Assembly: GCA_029448655.1 (NCBI GenBank)
Contig: JACCLO010000013.1
Location: 1,922,001-1,986,000, forward strand
Length of the DNA stretch: 64,000 bases
Source of the DNA: Wolfiporia cocos
Lineage: Eukaryota > Basidiomycota > Agaricomycetes > Polyporales > Phaeolaceae
Direction: 5' to 3'
Position 1 is the stretch's first letter; every line of letters starts with the position of its first letter. The position numbers and the translations under genes are program-made. Of the stretch, positions 1-64,000 are shown piece after piece. A model generated the notes under the pieces. That model saw only the letters and a program-made list of their open reading frames with translations, did no database searches and had not been told where the DNA came from.

Positions 1-449
1 AGAGAGTGACATTATTGTGATGGCAGGTCCTCAGAAGACCTTCTTCCACTGGCCCTCAATTCAACTTTCACCATGCCAGCTCCCTCAGCCACAGCTGGTC
101 TAGCAACTATCTCTCCCCTGAGATCACTGCTACCAGTCTGCACTGTGCCAAATCTCACACTCAAGGCTATTGACAGGCCTGCTCTGATGATCTAAGCTGG
201 TATAAATGGCAACCTGATGTTGGAACATGGATTTGCTGAGGCCGAGCTTGCGCGTGCCTGAACATCGCGCGCACGTTGGGAGCCAGGTATCGTGTAGCTG
301 GAGGGTGAAACCGGTATATAATAGCTCAATTTTATGTATGGTACCTCACGCGATTGCCCTATGGGCATCGTTACACCTGTGGACAAACGTGCTCGTTGAA
401 CCGATGTTTTGATTGCTCTGACACCTGAGATGTCCACTGACCAGCCATG
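1..449. other. No gene seen, degraded repeat sequence
   Basis: No open frame here resembles a protein. The sequence is AT/GC balanced and ends at the 5-bp target site CCATG (445-449) of the LTR that follows. Confidence 0.5.
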
Positions 450-1156
450 TGTTACGGGTCGAATACCCGTTCGTATATTTGAGTCGCGAATATAGATCGT
501 TCTTCTGCACGTAGGCACGTCGCCGTATGCAAGGCAAATACTCGTTAGATGCCTTCGGGTCCTAAGTGAAGTCCTTAGGAGATCGGTTAATATCCAATGC
601 GCGTTAGAGGATATAATCTGTTCAAGTGCGAGTCGAATAGAGTATAAGACTTGCCTAAGTCCGAGAAGTCAGTGTGCACTTCGAGGACTTAGTCGTTCGG
701 TTGCTCGAGTGAGAAATACTGAGCGTAGTTTCCTACGTTTGAGAACGAGTATAAGACTTCTTGTTTATACAACAAGGTCGAGCTGAAGAGCCTCGACGGT
801 AAGTACATGAGTTTTTATACTACGCTAGGTTTCAGGGGTCAAGTCTGTCCCAGATGTCACCGATACTATCTACGCTATAGTCCCAAACGTCTGATAAGTA
901 TGGAGTGATATATCTGAGACGATAGATAGGAATGATGGCGGTTGAACGCCATCTATCAGCTAATAAACGATGAACATGAAACGGTGGCAGGGTTGGATCT
1001 GCCAAAGATGAAACGAGCCCTATAGACTAGTACAACTGGGGATGCGCCCAGTAAGATCACGAGTAGCCAGGGGGCTGGTTGCGCAACAAGTCCCTGTATC
1101 GTATTCACCCCATGGTGAGTTCTGTCAATATTCAAAAAATCAAAATAACCGTAACA
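450..1156 (+). repeat. Solo LTR, TGTTAC family
   Basis: This unit starts TGTTACGG and ends GTAACA. It is flanked by the direct repeat CCATG at 445-449 and 1157-1161, the 5-bp duplication left by LTR retrotransposon integration. Its first bases match the better preserved copies at 16080 and 52623 (TGTTACGGRTCRAATA). At 707 bp it is longer and more diverged than those copies. No internal element follows, so it is a solo LTR left by LTR-LTR recombination. The retroelement superfamily is not determined. Confidence 0.75.
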
Positions 1157-1161
1157 CCATG

Positions 1162-3462
1162 TCTTGTGTGACAGGAGTTTGTCCACACTAATGCTTGGCA
1201 ATTCCTCCATGCCTCCAACTGCTACTGACCTTGTCACAAGCCGATTTCTTTTGCCTAGCCAACGACTAGTGACTAGAGCCTAAACCCTATCTTATCTAAG
1301 TGCACGCCTACGCAGTCACGTGCCAAGACCCCAATCACCCCATCACGTGTTGCCAAACCCCTGGACACTCTGAACCGTGTACCTTACACCCATTATAGGG
1401 TTACCTACACTACAAACGGACTATTAGCTTACATAATAACTATACAGCAGCCAAACATGTACAAACAGTAGAATAGCATATATACTGGCCGACGAGCAGG
1501 GTAGCACCCCAGACTCGTCTTGGCCTTATACGCCTTGAGTAGCCTCAGCTCCGGAATACGCTTTCACGTGAGTAATATTCCCCTGAGTAGTTGCTTGAAG
1601 TGTTGCTTGTGTCAGGCCTGTGCATCATCAAAACCCAATGTTTGTGGACACCACCAATTGCATTCTGGAAGATGGCAGTGGGGCCATATCACATGCTGGT
1701 GTGGACCCAATACAAACTTCCAGCTGTAATGCAATAACCATTGCACCAAAAGGGCACAATGCCAACTCTGTTGGCATCAGTGGGTCTCAGTACTTAAGCT
1801 ATTATGGCACATGGTCATGACATGCTTGTGACAGGCCACAGGAAATCTGGATGTCCAGCCAAAATCCCAGCCACCACAAGCATGTATCCCAGAAGCCATA
1901 TACATACACCAGTGCTTGAGCATCCAAGACCACACCCAGTCTCCAAAGAACTCTAGGAATGACTGCAGAAAGCCTTGAATGCTTCTGATTGAGTGGATGG
2001 TGGGCCCAAGAGATGCCCATGAGCCCAGAACTAGTGGCGGCATCATAGCCAAGGCAATTAGTGTCACAGTTCTGACATTCCCACCATTTTCCCCATATTT
2101 CTACCTAATTTTCTGGTATTTCTACAACGACACAAAGACTTATCACCTTAGTGCTGAGAAGCCAAGAGGCTTATAAACCTCTTATTGGGTATGAGCTAAT
2201 TAATGCGATCACCTGATTACCTGACCAGCACTTACATGCTAGTCATCCACATTGACATAATAGCCTAGACTAACCTCAATGTCATTATTGTGTCATCAGT
2301 CACACATACTTACTAATCCCTGGTATTGGGATATGTCATTGTGCTGACCTCATAACTGCTTGCCTTAGTCATTACCAGCTAGAGGTATCATAGGGCCCAC
2401 CTAGAGTGTCAGGGGGCCTTTATTACATGTATATAAACTGATCACTAGTGACGATAAGTCCCCAGTTCTATTCACTTGTCTATTTACTCACGTATACTCT
2501 GGTTGTATAGTCTCCTTCCCTCACCTTGACAACCACTTCAAGTTGTTTGGTGAGTCCCTCACTGATATTGTGATAATTAGGCACAATGAGAACAAAAGAT
2601 GTGGTGATCTGAAACAATGCACAACATGGTGGCAGGAGGAGAAATGGAGGGCATCACATGGTAGAGGAGGAGCTAGGAGTGTGGTGGTTACTGTGACTGG
2701 TCAGTGTGGTAGGTGGCACAGCCACTGCTTGCAGGAGAAGGCCTTTTCCCAAGTTCTTGAGGACAATGCAGTGGCCCTGGCACAGTGATAGGGAGGCCAG
2801 AATGCATGACAGGAGAATGCATATAGCATGAAGAGCATTGTGATCAGTAAGCTGGAGAGGCCAGTGTAGCTTAGGATGATGGCACACAGAGTTGTGCACA
2901 GTACTATAAAAACCCCTGTGAAATCCATACAAAATCAAGTAGTCTTCAGCCCCAGTCCTCATGTCTCAGTTTTAGCCTGAGTCTTAGTACAAGCCTTCTT
3001 GAGTCTCAGATAGGACAAGCCAGGACTTGCCAGGGGTGAGTTCCCCTTAAGATCCAGTCCTGCTCCTTTGTCTTTGCACATTGAGCCACTTCTATGCTTG
3101 TGGCCAAAAACACAATTAGACCATGTACCAAGGGTCTCCTCTCCAGGAGCAAGTGTGCTTCAGCATCCTGCCTGCCTGTCACAGTACCACCAGCAGTCCC
3201 AGACCGGCAGCTCCATGGGGACAGGCGTCCAACACCACTTAGCCAAAAGGGCCACTATAACAGCTCAGCTGTTATAGGTGGGACACACTATATGTGTAGT
3301 TCATATTCCCATGCTAGGTGCTTATTATGATGCCTCTAGGGTATTTGGCTTTATACCCTTATGTGTGGTTATGCCTTTATGGTATGCTATGCCACCCGGG
3401 TTCCCAGCCCGTTATAATCTGTGGCACTGCCAGAAGCAGTCAGCTGGGAATTGTTACTTGAT
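1162..3462. other. Repeat-derived region without a recognisable gene
   Basis: Short open frames occur on both strands but none resembles a protein family. A TATA-like ATGTATATAA at about 2428 looks like another decayed LTR, but no bordering duplication was found. Around 3240-3340 lies a short palindrome (ATAACAGCTCAGCTGTTAT) with adjoining sequence that recurs near 15990-16070, so this is a dispersed repeat. CpG is scarce. Confidence 0.5.
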
Positions 3463-3467
3463 CTTGG

Positions 3468-4530
3468 TGTCACAGACTTAGGTCTGGGGTATTTTACTCC
3501 ATTTTATTGCAGGTTCCCTGCCCCCATGACTCACTGCCTGCAAACTCCTAGCACTGCCCACCTTCTTATCTAGTTAGCACCAGGTACAGCACCTGTTAGA
3601 TAGATAAGATAAGTAGTACTAGCATCCCAGTCACATGTCTTGTACTTACATAAGATAAGCTGTACATGACAACACCATAGTTATGCCATTACTGGCTGTG
3701 CATGGACTATATCATTTAGGGTAGGCTAAAGTACTAAAGTGCCCCCCATGTAAATATATGCAATGTTCTGAAGTTAACACCTCAGAACTCTTATTCTAGG
3801 CATTCAGGGCTTAACACCTGGGGCTTACCTCTCATCATCATGTGTGCCACCTTGAGTCTCTATCTCTTAGACTGCTTGTCTGGGGGACCGTCTTAGTGGG
3901 TACATTGTATGGCACCACAACAGCCTTTTAGGCTCTAGTATAGTTGTCACAGAACGTCCCATAGGGGGTCTTGACATCCCTTACTGTATTGCAGAAGCGC
4001 CTCTAGGCTGCGAGGCTAAGTCTTTACTTACAGTTTCCTCACGTCGTGCCCATGTTATCTTATCAGACCATCTAACCTTGTAGATTAGCGCTGTAGGGTA
4101 GCGCGCACCTCAGGTACTCACTTAACGGTCACATGTAGTGTACATAGCACCCCTAGTCACATGACTCCTTAGTTACTGCGCACAGGCCAGTAGTTTAGGG
4201 CTGGGCTAGTAATATAGTCGCTCATGTATATAACGTACGACAGAATGGGGCTTACTCCCCATTCTTGAGATTCTCGACATTGGACCTCTGGTCCCTTTCT
4301 TCTAGTCTCTGCGACGCTGGTGTGTGATGGCACCAACACTCTCTCTCACTCACACTTGCTAGTCTGGGTATGTCGACGCTTGGGCATGGGTAGAACCAGT
4401 CACCCTATGCCGCCGCCCTTCGTTCACTGCTGCTGGACGCGCTTGTGCGCTGTGGGCGTTATGTGCCCCCCCATCCTTGTAGGCCGGTCACACAGACTTG
4501 TAAGTCTGTGTCACAGGTTTGTTTGTGTCA
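3468..4530 (+). repeat. Compound LTR remnant with a second LTR inside
   Basis: The outer unit begins TGTCACAG and ends TGTGTCA. It is bordered by CTTGG at 3463-3467 and 4531-4535. Its middle is replaced by a second LTR-like unit (3945-4513). Without the inner unit the outer LTR would be about 490 bp, similar to its relatives. A degraded TATA region and an imperfect hairpin (TCTGAAGT..ACCTCAGA, near 3770-3790) occupy the same relative place as in other copies. Confidence 0.7.
3945..4513 (+). repeat. LTR of the TGTCAC family, nested
   Basis: It starts TGTCACAGAACG and ends TAAGTCTGTGTCA. It carries the family layout: TGTATATAA at about 4225, then a perfect 9-bp stem AGAATGGGG/CCCCATTCT with loop CTTACT (4242-4265), then GATTCTCGACATTGG. 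It sits inside the LTR at 3468-4530. No matching 5-bp duplication is visible (ATAGT before, CAGGT after), so it may have arisen by recombination or its flanks may have mutated. Confidence 0.7.
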
Positions 4531-5130
4531 CTTGGTATTGTTTAGTACTGGCAGTCTCAAAGCCCTCTCTATAGGGACAGTCTCTCTTGAATGCATCTAT
4601 CAGATATAATGAGACCCCTTGACCTAAAACTCACTCTGATAGACTTTGAAGTTAGAAACTGGCTAGGTGAGTGGCTAAGATGTGCAGCAGTAGTGTAAGT
4701 GGCTAGTGCAGCATGTCACAGATGAATTGTTCTAAGGTCTTAGGCCTTAAATGAGCAGCTTATATACATGACATTCACTATAGACTATACAGTGACTTAC
4801 AAAACTGTTGATGAGATTGCTTAATTCACATTGCTTTGGTTATATCTCAAACTATTCTGTATGAAATATAATGAATGTAATGGCATTTCAAAGCCATACA
4901 TCTATGCTTCAAAATGGGGTCTCTACTCCAATACCTGATGATGTTGTCAGAGAGATATGCCATTTTCTTTAGAGGTCACCCTTGTCAACAGTTTTGTAAC
5001 TGACAGCTCTGGTTATGGAAATCTTTCATTATTTTATTTTGTAGGCTATGTAGTGTGGGAATAATAGTCATGTGATGATATAAGAGACTCATAAACAAGC
5101 ACAAGAACTCACTTGCTTCTGACCACCATC

Positions 5131-6863
5131 ATGCACCAGCCCATTTCTGCTGATACCATCCAACACATCCTCTTTTTGCTGCATCAGGGCAAAACTTGTT
5201 GTCAGATTGGGAAGGAGACTGTTGTTCACTATTCAACAATTAGTAAACTGTGTGCACAGCATTGCTCTGGACTTCCCAAGGCTAAAGGAGGCTGCCCTTC
5301 TATTCTTACCACTACCAACCTCCACTATGCCACCTGTCTTATTGGAACTGACAAGGCTAGCACTGCTCCTGCAGTGGATAGGGCCCTATCAGATGTTACA
5401 GGAAAGACAGTCAATGCACAGACTGTGTGCAGAGCACTAAAGAAAGTTGGGATGAAGGCTGTGGTGAAGTGGAAAAGGCCCAAGCTTACTGCACATCATA
5501 AGTCTACAAGAATGGACTTTGCTCTAGCCCACCAGCATTGGACTCTGGATGACTGGATGCAGGTTATATGGTCTGATGAGACTAAAATTAACTGTTTGGG
5601 GTCAGATGGGAGGTAATGGGCATGGAAGAAGCCTGGAGAAGGACTTAGTGACAGGCTGGTTCAGGGTACCCTCAGGTTTGGTGGTGGATCATTGATGATG
5701 TGGGGCTGTATGAGCTGGGAGGGAGTAGGTGTCAGAATGAGCCCAGACACAAGAGGACTGAGTAGGATGTTACTTGATTAAAACCAAGCTGGGAATCAGA
5801 CTTGGTGGGTTTCTATTATATATACATGAGTTTGTGTGTGTCCCTATGTGTCTCGTATACATGTAATGGTTTAGTAGTGTCTGGGTAGTGAACTAGAGCT
5901 AATAGACTTTGTTAGACCTTTGTCAAGGGTTTCTGAGAATTGTAACAGGTGTGATATGACTGGGGATCTGCGATGTGTGGTAACCACGTGTATCTACTGA
6001 TCCCTGAATTGTGATTGAGTTAGAATTATATGAATGCTTCCTGGAATGTATAGGTGGTTCTGATATTCTCAGGAATGCTTCTGTGAAGTATAAACTTTAA
6101 TGAAAGAAGCAAGCTTAGTTCTTGTGTGGCTTTTGACTAAATATATCTCTGGAAGATCAGGAACATGTCAAACCTTATGTTTGAATGTCACCTTGTGGTA
6201 GCCTTGTGGTACTGGGATTATTAGAATGTTTCCTAGGGCTTCTGGTGTGTTGTGATAGTGGTATGGAATTTATTGGTTCGTCTTCTTTGGGGCTTCTGTG
6301 ATAATGGGATTTATCGGTGTTATTGCTTTATGGGTTTTATTGGAGGGTTTAGATGGAACTGGATTGTCTTTGGATTGAACCGTCTGAGATGTGAGTTGGT
6401 TTTGAATTTATTATGACTGGTTCTTGGAATCCTGACAGTAGGGTTTGCATGCAGAATTGATGGAAAGATGGACTCAGACCTCTATGTAAGCATTCTGAAG
6501 GATGAGCTTCAGAATAACTTGGAGCATTGGGGGAAAACTGTGGAGGAGATGGTATTTCAGCAGGACAATGACCCCAAGCACACTAGCAAGAAGGCACAGA
6601 AATCGCTCCAAGAGCATGGTATCAAGACTATGGTGTGGCCTGTTCAGTCTCCAGACCTTAATCCAATAGAACATCTATGGAGCCACCTCGAAAGAAAACT
6701 TGGAGATTATGAGGAAGCACCCAATGGGATCACCCAGCTATGGGAGAGGGTGGAGAAGGAGTGGGAGGCTATTGACATGTCTGTATGTCAGAACCTGATC
6801 CAAAGTATCCCAGAGAGGGTAGATGCAGTGTTGAAAGCCAAGGGAGGATACACCAAGTACTAG
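5131..6863 (+). pseudogene. Tc1/mariner DD34E transposase, broken
   Basis: This is the cut-and-paste transposase of the surrounding element. The N-terminal part has helix-turn-helix-like sequence for end binding (about residues 5-60). The catalytic Asp lies in WSDETK, the second in QQDND and the Glu in SPDLNPIEHLW, with 34 residues between the last two: a DD34E triad. I chose ATG 5131; the open frame extends a few codons further upstream without a canonical start. The frame is broken by a TAA at 5614-5616 where Tc1 relatives continue into a WxWKKPGE segment, and by a 708-bp solo LTR at 5730-6437. After the LTR and one copy of its target site the frame resumes in phase, so the LTR struck a gene that was still readable there. 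It ends at 6863. It is inactive as it stands. Confidence 0.9.
5730..6437. repeat. Solo LTR inside the Tc1 transposase
   Basis: It begins TGTCAGAATGAG and ends CCTGACA. The direct repeat GTAGG borders it at 5725-5729 and 6438-6442. It differs from the TGTCAC family in sequence and lacks their hairpin, so it is a separate family. Removing it with one target copy restores the transposase frame. Confidence 0.85.
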
Positions 6864-7232
6864 AAATATTGGATTTTCATGGTCTGGAATGCATGTTACA
6901 AAACTGTTGATGTTGGTGGCCTTTTAAGAAAATTGTGACCCTTGATTTTGATGAGACAAATATTATCATTGTGATATCATAATACACTTTAGATGTATGG
7001 CTTTCTAACAAGATATTACTCATGAGAATCCATGCAGTGTAGCTCAAGATATGACCACAACAATGTAAGTCAAGCAATCTTGTCAACAGTTTTGTAAGTC
7101 ACTGTAAGCCTTTCCTGAATGTAGATGGTCTGTGCACACAAGAGGTAATGCTGTCTGCCTGGATAGAATATAGTAGAATATGATAGAAAGGCCACATCAG
7201 CGGTCAGGTGCTACATATATCAGTCAGCAGGG

Positions 7233-7759
7233 TGTCACAGATTTATCTGTGAGTTGCCCTAGATGTTTTACTGCGGTAGGTGAAGATCTGTGTATAGTCA
7301 CACCCACCTCTATGTCCTCTCCCTTCACTTTAGTCTAGCGCCTTGACTAGTCACCTGCACCCTCTGGGTAGGCATGTGCTTCCACTTACTCACGTCACGT
7401 TCATACTCATTACTTAGGTACATACATCGTCACATATAGTTAGGTAGTCACATGGTCTCTTAGTTACTGTGCTTGGGCCAGTACTTTAGGGCAACCATTA
7501 CTGGTCAACTACCGATGTATATAAGTAGGGCAGATGAGGACTTACATCCTCATCTCTAAGATTCTCGGCAATAGGGCTTAGGCCCCTTTCCTTCTCACTC
7601 TGTGTGTGCCGGTTTGACGACAACTCCTCTCTCTCCTCTGCTCGCTAGTCTGGGGCGCCTGGCGACCTGAATGCAGCACCTTGTGCCTTTCCGATGGTCC
7701 TGTATGCAGGGTTAGAGGGTCCCGGCTGGGCCAGTTGCACAAACAGTAGGTCTGTGTCA
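7233..7759 (+). repeat. Solo LTR, TGTCAC family
   Basis: It starts TGTCACAG and ends TCTGTGTCA, with CAGGG duplicated at 7228-7232 and 7760-7764. A TGTATATAA box at about 7517 is followed by the perfect stem AGATGAGGA/TCCTCATCT with loop CTTACA (7532-7555) and then AGATTCTCGGCAATAGG, the conserved segment of this family. Confidence 0.9.
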
Positions 7760-7764
7760 CAGGG

Positions 7765-8169
7765 TGCTATATGTTTAGCCGGACCAATGACTGTATAGAT
7801 ATGACTGTACTTCAAGAACCTTCGAGAGGCTTTGGGAAGACGATAGGATCATGGTTAGGTGTACTAACTACATTAGAATGGACTTATGCGACCATTAGGT
7901 TGTAGAATCGTAGATAAATTCGGAAAAGATTAGGTAAATGCCTAATGACACCCCTACACCCTTAAGGCAAACAATGTACCACTGCTACTAAGATAGGAAA
8001 CATCAGGAACAGATACCCTTATGTGATACAATTATGTGATATTTCCCATGGACAAATCTCAGTGTCCAACTGAATTTTGAGCACCAAGCAGGAGGGAAGT
8101 GGTTAGAATCAGAACCAAATAGATATATTATCACTGTCTAGTGCCATATTTACTGTGGAATTCAGCTTT
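7765..8169. other. No gene seen
   Basis: This stretch has no supported open frame. It probably includes the 3' end of the decayed transposon that continues to the right. Confidence 0.4.
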
Positions 8170-9396
8170 CAGCTCCTGTATTACTGATGCTGGAAGTACT
8201 TGGTGTCCATGGTACTTTTTATTGGCCCATGAGGCTTCTGCTCCATCCGATGCCTGTGAATATGCAGATATGAAATGTGCTGCATGATTGGCATATCTAC
8301 AACAGCAAAGAAGTCAAAAAACTAATTCAAGTAGACTCAACTTGGCAACTCACTGGCAAATCTGAACAAGTGAGGGCTTCTCAAGGCAAGCTGTTATGTT
8401 TACTTCCATCACTTTGAGATCTGTAGTTCTTGGGCTGATGCAATAGTGATATTTTGAAGCTCTCTTGATAAAATTGAGCTCAGGATGGTATTTTGGACAG
8501 AAGTCACAGATGTGACCACAAGACACAACATACTCCTCAAGTTGTGACTTCTGATTTATGAAATTGTCTTTCATGAAGAGTAGCTGGTGGCAGCAACAAT
8601 CAGTGTGCCCAGGCTCACATTTGAAGCCTTCACATTGAGCATTGAGACCACTTAAAGGCCACAAGCCACACTCCTGTATGATTATTTCCATGCCCTTGAA
8701 CCATCCAGGCATCTCTGGATGGTCATTGGGGAAATAGAAATCCTGTATCTCACCATTAGATAAGCAGCCAGGTCGCATCTTGACACCATTCTGGGGGCAC
8801 CATCTTGGAGATGGGAATTTTGGCATGTACCAAGCAGAAAGTGCATCAGGTGCACACTTCTGGTAACTTGGAGCATTATCAAACATCCAGAGCTCAACAG
8901 CAAAGCCCTTGTCTTCTCTTCAAAGATGTCAATTGCATTCTCAACTTGCTGCAGAAGGTCATCTGCAGTAAAATAGTTATCACAATTTTTCCCAGCATAG
9001 AAATTACTCTGGCATCCCTGGGAAGCATATTAGTACATATGGAGCTTGAACATGCTCTGATTGAGACTTACTCATTGTTATGAGTTAGCCGTCCCCATTC
9101 TGGAGACAGAAACTCTGAGATCATAATAGATAGCAAAGTGCCAGGCCCGGCTTTGGGCCATGAACCGGGCTGGGCCAAGCCCCACTTGGGCCGGGCCAGG
9201 CCAGGCCCTTCACCATGGCCTGAGATGGCCCAGGGCCTGGCTTGTGCCTCAGGCCGGGCTGGGCCAAGCCGTTGAGCCCTGGCCTGGTGACCTTGCTGGC
9301 CAGCAATGCCTGGCAGTCACAAATAGACTAGTAATTTGCTTCACTGCAATGTAGCAAGTATCTATGTCATTTAAATCCATCAGAAGTCGAATAATT

Positions 9397-9827
9397 TGTC
9401 ACAGATTTCCTCTGTTGACGCTAACGCTTAGCATATTGTCCTGGGATGGGGTCGAACCCTCGGCCCTAAGCCCTGCTTGTCACGTGACCCCTCAGATCTT
9501 CGTAATCTTATCTAATCAGCTGACTCGGCTTATGTACACTACCTACATGTGACCATGAGGACTAGCGCTTACACACAGACCCTGCCTTTAGGGTGGGCCT
9601 GCTAGTCAGTAATGTACATGCATGTATATAGGCCTGGTCGACTGGGGCTTACTCCCCAGTCTTGTTCTCTTTGTTGTGGGGGTGTTTCCCCTCACTCTGT
9701 TACTCTCCGTGTGCCTACCTCTCTGAGTCATCGCTGCCCTCGTTAGCAACCTCGGTTAGGGCCTCTCCTAGTCTTGTGGATAGGGGTTATTCCAGGCATC
9801 TAGGTGTGTGGGAGACAGACTGTGACA
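9397..9827 (+). repeat. Solo LTR, TGTCAC family
   Basis: It starts TGTCACAGATTTCC and ends CTGTGACA. The direct repeat TAATT lies at 9392-9396 and 9828-9832. A TGTATATA box precedes the perfect stem GACTGGGG/CCCCAGTC with loop CTTACT (9640-9661). It is closely related to the copy at 12093. Confidence 0.9.
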
Positions 9828-10055
9828 TAATTGATGCCAGAGCCTGCTATGCATGGTTGAGTGTCTGTACAATACCCAATATGGAAGGTGCATAACTGAA
9901 TGCCACACCGGGAACATTTATTTCTACACTCAATCTAACTATAAATTATAAATTAATGGCCCTGTGCACTTGTTTTGCTAAGAATATGAATATGCTTGGA
10001 AAGGGCTTATCTCAAGTTTTTGAATTGATATTGACAATTATCCTAGCAGTGGTAG

Positions 10056-10465
10056 TGACACAGAACTATACTGAACGTACTTTCATGAGTCATAGGGCCT
10101 AAGACACACGTTGAGGAGCGCAGCTCAGAGTCGCCCACAGACTAGCACACAAAGTAGGGAGTAGAGAGGGACTAAGCCCAATGTTGAGATTACCAAGTCT
10201 GAGGTTGTAAGACCTCAGACATTGCTACTTATACATGTGAGGCAGTACACTATTCGCAGATGAGCCCACCCTAAAGGCAAGGCCCGAGCATGGTAACTAG
10301 GGGCCTTATGTAAGCATGTACTGAGCGCTGGTGAACGTGACCGTAAGGGATATTGACGTGCTCCCACTATACTATGGAGACCCTGGTCATGTGACTACTA
10401 AACATAAGTACCTGTGTTCGAGCCCCAAGGGGGAGGGGTACTATCATGCCACAAAATCTGTGACA
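10056..10465 (-). repeat. Solo LTR, TGTCAC family, reversed
   Basis: Read on the minus strand it starts TGTCACAGATTTTG and ends CTGTGTCA. The direct repeat GGTAG lies at 10051-10055 and 10466-10470. The family hairpin is present at 10197-10220: stem GTCTGAGGT/ACCTCAGAC, loop CTTACA on the minus strand. Confidence 0.9.
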
Positions 10466-11500
10466 GGTAGGCCCTGGCTAAGCTCCGGCCCAGGCTGGGC
10501 CAAGCCATGAGCCGTCAGTGAGGGCCCGGCCTGTAGTTTTGAAAAGCTGAGGCTGTCCAAAGCCAGGCCCAAGCTGGGGCTTTTGGGCTGGGCTGAGCCC
10601 AGCACATCACTAATAATAGATGCCCCCTCTCCTTTCTTAATAGGATTGGAACCCTAGGATGAGTGATGCCATTTGGTCTTGCAGCAATTGTTAGTGTAGA
10701 AAGTTGACTCGTCATGTGTGACAAGTATAAGCCAAAAAGGACAACTGGTGGGCACTGGAAAGCCCCCTGGAATAGAGAGCACACCCACATTATTGTTGTA
10801 AGTCACCATACACTTCTCATACTCCCTCCATCACTCCACAAATTCATGTCAATACTCCACAACATCAGGCCACTCATGACCTTCAATGTACATCTCATTT
10901 TCCATCCTGGAATAGCACCAATCAAGGTTGTGCAGCCATCATTGAGCAGTGCATACAGAAATTGTTGTTTTGCTGCCAAGCTTATCCTGCATTTTGGGAG
11001 TGGATACAAAGTCAACAATATCTTCAGCATGAAAATATCCCTTCTTTGCAATCTCCATTAGGTGTGATTGGATAGCTTGCAAGAGATCTTCATTGTCAAG
11101 AATGGAAGCATGGGGGCACTGATAGCAATGCAATGGAAATTCACCAGAATTGAGGAACTTATTAATCCATGTCTGCAACATGCATGCATATTTGACACTA
11201 TGTCCAAATGATTTCACAGCAAGGACAGATGTCTGATGCCAGTGATATGATAAATCTGGGTCTAGGTATAGATTCAATGTCCCTGCCATGGCCATAATCC
11301 GCACATGAAATGTAACATCAAGAGTCTTGTCCTTTGACTTTGCAGTAAGCTTCATCAATGCTATCTGCAGTCTCAGGAAGTCCCTATATAACATAATGTT
11401 CAATTTGTGATCTGCTGTGCCCTGTGGATGCTTGTCATACAGATCCTGGAGAAGTTCATTGAGATGGTGTGTTGTGTCATCTTCTGAGTTGTTCTCACTT

Positions 11501-11991
11501 TGTCACGGTTTTTACCTGACGTTAAGGCTAACGCTTAGTCTCCGGGTTCTATCCCGCGCCTCCTCAGGCATATGGTCACATGATTACGCGCTTACCTTGT
11601 GGTGTAGTGGTATAGTTGCCCCCATAGCAGCGTAGCTAACCACGTGCTTAGGTCGTTCAGTAGTTATGTACTGTATCATGTGATGTACTGCGCGCACGGT
11701 CCCTTACTGTAGGGTAGGACTACTCACGTGCCTCTTAGCACACTCATGTATATAGTCTCTGCACTGAGGTCCTTAAAGACCTCATGCTTGTTATTCTAGA
11801 CGTTGGGGCTTGTCCCCCTGTATACCAACTCTACCCCTGCGTGCGCCTGCTGGCTTAGCCACCCCTTATACTTGCTCGTCTGCGCCTCGTCACTGCGGTG
11901 TGGGGTTACCCCCAAACGACTTGCGTGTTAGGATTAGGGCTACTAGGATAGCGGTACACAAGTTATACGGTATGAGGGTATAACTGTGTCA
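11501..11991 (+). repeat. Solo LTR, TGTCAC family
   Basis: It starts TGTCACGG and ends CTGTGTCA, with CACTT duplicated at 11496-11500 and 11992-11996. The family hairpin is at 11765-11784 (stem TGAGGTC/GACCTCA, loop CTTAAA). It lies in the 5' part of the decayed transposase. Confidence 0.9.
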
Positions 11992-12092
11992 CACTTTCAG
12001 TGAAATCTGACACCATAAGTTCTGACACCATATTCTCAGGCAATGGCACATTTGTCACAACTGTGTGATTGATGATGGGGGGTGGTCAATCT

Positions 12093-12538
12093 TGTCACAG
12101 ATTATTTCTGTTGACACTGACGCTCAGCATATTGCCCCGCGCTGGGGTTGAACTCACGACTCCAAGCCTCGCTTGTCACGTGACCACGTAGATAGTGTAG
12201 TTACATCACTATCTTATCTTAGGTCAGCTGACTATAGCTTACGTATACTACCTCATGACCTGTAGCTAGACGTGTACGCACAGACCATGCCTTTAGGGCT
12301 GGTCGTCTGGCTAGTAGTGTATGATGTCTCATGTATATAAGCCATAGTCCTCTGGGGCTTACTCCCCAGAGTTGTTATTCTAGTCATTGGGGCTAGTCCC
12401 CTCTCTCTACTCTCACTGTGTGCCTATCCCCTCTGAGTTGTCACTGCCTATGTCAGCGACCTTGGTCGGGTACCTCCCTTGGTCTCACGGATGGGGGTTA
12501 TCTCAGGCATATAGGTGTGTGGTAGGTGGACCATGACA
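12093..12538 (+). repeat. Solo LTR, TGTCAC family
   Basis: It starts TGTCACAG and ends CCATGACA. AATCT is duplicated at 12088-12092 and 12539-12543. ATGTATATAA is followed by the stem TCTGGGG/CCCCAGA with loop CTTACT (12351-12370). Confidence 0.9.
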
Positions 12539-12586
12539 AATCTTGTGCTCAGATGGTATATGTTTTTATCACCAGCAGTGTCTTGG

Positions 12587-13145
12587 TGTCACGGATGTGC
12601 CCAGGGGGCCACTGTACGTCTCCTCGCCTTAGTTGTATGTGCGGCGCTAGGCGTACGCCGCACCGCTACGCTAACGCTACTCTCACGTCGCGCCCAGATA
12701 CTGTATATCACCTGACCGCCTGGTTAGCGCTGTAGGGTAGCGCGCGCCTCAGGTACAGTCACTTATGGTCACAGTATGTCATGTAGCGTTACTTGTCACC
12801 TGATCCCTTAGATACGGCGCACAGGCCATCTCTTTAGGGTAGTACTAGTAGTATCCACGCTCATGTATATAAGATACGACAAGATGGGGCTTACTCCCCA
12901 TCTTTAGGATTCTCGTCATTGAGCGCAAGCTCCTCTCTTACTATTGCTGTGATGCCTGCTGGCCCGGGGCCCGTATCTCGTCGTGCTTGTCTGTGAGCCG
13001 CCATCGTTACCTTGACGTACACAAGGGATGTCTGGCTCCCACGTTGCCTCTGCGTTCAGCGCTGGCGTGGTGACTTATAGGCTCGCCTCACGGCGTGTAT
13101 GGTTCCCCCTGAGCCCAGGGGTAGCACAGACGTAAGTCTGTGACA
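12587..13145 (+). repeat. 5' LTR of the TRIM
   Basis: It runs from TGTCACGG to CTGTGACA. It contains TGTATATAA (12864-12872), the hairpin at 12881-12904, then ATCTTTAGGATTCTCG, which includes the predicted self-primer. An LTR of this type supplies promoter and RNA start for the element. Confidence 0.93.
12881..12904 (+). promoter_or_regulatory. Conserved LTR hairpin (AAGATGGGG / CCCCATCTT)
   Basis: A perfect 9-bp stem with loop CTTACT lies about 10 nt past the TATA box. The same position in other LTRs of the window has a stem of different sequence but kept pairing. It falls near the expected U3/R border; whether it works as DNA or RNA is unknown. Confidence 0.8.
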
Positions 13146-13146
13146 T

Positions 13147-13158
13147 AATCCTAAAGAT
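13147..13158 (+). promoter_or_regulatory. Putative self-primer binding site
   Basis: AATCCTAAAGAT begins two bases past the 5' LTR, where a retrotransposon primer site belongs. It is the exact reverse complement of ATCTTTAGGATT at 12900-12911 in the LTR, about 36 nt past the TATA box and so near the likely RNA start. In the Tf1/sushi group the RNA's own 5' end primes reverse transcription by such pairing. Confidence 0.75.
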
Positions 13159-13854
13159 ATCTTACCTCCCCTCCGACGCCAACTGCGTTGGGGCCGAGGG
13201 TTCTCTACATACAGGTGGCCATGGCAACGCGGCGGGGCAGCCTCTGGTAGAAGCACCAGAGGTCCGTACTTTTACGAGCCCCCACGAAGCGTTAACCCAG
13301 GCAAAGCCACCGTATGGAATGAGTAAGCAAGTCCGCCCCCTTTGAACTAAGGTAGCAGGGATCGACCAGCGTAAGCCCCGTTTGAGGACCCGCCGCCGTC
13401 ATTACCCATAATGTGCGTGCGCATGGAGGTCTAGGGCAGCTCGGCCATCATCCCTGGGCGGCAGGAGCAAGCGACAAGAATACCTTGACCAGTGGGTATG
13501 CGAAGGAACCCGCAAGGGTCTCCAACCCCACAACGACGGTCCCGAAGGTTAGAGAACAGCACACCACGACCGACTATCGAAAACGACACAAGCGGCATGC
13601 GGCAAGCGGAGGTACACGGGGACGAAGGGGACCCCATTTAAAAAATAACCCTGTAACCTTTTGGACGAATACCGAACCGATACCGATCCCGCCCAACTTC
13701 GCTCAAGCCACCGGCGGACGGACCGTGCCCTCGGATGCTCCCCACCCTCCGCAAAGTAGGGATGGGCCGTGGGTCAAACAAGCAACCAAGGCAGCGGGCG
13801 CCGTAGTTTTCAAGATAGAACGTCAGGGACGACGCTTTTTGAGAGGGGGGGTAA

Positions 13855-14413
13855 TGTCACGGATGTGCCCAGGGGGCCACTGTACGTCTCCTCGCCTTAG
13901 TTGTATGTGCGGCGCTAGGCGTACGCCGCACCGCTACGCTAACGCTACTCTCACGTCGCGCCCAGATACTGTATATCACCTGACCGCCTGGTTAGCGCTG
14001 TAGGGTAGCGCGCGCCTCAGGTACAGTCACTTATGGTCACAGTATGTCATGTAGCGTTACTTGTCACCTGATCCCTTAGATACGGCGCACAGGCCATCTC
14101 TTTAGGGTAGTACTAGTAGTATCCACGCTCATGTATATAAGATACGACAAGATGGGGCTTACTCCCCATCTTTAGGATTCTCGTCATTGAGCGCAAGCTC
14201 CTCTCTTACTATTGCTGTGATGCCTGCTGGCCCGGGGCCCGTATCTCGTCGTGCTTGTCTGTGAGCCGCCATCGTTACCTTGACGTACACAAGGGATGTC
14301 TGGCTCCCACGTTGCCTCTGCGTTCAGCGCTGGCGTGGTGACTTATAGGCTCGCCTCACGGCGTGTATGGTTCCCCCTGAGCCCAGGGGTAGCACAGACG
14401 TAAGTCTGTGACA
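13855..14413 (+). repeat. 3' LTR of the TRIM
   Basis: This copy has the same length as the 5' LTR and shows no difference from it by eye. It is preceded by the polypurine tract and followed by the target copy CTTGG. Confidence 0.93.
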
Positions 14414-14418
14414 CTTGG

Positions 14419-16074
14419 GCAGAAACTTACAACCCCGATAAGTACCCTGATCTGGTTCCTCAGATACCACCACCTTCAGAAGCCCAGATCATCCCCTGGA
14501 GGGACTAGTGACAAACCACTTCATGATCATGCCATATTCCCACACAGCCACGATGCCCTGTCCATATTTCCAATTATGCTACATGTGTATGTTTCATAAT
14601 CTACATACAGACTCTTACCTAGTCTCATACTTAGACCCCTAATAGTTGCCATTACAGGCAGGTAGCATAAACATGACCAAATAGGCCTAGGAGTATAATA
14701 GCAGGCCTCATTTGACTGGCAACCCCAGTCTGAACTTGGCATTCACCCATTTCATCTACCACAGTTTGCTGTAGGGTCTTAGTGGCCTTGTCAGGCAGAG
14801 TTTTGACCACAGTGTTACCACATCAATTGATTGTGTTGGTATGCATATACATAAAATGGTGGCCATTTCATCCCCCATACTGTTCATTTCAGAGTCCAAG
14901 CTACTATTATTGTGTCTGTTTATAGCATATACAGAGCATATAGTAAGTAAAGCAGCAATTAATAACACATGAAGATGTCAGTGTTTTAAATACATTTATA
15001 TCCTGCCACAATAGACTAAGTACAAGTGTGGTTGTGCTGAGCATAGTAAGTACAGACCTTACGTGCAAGGACACTCAAAAATGCTAGTACTAATCACAGT
15101 GTGCTATATGACACACAAGCATGACAATTCATGGGGAGGGAAGCTACAGCAGCATCTACACCTGCATATATGAAGTGTTGGATCTGTACTTAATACACAA
15201 TCTGTCCATTACATAACAATCTCCAGTAGCAGGCTATGCCATGCTTGCATGGCCTTACTGCCTTATTATTGTTAGCGATGGGGACCAGCAACCCCATCCA
15301 GAGACCTGTCCAATGGGCACTGATGCAGATGTCATCAGACTTCCAATGACTTTCCAGATTAGCACAATTAGTGCCTGCACCACCACCATGCTGTGATGCC
15401 TTTTCTGCATCCTTGCAAGCAATGATCAGTTGCTGCTTGGATACCTGAACACTATGCTCTTCATGTTGCAGGTTATGTAACTTGCAATCCAAGCCCTTGA
15501 TTTTCTCAATGTGAGATCAAGTTTCTGCTGGAGAGTCTGTGTCTCTGAAACAGAATATTTCTGACCCTTCAGGTGGGCTGTAGCTATAGGGCCTGAGTTT
15601 TCCTTATTATCATATATTCCACTCTTAATTTTAGCCAGATTGATTATTCTATAGGTGTTACAAAGAAATACAGTAAAGTATCCTTTTTTTTAGCTTTCCC
15701 CCTACGCTATAGGACTTAGCCTACAATGACTCCCAGCATTCAACTGCCTGATAGTGCCCCATGCACTCAGCACCCCAGTTCAACCTGGGCCTCATTTCAG
15801 AGGTCCCAGCCCTCTGCCCTAGTATTCTGACTTCTAGGTATCTTCTGTATTCAATTATGATACTGATCAGGTTTCAGCCACTGTTGCACTCAACTGCAGC
15901 AGTTCCTAATTGACTGTGTAGTGTACTAGCTATATATCACAAGATGCGCCATGGACCCAATGCAACGTGCTCATGAGTGGTGTTATAGCCACTCCCCCAA
16001 AAGGGCTATGATAACAGCTTGGCTGTTATCAAGGGTTCGGCTATATCTGCAGTTCATATTCCCATGCTAAGCAT
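14419..16074. other. Degraded repeat sequence, no gene
   Basis: This stretch is poor in CpG and rich in TG/CA. It has scattered short open frames (for example 15190-15492 minus) without recognisable domains. Segment 15850-15900 resembles part of the TGTTAC-family LTR seen at 50480-50520 in reverse. Around 15990-16070 the ATAACAGCTTGGCTGTTAT palindrome repeat of 3264 recurs. Confidence 0.5.
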
Positions 16075-16079
16075 CTATG

Positions 16080-16612
16080 TGTTACGGATCAAATATCCGT
16101 TCAACGCAAAATAACTAAGTCGAGTTACTCAGCGTATCGAGTAGCGTACTACTCGTCGGACTCCTCTGAGTCAGAGCGTCGATATACAAGCTGCAGGCTT
16201 AATTGCTCAAGCCTTTGAGAACGAGTATAAGATCTTTGAATTCAACAAGGTCGAGCTGAGGAACTCGACCAATATTTACATCAGGTTATATACTGCGATC
16301 CGTTAATCGGGGTCATAGTGTCTTTGGTACTACTACTATTAAGTCCGTCGGGCTAACGATATAAGTAATAAAGGAGAAGTGTTGTGGTTGAGTGCAACAA
16401 GAGATGAAACACGGAACTACTGTGGTTGGACACAGAATATCGAGATGCGGGCACAGAGAGTGGGCATAGGGTTGTTATACATGAAACAGGGCCTACGGTT
16501 GAGCGGAGGCCCCCTAGAAATAGAGCGCTGGGTACAGCGGTTGAACGCTAAGTCCTCATACACGGTGAGGCATCAAACGGAATATTCAAGTGTACCTGGT
16601 AGAACTGTAACA
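16080..16612 (+). repeat. Solo LTR, TGTTAC family
   Basis: It starts TGTTACGGATCAAATATCC and ends ACTGTAACA, with CTATG duplicated at 16075-16079 and 16613-16617. It is the best-preserved plus-strand copy of this family in the window. Confidence 0.9.
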
Positions 16613-16708
16613 CTATGTGTTAACCTGCTATGAGAGTTACAGGGTAATATGCCCTATTCATTGCTCTGTAACATCTGCGATATGCCTTGGGCATTGTCTG
16701 TGACACTA

Positions 16709-16944
16709 TATGGACTTAATGGTAGCAGTACCAAGGACACTATGACCCTGATCGATATTTCAACCTAGTTGTGTAACAAGGATCTAATATTCACTCTCAA
16801 ACTTGGGAAACCAGGCTCAGCTAATATATTGAAGCTCTGACCCTGCAACAGCTATCCAGAGTCAACTGGAGTAGTGCACTATTCCGTATGCTAAGTGACT
16901 CGTTCAAGTCGACTTAGCTGAACAAATACTTGATCTGTAACAAT
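16709..16944 (-). repeat. Partial TGTTAC-family LTR, reversed
   Basis: Similarity to the reversed copy at 50540-50808 runs from GGACTTAATGGTAGCAGTACC to CTTGATCTGTAACA. The other end is missing, so it is a truncated copy without target repeats. Confidence 0.65.
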
Positions 16945-17068
16945 GGGCCTTTTGCAGGCTACTGCATGATGATACCTTCAGCATGCTGATCCTAGGCTAG
17001 AATCATTTTAAGGATGGCAAGAATATTAGATAACACCAATGCATATGCTAATAATTGAGGATGAGGTG

Positions 17069-18539
17069 TGTCACAGATTATTCTGTGGCATTCACCGCAG
17101 GTATTCTACAGGTTACAGGACTACACTACATATGTACTGCCCTACCTATACACCACATCATCACCATTACACACAGCCACTGTGGAGGGGTAGCGTGCTT
17201 ATCCATATAATTCACAAGATCACCATTTGAACAACGATTACAAGACAGCAAGCTCAACTTCTCAATACTCAAACTCTTCGATCATGCATACAGGTCGTCA
17301 TCCTGTGCTTATGTTTTATTTTTGGTATTTTCGTTTATTTTTCTTACTGTACTAAAACCTCCACACCGACTCTACCAGCGCATGAGACATGCCCCAAGGG
17401 AGTGGTACACAAACACGAAGTAGGATCTGCAACATTTCAGACCAATGTTCCCATGCTCAAGGGTGGTGAGATGTGCATGTAAATAGGGCATGGTCTTGAC
17501 ATTGTTGACGGAGTCTGAGCCATTGCGCATTTCGTACACCAATCCTGATGGTATGTTGGATGCGTCTGTGCTGATGACGTGGCCCCCATCCCTTTTTCTC
17601 CACTACTTCACATGGACTCATAGCCACAGGACAGTTATGGTAGTCATTTTTCCTTATCGAGTTACATGATCACTCACTTCTTTCAATTGTGTATCACTAC
17701 TTTTTCTACTGTCGTATTTTGGTTGGCTCTCAAAACTGTGTCATTTGTAACATATAATGGCAGTTGTGCAAAGCATGCAATCTATCTCTCTCTTCGCATT
17801 TTCTGTGTGACACTGTCCTCTGGGTCTCAGCGAGGCAATGCCAAGCTCAACTGCAGCCGATCAAGTCTTCGCAGTGAAGAGATCACCAATGAGTCTTATA
17901 GTTTTTAGTTGTTTCATCTTGTCGTATCCCCTCGTTGTTAGCAAATGCAATCATGTGTTAGTATTTGTCATAGTGCACATGATAGCCTGTGGCCAATCAT
18001 ATTTTTGTGTGGGTTTTGTTCACATTTCCACCTATACATTCGGTCTCTTTTGCACTACATACCAGCATCCTGTCATTTGCTGTGTCTCCACACAGCCCTT
18101 CCACACTGCCATTACTAATGTCTAGCACCACTGTAGTCAAGGCCACTGATGCGCCTGCCTACCCCTTATGTCAGCACCATTACTGGCATCTGACATATAT
18201 AATACATGATCCATGTCATTATGGACACATGCACTGACCCTCTATGCCATTAGAACAGGCCTTGCCATTAGGCAGGCCAGAGTAGTGTAGTGCCACCCAT
18301 GTATATATGTGCTAAGACATGAGGCTTACCCTCATGTTTAGCATTCTTGGCAATGCAGTCCTTTAGTGGACTAGCCTTTACCCTTGACCTCTGCGTGCCT
18401 GCCTTGTGACCTTGCCTTACCCCACCTCTACTCTCTTGACTAGCTAGGCTGGGACTCCCTTTAGACTTGATGTCTTAGGTTATAGGCCCATAGGATCCCC
18501 ACTATGTGGTCCACACATACATCTAGGCATACTGTGTCA
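17069..18539 (+). repeat. LTR-bounded unit with about 1 kb of foreign sequence
   Basis: TGTCACAGATTATTCTG at the left and ACTGTGTCA at the right are bordered by AGGTG (17064-17068 and 18540-18544). The right part has TGTATATA and the family hairpin ACATGAGG/CCTCATGT with loop CTTAC (18317-18337). At 1471 bp it is about three times its relatives. The stretch from about 17190 to 18120 does not match other LTRs and seems to be an insertion or a captured sequence. Its exact borders are not visible by eye. Confidence 0.75.
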
Positions 18540-18808
18540 AGGTGCTTCTATGTAGGGTTGATCACTACAAATAGTCTTGAATGGAGAAGATGCATCATTT
18601 GATGCAATATACCTGGAGCAATACCAACACACCATGACACATTTCATGCACCTATGTGGTGCCACATCATCCAAAAAAGACAGGCAACTGCATCCACTAT
18701 GCTGTGCTAAAATATATCCATGGCAAAGAAACCATCCAGCCTCTGTGTACTGTAAGCTGTAAATAGATATAATAATATGTTTAAGATCAGATTGCCCAGT
18801 ATCATAAA

Positions 18809-19384
18809 TGTCACGGTTCACCCCTGGGGGGTACCAGCATCCCTTACTATTGTTGTATGGGCGCCGCTGCACGTGCGCGCACCCCGCTCACTTTATGTTT
18901 CCTCTCAGTCACGCCCTAGTTACCTCCAGGATCACCTGACCCAGTAGGCGCGCACTAGTCAGGCAGCGCGCGTGCCAGGTACTCACATGATAGGTCACCA
19001 TATAGTTACATGTTACGCTACTTGTACAGTCACACTTACGTTACATGCGCACAGGCCATGTCTGTAGGGCAGGCTAGATACTTAGCGTTCCAACACATGT
19101 ACTTATACTGCAGCGATGAGGGCTTACTCCCTCATCTTTGAGATTCTAGTCTTTGGGCCTTGGCCCCTTTCTTTCAGTGCACGTGATGAGTCTCTGCCCC
19201 GGGGGCCCTCCTCGACTTACTTGTCTGTGCGCCGCCGTGTTACGTCGCCACTAGGAGTCCTTAGGATGGGTTCGCCTTTGGTACAGCCAACCTGGTCACC
19301 GCTGTCGCGGTTGCGCACCGCCTCGTTAGGCGCGTTGGGACTCCCCTGCTCCGCAGGTCCTCACAAACCTGTAAGTTTGTGACA
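18809..19384 (+). repeat. Solo LTR, TGTCAC family
   Basis: It starts TGTCACGG and ends GTTTGTGACA. The flanks ATAAA (18804-18808) and ATAAG (19385-19389) match at four of five bases. The stem GATGAGGG/CCCTCATC with loop CTTACT (19115-19136) is followed by TTTGAGATTCTAG. It is close to the TRIM LTR in layout and still rich in CpG. Confidence 0.82.
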
Positions 19385-19529
19385 ATAAGCCAAGCTCTAT
19401 CATATAAACCATAGACAACATCTTGATCCATGCATCATCAAATCAGTATAAACATAACTCCTCCTTGCACATAGATCTTTCCCCCAGAGTAACACTCTAA
19501 AATATTCAGAGTGCATATTTACTAAAAAA

Positions 19530-19633
19530 TGTTGGGAACAGAATCTTTTAAAACAGCTTTGTTGTCTCTGGAAGAGCAGCTCAAGGTTGAGATCTCAGAT
19601 AGCAAATTACTTTGTAGAAATCTGTTCCCAACA
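19530..19633. repeat. Small inverted-repeat element
   Basis: A perfect 13-bp inverted repeat TGTTGGGAACAGA/TCTGTTCCCAACA brackets 104 bp. This may be a tiny MITE; no clear target duplication is seen. Confidence 0.45.
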
Positions 19634-19928
19634 ATTTGTTTATATTATCGTTATGAACAAGTCTTCCCACCAACATGACCTACAAATCTTTTTTCTCAGC
19701 AAGTTATTAGCATTAACCATTGTCACCCCAGCAAATATGGGCGCCAACAAGATGCCGTCTTGGCATCTGACAGTGGCGCATCATGGTGCTTGGCCACGTG
19801 GGACTTGCTGTCCCCCTATGGTTGCCGGTCCCCATTAGCAAAACACCTCTACTGTCGCTAGGCATCCTAGCATTTTGTCACATGAGAATCATGCCTTGAC
19901 CTAGGTCAAGCGGTTTGACCTGGGTCAA

Positions 19929-20195
19929 TAGAGAGTATTTGCTGGGACCTAGGTCAAGGTTAGTTCAAGGAAAAGTTCGAGGAAGTTCGAGGCCCATGGT
20001 CCGGCGCCTATGTTAACGACACAGGACCCCATGTACTAGTAGCGTATAGGTGCTGGAATCGACGCCGCGGCAACATGCCGCATGTGATAGCACTGTGACT
20101 GCCCCCTGACACCACTTTGCTCGAAGTTCTAGAACTTAAGTGGAGCTACAGTTCGAGCGAAATTCTGTGACCTAGGTCCCAGCAAATACTCTCTA
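19929..20195. repeat. MITE with 27-bp inverted ends and TA flanks
   Basis: TAGAGAGTATTTGCTGGGAC (left) is repeated in inverted form at the right end, 267 bp apart, extending into CTAGGTCA. Both outer ends are TA, so TA-target insertion is likely. Neighbouring sequence has further GACCTAGGTC/GACCCGGGTC palindromes (19898-19928 and 20204-20250). It lies about 0.7 kb upstream of NLR-A. Confidence 0.7.
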
Positions 20196-20909
20196 ATGAT
20201 CCGGGTCGATGGCTGACCCGGGTCAAGGGTCACCGGTTCACCGGTCAAGGCCAACCCTGGCTGGCAGTGCAGAGTGGCTACGATGTTCCTGTGCCATCAA
20301 GCGATGTTGATAGGCCATCACACTTCCAAAGATATGCTCTGATCTTGAACCATCATGTTGCCTTTGCACAGCTATCGAGTTGATCTCAAGGACGCGTCAA
20401 TTGATGATGCCTAGGGGCTCTCGAACCTTAAGTATTCATGCGTCAATCCCAACAGGAGTGATCACTGCAGTGATACTTCGCGAAGCGTCTACGGTTCACG
20501 GTGTCTGCTCCGGTTCGCAGAATCGCCTGACTGCAGTGACAAGCGAACATCCGGTTCCTTGAACTTGTGATGAGGTTTTGCCGAAGACAAGCGGCGAATT
20601 TCAGTCCCGGAGAAGTTGACTAATGTTTCCCACCCGGCACGATCCAGGAAGACAAAACCCACATATTTACCTCGTAAGAAGTCCTAAAGAGATAGAGACT
20701 GCGCTAATTATCACAGATTTGTCCATACTTCAGCATTCACACTGCCATCGCGCAGGACCGCACGGCTCATCCCCATTATGTACTTCGGCAAGGAATTACG
20801 CGCGCTAGTACAAAACAACAATGGAATGAGTCGCTGCGTGTATTCTATCCACTCGACCTTGTACCTCAACGACTGGCCGCAGCAGAGATAGTTCCTTCAC
20901 TCAGCTGCA

Positions 20910-23900
20910 ATGTCCTGCTTGCCCATTTTCCACCGTTATCTGGAGGAGCATGAGCAGCAGGTGGACGATAGCTTGCAGGCTGTTTGCATAATTCTCGATA
21001 CTGCCAGCGATGGCTTATCGTTTGCCCCTATCAGCGGCCTTGATACAGCCGCTTCCGCTCTCTCGAGCTTGATCACCATGGTTATCGTATGTTTATTTAC
21101 ATGCCCATCACAGACACGTGCTTACAGAGGCGTACCGTAAAGAAAGCCAGAGAGAACGTCAAAGCAAAGGGAGAAATAGCAGACAGTGCTGGAGAACTCG
21201 CGAAGTGTATAAAGGACACAATGCAAGATGCCTTGAAACCGTCTCCTCAGCTACTGAGACGCGTAGAAGAACTTGGCAAGTATGTCAGATGGCTGACATA
21301 GTATTACCCAACTTACTTACCCACTGCGTTGAGAAAATTGGAAGAGCTTGTGCATCAGGCCGAAAAGCTATCAGCGGGTTCCTTCTTACTGCGGTGCCTG
21401 CGTAGTGAACAAAATGCTGCGATTCTCGATGGCATCAAGGAAGGCATCAATGTGGCGCGCGGCAACTTCATGGTAAATAGACACTGCATAAAGTCTTTGG
21501 TATGGACTCACACTCTTGCCATAGCTACAGGGTGTTGTCATGGTGGAGATACAAGGTAACAAAATCGCAGAGAATGTTGAAGGCATTGGACAAGTAGTCA
21601 TGGTGGGTGTCTCCGGCTTGCTGCAATAAACGTTTGCCTCATGAGGCGTATAATGCGTTTTAGGAAATCAAGGCGAATCAGCAGGTAAATAGTAAGTACG
21701 CAGGCTGTCGCTTTTCCCACATTCTCATTATCGTTCCCTTCAGAGAACGAGGAGATATTACGATCATTGCCTCGCGCCGACGAGGCAGAATACCGTTCAG
21801 CAGTAAATGAGCTCAAGAACGGCTATCTTCCTGGAACTCGAGTATCGTTGCTCGATCAACTGGAAGGCTGGGCCACAGGCAGCGATCCCGCCCTCCAAGC
21901 GTATCCAATATACGTTCTCTGTGGAGCAGCAGGAACAGGTAAATCTACCATAGCGTATGAAATATCAAAGCGATTGGAGCAAAGGGGACTTCTTGGAGCA
22001 TCCTTCTTTTTTGTTAGGGGATCAGAGGGGCTCAGCTCCACCCGGCTCGTATTCCCTACTATTGCGTATCAGCTGGCGCGTCTGCACCAGGACTTCTATG
22101 CGGTCATTGTTGATGCATCGAATAATCATATGCAACATGGGACGAAACAACAAATGGACTACGAACTAGATGATCTAATCATCAAACCCCTCAAAAAGGT
22201 GGCAGCCGACCATAGTCCCGTCGTGATCGTCATCGATGCCGTCGACGAATGCACCGAGCTTGCCACTGTACGTGTCTCAAGGATGCTCCATCTCCTCATG
22301 AAGCGCGTGCCTGAGGTTCCATTTCCCCTTCGAGTACTCATCACGACCCGCCCGGAGATGCATATCGAGGATGCATTCATGACCTTTGAGGACAAGCAGC
22401 TGTTCATTATGGAAGAGATTCCTCGACCGTCTGTCGATGAAGATATCAAGCTCTACATCTCTAACAGTCTCAGATCAATTCGCTACAGCAAACAACTCCT
22501 CGATATGCGTCCCGATTTTGTCGACCACCTTACAGCAAGATCCGAGGGATTGTTTATTTATGCAACCACAGCGGTCGGCATGTTACGTGACGACCCTGAG
22601 CACCTCACGAGCGTCGCGGACCAACTGCTTTCCGATCGAACGGTGGCCACCCTTACCTCGCTCGACAGCCTGTATCTCTCAGTGCTGACAAATGCATTTA
22701 CATCGACAGCGCTTGATCGCTCAGACAATCGGAAATGTATCCAGCAGATCCTGGGGAGCGTAGCTCTGCTACAAGACCATCTATCGCCGAAGGTTCTCAG
22801 CGAGCTCATGAATATCTCCGTGGAAGAAACTCGCTATACTTTGGCCCGCCTAGGCTCCGTGATCTACTTTGACAGCGAGAACCCAGAGGAGCAGATCCGG
22901 CCTCTCCACGCCAGCTTCCCACAATTCCTAGTCGATGCTGAACGCTGTACAGATCCTCATTTCTTCATAAACCCTGTCATCCAACATGAGCAGCTCGCCA
23001 TCGCATGTCTGGAGCTTCTAAATACAGAACGTGTACTTCGACGCAATATTCTCCGCCTTCCCGACCGTTCAGCACTCAAGAAGACAATCCAAGATATTAC
23101 CGACCGCGTACGACAGAGTATTCCTCCGCATGTGCAGTACGCCTGCACTCATTGGGCGACGCATGTCGCTGCTGCAGCACAGTCGTCGCGACTGCGGTCT
23201 CTGTTGGATTCGTTCTGTTCTACCAAGCTACTATTATACTTGGAGGCATTGAGTGCAATGAACAGATTGGAGACGGCGGTGCCATCCCTGCTAAAGGTCA
23301 AGGCCTGGTACCAGGTAAGTAGTCCTTCGCAACATACCGTGTTGTGGAACTAATGGCTCAATAGACATTTGACGAAAGTCATGAGAGCTTGACTCTCAAT
23401 CTCCTCGATGACTGTTATCGCATCGTTTTGGAGTATTACGTCCCCATCGACAACTGTCCCGAGCATCTATATATCTCTGCTTTACCGATGGTCCCGTCTT
23501 GCAGTCTATTACAGGCGTATTCAGGTTCACCCAATGCTATCCCGCCTATCCGAATGCTCACAGATCGTGACGGCGCTTGGAGTGCGTGCCTTCGCGTGGT
23601 TGAAGGGCATACACAGCGTGTCACGTCTGCCAAATTCTCACCTAACGGTCGATGGATTGCCTCGAGCTGCTGGGATCGCACTGTCCGCACTTGGGACGCC
23701 GAGTCCGGTACACCGATGGCGATCATGCGAAGCCACAATGACTCGGTCGAGGATGTAGACTTCTCGCCTGATAATCAGCGAATTGTGTCAGGTTCCAGCG
23801 ACGGCACGTTGCGTATCTGGAACGCCGCGTCAGGTGCTCCTCTCAACAAGCTCCCCGCCAGACACGGCAATGTCTTTGCCGTTGCCTATTCCCCTGACGG

Positions 23901-25236
23901 ATCTACGATTGTATCGGGATCATTTGACAACGCGCTGCATCTCTGGGATGCTCGCGATGGAAAAGAATTGGAACTCGTCGACGCAGCAATCGATTGCGTT
24001 AATTCAGTGGCTTTCTCACCAGATGGATCCATGGTTGCATCAGCATCAAGCGACAGCATCGTACGCATCTGGGATGTACGCGGTCGGTACCTTACCAAGA
24101 TCCTTCGCGGTCATACAGACATGGCGAAGTCGGTGGCGTTCTTTCCGGACAACGCCCGAGTAGTATCGGGAGCAAGTGACAATACGGTTCGAATATGGCT
24201 CCTCGAGACGGAAACGTGCCTAAAGGTATTGAAAGGCCATCTGCATCGCGTTTTTGCTGTCGCAGTATCGCCCAATGGTGACCGGATTGCTTCCGGCGCA
24301 GAGGACAACACAATCCGTATATGGGACTCACAGTTGGGCGACTGTCTAGGCGTATTGAAGGACCACACAAGCTGGGTCTTGTCAGTCTCGTTCTCGATGC
24401 GAGGCGATCGGTTGGTCTCTGCATCTGATGACCAAACCGTTCGAATTTGGGACCCCACGTTACTCGGTGCTAATCCCGTAGGACATACATCTGCGGTTAC
24501 GTGCATAGTTTTCTCGCACGATGGAGCTCGGGTAGCGTCATGTTCGGAGGATGCCACGATCATGATTTGGGATGCAAGTTCTGGTCAGCGCTCATTAACG
24601 TTGGAGGGACATACTAGCCGATTACAGACCATTGCCTTTGCGCCCGATGGAACGAAGCTAATCTCGGGTGGATGGGATAACCTACTGAATTCATGGGATA
24701 CCGCAACAGGAGCGCTAGTGAATTCCGTCAAAGCCCAGGAAACTGGAATAGAGGAACTCGCATACTCTCCGGACGGCCGACTAATCGCGTCCGGGGCAAA
24801 CAATCTTGATCCCATCATCAAATTGTGGACAGCTTCAGACTGCGCCGTGGAGCGAGAAATCACAGTCGATTTCAAAGGCGAACCGATCGATATGATCTCA
24901 CGACTAGAGTTTTCTCCTGATAGCACCAAACTATATGCAAGCACTCTCAACGGACTAGAGTATATATGGGATTGCGCCACAGGAACCAACCTCAAGTTCG
25001 CAGAGAATAATTGGGGCGCTGGTACGGATCGTCGCAGATTCGTGGAGAAGGATGATGGGTGGCTCGTTTTGAGGGAGACAGGTCAAACCGTATGTTGGTT
25101 GCCAGGATCCAAGAGGGGCAATGATGTTGGGGGCGACATAGTGTGCGCATGCTACGGGGACAAGTACGCAGTTGGGGGCGGTTCAGGACGAGTCACCATT
25201 CTAGATCTGACTGATCGAGTGGAATCAATGTGCTAG
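20910..25236 (+). CDS. NLR-A: NACHT-WD40 STAND protein with N-terminal helical domain
   Basis: Provisional exons are 20910-21086, 21128-21279, 21334-21472, 21531-21602, 21664-21684, 21746-23314 and 23365-25236, together 1333 codons in frame. An in-frame TAG at 21299 falls inside the 54-nt intron 21280-21333. The N-terminal ~190 residues are helical and resemble the HeLo/MLKL-type four-helix domain (inference). The NACHT ATPase follows, with Walker A GAAGTGKST and Walker B VIVIDAVDEC, then ITTRPEMH. After the intron at 23315 come about 11 WD40 repeats (FSPDG..RIWD pattern) and a tail with DDGWLVL..WLPGS. STAND proteins of this kind act as ATP-dependent switches that open on ligand binding and oligomerise; fungal ones act in heterokaryon incompatibility and defence. 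The ligand is unknown. Exons 4 and 5 are the least certain. NLR-B (54731-59948) is a paralogue with matching intron positions. Confidence 0.9.
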
Positions 25237-25644
25237 GACAATGTAGAAACGATCCCTCTTACGTGATTCAGTCATCAGCAATGTGTACTGAAGCATCTGG
25301 TCAGGCTCCTCTTAGTGGCGTCGTTTAGTCAAATCCCGTGGGTAACGTGGCTCCGCTTGCCATACACATTTGAACCGTGTCATCGTCCATGTGATTCAAG
25401 TATTTCCTGTCTCCATTTTCAATTTCCTCTGTGGGTGCACCCGTGATGCGCTTGTGTGATAAGAGCGCGCCTTCGAAAACGAATGCGGGTACTGACGCTC
25501 CCATACGAACAACAGAATGCTCGGGGATGCATTATTAGGCAACGCCGAGGCGACGGCTTCTGCAGCAAAAGCGGCGGTTACACAGCCGGTGTATCCTCAT
25601 TAAAATGCGTGTTCACACACATCTCTGTCGTCCTCATCTTCCAC

Positions 25645-27308
25645 ATGCCGGCGGCTACCGTACCCTCGCAAACCCGCGCCGCTGTTACCCGCGAGTTCAG
25701 CATCAAGGCAGACTTGACCGATGCGTATCCACTGAAATCGCCCGCAGAACTCGCACCGGGGGAATGTATCGTTAAACTTGAGTATACGGGGTATGTCTAG
25801 CATTCAACAGGCCCAATGCGTTCTGACCTGGTGCAGTGTGTGCCACTCGGATCTGCACTTCATGGCAGGCGAGTGGGCGATCAAGCCTCGTCTCCCGAGT
25901 GTGGGCGGACATGAAGGGGTTGGACATGTTATGGCCATAAACAATCTCTACAATGGGAACGTACGCGTGGGCGACCGTGTCGGAATCAAATACTGCATCA
26001 GGTCATGCCTCAACTGTGATCAGTGCCGTCGAGGCTTTGAGCAAAGTGCGTACTGAAGAAAGCAGTTTAAGACAGGCTAAGGCTGACGGGATCATCTGTG
26101 CATTTGTGCATCGTGGCGGAAGACTGCCCGGAGAGGATAATTTCCGGCTTCCATGTCGATGGAACTTTTGCGGAGTACATGGTATAGTACAAACAGTCAA
26201 TGCCTCACAGATCACGTCGCTTATCGGTCAGGAATCACGAACAGGTCGCGTTCACCGATCATCTCATTCCCATTCCGGACGGGCTCGATAGTGCGGCCGC
26301 TGCGCCTATTTTATGCGCGGTAGGCTTCAGGTTGATCCTTGCTTTTACCGCGAGGTCTTGATAAGCGCACAAGGGTGTCACTGTGTACAACTCTCTTACT
26401 AAGCTCGACACTCCAGTGGGTGGCTGGATTGTCATCCCAGGGGCAGGAGGAGGGCTGGGACATCTTGGTACATACACTTATCAACGTTGCTGAGGTTCAC
26501 ACCGAATCTGATGACGTATGTTCCTAGCCATTCAGTATGCAATTGCAAGAGGACTCCGCGTGCTTGCTATCGGTGCGTCTTTCTATGCCATTGCCCAGCT
26601 GAACGCTGATGTGAGCCACGCACAGACGCTGGATCCAAGCGAGAGCTTTGCCTATCGCTTGGAGCCGAGGCATTCATCGATTTTACGGAATGCACGAACA
26701 TCATCTCTGCTGTGCAGACCGCTGTCGGCGACCCACTGGGTGCGCACGCTGCAATCATCACTACCGCATCTGTGCGTGAGCTGCACACGTTATGTCTAAT
26801 GCTGGCGGTCACTCACGAGTATCATACCAGAATGCGGCATATGTGCAAGCAGGATGGTACGTACGCCCTCAGGGGACGGTGCTATGCGTTGGCGTTGTAC
26901 AGGAGGTATCCGGTCTTCCGATGGCGCGCATCATTGACGCGGTACGCTCTCGCAACTGTAAGGCACGTGTGTTGATGATGACCTGACAATCGCAGGGCGT
27001 GAAATATATCGCTACGCAGACAGGGTGAGATCCTATTCATTCTTCTTGCTCTGTTTCATGCATGTACAGCTCACCTGTACTGGAAAGGGGACGTCAAGTA
27101 GCACACGAAGCCCTCCAACTGGCGGCGCGCGGAAAGGTGCGATGCTTCTATACGGAATATTCACTGAATGAGATCAACAAGTGCGTATCGCATCACAGCG
27201 CAATCAATCGAAATGAATAGCTCACATTATTTTGTGCATGAATTCAACAGTGTTCTCGAGGCAATGAGAAAGGGTCAGCTTGTTGGGCGGGCCGTTATCA
27301 GGTTCTGA
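25645..27308 (+). CDS. Zinc-type alcohol dehydrogenase, Adh1-like
   Basis: Eleven exons join in frame into 360 residues: 25645-25790, 25837-26045, 26123-26181, 26245-26319, 26374-26467, 26528-26572, 26626-26771, 26831-26941, 26996-27024, 27070-27180 and 27251-27308. The enzyme interconverts alcohols and aldehydes or ketones with NAD(H). The catalytic zinc ligands lie in VCHSDLH and GGHEGVGH. The structural zinc site is C-x2-C-x2-C-x7-C (CLNCDQC..NC, the last Cys after an intron). The Rossmann glycine motif is GAGGGLGHLAIQYA, followed by LAID for the NAD ribose. Length matches yeast-type ADH (about 350). Start ATG 25645 places the usual N-terminus. Odd points are the dense introns, a 29-nt exon, and a C-terminal part reading KYIATQTGSP where relatives usually have GSxVGNR. 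It follows NLR-A on the same strand by 409 bp. The substrate cannot be told from sequence. Confidence 0.88.
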
Positions 27309-30300
27309 AGAATGCGTAGCGCGGTGTGAAGTTGTTAGTTAGGAAGCGGTGTTCTTTGAACTTGTAAGGATCGAGCCTCAGATGACGCTAGTAGGACGAG
27401 GAGAGCCCTGCTGTATTCGTGCGAGACATCTGTCTTGTGTACCTTGTACCTTCAGGGTTCAATTGTAATCATGTCAAGTGGCGCTTGATAGAGCGACGAT
27501 GGCTATCCACAAGTACTGTGCTGATGATCAAGATGTGAGCGAGCGGTGCCTGTTGTCAAGAAGTGGCCGAGCAAGGCGCCTGAGGGTTTGATTGCAAGTA
27601 TTTGCAGACATGTGAGTGCCGAGCAGCTCCTTCATGTGAGAGCCATCAAGCGTTTGCAGACAACGTATATCCTGTCCGGAGTAGACTTGCAGCCACCCAC
27701 CAGGCGTAAGATATTGCCACGATTCGAAAGGAAGCGCGCAATCCGAACTTGACAACAGCACGGCGTGCACCGAGCGCTGTGGGCTCTCCTAGATTCGTAG
27801 TTATAGGTCAAAATCGCATTGTTGCCAAAGTGTTGACGGATCATCGAACTGGCCATCCTATTGCCAGACAGCACCTAGATTCTTTCAGGGTCGGCGCTGG
27901 GTGGTCAGGCTATCGTAAGCGGTACTGTATCGCTGGATGAGCACCCACCGGGCTCCACTTTGTAAGCCACGATGGCAACTATGAGGACGCCGGCGTATAG
28001 CAAGGTGCTGTCAGCCTTAAGACACGTGTCCGACGCCCGTAAATCTAGAGCGGAGCCAGCAAATAGGCTATACGAATAGCAGCGCAAGTGGGCTCTGAAA
28101 GCAGTTGTGTGTAAAACCCAGATCGCATCGCGATAGGCCGAGATTGGCGCAGACGATACAACATAGCTGTAGATGCAAGCCTACCTGCCATAATCAGCAT
28201 CGGCCAAGGTAGAGTACGCACATGAGACTATGGAACACTTCAAACTCAATGAAGGAGCGGAATGCGGACAGAGCTCGTGGCAACGAGCTTGATTGACGCA
28301 GATCTGATCGCAGCAACGTTCACCTGAACGATGCATGACCCGCGACTACTTACTCTTTTGGGAGTCGATTTGACAAGATGCGAAGCCAACCTCCGTCCCC
28401 TTCGCGATCGCCTGCTCGGGTGCGCAAGGCGCTGATTCATGCGCCCGATCTGGCTCGTACTCAACGTCAGCCGATGCTATATTGACCTTCATCAAACGCC
28501 TGCCAGGATAGTTCTATTACCATTGATTATGTCTGCCTCATGCAATGTATATGTTTTAGGAAGGGACTGACCCTTGCACGCGTGTATTAGGCTTAACGTG
28601 CGGATGTATCGGATTCCTTCCGGATGTATAGGCACTGTCTATGTAGAACACGAGGCATGGCACATCAGATTTACGCGTTAGCGCGTCATTCAAAGCTCAC
28701 CTCGCTCTAGCTACGAATGTGTAAGGCCTCATTAATCGTGACGCACCATATTAGCATTCTGAAAGCCTGAGAAGCATGGGTGGCTGTCTGGCGTGCATGC
28801 GTATTTCCAGTCATAGAGCGCTAACCAGTCGATGAGTCGCCATAGCTGACTTGCTCTCCCATTACCTCCGGTGCGTCAAGCCATGGCGGACGAAATGAAC
28901 AACCTTTGTGTCACAAGGCGCTGAGAGGGATCATGCTTTGTGATGCGATACTACTCGCCGAATGAATCTCCTTGTAATTGCTATGCTGTGCTCCTATCAA
29001 CGCGAGAGAACGAACTATCGGACGTCAGCGCATTCGACGGTAGCTTACGTAATGACGTGCTGAATCTTCGCCCAGCGATCGCATAGGCTTAAGATGCATC
29101 ACCGCTGTTTATTCGAGCGAACGAGCGCATCGCGTTCACAGGTCCAATTGAACTATCGATGGTAATAAACCAATCCGATCAGTCGGGTCCTCATTTTGAG
29201 GTAATTCCGCATAATGCACAATGCACCACGGTTGCTTGCGCAAGAGATGAAATGACATCAGTCGTTGCTGAGATGAAATGAGGAGCGTTATGAGCGCTAA
29301 TTGGCGTTCGATCAAGCGCCAGCGATCGTCGGGAACAAGGGGCAGCCTGTGGCGCAGGCTGCGATTCGCCGCTCTCGACTGGCTATGGACATCTGAATTA
29401 AGTGCACTCCTTTTCCGGGGGTGGCGGTGGCGTATCTGCGCATTCTGTCTGACGCCCGCCGAAGACTCGATATCATGCAGGTCTCGCGGGGTTGTGGTCG
29501 TGTCGTGTACAGCGGGGCGTCACCATCGGACCTGCCTGCCGGACAAATCGCCGCGTACCCCAGATCTGGCGCGGCGCGTGCGAGGCAGATTTTGTTGCGG
29601 ACGTTTGAGATCTTTGGGCGCGGTGTGGCGGATCTGCGCAATGCGCACATCTGGGGGCGTACGCGCACGCAGCGGGAGCGCGTACATTCGGCCAATAAGC
29701 CCGGCCCCGAGACGAAGATTCGCTTGCCTCGAGGACTCTGTAGCGATCTCTCTAGAGGTGCCGCCGGCAGGCGCAAGCACCGGGTGTCAAGTCCTGCTGA
29801 GCACACGAGCGTCGGATTCCTCAGGACGTCGCGTTCCCGGCGCCTCTCGCCCTTCTTACGCAGCTGTCTTCCTTTCAGCATCCCGCCGCATCCCCGACCG
29901 CATGCTCGGGATCTCGAGAAGAACCTGGCCTCGACCCTTGCCCGGACTTTGAGCGGCTGATTTTCAGCAGGCGAAGTGTAACAAATACAAATACTCGGAG
30001 ACTCACCGTGCACGATGCGCGATGCACGACGCTACGATGAACTGGGGCCACACTTTCTCCCGCAGCTTCCATTTCGCGGGTACACGCGCATCAGGGAACT
30101 CCGTGTGCACCGGGCAAGGGCGTCACTCGACACCGGTGCCCGCCAGGCGCCCCACGGGCAGTGTGGGGGCATGCCTTCTGCCCGGCCCCGAACGCCGACC
30201 GCTGGATGGGCGAGATGCAGGGTCGGACGAGATGACAGGACGGGCAAGCCGGCGGGCTATCAGCTGTGGTCTGTAGTCATAACGACAATGACAACAGCGC

Positions 30301-32378
30301 ACGCTGCACTCTAGCTAGTCGGTGCACGACGAGGCGCACGCCATTCGTCAGACGCATTATGCAGCAGGCGGCTCACGCACGTCCGCATTATCAGCCGCCC
30401 GACACACGCGCCACATCGCGTCAGCAGCAGCGACCATCGCCGCTCGCGCGCAGTGACGCCGCGGCCGCGGTATACGCAGCCGTCCGGCGGGCCGCTGCGC
30501 GCGCGCGCGCGAACCCGCGCCTGATATCTGAGCATCTGAACAGTGAACGTTTGAATGCGGAATACTGATACGAGGCCGCTGCGCGTACGCGCACGCCAGA
30601 AGCCGGAGCCAGGCTCTGGAGATGATCGATGCATCGATGATCCCCGGCGCGTGCGTCCCCGCTTCCCGCTTCCCGCTTCCCGCTTTCCGCCGCACGCTTC
30701 TGCACCATGTGCGGCACGCGGGTAAGTCGGGCGGGGGGTGCGGGGCTCGCTCGCCTGTAAATGTGCCGTCTGCCGTGTGCCTTCTGGCTTCTGGCCGCCC
30801 GGCGGCTGTCCGACTAGCGGGCATGCCCGAACGGCGGGAGACTTTGGCTCTCCGCTCTCCGCTCTCCGCAGCTTCTGTTTCACAACACGGGGTCTCCCGT
30901 GCAGGCATGATCATGATGCATATGCATGCTGTGCGCATGTCCAGATGGCTCGTTCCAGATGGCCCGTCGCCATTCAATGCATCGCACGGCGGGGCCCGCG
31001 CGCGGTCTGTTTGATATTGACAGCGCGATATATCTTCTGATGCGGCCAAGAAATGCACAAGGCCAAGGCCCGCGATGACGGCAGGGGGCGCCACGTCCGC
31101 GTTTCGGGCATCTCTGTCTTTGTGCCACGGTGCCACGGTGCGGACCGCGCTGGTCGCGCGGACGTGACGTGCGGTCTTGGCGCGTCTGACCCCGCTGTGC
31201 CATCGTCCGCCCTCCATGGCACGCCTGACGTCTGCAGCAGCGGGCACGGGCACCGCCCGCCGTCTGCTCGCCGCGGCCCGCGGCCTCAGGCCTCAGGCCC
31301 CAGGCCCCAGGGTCGTCGAGGCGCGCCTCCGTCCGACATCGGCGCACCGCGGGGCGCGGCGCGTCGTCCACTTGGTGACGGCCTGACGGCGTCCGACATC
31401 ACACGGACCCTGCGCGACGATAACCAGAGTGCTGGCACCTCCTCTCCCGCGCCTGCGCGGCGGGACAGAGCATAAGAGCGTAAGAGCACAAGAGCGCGGC
31501 GCCCCGCGTGCCTCGGCCAGGAGAGGGGGGGGCGTTGTGCTCTTGCGCGGCATGCGTCGCCGCAGCGCGTCCGCCCCCGGCTGCGGGCTTACCTCTGTAT
31601 GGAATTTTCCGTGCAGGCAGTCACCGGCACCGACGGGATTCGCGGTGCGGAAGAGCATGCGCCAGGGCGCGCGCGTCCGCGGGCACACAATCCGGGCGAT
31701 GGCATTGGGTGCAGACGCAGCGCTTGTGGTCCGTCGTGATTGTCCCTCCAGATATCCGAGTCTCGACTCGCGTCGCGTAGCACCCGCTTGAGTGTTCAGA
31801 CAGCAGCACGAGGACGCGCAGAGATATGTGGAGATGATGGAGCGTTTTCCCGGTATCTAGACGTAGCTCCAAGGCCAGAGCACGCAGCGAGGTGGCATCG
31901 ACCGAGAAGACTCTGAGGAGCGGCGGACGCGTCGCGCGCACGTGGGCGCGCCTCTCCGCCCCATCTTAGGCGCCGGGTCCACACAGCCTCCCTTCCTTCC
32001 GCCCGCCGCGAGCTCACGCGCGAGATTCGACTGTCTGCAGTGCATAGCATGATGCTCTCATTATGTAAACCAAGCCATGGCACACTCTATCGTCATGGAC
32101 GCGCGGCCGCAAACCGAGCGCGTGAGTGATCGTCCTGCCCTGTCCTTCCCTTCCCATCCCCGATTCATCGTCCCAGGCATCTCTCGCGTGGATCTCGTCT
32201 CTCGCTGCGGGCGTAGAGCGGGTCGCGATGACGGCATGGGGCGGCGCGAGACTCCGCATGGCGCGCGCAGGGCGGCGGGGCGCGCATAGCTGCGACGGGA
32301 CATATCGCGGAGGGACGCGCAGCAGCCCCGCCGCGCCCCCATCCTCTCCTCCCCCTCCCCTCCCCTCCACCGATAACC
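27309..32378. other. Gene-poor region, increasingly GC-rich
   Basis: I find no gene that I can support. Long open frames at 29.3-32 kb occur on both strands and in several frames at once, as expected from high GC and few stops. From about 30.6 kb short heptamer repeats appear (CCGCTTC at 30659-30690, CGCTCTC at 30854-30880, GCCTCAG at 31284-31310). Confidence 0.5.
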
Positions 32379-33240
32379 CTAGTAGACCCACGGCACGAGC
32401 CGCCACCGCACACGCCCCGCATACGCCTCCCACTCCGCGCCAAACGCTGTGCGGAGCGCGCCGTCCTCTGTGCGGACGCGGCGGTTCGTGCTCCGGAGCG
32501 CATACGCGACCTTGACCGTCCAGAGCGCGAGCGCGGCCCACGCGAGGAGCGTGCCCGCGCCGGGGCCGGCGGGGCGGGGCGCGAGGGCGCACTCGCGGAG
32601 CCACGCGCCGCGGGCGAGCACGGCGACGGTCGCGCCGCAGAGCGTGAGGTACACGCCCGCGTAGCTCGGGTGGCGCACGCATGCGTACGGGCCGCGCGTG
32701 ACGAGCGCGTGCCCCGGCGCGATCGCGAGCTCGAACGTGAAGAGCGTGCCCAGCGCGCGGAAGCACGCGAGGCGCAGCGCCGCGCCGAGCACGCACGCGA
32801 GCGCGCCCGCCGCGAGCAGCGGCGAGGGGCGCAGGAGCGCGGGGCACGCGGGCGTCAGGTGCCGCAGGAGCGCGGGGAGCGGCGCGGGGAGGTGCGAGGG
32901 GAGGGAGGGGAGCAAGGTGAGCAGCGTGAGGGCGGCGTCGGTGAGTGTCTCGAGCCAGACCATCGTCTGCGCGGGCGTCAGCGGGGATAGAGAGGGGGCG
33001 CGGAGCGCGCACCTTGCTCGTGAACGTGACCCAGCGGATGCAGCGCTCGAAGAGCGTGCGGCGGTCGAGGATGTGCTTCGGCGGCGCGGGCGGGTTCGGC
33101 GGCGAGAGCGAGAGGTGCACCGCGATGCCGGTGATGAGCACGAGCGCGATTTTGGTGGCCGCGAGGAGGGTCGTCGTGTCTAGTGGGACGGACGCCGGGA
33201 CGGACGGGGCGGCGTCGACGGGGAGTGGCGCGGACAGCAT
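32379..33240 (-). CDS. Isoprenylcysteine carboxyl methyltransferase-like membrane protein
   Basis: Two exons, 33240-33013 and 32966-32379, are split by a 46-nt intron (GTGCGC..GCGCAG) and give 271 residues. ICMT/Ste14 enzymes methylate the carboxyl group of C-terminal prenylcysteines on Ras-, Rho- and a-factor-type proteins in the ER membrane, using S-adenosylmethionine. The diagnostic C-terminal part is present: GPYACVRHPSYAGVY, then FGAEWEAYAGRVRWRLVPWVY, the methyl-donor and substrate region of this family. Hydrophobic stretches include LLAATKIALVLITGIAVHLS near the N-terminus, ALTLLTLLP, LLAAGALACVLGAALRLACF and LLAWAALALWTVKVAYAL. The start ATG 33240 begins MLSAPLPV. The open frame continues on both sides, but that is a GC effect. 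Agaricomycetes often carry several diverged ICMT-like genes, so the exact substrate is uncertain. No neighbour suggests a pathway. Confidence 0.85.
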
Positions 33241-35105
33241 GGCGGGGTGGCGGGTGCGGTCGCGCAGGGATGAGCCCGGGGCAGTCGCCTGGGCAGGGAC
33301 AGCGGATGGGCAGACAGCGGCGTATGGCTGGCCCACGGGCGAGGAGGCTAGCTATAAGGGACAGGGTGCGCGCGGAAGGGGCCGAGGCGCGCAAGTATTC
33401 GTCAACTCAGATCGCCATGGCAGAAGTCGAAGCAAGTCCCGCCGAGCATGGGCAGATGCCACGCGTGAGCCCACCGCGGGCGTGAATCAGAGGAGGGAAT
33501 CCTGCCGTGACGGACTGGGCCGTGGTTATGTCACCCTGCACGATCTCAGATTCCATCGCGCAGAAGAGGCCGTCCCACGCACAGGCCCGTTGCGTGATGC
33601 ACAGTCGGCGCATTCACGATCCAGCGCAACAACGCGGCGCACGCGCAGCGCATCTCGCCCGCGATCCGCGCCCCCCCGCGGGCTTCCCACGCTCGCCGCC
33701 CTTCCATCCAGCTCAAAGTCTGATCCCGTCACCCGCCGCCCCGTCCTCGCCCCAGGCGGTGCGGTGATCGAGGTGCTGCGGCGCCGCCGGGGCAGCGCAC
33801 CCGCGTACGGTCCCAGCGATGAACGCAGCCGTTGGCGCAGGATCGACGCGCGACCCCGCATGATCTGCGCGGCTGGCCGCCGAGCGCCCGCCGCTAATGC
33901 CCCCGCACAGTCGCCGCGCCGCCGGCGCGTGCCAGGGCTGTAGACCGCCCCGTGCGCGCAGCCCATTCTTGGCCCGTGCATCGAATATCGCTCAATCGCG
34001 CACAGCCGGCAATTTTGCCGGCCCATTCAGTGCTCAGCGGCCTGAACGTGCCCGCGGCGAGTCCCGCACACGAGCTGGCTTGGATCACCGGCGATGTGCG
34101 CCGCGCAACTGTCGCCGGTGTCTTTGTGCGCTGGACCCTGCGCTAGCCTCCTTGGGCATGCGCTAGCGTGCACGCGCACCCGCGACTCAGGGCTGGGGTG
34201 CCCGCCACGGCGACACAGAAGCCGTGCCCATCGAATCAATCGCAATCGCGATCGGGTGCCGTCCGTGTGTATATGCACTGTACGTGCGCCAGGACGATGA
34301 ATGCCGGCGTCGGCGTCCCAGGCTGAGGTGTGCCAGTGGGGCACGATCCATCTGGAATGTGCACTTGCATCATGGCACGCGGCGGGGACGCGGCGTCCCG
34401 GCCCAGTGAGTGCTGCGCCTAATCGTATCGCCAATCAAGCTTTAGCATGAAGCTTAACTTAGGCGTCGCCGCTGGCCCAAGATGAATTTGACAGGATGTG
34501 CGGCCTGCATTCTGCGCTGCCCATACACTCGCATCTCAAAAAGGCACAATCGCCTCTGCCCTGCGCGTCTTCCATCCATCTTCACCGCAGACCGCATCCA
34601 TCACCGAACACTGTTGGCCACCACGCCGCTCATCAGCCCATCCTGCACCCGCTGACGCACTCACGCCCGCTGCGCACAGGCACCGGGACGACCTCCGCAC
34701 CCATCCCGCGTCCCCCATTCCCATTCGCCCGTCCGCGCATCCGCATCCACGCCTCCCCATGCCGAAATGAATGCATACACCGGCGCGCGCGCCACATGCC
34801 CCGGCCACGGCCCGCGCGCGGCCTCCCACGCACACGCCAGGAGAGGCACCGCGACCCTGCGCCGCGCCGGCGTCCGCGCGCATCTTGCCGTGATGTATTA
34901 ATTAATTTTAATGATGCATATATCAATCACGATCATACGGCCTTCCCCGCGGGCGGGCGTCAGCACCGGGCGGTGTGGCGAGGCCCGGCACGGGCCCAAG
35001 GGGCAGGTATAGCATGTACAATGGATGCCGGCACCCGGTGCGGGCTCGCTGCTCAGTGCCTGGACGGAAATATCTCTGCTCTGCATGGTCGGACGCGCGT
35101 TCCTG

Positions 35106-35137
<32 letters not shown>

Positions 35138-38100
35138 CCGCTCCCTGCCCCTGGCGGCGCACGGCGCGCACGGCGCAGCGCACACGCTAGAAGGGAAGGC
35201 GGACAGACGTCCGCGCGCACGACATCTGAATCGTACATTAACACGAGCACAAGCCCGCCCCGTCTCCGCACGCCAGCTACTTCGCCTCCGCACTCCGCAC
35301 CCAGCCCCGCCGCGCCGTCCCGAGCCCGCGTCGTGCCACATCCCGCGCCGTGCTGTTATCGTATTGTCCTGCGCACCCGCGGGCGGACGCACCGGCCCCC
35401 CGCGCCGCGCGTCCCGGCGCGTGGGCACGCCCGGCTGCGACTTTGCTCGCCGCGGATGCTGCGTCCGCACCCTCGCGGGAGGGCGTGGACAGTCGGAAGA
35501 CGCGTCAGAGGTTCGCGGGACGTAATGGCTGTCGATGCGGTGCTCGTGATTGGGCTGACGAAGGGCTCGTCGTCGCACGGAGCACGCAGGATGCGCTGGT
35601 TCGCCGACGCCGGATCGCGTGCGATGCGGCTTGGACTCGTACTGAAAATTTGGTTTGGTGAGTGTACGCCGCGGTGCGGTACGCGATCTTCTCATCGCAG
35701 AGAGATCCGTGCGTCGATCGGCTTGTCAAGGAGACTGGACCGGTTGCGCTGGTGGCTGATCGGGTAAACGTGCAGTCTGATAAAACTCGCGCATGGAAGT
35801 CGGGCGGAATCACAAACCCCACCGAATGCGACCTCGGAGTCGTCTGATACACCACCAGAATCCATGCTCCGCTCACCGATAGTGTCAGCGAGGGGCGAGT
35901 CTGACCAACCTCGCTCAAAGAAGCGGGTCAGAACACGGCCTCGAAATCCGTCGATGCGCCACTAGAACCCATGCTCTGCGCACCTGCTCGGTGCGCACGC
36001 GCAGCCGTCCTCGCAACGTAAGCCCAAGAGGGAATTTTGCGTGCTAGAACTTGCGATCTCGGCCGCGAGAGAAAGGGAGACGGATTTGGCGGTCGTCGGC
36101 GTCATGTATGTACGCCGCTGCAGCGTTCGCGTCGTGCGCTGACGAGGACGTGTGGGCTGCGGCGCATATCAGGAAACGAAGGCGAAGATGCTGATGCTGA
36201 GCGGGAGTCCGACAAAACGCGTCTTAAAATTAGCCGGGAGTCGCGCTCGACGAGGGGACCGCGCCGCCCGGGACGGGCCCGTCCGTGGTGCCGCTGCGGT
36301 GCTCGCGTCGCGAGGCTGGTGGCCCAGCTGAGCCCACAACACGTATAAGGGAGGTGGAGGTGGACGGAAGCACGTCAATCACAAAAGCTAGAATCAAGGA
36401 CGTCGAAGAGAACGCAAGCTGAAGGATAAACCACGGGCGGATAGACAAGGGGCACGTCGGTGGAGTCGCCGTAGACTTCTTCGAGCGGAAGAGGCAGACA
36501 TCGAGCGGAATGGCGGCGAGTCGGCTCGCTCTGCGCTCGGGGGAGCCTGGAGCGACTGAAGCCTGTATCGCAGTACCACACCGACTCAGCCACTCCGCCA
36601 CTCCACATTCCTGCACCCACCTTGGACGCCGCGGACGTTCACACGGTACTACAGGCCCCGCCGCATCTTCGCGTTCTCATCTTCCCACTCGCTCTCTTGG
36701 GCCGCTCTCCCACGTCGCATAATGAGGCCTGCGCACTTCTCGCCTCTCTAGCCCTTTCTTGATGATTGACACCTCGGCCTTCGGCCTTCTGGCGTTTGCG
36801 CATCTGCTGCCCGCCTGAATCTGAATCATCGAAGGCGCGAACGCGCTGACCCGGCCTGCCGTGTGCTCGGGCCTGTCTTCTCCGGTCGGAGGAAGTCCGG
36901 GTCATACGCTGCGCCGTCGTGGCGTCCTGCGCGAGCCTTCCTGCGGAACGGCGGGGTGGCGGGGCCAGGGTGCAGGCGGGAAGGGGACGGCAGTTGTGCC
37001 GCTGTGGCCGTCCTATATTCGCGTTGCCGATTTGTCGCTAGCTCAGATGTCGATTGAATGCAACACTGCCGTCCGCGCTGTATGGAATGCCTGGTGCTAG
37101 TCCCATTGTGCCGTAGATGGTGTCTTGGTATGTCATGAATTGTATCCATACACTCATGTCGTGCTCATCTCTTCCCAGACTTACTGCATTTGCTTCGTGG
37201 CCAGCTATCGAGACCTCGCCGTAGGCAGTCACCTGCCGCTCCGTGCCTCAGCGCTTACACCGTGCGTACGTCGTTTTGCTATACGCTACTCTCCCCTCCC
37301 CCGCTTATTTTTCTCACCCTTCACCCACACGGTCCTCTCCTCGCCTGCATCTTCTTTGCTAGCACGCTCCACACCACATCAGTCCTCCATCGTCCATCTG
37401 CTACCCTTTTCCCCACGCGTGCTGCAGCAACAGCCTCCGCACTTCTTCCGGCACCACAGGGCTGGCACACCGGCCAGCCGCGACTGGCCGGTCATGCGCT
37501 GATCCCTGATGGCTATTTGCCGAGGATTCGAGGTGCCAATCTGGTTGGCTGCCTCGCCGACAGCAATGCTGCGCGCCGCACTGGCTGTATGCAAGCATGT
37601 CTGACGGAGGTCCGAGCCTGGGCAGGGGCACAGAGCCATACCACACACGTTCGCTCTGCGGCCTGGATCCGGGCCCCGCAGACCACCGGGCATCATGCCT
37701 CGGGTTCTGGGGCGGGAAGACAGGGCGCAGGCACGACGCCACAATAGACGCCACAATAGAGTCTGGCATTGTGGCGTCGGATGATTGACAATTATAATTC
37801 TGCAGGGAATTGGCTGATTGGGCAGATGGAGATAATGAGCGCAGATGTGGAGAGAAGCCACGGACGGCACATGTGCTGCACGCGATCATGCGATCATGGC
37901 CGAACCATGGAAGCGGAGCCTATACGCTTCAGGCGCAATTATTAGCAATACGCAGAGATAGGGAATCGGCAGGATCTCCGTGGCCCGAGCTGACATGTAC
38001 GTTGGCATCGACTAGCTCGTCTGCAGCGTGGTGAGCACTCGACTCTGACGTGTAGTGGTGCATCGTGCAAAGCAGTGGGTAGCCCCGGGTTTCGCGCGCG

Positions 38101-40486
38101 CTCCGGAAATGAACGTGGGTGTGGAACTGGGCATTATCTGCCGAAATGAATTGCGTGATTGGTTTATTGGCATATCGTAGGAGGTGAGATGTTCGCATGA
38201 CGACAGTGGCGTGAATTGTCCTTCCCCCCACTCTCATTACATTGGCTACCTCGGTAACTCTCAGCCTCCTCGTACCCTCATCTTGCATGGACGAGGCTAC
38301 GCTTGTCCCCTCAATCTCCAAACACAAGCACAGGCTCACGAATGTATGCCGCAAGTTTCATCCGTTCCAGGGCTTGCCAAGGTCCCTTCTCATGACTTTC
38401 AGGCACAAAGTGATATCACGTATGTCATGCCATGCGATTTATGTGTACAAAACGTTCGAGACCCGCACCTTGGCCCGTGAGAGAGTTGACTCACACATAG
38501 TAGATCTGTTCTTCATCTTCTCTGTGCAACTCATTTGGGGGTAGGTCACAATGGGCATTTCGCATGATTGAGACATGCGTCCGGAACGCGTATCATGGGG
38601 CGTTCGCCTTCACATGCAAAAGTCATCTACAAGGTTTAGGACCCTGAACGAGCAATCTCACCCCGGGGGTCTATTGAGAGACCTGCGACGGAAATCTTAC
38701 GCGTTGCCTAAGCGCACAATACAATACACAAATAGCAATACGATCGGACTCCCTCTCCGTCCCACACATAAGCCTCGTTTTTCCGTACACGAACGCCGCA
38801 TTTAGTCGTAGTTACTTGACGCGGGATACAAATGTATACAAAAAAAACCGATCGGACCCTTGTCGTTCAGGTAAGCAGAACAATTCGGTAGAGGGTTCGC
38901 TTGACCACGTACCTTCAGTGCCAGACATGCTTCGACTGATGACCTCATCGACCACGGAACCACGGCTTGTGACCACTCAAACACAGCAGCTCTACATCCT
39001 GTAATGTACGGGTATGAGAAGGGTTGCCACTGTTGCTGAAGTTCCGACCGAACACCACGAGTAATTGCTTCAACCGACAGCGCCGCCCAAGCCAAATAAG
39101 CATGGCGTCTCGGCATGTTGCCTCTATTTGGGTGATTCTCATCTCTTCATAAATCTATCAGCATCGATAGATACATATGAATCAGGATCATGATTCTGCG
39201 CGCAAGACCTTGCTATAGCTTCGCGCGCTGGCTCCGGGGCGTCTTTCCCCGGCGGCGTTTGCCGCAGGACAAGAAGATGAAATCATCGAATGCTTCGCCC
39301 GGCCATAGCGAGTACGTAAACGGGACTTTGCACGTATGAATCCTCATGTCCTGACCTTGCGCTTGTACAGATTCAGGCCTACGATGAGCCATCAGCAGGT
39401 CTCACTTCAATGACTTATAAATGGGCCAGACTGGCATGTTTCTGCACGAGTCGAGACAACCCTGCTCCCCGTTGCATGCGGCTTATCGTTTTAGATTGAT
39501 GAAGACCACTAAGGAAGCAACAAAAGTGTATCGGCTCTCGTGCGGAGTATTCATCTAGCGATTGGTGTCCGCGAACAGAACTTTGCGGAGATGCTGTATA
39601 CCTGATAGATCAACAGAGCGCGCATGCCGCGGTGTCGTGTGAGTGGAGCCCATTTCATTCCTGATCTCTATTTCCGCGATGCAGCTGTAGATATATTGAA
39701 TGATGTAAGCTTTGCCGTGTTCAGCTGATTTTGGAGCTGATACGGCAGGAAAGAGATTCTGTCCTGTTCACATACAAGCTACAGGCATCGTGAGCAACTA
39801 GTGCATGCTGATTTAACATTAATCATTGCAGGTAGTCAGACTTCCATTCCCTCTCCGGCCGAGACTATGCGCAAATTTGCGACATATAGTGAATTTATGC
39901 ATATCGATTAAAGCAGCACTGAACTCCTTGTATTCGGACGACCGCGAGCAAGTCATTGCTTGGGTCAGATCAAAAAGGAGGATAGATAGAACACGGAAAG
40001 TCATTATATAGCATTTTGAGGACATGCCGACAGTCATAAGGCTGACAGCGCTTTATTCGGTATAATGTCGAGAGAGACAAGTGCAACTTTGCGCAGTGCC
40101 GCGCGAGATGAATTACAGACGCTCGAGCCTCAATTTCATATCGACGATTGAGCGCACCCAGCGTGCGAACAGTTGAGGTAAGTACTATTGCGTAATTCCC
40201 CGCCGCGAATTGAATACTCGTAACGGAAATGAACGTATGACAACAATACATGATTGGAATGCGCATCCCTTGCTGTGTGGGGAGGTGCTCTCAGAGGAAA
40301 TAACTGGTATTGCCAGCATTTCATCGCGGATCGGGCATTATCATAAAGGAATCACCGCGTGTGGGTGTCTGACATCTACCAACCAGATTTCTGACGGATT
40401 ATGTCCGCCTTAAGCTGCTAGGGATTCTATGTTGAAACCTCAGCTGTTATATGAAATTGGACATGCGACGATTGTGTACCTTCTCT
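33241..40486. other. Long stretch without a supportable gene
   Basis: 33.2-37 kb is very GC-rich, with overlapping open frames on both strands and no recognisable domains. A 7-bp tandem repeat TGAGCAC (about 4.5 copies) sits at 35107-35137. A CT-rich block at 37285-37420 resembles a fungal promoter, but no convincing gene follows. From about 38 kb GC falls and open frames are short. Confidence 0.45.
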
Positions 40487-40745
40487 CACCGGGGGCATCA
40501 TATAATGACTTTGTCGGAAACATGTTGGTATCATTGGAATAAGTGATCAAATGCAAACATAATGCATTTGTTGATAACATCGTAAGAAACACAGGACCTC
40601 AGCCGGCCATGGGCTGCGTAAAGATCCAGACACCGGGGGCATTATCTAATGAAGATATTATATAAGCAATCAATGTTCGCATTTGATCACTTATTTAAAT
40701 GATACCAACATGTTTCCGACAAAGTCATTAGATAATGCCCCGGTG
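40487..40745. repeat. MITE with 67-bp inverted arms
   Basis: The left arm 40487-40554 (CACCGGGGGCATCATATAAT...) is inverted at 40679-40745. The flanks read TCT on both sides (40484-40486 and 40746-40748), a possible 3-bp target repeat. A third copy of the arm tip (ACACCGGGGGCATTATCTAA) lies at about 40630 in the loop. No coding sequence. Confidence 0.65.
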
Positions 40746-41825
40746 TCTCCCTCTTCAGTGCAAGAAGGCAAACCGTCATCCAACTCGATCGGTAGCTGTC
40801 GCCCAAAAAGAAGCACCTTCTGTAAAAAGCGTTTTATATGCTTGGGGATAGCAGGAGTGAGTTCAGCAACGATACCCACGATAAATAAAATCACCGTCCA
40901 ATCCATGCTGTTGCCCTCTTATATGCGAGCCATCAATTCGCGAAGGGTAGTTTGTTGTCTAAAAGAAGAGCCACTGACATCACACGTGTGCGTCTCGAAG
41001 ATTGTTGCACAAGGAAGATAATACAATTCATCATGTCATTTGTGTCTTCTAGGGACCTTGTCAAGGGCAATGCTAAACAAAATGGAAGCAAAAAAGTAGT
41101 AAAGAAGAATAGTGCACAATCGAATGTCTGAAGACCCGGTAGCGCGCACACCGTAGTGAGGGTAGAAGCATTGCATCAGTCTATGTATCAAAAATATGCT
41201 CTAGCGAGATCTGAGGTATGATAATGTGGAAATAAGTGCGTCGATTTTGCCAGCATGTTAGCGGATAATGCTGCATCTGCGTGAAACGATGTTTGCTCAA
41301 TCAGTACTACGAAGGTGTGGCGCCTTCCTTCCAGTGCTATACTCCTCCTCCCCTATTGTCGTATCAACCAAAGATAGCGTTTATAGTAAGAAAAACCATC
41401 AACGTTCGCAGTAGCCTCGTGTATCTCATTTACCAGTAGAGAAGTCATTAGCGAACGTCCCCTAGACTGCTCCTATCAGCACTCAAGTTGCGGTTGCGGC
41501 TCGATGCGATGTACCGATAACGACAAGAGCTCAATCATGATATCGATCAATCGATCATATCGAGTCTCATCGACATCGAGCAGATCAAGAGCACTTGTGT
41601 GTTGCAGGCGCGTAGCGGTCCGGTCCTCTTGATATCAGCAGTTCCAATGATAATATAATAAGGGGTGACAACTAGTTCTATGCACTGCACGTAAAGTACA
41701 ACAGCCGACGCGTACGTGTATATACAGCTGTCGGTATCTCTACAGCCGTCTGACTGCAACAAGACATAAAATGACAGGATATCAAACGAGAGTGGGTATG
41801 TGGATGTAAGGTAGGGATCGTCGAG
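40746..41825. other. No supported gene
   Basis: An open frame on the minus strand (40691-40906) starts with a hydrophobic stretch (WTVILFIVGIVAEL), but it overlaps the MITE arm. I cannot support it as a gene. Confidence 0.4.
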
Positions 41826-44800
41826 TCATAGCGATATCAGTGAATCGGCTGCACAGCTTAACCTTCCTGCGCTGTAACCTTGCAGTAATCCTATGAATCC
41901 GATCTCAGCAAGAGTTGGTGAAATAGAATGCGAACAACGTACTGCGTTGCCAGTGGGGTTGAGAGCCCATGTTGGGAATGGGACTGTGACACCACCGGCG
42001 CCTCCGAGAGCGAACTACGTCAGGAATGAGCATCAAGGGAAAGCAAGAGCTGAATCAACATAACGACATACCGAGAATATGAAGACGAAGATTTGGGCAC
42101 CCTACAGAAAATTAACGGTCAAAAACGTAATGGGACAATTTAGTTATGGTACATACTCCATCGACGGCTGCGCCAAACAGGTACTGTCCACTCGTCAGCA
42201 ATGACCAGAAAACATCTGCGAGAATGCTGCGTACGTTGTATTTCCGGAACCACGCCGCGTGGTACCGACGAATGTAAAAGTGGGATGTCAACCCGATGGT
42301 CATCCACATGTCGATGTACCCGTTCGTGCCGCCAGCAAGGTCCCCAATGTAGTCTTTATCCGCCAATGACGTTAGAGTCAGACGCTAGAGGGCAAATGTA
42401 AAGATGACATACAGGCAAGCACAGCCGTGTTGACCATCGGGAGCCAGGACCAGCGGTACCACTTCCACAGGAGCCAAGGGATGACGGGCAGGCCCAGGCC
42501 AATAACGATGCCAAGCGGGACAATAAAGTATGGTCCGCCGGGGCCATCTACAGCGGAAGTCAATATCGTGTCGTCGATGCGATACGAATTACACTCACAG
42601 ATATCTTTCCCGAGAGCACCCCACAGAACGGCTAGACGCGATACATCAGAAACCGACAACAGCTTTGACAGGGATATATACCGTTCGCGTTGTATGTCTG
42701 AACTTGCTGTCCGCTCCAGACGCGCGTTCCTTCGTCGCTCAACTGTAGTATTTGAGTTAATTGACGTACATTCATCACGCAAGAACAGGCTCACCAAGAT
42801 CGGGCGCTCATTGTTTACTACGGTCTGCATGATAACATCTGACATAAAACCATGAGCGATCGCGAACGGGAGAGCCATGATGCAAACACACAGTTCAAGA
42901 GCGCGCCAACAACCGTTCCGGCAACTTGCACCGAGAACGTCGTCTATAGGAATTCTGTCAACAACGTGCGTTGTGCTTCAGTTGCTGTTACATACCCGCG
43001 GAGGCACTTTACAGATGATATCATGTCAGCTCCGAGCAAACGCTTCAACAGAGGCAGCTTACGCTTCGTGTACTGGCCGAGCTTCAGGTCGCTCAGCATG
43101 GTCGACGCTTGGTTGAGCGCCTGGCTAGAATACAGCTCGAAATACTACATATATATCGCAATCGTCGGTGTCCCTCACAAGTCAGAAGACGGAACACGCG
43201 CACCATGTTAGCCTGCGAAGACCCGGGCACGAGCGCGGAGCCAAGCATTTGGAAGAGGTTCGTCATGTAAGGAGTGAACCTGAAGGGCGACGAAGCTCGA
43301 TAATCTTATTCAAGCGGTCATGGCTAGTAGGACTTACGCAGCGATGGCATACATGGCTCCGTAGAATGGCAGGATCATCATCGCGAACAGCAGCGCGACG
43401 ATGAGCGCCCACCAGGGAAGACTGCACAAGCGACATCGTGAGCTGCGACCATGCAGGCAAAAACGAGTGGTACGCACCCAGAATGCTCGGTATAGATGCA
43501 GACCACTGTGCGATGTGTGAGATTAGATTTCATCGACGAACGTCTCATACGCACTGGCAGTGACAAACGCTAGATTCCGTACATCCGTCAGCTTCCCACG
43601 TCTCTCATAACACAAAGAAGGGCAGATTGACGCACCAGCGAGCGTGATGGCCGCATACCACCACAGCGGCACTGCAGTCCGCCCGCATCAGCACCGCACA
43701 TCTGTCGCGCCCGCACGACCACGTACCTTCTTTGTAAACCTATTCAAACACCATCAGCCTCGTCCTCCTATCTCGGTCTCCATCTCGCATCACTCACCGA
43801 CATCCGCTTGTAGTGCTCGTCGTCCACGGGCTCGCCGCTGAAGCTGCACGACATCTCTTCAGCACTCTCGCAGCCACAACCCACCAACGCGACGTACTAA
43901 TCCCTGAACGCGCCCCATATCTACCCCATAATTAGCGCCGTCGTTCCCACCAATCTAACACTGCGTGCGACGCACCTCCTTCCCGTGCCAGAGCCCGATG
44001 TGCACGAACGTCGCGCCAATGGAGAGGTTGATGCCGAGGTTGTATATCTGCACACGCAAATCAGGGTGGGGTTGAGCAGGCCGTCGGCGCGGACGGCGGG
44101 GGCAGACGCACGACGGTGGACCCGCTCTGCCACGGCTGCCCGACGAGCTCGTACGCGGTGCGGTTGAGGGAGAGGTCCCTGTGCGCGCCGTGTCAGCGGC
44201 GCGTGATTCGGATCGGCGTGAGTAGGTGGGTGCGACGCACGGGTTGAGGATCAGCGTCTGGTCGTAGACCGTGCCGTTCTCGACTGTCGTGCAGCGATTG
44301 TCAGTGAATGCAAAACATCCCGAATGCGCGGGTACGCACAGAACCTGCGTCGGCGTGAGCGTCGACAGGATCAATCGAGTGTGAAAGGGAGACTCACAGA
44401 TTCTGCGAGATGAACGGGAAGTTCTGCGAGTGCCTGTCCGCGCGTCAGCCATCCGGTGCTGCATCTGCGACCCATCCCACACTGACCATACATTCCGCGC
44501 GAACACCACGGGCAAGATGATATAATTCAGCGCCCAGCCGACGTAATCTGCCGCAGCGTCAGCACGCGCCTCCGCGCCCGGGACGGGCTCGCAGCCAGTA
44601 AGCACGCACTGCTGATCTGCGTCGCGAGCGGGATGTAGAACGGCGCGGAGGTGATGTTCGCCCAGTCGAGGCCGAAGCCCATGAGGCCGAGGCCCTCGTT
44701 CGCCTCCGCGCCGCCGAAGATGTACGACACCCAGTCCGAGTTGCGCGCGCAGAGGCAGACGATGTTGAACGAGCCCAGCAGGGGCGCGATGTACTGTGCC

Positions 44801-46282
44801 GCGTGTGGTTAGCGGGCGGGGGCACGGACGAAAGGGAGAAAGGGGGGGGCGCACCTCGGGGAACCACTCGTACACGAACCTGCGGCCAGTCCGGCGGTCA
44901 GCTATGCGCATTGACGGGGGAGAATGAAGAGTCACGTACACCATGCCGGTCACGAGCCAGAAGAACCGGAGCCTGCGCCGCGCGGTGTCAGCCCGTGGAC
45001 GGGGAAAGAAAGAGAGCGGCACGCACCGCTTGCCCTGGAGCATCTTGCCACTGCTGCGGTGCAGGACGTCGAAGAGGTTCACGTAGATGAGGTTCTGCGG
45101 GTAGAGCATGATCGTCGGGTACACGAGGAACGCGCCTGCATCGTCGCTCAGCACCGCGCCGATCGGGAGGAGGAGGGGGAGGGGGACGCACGGAACATGC
45201 CCGCGAAGCCGTAGCCGACGAGCTGCGACGCGAGGAGCGTGAAGATCGCGTTGCCCGACTGTGTGCGCGCGCGCAGTGGGAGCGCCGCGGTGGCATCGTT
45301 CCGCAGTTTCGAGGCAGGGTTTGACGGGACACCCCGCGCGCCATATGCGTGTCCGCATGCATCACGCCGCGCCCGCATCGATCGCATCGAGTGATGGAGA
45401 TGGGGTCGGGTGATAGATAGATTATGTGTTGAGCACAAGGAGAACAACACATGTCATCAGCCGCTCGTGCGCAGAGATGGAGCGGATGGGACGCACGTTC
45501 ACGGTGATGTTGTAGAAGAGGTCGTCGGACGCGAAGACGAAGCATGCCTGGGCGGCGGTCCTATAATGGTGTTAGAAAGCGAAGAGTGGCAGGTGTGGTG
45601 GGAATGGTGGGAGGGGGGAGAATGGAAGCGGGACTTACGCGGCGGTGTTGGCGAGAATCTGCGCGGCGACGTGCTCCTTGATATCTGCAGGTGTGTTGCA
45701 TAATGAGAAAATCAGGGAACGAAAACCACAGAGATACCCACTGAACGGTCCAGGGTTCAGCCACATCCAGAACCTCCCACCGTTATGGAGCCTGCTGCCG
45801 GGCCCGGGGATGATCGTCTCGAACATCTTACCGAGCATATACGCAAGCAGCTGGAGGAACAGCGCGCTAACGGTGATCACCTGCGGGCGGAACTGGAAGA
45901 GCATGCCCAGCACGGCGCCGAAGACGGCGAGCCCGACGCCGGTGAACCACATGCGGAACGTGTGGATGGGGAGCGTCGGGTCGTCCGCGGTGCTGACGAG
46001 GGCGCGCGAGAAGTCCGCGGCGGTGCTCAGCACGCGCTCGTGGCCGGCCTCGTCGTACAGCGCGGGGTCGAGCGCGTCCTCGTCCTCCTCGACGACGACG
46101 GCCGGGATCACGGTGGTCTTCTCCTTGACGTCGGCGGAGGACGCCGTCGTGGCGGACGGGGACGGGCGCAGCTTCTCGCCGGCGGTGGAGCTGAATTCGG
46201 AGGGGGACGAGGGGCGCGGGCGCGCGGTGCCCGTGAGCGCGGGCACCTCCGCCTCGAGGGATGCCTCTGCGTGCAGCGTCAT
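41826..46282 (-). CDS. OPT-family oligopeptide transporter
   Basis: This is a multi-exon gene read right to left from ATG 46282. Early exons are clear: 46282-45742, 45682-45639, 45560-45497, 45258-45190, 45135-45027 and 44972-44936. Late ones end at 42157, then 42101-42072 and from 42014. OPT proteins are proton-coupled plasma-membrane carriers of small peptides (some move metal chelates or glutathione). After an acidic, low-complexity cytosolic N-terminus of about 105 residues come RMWFTGVGLAVFGAVLGMLF, LLAYMLGKMFE, and the family signature NPGPFNIKEHVAAQILANTA, spliced across intron 1. Later segments include FVYEWFPE..APLLGSFNI, GLGLMGFGLDWANI, YVGWALNYIILPV, GLWHGKEV and the C-terminal FYIRRYHAAWFRKYN. 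Many transmembrane segments are evident. The exact 3' end is uncertain (stop 41826 without a further intron). The middle exons were not all resolved. I saw no frameshift, so it is probably functional. Confidence 0.85.
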
Positions 46283-46663
46283 TGCAGGCCTGTTGGTCGG
46301 TCAGCTGGGACGTGGCGTTATACCACCAGTGAAGGAGCGAGATGCGCGCGACGGTCGCAGCGCAGACGGGGGCCGGGGCAAGCTGGCTGCGCTAACAGGG
46401 AAGACGCGGATAGATATGGCTCTGCGACTCGTCGCGGAGTCGGTGCATGCATGAACGCGGGGAAGCATTGCGCATGGCCCGATCACATCTCGCGCGCGTC
46501 CCGCCTTCTGCGTGGGCGATCATCATCCGGGCGATGTTTGGTGCCCGATGGCTGGCTTGGCGCACAGCCCGCCACAGCATCACCGCTGGGCACAGCACGC
46601 ATGCGGAGGCGGCGTCGCGCATGTGGCACTGAGCGAGCCGGCGGCGAAGTGAGCTCGCGTGAA

Positions 46664-48401
46664 TAGTGTTGCCGAAGTTCAGTTCAGAACCAAGGTTCAG
46701 AACCTGAACCACCGGAACCGAACCTAGGTTCAGGTTCAGTCCAGGTCCGGTTCAGGGTAGGATGTCAAGGTTCGGTTCTTGGTTCAGGGGGGCCATGGGT
46801 ACCCTTGAACCAGGTTCGAACCGGACTGAACCTTGAACCACTTAGCATTAACATATTCTTGGCAACTGCTGGTGGATAAGCATAAATTACAATCATATTC
46901 TTGCCATTTTTGCTATAGTATTGTTGCAGTAAGCTATGGATAACTGGTTTCACAATGGCAAGCATCAGCACTGATATACTCCAGTCTCCCAATATGGTGA
47001 GAGCTCAGCCCCATGTTGGAAGTACTGTGCTTTCTTTGGCACTGGGCTACATTCACTGCTGTCAGATGAAGTAAAAAATGTAGTTCACAATGTTTCACTT
47101 CATATCCATGAACCTAGGTTATATACAGAGCTGTCTAATAAGGTTTGTTATTAAGCTTTGCCTCAGGCTAATTCACACTCATTCTGCTCATGGATTCTGA
47201 TTACTGAACTGCTCAAACTTGCTGCCTTGAGTGACTATTGTGCATCAAAAGTTATGTTTTACCACTGTAAAGAAGACTAAGAGCCAATTTGGAATGTAGC
47301 AGCCCAATAGACACCAAACAGAGGCACTGCAGACCTTGAAGTTTGGTGTTGTCAGAAAAATACTTCCCTCGGGTTTCCCGGGCAGGTCAGGATGTGCCAC
47401 GATAGGTGAGGTGTTTAAGGGGTCGATGGCGAGCAATGTACCTAGGAGACACGCAGCTTGTAGCGATCCAAACGGCGGCGGCACGTTGAATGGATCAGGA
47501 ATAATAGAAATCAAATCAAAACATTGGTAACTGATTCCCTAAGTCCTGAGCAAACGCCTCGAGCACAGCTCTTCGTCTAACTTCGTCTTGGCAGTAATCA
47601 ATGTATTTTCTCGTATCTGCACATCGCCTAAATACATAGAGAGCTATAAGGTTTTCTACAACATTTTGAGTGCCCTAAAATTTGAGTATGCACCCTACAA
47701 GCTAGACAAGTCGGAGACGAACCCTGAAACAGTGAGGATTGTCCTGGAATACTAGAAAATTATTTTACGAGACCGATAGACCGTAGATCTAAGGTGGTGC
47801 GCAGAGGTTAGAGAGACAAGACATGGAAAAAGCTATAGGAAAGTAGTCGAGGTTGGGACAGACCTGTCTATGCTAGAGAGCCTAGAGAAATGTCGGATAG
47901 TACCTGTCTTTGACTAGATGAGCAGCCAGAGAGTGTCCGCAGGGCTTTTGCGACGTTCAGATTGTGCGCAAACCAGCGAAGGTTCAACGTTCACTGTGCG
48001 AGCACGATCGAGGTCGATCACGATCGGTCGAGCTGTGGCTAAACCACCTCGGATGGGCATAATGCCTCTGCCTACCAGCTGGCTTTCCGTGGTGCATTCT
48101 GCGTCATTTTGATGCGTGTTTGGTCGCGTCTCGGTGTTCTTACATGGTTCTAATGTCTATGGCACATTTATTTTGCAGCACATCGGTTACTCCAGTGGAC
48201 TCAAAATTATTTTTACATTCTAGAAAAGCAAGTCATTTAGTGGTTCGAACCTAGTTCGAACCATGAACCGAACCTGCTGAACCAGTTCAGCAGGTTCAGT
48301 CCAGGTTCAGGTTCAGGTTCAGGCTCCCTGCAGTCGGTTCAGTTCTAGGTTCAGCCCCAGACCCCCCTGAACCTGAACTGAACCGAACTTCGGCAACACT
48401 A
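46664..48401. mobile_element. hAT-like element with GGTTCA subterminal repeats
   Basis: The perfect 17-bp terminal inverted repeat TAGTGTTGCCGAAGTTC lies at 46664-46680 and inverted at 48385-48401. The 8-bp duplication CGCGTGAA borders it (46656-46663 and 48402-48409), the hAT hallmark. About 170 bp at each end is packed with GGTTCA/TGAACC units in both orientations. The core is 1.4 kb with no intact transposase. A minus-strand open frame (46765-46992) contains LLQQYYSK, faintly like a hAT transposase segment, but this is weak. The element is non-autonomous and lies 382 bp upstream of the OPT start. Confidence 0.88.
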
Positions 48402-48409
48402 CGCGTGAA

Positions 48410-49951
48410 TCGTGCACAGCGCTTTTCCGCATTTGGCAGTGGCAATTCACTGATCCGGCCTCAGACGCCCCATCATGCAATTTCGGCGCCCCGCCATCAC
48501 TCAGCCCATCACGCCTCTAGATAGATACCCTAGGCGCGCGTACACACGCCCGGGGTGGGGGCGCGCCGGTGCACCCACGCTGTCCGCGGACACTCGGCTG
48601 CTGCGCAGGAGCATGCCGGCGCAGATCTTCTAGTGGGGAGGACCCACCTGCACATGCGCATATACGATAGCTGTAGCTCTATGCCGAGGCTAGTGCGATA
48701 TCTTGAGCACCACCATGTCGTCGCCGTGGCGACTGCAATCTTCGCGACTGGGCGACTTTTATGTCGGTGTCTGATCTGGTATCAAGTCATCAACATGCGA
48801 AGGTGACCGGGTGTGCGTTATCTGAATCCGGCAGGAAGAGTGGGCACCGGGGTGTCGCGCGGCCGCCACATGCAGTTTGGTCCAGACCAAATCGCGGTCT
48901 CGCTGCCGCCGTCCGGGCCGCCGTTTACCGCGGTGTCCTGAGTGATGCCTTCACAGAGAAACTCAGGCCGCCTCGAGGCTCGCCTAAATCAAGATCCTAT
49001 GCAACATTCGCTGGTAATGCCCCTCGCGTTGACCTTTGCACACGTTTCTACTTTGACGGCTCCTACTCCTCAATCGGTTGCTGTCGTAATCAAGGCGATC
49101 AATACCACCAGCTATAGCACCGCCTGAATCCGTGAATTTATTCTGTTAGCTATCCAGTCCAACTCCTGTACAGAGAGTCCACGCGATAGCCTCACCGACG
49201 CTTCGACATCCTTCTTGCTTTGTGCCTGCTGCCTACTATGACCGCGTATGATACCCTTGACTACTACATAGTGCGTCATGCCCGTGTATATGTTCATCGA
49301 ACAATATACGCACGTCAGTCGCTATCATAACCGTCTGCTTTGCATCTCATCTGACTTAACAAATATCCAATGTCATCTCTGCACGAGACAGCCCTCACGC
49401 TCTGTGCATCCTGGTCCGGCATAGCGGCTGCCTCTCCTGGCCATGGCAGCCGCTCCAAATCGCCGATCAAGTAGCGCCCCGCATTTGTTCCGCACACTGC
49501 TATTTGCACTTCTCTGTGCAGTGTGCCTCTGCTCGCTAGTATGTCTGCGCTCTTTTTACGAAGCTCGCCGCTCCACATTCCCTCACATCGGCATACTGGA
49601 ATCGCCTCCCCTGATGCTCAACCTGGGTCACTCATGCCCCGAATGTCATCAGCAAACCGCGAGAAAGCAGATAAGCATAGATAAGCATCGTCAGTCTTGT
49701 GAATGTAGCCAGACTGGCAATAGGCAGGTAAAATGTATTTGGACTTTTGGTGGACTGGGAAATATTGGGGCATCTGGTGAATTATCACAAACTTACAGGA
49801 GCCTCTGGCCCAGACTATTAAGGAATGATCATTTGCAGTGAGAATCCAATGTATTTAGAAATATCCAGATGTATTGGATACATCTGAATATAGTGCAAGC
49901 CATAAAGTACATTAGGATACATCATAAATGCCTGTACAACATATCTAATAT
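48410..49951. other. No supported gene
   Basis: Short overlapping frames occur (48555-49127 plus, 49112-49297 minus, 49443-49841 plus). None has recognisable motifs. CpG is normal up to about 49.7 kb and then falls sharply at the edge of the repeat block. Confidence 0.4.
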
Positions 49952-50265
49952 ACAGCGACCCACAAAACTGTTGCAACGTTTGCAACATTTTCATTCCCTG
50001 GTCCATATCTCAGGAATATCTACTCCAAACCAGACTAATAGGACCTCATTTGAAAGCCATGCTTCTCAGCCTTCATTTGGGCCCATGATCATTATGTAAC
50101 CATTTCTATATCAGGAAATATCAGCCACTTTCTCAGACATAGCATTGCAATGGTTTTGTGGCTGATAGCTTTGGGAGTATAAAAGGCTTATAATGGCCAG
50201 TGATAGGGCCCATACTCACAGGTGGTATTTTATATCAGTACTTATGCAGAGTATCTTCCATTTGG

Positions 50266-50808
50266 TGTTACTATCCACGCAGAAACTACTGAATATCTTT
50301 TGCTGATGCCTCACTGGAGGAAGGGACTTAGCGTTCAACCACTTTATCGTGTGTCTACTTCTAGGGATCCCCACTCAACCAGTGACCCTCATTTCATGTA
50401 TAACAACCCTATGCCCATGGTCTTGCGACGTATCAGGTTCTAGTTGATATCTTGTGTCTAACCACGGGACTTCTATGTTTCAGCCACTGTTGCGCTCAAC
50501 TGCAACACTTCATACTTGTTATCTTAGCACGCTAGCCTTATGGACTTAGTGGTAGCAGTACCAAGGACACTATGACCCCAATTACAGAATTGTAGTATAA
50601 AACCTGATGTAAATACTGGTCGAGTTCCTCAGCTCAACCTTGTTGAATTACAAGGATCTTATACTCATTCTCAAAGGCTTGAGCAATTAAGCCTACAGCT
50701 TGTATATTGACGCTCTGACTCTGCCAAGTCCGACAAGTAGTGCACTACTTAATACGCTGAGTAACTCGACTTAGTTATTTCAGCTGAATGGATATTCGAT
50801 CCGTAACA
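50266..50808 (-). repeat. Solo LTR, TGTTAC family, reversed
   Basis: It runs from TGTTACTATCC to CGATCCGTAACA on the plus strand; the minus strand starts TGTTACGGATCGAATATCC like the copies at 16080 and 52623. The direct repeat TTTGG lies at 50261-50265 and 50809-50813. It is nested in the left arm of the foldback element. Confidence 0.9.
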
Positions 50809-51893
50809 TTTGGTACCTCATTGATGCATCAAACCCACTCCTCACAAATCAACAAAGAAAATGGTGCCATTGGATAACCTCCAGTGCTTCACTTGCCAAT
50901 TACTGAGTTGAAGTATGGTGTATATGGTTTGATGTGACCAATATTACATTAAAGCTTCATCTGTATAGCAGAGACATCATATTTAATCCCTTCCTCTGCA
51001 GCAGTGAAGGTTATTTTGTGATGGATTCCCATGCTTTTGTGGTGTTTCCCTGGGATATTCAACAATAACCTCAGGTAGGGCCATGTCAATTTGTCATAAA
51101 TAGCTGCACATGTTAGTATGATGTCTCTGGATGGGTATCTGCAAGATTAACATGATATGAAAGTCCACAACACATCAATTTTCACCTCAAATATACAGCT
51201 TCTCATATATCTGCTTTGGTCCATGCTATATCCTGATACCCAGCAAACATAACACCTTCACAGTGGCTTAGAATGATAAATAGCAACTCAAATCGATTAT
51301 ATCTACATTGCAAGGTTATGTCTGACTAGAGCTGACTTTGTATACATTCACCTCATCTGACCCCTAAGCCATGAATCATTTGTAGGTCAAATATGACATG
51401 TCATGTGCTTTCACATGATGGCAGTGTTGCAGATACCTATCCAGAGACATCATACTAACATGTGCAGCTATTTATGACAAATTGACATGGCCCTACCTGA
51501 GGTTATTGTTGAATATTCCAGGGAAACACCACAAAAGCATGGGAATCCATCACAAAATAACCTTCACTGCTGCAGAGGAAGGGATTAAATATGATGTCTC
51601 TGCTATACAGATGAAGCTTTAATGTAATATTGGTCACATCAAACCATATACACCATACTTCAACTCAGTAATTGGCAAGTGAAGCACTGGAGGTTATCCA
51701 ATGGCACCATTTTCTTTGTTGATTTGTGAGGAGTGATTGAAGTGGGCTTGATGCATCAATGAGGTACCAAATGGAAGATACTCTGCATAAGTACTGATAT
51801 AAAATACCACCTGTGAGTATGGGCTCTATCACTGGCCATTATAAGCCACTTATACTTCCAAAGCTGTCAGCCACAGAACCATTGCAGGGCTAT

Positions 51894-52391
51894 TGTCACA
51901 GTTTTACTGTGGCATGGTAGAATATTACCCCTCCCCCATCATGAACTCATGACTTCAAGTATTCCATCACCTGACTTATGATTAGATTGATGTGTGGTAG
52001 TAGCTAGATAAGATAACCCATTAGTAATGTGACGTATATGTAAGCATTCTATAGTTTACCTTAGCACTGTGCATGGGGCCAGTTCAGGGTAAACACTTAT
52101 GTAGTAGTGTGCTTGCATGTATATATACTAGTATCATCTGGGGCATACACCTCAGACTGTTCAATGTATCTATAGGGGTGTGTCCCTCTCTACTCTGCCA
52201 CTCTCTGCTGCTGTGACTAGCCTCGCTAGCCTGAGACCTCGACATTTGCTCTCTACCTCTCAAGCCAACCCCTGGGCATTAGAGTGGTAGCCTGTCACTG
52301 CAAGGACCTTAGGAGATGGGTGCAGGCATTGGATGTTGGGTGGTTAGCCATAGGACCGGTAGTTGGGGATGGGGTCACAGGTACTTTGACA
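51894..52391 (+). repeat. Solo LTR, TGTCAC family
   Basis: It starts TGTCACAG and ends CTTTGACA. GCTAT is duplicated at 51889-51893 and 52392-52396. The hairpin TCTGGGG/CCTCAGA (52137-52156 region) keeps pairing through one G-U pair; the loop is CATACA-like. It is nested in the right arm of the foldback element. Confidence 0.9.
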
Positions 52392-52622
52392 GCTATGTCT
52401 GAAATAGTGGCTGATATTTCTTGATATAGAAATGGTTACATAATGATCATGGGCCAAAATGAAAGCTAGAAGCATGGATTTCAGATGAGGTCCTAATAGT
52501 CTGGTTTGGAGTAGATGATCCTGAGATATGGACCAGGGAATGAAAGTGTTGCAAACATTGCAACAGTTTTGTGGGTCACTGTATATTGAGTAATGTATCT
52601 GCCACACTAAGCATCCAGGTTT

Positions 52623-53159
52623 TGTTACGGATCGAATATCCGCTTCAGCTGAAATAACTAAGTTGAGTTACTCAGCGTATCGAATAGCGTACTATTCGTT
52701 GGACTCCGCAGAGTCGAGCGTCGATATACTGGCTGCGGGCTTAATTGCTTAAGCCTTTGAGAACGAGTATAAGATCCTTGTGATTCAACAAGGTCGAGCT
52801 GAGGGACTCGACCAGTATTTACAGCAGAGTCTTTATACTACGTTTCTGTAACCGGGGTCATAGTGTCCTTGGTACTGCTACCATTAAGTTCATAAGGTTA
52901 GTACGCTACGATAACTAAGCTGAAACGCTGCGGTTGGGTGCAACAGTGGGTGAAACACAGAAGCACAGTGGTTAGACACCAGATATCCGCTAGAGTCTGA
53001 TACGTTACGGGACTATGGGCATAGGGTTGTTGTACATGAAACGAGGGTTGCTGGTTGAGCAGAGAACCCTAGAAATAAACGCACGGCGATGCGGTTGAAC
53101 GCTAAGTCCTCCTCCCTAGCGAGGCATTGAAGATATACGAAATTGTACAGACCATAACA
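52623..53159 (+). repeat. Solo LTR, TGTTAC family
   Basis: It starts TGTTACGGATCGAATATCC and ends ACCATAACA, collinear with the copy at 16080. The flanks (GGTTT and GAACA) do not match, so the target duplication is lost or the copy arose by recombination. Confidence 0.82.
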
Positions 53160-53578
53160 GAACACATTCATATTAGACCCTCAATTGACAATTTGAATAG
53201 TGTATCTGAAATAGTTATGTGTCTTACAGAATGTACAGTGCAGTGGTGATATGAGATTTGGACAATCTGGTGGCTGCTGCAGAAATCCAAAGATGTCAGG
53301 ACATAATCCACATGCTTGGCTTACCCTCTCATTTGGCAAAATGCAAGATCAGATTTATCTTTATGCTATATAACATCCCACATAGTGATTGCATCATGGA
53401 TGAGACTCATGCATACAAGTTTCCCACCACCTCACACATTGTGCACAATTCCTAAGCCATTCCTGCTACTAGTGTGGCTGTTGAATGTTGAACACCGATT
53501 TTTTCCTCACATCAGCCAAGTGCTGATACCTGTAGCATGTCATTAAAGGAAGAGACAATCTCCATAGCTATATGGGCA
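53160..53578. other. No supported gene
   Basis: This is CpG-poor sequence with two short open frames lacking recognisable motifs. Confidence 0.4.
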
Positions 53579-54472
53579 TGTCACAAATCTTGTGACCCTA
53601 ACATCCCATCACCAATATCCCATACCCTAGCTCCCAGAGGGACTCCTAGTCATCCTACTGCTAGGTGGTTCACCAGAAAGTCAAGAGTCTAAGTAGAGGA
53701 ATGCCGCATACAGGGGTAGTAAAGTGAAGAGTTGGGAGCAATCGCCCCATAGTCAAATTGATAAGTCTGAGGTGTGAAGCCTCAGACTGCCTGGTATATA
53801 TACATATTTGGAAATCTTGTACTACTGGTAGAAGTGTCTACCCTAAATGTAGCTGGTCTGTGTGCATATGTCATAATTGCCTGTAATGGCATCATAATGG
53901 TGTGATAGTGGTGCAATCAGGTACCTTTGTCTATCTTTAGCCTGGTTTGTAAGGTAAATGCTATTGTTAGCATTGGTTGGTAAGTAATGACCTCATAACC
54001 TCATCATAGGTGATGTCATAGTGGTTCTATGGTCTAGAATGTGATGTCATATAGTTCTGGCCTCTTTGATATATGTGGGAGGGGTAACTATGTAGATAGG
54101 CTACAGCCTTATGATTGGCCATGCTAGCTATAGGCTTCTAAATATAGGCCTGATGTCATAGACTGGGCCAGTATGGGCCCTGATGTCATAATGATTGGGA
54201 TTGTCCTGGTTACTGATGTTGTCATGCCCCTGGGGGCCTGTGATGACTAACTCCTTAACTAGATAAGATCTTGAGCACCTGACAAGGTGCCTGTGGTGGT
54301 GCCTAGTGCTGCTATCTAATCTAGAAACTTGGTAGGTCACGTGGCCTCAATTCAGTAGGTCACATGATCTGATAACTTTTGAGATGCAGTAGCGCCTTCA
54401 GTCCTAAGCCTGATACCCAAATATAGGGGTCTAGAGAGCTAAAATAGGGGCTGCACGAATAAATCTGTGACA
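53579..54472 (-). repeat. Solo LTR, TGTCAC family, reversed and long
   Basis: On the minus strand it starts TGTCACAGATTTATTCG. GGGCA is duplicated at 53574-53578 and 54473-54477. The hairpin AGTCTGAGG/CCTCAGACT (53764-53788) follows a TATA-like ATGTATATATA on the minus strand. At 894 bp it is longer than its relatives. The extra part (about 53990-54200) has several TGATGTCATA-like words and may be an insertion or expansion. Confidence 0.85.
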
Positions 54473-54730
54473 GGGCAAAGCAATGGCTATGCCAAGATGT
54501 CTAAAAAATCTACCGTACAAAAACCATGTAAACCATGTATATACCATATGCCATATATTTACCGATTTTCTGTACATGTAGTTAATATGTTTGGAGCCTT
54601 ACTCCTTGTAGCCAAGATCATGATCAAATGTGAAGACAATGCATACATTGCTATGAGCAAGGTGTGCAACATGCAACTTCCAAATTGTTAGTCATACTAT
54701 CAGCTCTACAGCATTAATGCTACACATTCA

Positions 54731-57700
54731 TCAAATTCCAATTAATGCACACATCTGTGTTACATGCCAAAGATGTTGTTCAAGAGTATACATGATGATT
54801 ATGATGCTGTGAGGTGGAGAGGTTGTGATCCTGAATCCATGTGAGTATATATATGATGTTTGAATCTGGAAGTACTCACATGCATGTGTTAACAAATCTG
54901 ATAGATTGAGAATGATGACTATGCCTGAATCTGACCCATATGCATACATTGCTCTGTGGCATGCCTCTGGCTGCCAGTCTTGACCAGGCCTTCTTACCTG
55001 AGGAATCCAGTAAATCCTCCTCTGTGTGTCTCTATCCATGACCCATCCATCATGCTCATACAGCCACAGATTGGGCTCTGCTTGTGAAACACCCCAGTCA
55101 TTTGCTGCAAAGTCCAGAGCTTCCCAGTCTTTGCATGACCAAATCATGGGACTGGTACCTAGGTCAAAATGTGCATACAGCTGACTGCTATCTGGAGAGA
55201 ATTCAAGGTAATTGACCCATTCATTATCCTTTATGGTGAGTGGGATCTCTTGGATGAGCACATAATTGGTGGCTGACCAGATCCCTATGGTGGTATCACC
55301 ATTGGCTGCCAGCATCATGCCATTTGGTGAGAATGCCACTCTGTGAACCATGCCACCTTCCCACTTGACAGGATGTCCCACCCACCCTGCACTGAGAGTG
55401 GCCATTGCACTGCTGGATGACTGAAATTGTGAGGCATCATAGTGTGCATCAGATGACCCTCCACTTGGCCCCTGATTGTCACTATACCAGATTATGATGC
55501 TTCCATCTCTTGCACCTGTGGCCAGCTGTGCTCCATCATGTGAAAATCCCACAGCCACAACCTCATCTGCATGCCCCATCAACTGTGAGTTGGACTGCTT
55601 TGCAATGGCTTGGAGGTCCCATACACGGACAGTCCCATCAATCGAGCCAGATGCAAGACGGTCGCCTTTGGGTGAGAACCCAACGGACCATACCTCTCCA
55701 GAATGTCCCCTGAGGATGGCGAGGGTGGCCCCGGATTGCGCATCCCACAAATGGATGCTGCAATCGTCTGACGCTGAGGCAATAAGGTCACCTTTGGAGG
55801 AAATTGCGACCGAATTGACTTCGTCGGTGTGACCTTCTAATGTTTGCATGCACTGTGCTGACGTTGCATCCCAGATGCGGATTGTCTTGTCCTTAGAGCC
55901 GGAGGCAATTTTGGCTCCATCTGGGAAGAAGACAGCGGACCGCACCGCGTCGGTGTGGCCAGTGAATGTAGCTTTGGGATCAAGAGAATGTGCATCCCAT
56001 GTCCGGACGAGCCCATCGCTCGATGCTGTGACAATGCGTGCACCGTCTGGCGAGTACGCCACAGAGCTTGCACTGGTGTGTTTACCCACAATAGCTGATT
56101 GTAGACATTCACCGGTGATTGGATCCCATATATGCAGCATTGCCTCCACCAATGTTGAAGCCTGCTGCTCCACATCCACATCGGAGCCCATTTTCGGTGC
56201 TGCGGCAATGGTGCACTTGGTGTTAGTGCGGGAGCAGGTGACAACAGTACGTCCATCTGGTGAGTATGCAATACACCTGACTGCCTCAATGCGTACAGCA
56301 TCCTCCGGAAGCCGCAACGCTTTGGTAAGAGCTCCCGAAGCCGTGCTCCATATGTTGATCTCGCCGTTGAAGGAGCCGGAAGCAGCGAACAGGTTGCCAG
56401 GAGAGACGGCTACTGAGTACACCCCGATCGTATGACCGCGCATCGTGATTAAAGTGGTACCCGACACTGCATCGAACATTCGAACCGTTTTGTCAGGGGA
56501 TGTAGATGCGATCCATCGGCCATTTGGTGAGAATGTCACACTATTCACAGGACCAGTATGATCTCCTATCACACGGAGGCATGCATCCCATTGCTGACGT
56601 CGAGGAGAGAGGAGGGAAACGGGCAGAATCTCATTCGCGTACGTCCGGTACATCTCACAATCCGGTGCAAATAGAAGGCAGTGATAGATCGACCCTGGAC
56701 ATGCAGCGATGTCGGTGAAATATTCCAGGGAGAAACGATAGGCGTCATCTAAGAGTGCAGAGGCGGATGAATCTGTAGAACGCTGTATTGAATGGTAAGA
56801 TCAGGGTCGGTACCTTTGACGAGCAGATTGAAGTCAAGTTCCTCACTCACCTTACACCAAGCGCGGACATCAGGCAAGACATATGCGGCTGTGTCAAGCC
56901 TGTCGAGGATGCTCAACACCTCCAGCCAATGCAGTAACTGGGTTTGGCCAAAGTTCTTCACCATCCTCGTGAGCTCTTCATTGGGCTCGGAGCCGGATAG
57001 ATGGGTCGCCCAGTGTCTGGCAGCGTATTGCACATGCATAGGTATATTGTCCTGAATGCGCTCCTGTAGGTCGTTGACAGAAGCTATGGGTGTCATGGTA
57101 TCAACTAATTGCAGGATATTTCTGCGCAGGCTGTGAGGAGCAGTGAGAATCCTGAGACACGCAGCCGCCAACTGTCCATGGTACGCCTTTTCCGAAATGT
57201 AATAGTCAGGGTTGGTGCATCGCAATGGATCAATGAGGAACTGGGGAAAGCTAGCATGTAGTGGCCGTATAGGCTGGTCGGTTCCTGGGCTATATAACAC
57301 CACAGAACCAAGTTTAGACAATATGGACTCGATGTCGTCTTGAGATATATTGAGAAGGGATCGCATACTGGCTTCGTTGAGATGATCCTGAAGCAATGCG
57401 ATCGCACCTAAGATGGCTAAAGCTAGAGAATGGTCGTTCTTCCTCCGCTTCAGAAACGACGATGGAAGGGCCGCGGCTAGAACGACCAGGTAGAGATTGT
57501 CCAGTTCGCTCAACGTAACCTGCTTACCCACTGACAGCAAATCGTCTGTGAGCTCGGCGATGCGCTTGGGTCGTGACTCCTCGCGGATGGTCCTAATTAC
57601 GGTTGATGCATAGATGAACAATCCATGCGCGGACTTGGTCAGGTCATCAATCACAGTGGGTCGCAACGTCAGAACCTCGTTGAATTGTGGCAAGGAAAAC

Positions 57701-59948
57701 AACTTCGCAGAGAAGAAACGTCTGATGTCTCCATCGACGATCGTGCGGGAAATAGCATGCAGCCTGTATGGCTTTGCGCTCCGAGCGAACTCGACTGATT
57801 CGAAGGCCCTTTCGATGTGCAGCTCCGGACGCGTCGTAAGTAAGACACGCAAGGGGTATGCGAGCGAGCACAGCCTATTGGCAAGCAAATGTAGAATCCT
57901 AGGAATGCGTTCTAGCTCGGGATCCGTGCATTCGTCCAGCGCATCCACAATGACCACCACTGGATAGGGATGCTCTGATACAGATTTTAGAGGAATGATA
58001 ATTCCGTGGTCTAGCTGATGCTCGATATCGTGGTTCTGTGTGCGAAACGAGGGATTGCGGCATGCATTGATAATATGGGAGCGCATATGTGGTTGCGATC
58101 GAGCAAGTTGGTATGCAATCGTGGGGAATACATAGGCTATGCAGCTGAGGTTGGCGTCTCCGCGCACGAAGAAGAATGATGCGCCCAGACGGCCCTTCTC
58201 GTCCAGTCGCTTTGCGAGCTCGTGTGCGATCGTCGACTTTCCGGTCCCTGCGGCACCACTTAGAATGAAGATGGATGCCTGCTGTCCCCCGTCTGTCGCC
58301 CAATCTTCCAACGTCTCAAGCACTTCCGCACGTGTTCCTGGAAGGTATCCACTCTTTGCCACATTGATAGGCGAGCCATACTCTGCCTGATCCCGGTGAG
58401 AAAGCCTGTCCAGGAGCGCTTTGGACTCTGATGATGCGATGTGCCAATGATAATGATCAGTCTAAGTAGCTTGCGACACAGTGAACATATGATACAACCT
58501 TCATCCATAATCCACTGAATGTACGGTCCAATATACTTTGTCAGCACAACAATGAGTCACGACGAGTAGAAACACGCACGTCATCCAATTTATGATCAAC
58601 AGAGTGCACTATCTCGGCGGTCGTCTCCACGCCAGCATTAATTGACTCAACTTGGGATCCCAGCTGGTCAACTCCACCAGTAATCGAGGTGAGCCTCTGT
58701 GGAGACGCAAAGCGCAGCGTTCATGAGCACCGAATAGTCACTTAATAAGTATTACAGCTGACCCACCTCTTCAGTTCTTCTGGTGGTCGAATCGATGGCA
58801 TTTACCGCTGTCTTCATCCGTTCCACGACAACTTCTACCCTCACAACTGCACATGCCTACAACACCCGGTGAGCGACCGCGTTTCATCCCATAATGTTTT
58901 CTGTAATCACCTGAAAGTTCATACGTGCGTCGCTTATCTTCTGCCTTATGCTGCTGAGCGTCGATGCATTTCGCTCACTGAAGAGTACCTGTGTAAACAT
59001 GTTGGCCTTTGCAATCTTATCCGCTTCCGTTGAGATGTCATTCAGTGCCCTGAATCGTTCACGTGAGCATTCAAATATATGCAATGTAAGTGCCGCCTTA
59101 CGCGACCAGATGTGATATCGCCTGTTGCAAAGCATCATTGGAGTATGAGGTTTGGCTGGTTCGTATTTCCTGCACGGTTGTCGACATTTCCGCAGGACCG
59201 GTAGACAGGGTCTCCGTAGAAATGCTCGCTGATGCTGAGAATGATTCCACATGAAGCCTGTGTCCGCTAACCAGTTCATATGCCGACTTGACAGCCTCGA
59301 CGAGTTGCTTGATACTTTCTGCTACCTCTTTCGCATTTCCCCTGGCCTCCTGCAGAACAGTTGTTATGCAATAAGTAAAATAGGTCGTCTGGCTGCGCCG
59401 ATGACAAAATAACGTACCACTATTCTATCGAGCACGCATTTCAGGCCTGATATGACAATGTCAAGCCCTGGAGCGTTAGGAATGAGCGATGCACATGCGC
59501 CAAGGCCTTTCACCATGTCTCGAGCAGTTGATAACGCGACGTCCAATTTCTGATCGCTGAACTGCTTCGTCTTCGCTTTAGCAGATAATGCACTGGATCC
59601 ATCACCAGGAGTAGGGCTCTGGCTGCCTTTGTCCCGGTGGACCAGAGATGTAAGTCTACCCAGCACAGACGACGAGCGTCCAGAAGATGAAGCACTGTCA
59701 ACGGCAAGAGATGAGGATCTCGAAGCGGGGTTCGACGTCGTATCAGAATGTCCGTCGCTGCGGTTGCGACGGCTGGACACCTTGCCAAATCCTGAAACCG
59801 GACGTCCGCGAGCCGAAGGGGCTTCGCTCGGATGCACAACGATTGTTGGAACTGTAGGCATCGCCGCCTGCGACGGGGCATTTGAAGGCCCGTCGCCCAC
59901 TGGAGCTTGACGCTCTTCGTGTTCTCTGCTGCGCTCTGCAATATCCAT
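54731..59948 (-). CDS. NLR-B: NACHT-WD40 STAND protein, paralogue of NLR-A
   Basis: Provisional exons, read right to left: 59948-59418, 59349-59102, 59049-58911, 58856-58767, 58696-58580, 58425-56856 and 56772-54731, in frame, 1578 residues. A Ser/Pro-rich, probably disordered extension (about residues 1-110) precedes a helical N-terminal domain alignable with NLR-A (IPNAPGLDIVISGLKCVLD.., ..RMNFQ). The NACHT domain has Walker A GAAGTGKST, Walker B VVVIVDALDEC and LTTRPELH. Intron 56855-56773 matches the NLR-A intron at 23315. About 10 WD40 repeats follow; one carries an extra ~20-residue segment (KCTIAAAPKMGSD..). The tail DGWVMD..IYWIPQ is shared with NLR-A. A role as an ATP-driven recognition switch is inferred from the family; its ligand is unknown. 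The last 895 bp contain no CpG although the frame is open. The last ~40 residues are uncertain. Confidence 0.9.
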
Positions 59949-60186
59949 TTCTGCAATGTCAATCCAATGTAAAAGGCCCTGTCAGACGACGAAGACTAGC
60001 TGAGCGGATGGAGAGGGTGCGCTGTAGGTAAAACTTGGAGACAAGGGCCGGAACCAGCACAGATCAATGGACCCTGGGATCGCAACGCCTCCGAGTCCCA
60101 GCCGTACAGGCACAGCGCTCAATGCTAATCATAGAAGGTTCGATTTCGAATTTCGAGAGACGCTGTCAATGGGACCACACGAATAA

Positions 60187-60500
60187 TGTCAGAAATTCCC
60201 TAAAACGATTGCAATCCAAGGGGCATTGCGATTGGATGGCAATCTGAATGCGATTAGTCACAATGTGACTGGCGTAGCGTCAGCGATTACAATAGCGCAT
60301 ACGAGCATTACGTAAACATTACAATCCCTTGCAATGCGGCTGCAATGCGATTGCGATGGGATTGCGATGGGATTGTGATGGGCATTGTGATGGCATTGCA
60401 ACCAAATCGTTCCCATTGCAATGATCGAAATCGTATCACAAGACCTGATCATTGCGATCGCTTGCAAGCGCTTGCAAGCTAGATTTGAAATTTGTGACAT
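60187..60500 (+). repeat. Inverted repeat arm 1 (ATTGCAAT-rich)
   Basis: This 314-bp arm begins TGTCAGAAATTCCCTAAAAC and is packed with GCAATG/ATTGCRATS words. It matches the arm at 61306-61619 in inverted orientation with one difference seen by eye, and a more diverged inverted copy at 60643-60948. It starts about 240 bp upstream of the NLR-B start codon. Confidence 0.85.
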
Positions 60501-60642
60501 ATTGAAGCCGACCATATCTGTGTGGCTTGATGCAGGGACGGTCGTGTTTGTGGTGTCAATATGCGTTGAAAATAGATCTCTGTGGCTCGATACACGTAGG
60601 ACGGTCGTATTTGCGCTATCAGTACAATGCGGCGAATTTATC

Positions 60643-60948
60643 GTGCAAGCCATCGCAATGATCAGGTCTCGTGATGCGATTTCGATCATTACAATGGGAA
60701 CGATTTGGTTGCAATGCAACTGCAATCGCATCGTAATCGCATCGCAATCACATCACAGTCCCATTTCAAGGGCATTACAATTGCATTGCAGCCGCATAGC
60801 AAGCGATTATAATGTTTACGTAATGATCGTATGCGCTATTGTAATCGCTAACGCCGCTCCGGTCACATTGTGACTATTTGCAATCGAATTGCTAGCCAAT
60901 CGCAATCAAATTGCATTGGATTGCAACCGTAATAGGAAAGTTCTGACA
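60643..60948 (-). repeat. Inverted repeat arm 2, diverged
   Basis: It ends AGGAAAGTTCTGACA and shares its whole layout with arm 1 in reverse, with many substitutions. Between arms 1 and 2 are two imperfect copies of a ~65-bp word around GGACGGTCGT (60525-60625). No target duplication is seen. Confidence 0.75.
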
Positions 60949-61305
60949 GCTGCCACGGCCTGAGCATCATGCAATCACAATGTTCATGTGGGCTAGTATG
61001 ACTGCTGCGACGTAGGCGCGCCATATGCCATCGTCTGATACCTACCTCTCGATACGGCGTCACGGCAGTTCCATCCCTATGCGTTGGCTGACGTTGTCGC
61101 CGCGGAAGCTCCTTCGCGCAGCCGGGGTCTGGATAGTCTTGGCAGTGTTAGAAGCACGGTCAACGTCTCGCCTCCGGGAGCCAACGAATTTAAACCTTCA
61201 GCTTCAGTCCTGAGTTTTTATCCACTGTTCACCTATTTACTTGAATTGCGCTCATCCTCGGCACTCCAGCTATCGGGCGCGAAGTCAAGACCGAGCGACA
61301 CACAC

Positions 61306-61619
61306 ATGTCACAAATTTCAAATCTAGCTTGCAAGCGCTTGCAAGCGATCGCAATGATCAGGTCTTGTGATACGATTTCGATCATTGCAATGGGAACGAT
61401 TTGGTTGCAATGCCATCACAATGCCCATCACAATCCCATCGCAATCCCATCGCAATCGCATTGCAGCCGCATTGCAAGGGATTGTAATGTTTACGTAATG
61501 CTCGTATGCGCTATTGTAATCGCTGACGCTACGCCAGTCACATTGTGACTAATCGCATTCAGATTGCCATCCAATCGCAATGCCCCTTGGATTGCAATCG
61601 TTTTAGGAAATTTCTGACA
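61306..61619 (-). repeat. Inverted repeat arm 3, near-identical to arm 1
   Basis: This 314-bp stretch runs from ATGTCACAAATTTC to AGGAAATTTCTGACA. Its reverse complement equals arm 1 except for one base that I can see. No matching flank duplications were found. Confidence 0.85.
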
Positions 61620-61995
61620 CATAGCAGAGACGCCCTTATGCTACATAGAAATTCTGAGTTTCCATGACATATCCTGAACGAACATTCCTTCACTAAGCAA
61701 TCCGTTCCGTCCTATCCCGTCGCCTATCGAGGCCATCGCTGGTCAGCTGTGCACGAGAAAACGCCTTGCGCAGTCCCCTTGGGGTCTCCTTCTGACTTTT
61801 CATCCTACCAGTAAGCCTCGCACCATTACCTGAGACCTTGGCAACATGGTTAGCGTCCAGCTCTGGTAAGAGGTCGACAGACGGCAGAGGAGGCGCAGGG
61901 GTAGGTGAGCTGATTTAACCCTTACGATCTCTCCAGATCGCAGAGCTCTTTCTCACTATACGCTGCCCCCACTCATTCGCACGAGCCTGCCAGCC

Positions 61996-62690
61996 TTACG
62001 ATGCGGCACGTTTGCTAGCGCGGACGCCCTTCCACAGGACATCCTCCAAAGGAAGATCGACGAAGGAGCAGAAGGTATCGCCCATGGTTGAACTCAGTAG
62101 TGAGCCATTGGCTGTATCTGCTGCATCATGGTTGTTCAAAGGTGTATCCCCGAGTCGTAGCGTGCTTACTTTGCTCTTTACTCGTCTACTGCGTCCCTGG
62201 TAGAGGCGTGTCTAGGAGCGCAAGGCTCTGAGCAGGAATATCGACTGGCTCCACTACGAGATGCTCGAACAACGATCCTGACCCCGCGCGTGTTACATAG
62301 ACGATCTTCCATCCCACCGACTGCGCCAATGCTGTAAGTTCGCGCAGTGCGCTTCCGAGCATTGAAAGTTACTCTCATCTGATAGCCACTGTCAATGGGA
62401 GATCATTTAATGGGGCATGTTCACAAACCGTCAGATCTAGCCAGTACGCGTTGGCGTTAGCCTTGCCTAGATTTGGCAGAAGAGGCGAGCCCTCCGGCGC
62501 AAGGGACCGCATCGTCCCCGGTAGCGGCGGAGCCTTCATCTTCCCCTCCATTCCGCAATCTTGACAAGGAGAATCTGGGTCTGGATTCTCGTCGAGACAT
62601 GCCAGCGGCAAAACATAATCGGCGAGCAGCAGCTTGGTATTGGAGCCCGCCGCTCATAGGTGCAGCAGTATGCTGCAGAGAAGTTTGAAC
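61996..62690 (-). CDS. Unrecognised gene fragment or pseudogene
   Basis: Three neighbouring minus-strand open segments look like protein rather than chance. The first is LLLADYVLPLACLDENPDPD.. to NLGKANANAYWLDL (about 62640-62430). The second is LGSALRELTALAQSVGWKIV.. to LLDTPLPGT (about 62360-62190). The third is KVSTLRLGDTPLNNHD.. to GVRASKRAAS ending in TAA (about 62180-61996). They lie in different frames and I could not place introns joining all three cleanly. It is either a spliced gene with unusual borders or a frameshifted relic. The first segment has a CxDC motif. No family is recognised and I suggest no function. Borders are approximate. Confidence 0.35.
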
Positions 62691-62699
62691 AAAGCCTGT

Positions 62700-63439
62700 C
62701 AAATCGGTATCATGCTCCCCGCTTCATACTATCACTGGCCCACATATGCAATCGCAACAGCAATGCAATATCGCCTCTAGTTCCCCTCCTTCGAATTCAA
62801 AAATTATGAATATTTGTACACTATGACTATATGACAATCTGCATGATCTTGTCAAATCAGATTATCAAAAACTCTAGTAGATGAAGAGGAAAAAATGAAC
62901 AATGTCAATCAGAGTTATTGATGGACTTCGGCTCAGCCTTCACCTTGACGAAATCCTTCCAAAATAACAACACGTCTTCTCAATATACTTGAGGCTTCAC
63001 ATATAATTTTCCGAGGGGAAATGTGCATTGTGTCAATATAGAGAGGCAGATTGCAGTCAAAGTGTGACATCAGCCACATCCTCAGTCGGCAAATCTGAAC
63101 TCAGCCTCTGATGCCTGCTGGCTTAGTGGTTGCAATGCACCGATGGCGTCATGCCGTTAGATGCCGCGCGTTCGGCAATTTGGCGATCGTGACTGATGGC
63201 GTGACCGATGCTCGGAGAAAAGTTGCATTGCTGTTGCGATGCTTTACGGGCTTCGGTGTCATGCAGCATGCACTTTCGGAGGTTCGAAAAAATATATCTT
63301 ATACTAGAGATGCATAGCTATCATTTAAAAAAATACCGAGGGATTTGGGCTTGGTTTCATGAGGATAGAGGCAAAACTCGGCGGGACATGCGAAAAAGTT
63401 GCATATGTGGGCCAGTGATAGTATATGCATCTGGGCCAG
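62700..63439. other. No supported gene
   Basis: AT-richer sequence without a convincing open frame. Confidence 0.4.
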
Positions 63440-64000
63440 TCATGGGTGATCACGCGAAGCAAGAAGCAAAGACACAGCCGGCGCGAGATCAGATGCGCTT
63501 TTGACTTCTTTCCTCTCGGTTATACTGTCCCGCATATTAGCATCTGGTAGAGGTGGCTGAGTCTCGCGACAAGTCTCCGGTGCCAGACTCAACATGTCGA
63601 TGGCCAGCGTCAGCGTCAATGTGACAGATATTGCACGTGTCATGCGGCTTCTCGTCCGAAGTGGCAAGTGCGGCGCGCTTCTTTCCTCCTTGGGCTCGCC
63701 GTCCGCGGCGATGACGACGTCTCCGGTCAGTGCGACGCGCTTCTCTTCTTCGGAACTCGGGTCTCGAGCCGCCGGCGATCTCTTCCTTTTGGCTGGCACA
63801 GCAGGCTCCACAGTGGAGCCCCTCTGCGTGCTCTGCTCCTCCTGCTGGCACCCGTCCGCCAAGTACCCGGCGTGCACCTGCCGCCTACCATCCATACGCG
63901 CACGACGTCACTTGGGAGGGCGTTTCCTGGGCGGCGCATTATCGACATCCGGCATTCCACGACAATGCTTCGCACACCGCACGTATACAGAATCCTTGTC
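63440..64000 (-). CDS. Possible gene cut by the window edge, basic/acidic protein
   Basis: An open frame on the minus strand (63895-63440) contains a KRKR stretch resembling a nuclear localisation signal, acidic SSEEEK and a basic RTRSRMTR segment. The frame could begin beyond the window. No domain is recognised. It could be a chance frame in GC-rich sequence. Confidence 0.25.

Follow-up and report, generated by a model that had tools for sequence, protein, structure and literature searches.

A TRIM-like family of short LTR retrotransposons in Wolfiporia cocos that very probably primes its own reverse transcription

The window analysed here, a 64,000-nucleotide stretch of DNA, contains at 12587–14413 an element of 1827 bp in total whose two LTRs, each 559 bp long, are identical and have the ends TG..CA. 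The features of the element, in window coordinates, are as follows.

12582..12586, + strand: left target-site duplication (TSD) CTTGG, read from the sequence
12587..13145, + strand: 5′ LTR, TGTCAC...GTGACA, 559 bp, identical to 13855–14413
12866..12872, + strand: TATA box TATATAA, 34 nt ahead of the primer
12881..12904, + strand: hairpin AAGATGGGG / CCCCATCTT, the stem of which varies with the primer type and is weaker in the ATCTTTGAGATT type
12900..12911, + strand: putative self-primer ATCTTTAGGATT, predicted to be the first 12 nt of the RNA
12915..12918, + strand: 5′ side of a second helix, GTCA, pairing with 13141–13144
13141..13144, + strand: 3′ side of the second helix, TGAC, close to the LTR end, identified by covariation
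13146..13854, + strand: internal region, 709 bp, without recognisable protein domain (Pfam search, LTR bounds)
13147..13158, + strand: primer-binding site (PBS) AATCCTAAAGAT, one base beyond the LTR
13841..13851, + strand: polypurine tract (PPT) GAGAGGGGGGG, followed by TAA and the 3′ LTR, read from the sequence and from a recurrent junction pattern
13855..14413, + strand: 3′ LTR, identical to the 5′ LTR, with the second primer copy at 14168–14179
14414..14418, + strand: right TSD CTTGG, read from the sequence

A preliminary description of this DNA had pointed out that the 12-mer at 13147–13158 is the exact reverse complement of 12900–12911 in the element's own LTR, and both the match and its coordinates are right. 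A single T (13146) separates the terminal CA of the LTR from this 12-mer. The TATA box does lie close to the primer, at a measured distance of 34 nt rather than the approximately 36 nt first given. The element had also been called coding-free, and indeed a Pfam search with its longest open frame (205 aa, 13386–14003) gave nothing at E ≤ 1.

Related families have left solo LTRs or LTR fragments elsewhere in the window, at approximately 3945–4513, 9397–9827, 11501–11991, 12093–12538 and 18809–19384, the one at 12093–12538 being situated just to the left of the element. In each of them a TATA-like box and a hairpin of the same kind accompany a different primer-like sequence. The PBS predicted from the solo LTR at about 3945–4513 was absent from the genome when searched for. 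The window also contains an open frame at 5095–5616 that matches the helix-turn-helix domain of Tc3-type transposases, long open frames at 21689–25236 and 54731–58461 that by eye appear NACHT- plus WD40-repeat-like, dense nested inverted repeats at 50139–53127 that are possibly oppositely oriented LTR pieces, and, at 60187–61619, a 314-nt inverted repeat whose arms, 100% complementary, are separated by 805 nt, along with further nested repeats. The NACHT–WD40-like frames, together with the dUTPase-bearing gypsy elements described below, would point to a basidiomycete host.

Relatives of the element were sought in the 64.4-Mb assembly of 76 contigs, where a DNA search gave at least 85 matching stretches. 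The PPT–LTR junction GAGAGGGGGGGTAATGTCAC occurs at 272 places in the genome when up to two mismatches are allowed, as against one place for the reversed pattern. Twenty of these junctions were chosen by eye as lying outside the matches listed in the DNA search, and short elements of the present kind are found at 19 of them; the exception (L080) contains a nested LTR and lacks a useful frame. From loci L001–L030, 16 elements were bounded at both LTRs, a procedure that demanded LTR matches of 300–700 nt, a TGTCAC start and a CATAATC junction and excluded broken or other copies. These elements are 1827–1908 bp long with the exception of L005, which at 3190 bp is a tandem of two units. A 5-bp TSD flanks 15 of the 16, and the two LTRs are identical in 13. 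The short elements have evidently been mobile in the recent past. Tandem arrays of short elements with common LTRs were observed at C34:147370-151942, C5:1590617-1594689 and L005/L006, with a period of about 1.35 kb (1.30 kb in L005/L006).

The preliminary description had proposed as a check that the primer site of each relative be compared with its own LTR. The PBS was sought in 31 loci (L001–L030 and L061) and, together with their upstream parts, in 19 of the 20 junction loci, using the required motif TG[TA][GC][TA]CATAATC, which any PBS not beginning with AATC would escape. This search returned 53 PBS occurrences, partly non-independent because of overlapping loci and comprising 17 distinct 56-nt LTR contexts and 40 unique 5′ segments, and in 52 of the 53 the PBS has a 12/12 reverse complement in the LTR of the same element. 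In these 52 occurrences the primer starts 236–274 nt upstream of the LTR end. The sole miss, L009, has a 5′ LTR that is apparently rearranged ahead of the primer region, and four loci (L014, L015, L021 and L023) yielded no PBS by the motif search. Six primer types were distinguished, ATCTTTAGGATT, ATCTTTGAGATT, ATCTCTCAGATT, ATCCTTAAGATT, ATTCCTAAGATT and ATCTCTTAGATT, none of which is found with a PBS other than its own; set against the primer of another type, a PBS is matched at 8–11 of 12 positions. The sixth type provided a forward test, in that the PBS AATCTAAGAGAT was read in L062 and L075 before their 5′ LTRs, and both LTRs carry the matching ATCTCTTAGATT.

The covariation of primer and PBS was assessed in an alignment of 11 distinct sequences representing five of the types. 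All 132 of its 132 cells are paired, with changes on both sides at 5 of the 12 pairs, the remaining 7 pairs being invariant, and 15 cells are changed on both sides. None of 500 shuffles did as well in percentage paired, in number of doubly changed cells or in covariation score, and 7 of 500 reached five doubly changed pairs; the number of further pair types was reached by 495 of 500, as expected where only matched types are present. When the partner was slid by 1–3 columns, 25–52% of cells remained paired. The complementarity has a well-defined end, stopping at base 12 in 45 of the 52 matched occurrences and at base 13 in the other 7, and the C that follows the primer stands opposite a T in all 52.

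All 40 unique 5′ segments have a minimum-energy fold that contains the primer–PBS helix with its full 12 pairs; the segments had been trimmed to start at the primer, a choice that favours this helix. Beside it RNAalifold places a helix of 4 bp, formed by GTCA or GACA after the primer and TGAC or TGTC at the LTR end, in which T and A are swapped on both sides in step. This second helix is perfect in 49 of 52 occurrences and contains one G-U pair in the other three, so that counting G-U it is present in 52 of 52. A third helix, which would join the LTR to the 32 nt following the PBS, was seen in 0 of 40 minimum-energy folds. In all 17 distinct LTR contexts a TATA box lies 30–34 nt upstream of the primer and is the sole one in the 80 nt searched; in the L012-type context it takes the weaker form TTATAC.

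The PBS types were also compared with tRNAs of the genome, using a partial set in which 30 of 49 listed matches were fetched and gave 26 ARAGORN predictions distinct by name and position, some of them possibly merged. Within this set the longest exact complement to any PBS type is 5–8 nt. None of the longest complements is at the 3′ end of a tRNA, and they fall in different tRNAs and at different places. Priming by a tRNA was rejected on the basis of these short complements in the partial set, in agreement with the earlier statement that no TGG-type tRNA site is present.

Two kinds of gypsy-type element with long open frames carry primer sites of the same kind. The first (L084) has a 2285-aa frame with matches to dUTPase, protease, reverse transcriptase (RVT_1), RNase H, integrase and a Tf2-1-like SH3 domain, the core integrase match being below its curated cut-off; the domain search gave no chromodomain match in this frame. 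Its LTR contains AGACTCGTCTT 32 nt past a TATA box, and the PBS AAGACGAGTCT lies one base beyond the LTR, giving an 11-nt match. The gypsy copy around L061 is a second copy of the L084 type with the same LTR/PBS match and a 5-bp TSD, ATCTG, and is interrupted by one of the short elements described above. This gypsy-type element, represented by L084, L061 and L082/L083, is abundant, and its dUTPase domain precedes the protease. The second kind (L104/L105) has a 1734-aa frame with protease-like, dUTPase, reverse transcriptase (RVT_1), RNase H, integrase, Tf2-1-like SH3 and chromodomain matches, those to the protease-like and core integrase domains being below their cut-offs. In L104 (2293–7494) the dUTPase lies between the protease and the reverse transcriptase, and the frame continues for about 380 aa past the chromodomain. 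The LTR of L104/L105, which is unbounded at its left end, contains AGCTCGACCTT 35 nt past a TATA box, and AAGGTCGAGCT follows the LTR end, again an 11-nt match.

L084 and the present element have in common the TGTCAC start and TGTGTCA or TGTGACA end of the LTR, the one-base spacer, the TSD length and 17–19 nt at the PPT–LTR junction, and show no wider homology beyond the LTR ends and this junction. The helper searches gave no candidate with a homologous LTR or leader. By eye, the best 40 of 1159 candidates in the LTR homology search include no LTR pair at the spacing of an autonomous element. With the neighbouring solo LTR as query, the best 40 of 329 matches comprise, besides the query itself, scattered matches of 72–89% and likewise no pair at such a spacing. 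The coordinates of 100 of the 272 PPT places were compared by eye with the best 150 of 1459 reverse transcriptase candidates and with the best 150 of 1126 chromodomain candidates. One close pairing of reverse transcriptase and PPT (C23:3968939 / C23:3971452) was rejected as a helper, since it arises from a short element inserted into a gypsy copy. A chromodomain match at C23:99876 lies about 4.5 kb ahead of a PPT place. Judged by these sequence comparisons, L084 is the best candidate for the helper. The existence of two long-frame gypsy-type elements with self-complementary primer sites fits the earlier suggestion that the element is a parasite of a self-priming retrotransposon.

Taken together, these data make it very probable that the short elements constitute a TRIM-like non-autonomous LTR retrotransposon family with self-primed reverse transcription of the Tf1/sushi type, the interpretation advanced in the preliminary description. 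It is supported by the compensatory changes between primer and PBS across six types, by the spacing of 30–34 nt from the TATA box in 17 of 17 contexts, by the covarying second helix and by a poor fit to tRNAs, with no match longer than 8 nt among the 26 predictions. Weighing against it are the missing third helix, the failure of the helper searches to yield an autonomous element with homologous LTR or leader, the 7 and 495 of 500 shuffles that equalled two of the covariation counts, and the PBS predicted from the solo LTR near 3945, which the genome search did not recover. The observation with which the analysis began is real, and its reading was mostly right. The proposed mechanism would begin with RNA polymerase II initiating at A12900, about 34 nt past the TATA box. 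The first 12 nt of the RNA would then pair with the PBS at 13147–13158, and the 4-bp helix between 12915–12918 and 13141–13144 would support the fold; both of these pairings covary. By analogy with Tf1, the RNase H of a helper would cut after base 12, and the fragment released would prime minus-strand synthesis. Reverse transcriptase and integrase would be provided in trans by a resident self-priming gypsy element, most likely of the L084 type. With a primer that comes from the element itself instead of a host tRNA, subfamilies could drift to primers of their own with no need to match the helper.

Three other explanations were weighed against self-priming. A chance inverted repeat has in its favour the shortness of the match and nothing else, and it is refuted by the covariation of primer and PBS, given six co-varying types and a covariation score reached by 0 of 500 shuffles; we regard its probability as negligible. 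More serious is the possibility that the paired 12-mers have a structural function, for instance in packaging or dimerisation of the RNA, and that a tRNA or tRNA fragment is the primer, for conserved pairing by itself is proof of structure and not of priming. Just one of the two extra duplexes of the Tf1 type is present here, and the tRNA anticodon loop is often used by Helenus TRIMs of fungi (PMC10886601). Against such a function, the pair is situated one base from the LTR end and 30–34 nt past the TATA box, exactly where a self-primer has to be, the pairing stops at 12 nt in 45 of 52 occurrences, and the longest tRNA matches in the partial set, of 5–8 nt, are scattered over tRNAs and places. 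We therefore consider a purely structural role unlikely.

The elements could also be decayed deletion copies of autonomous self-priming elements that have never formed a mobile family of their own. Such an origin would be in keeping with a PPT–LTR junction like that of L084 and with a frame running through the PPT that by eye resembles the C-terminus of pol. It is difficult to reconcile with 272 matches to the PPT–LTR junction, of which 19 of 20 sampled are short elements, with separate loci that have identical LTRs and TSDs, and with the lack of any full-length parent with the same LTR among the best 40 of 1159 candidates, and we consider it very improbable.

On the self-priming reading, two copies of the primer are expected in the RNA of the element, one at the 5′ terminus and the other within the 3′ LTR, and the hairpin in the LTR may bear on how the two copies are distinguished. 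The U3 arm just upstream of the predicted RNA start folds onto the first 4–5 bases of the primer and the preceding CCCC; in the hairpin at 12881–12904 the 5′ arm is upstream of this start and the 3′ arm takes in primer bases 1–5. The arm tracks the primer type (AAGATG/ATCTT, GAGATG/ATCTC, GGATG/ATCC and GGAATG/ATTCC), with looser arms, CAGATG and GCGATG, in the two ATCTTTGAGATT contexts. Over 24 LTR contexts (the 17 distinct ones, the LTR of L084, the one nested in L080 and the window's five solo LTRs), an element's own arm matches 7.7 of 9 on average, compared with 6.1 for swapped arms. The LTRs of L084 and at 11501 score 5 and 6 in the fixed frame used, yet each folds a hairpin, and in the LTR of L104 GTCGAG folds with CTCGAC in the same place (-8.5 kcal/mol). 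The U3 arm, which the 5′ end of the RNA would lack, may hide the 3′ primer copy by folding over it, so that the free 5′ copy alone could prime. We tentatively propose, as a scheme rather less secure than self-priming itself, a lineage of self-priming parasites in which primer, PBS and U3 arm co-evolve, the arm masks the 3′ copy and primers drift to private types. Since the PBS would be re-templated by the primer in each cycle, such private primers need not match that of the helper. If this is true, the U3–primer hairpin, with its similar fold in L084 and L104, would belong generally to self-priming in this genome, and it suggests a simple, testable way in which the RNA distinguishes the 5′ primer copy from the identical copy at the 3′ end.

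Self-priming by the first bases of the RNA is known from full-size elements, such as Tf1 of yeast. In Tf1 and Tf2 of Schizosaccharomyces pombe and in the Tf1/sushi group (Tj1, Tosmo, sushi-ichi) the PBS lies beside the 5′ LTR, as it does here, whereas the present element is without gag or pol. The primer of Tf1 is 11 nt at the 5′ end of the RNA (PMC7175516), compared with 12 nt at the predicted 5′ end here, and has the same length as the 11-nt LTR/PBS matches of L084 and L104/L105. The RNA 'pretzel' described for Tf1 has two supporting duplexes, one of them between the sequence after the PBS and the LTR (PMC10085805). Our second helix occupies the place of the first supporting duplex of that structure, and the other is absent here (0 of 40 folds). 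The U3 arm that pairs with the 5′ bases of the primer is a candidate difference from Tf1. The dUTPase in the polyprotein of L084 and L104 recalls the dUTPase-bearing Ty3/gypsy elements of Postia placenta, PosPlaTy3 (PMC2864245), a likeness in domain content.

Described TRIMs of ants (PbTRIM), taeniids (ta-TRIM), bivalves and plants resemble the present element in having two LTRs, a PBS and a PPT, in being non-coding and in their presumed mobilisation in trans. TRIMs are usually under about 1 kb in length. The designation TRIM in the preliminary description is borne out by the two LTRs, PBS, PPT, TSD and absence of coding sequence; the length of 1.8 kb exceeds the usual value, and as 1827 bp falls only within the wider limit of under 4 kb (PMC4558846), we use the term TRIM-like. 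The PBS is complementary to tRNA-Leu in the TRIMs of ants (PMC3532108) and taeniids (PMC4558846), a type of PBS that is not found here (complements of 5–8 nt in the partial tRNA set). The bivalve TRIMs have no clear PBS, and the paper that describes them raises self-priming elements in this connection, the parts of it drawn on here proposing no clear mechanism (PMC6934838). Helenus elements are likewise non-autonomous and present in fungi, the fungal ones with a 5-bp TSD as in our elements; part of their LTR is tRNA-like, and their author found it not to match the PBS (PMC10886601), unlike the LTR–PBS match seen here. An LTR of the Helenus type was rejected for the present element, as neither ARAGORN (bacterial code) nor Rfam gave a tRNA-like match in the LTR. 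As the preliminary description had supposed, a described self-priming TRIM, or any other self-priming non-autonomous LTR element, was not encountered in the open-access literature consulted. Self-priming here suggests that a parasite can do without the tRNA of its helper, and the many copies with six matched primer types offer a natural record of the upkeep of the match between primer and PBS. Coding-free LTR elements and self-priming, which in that literature we found described only separately, are combined in this family.
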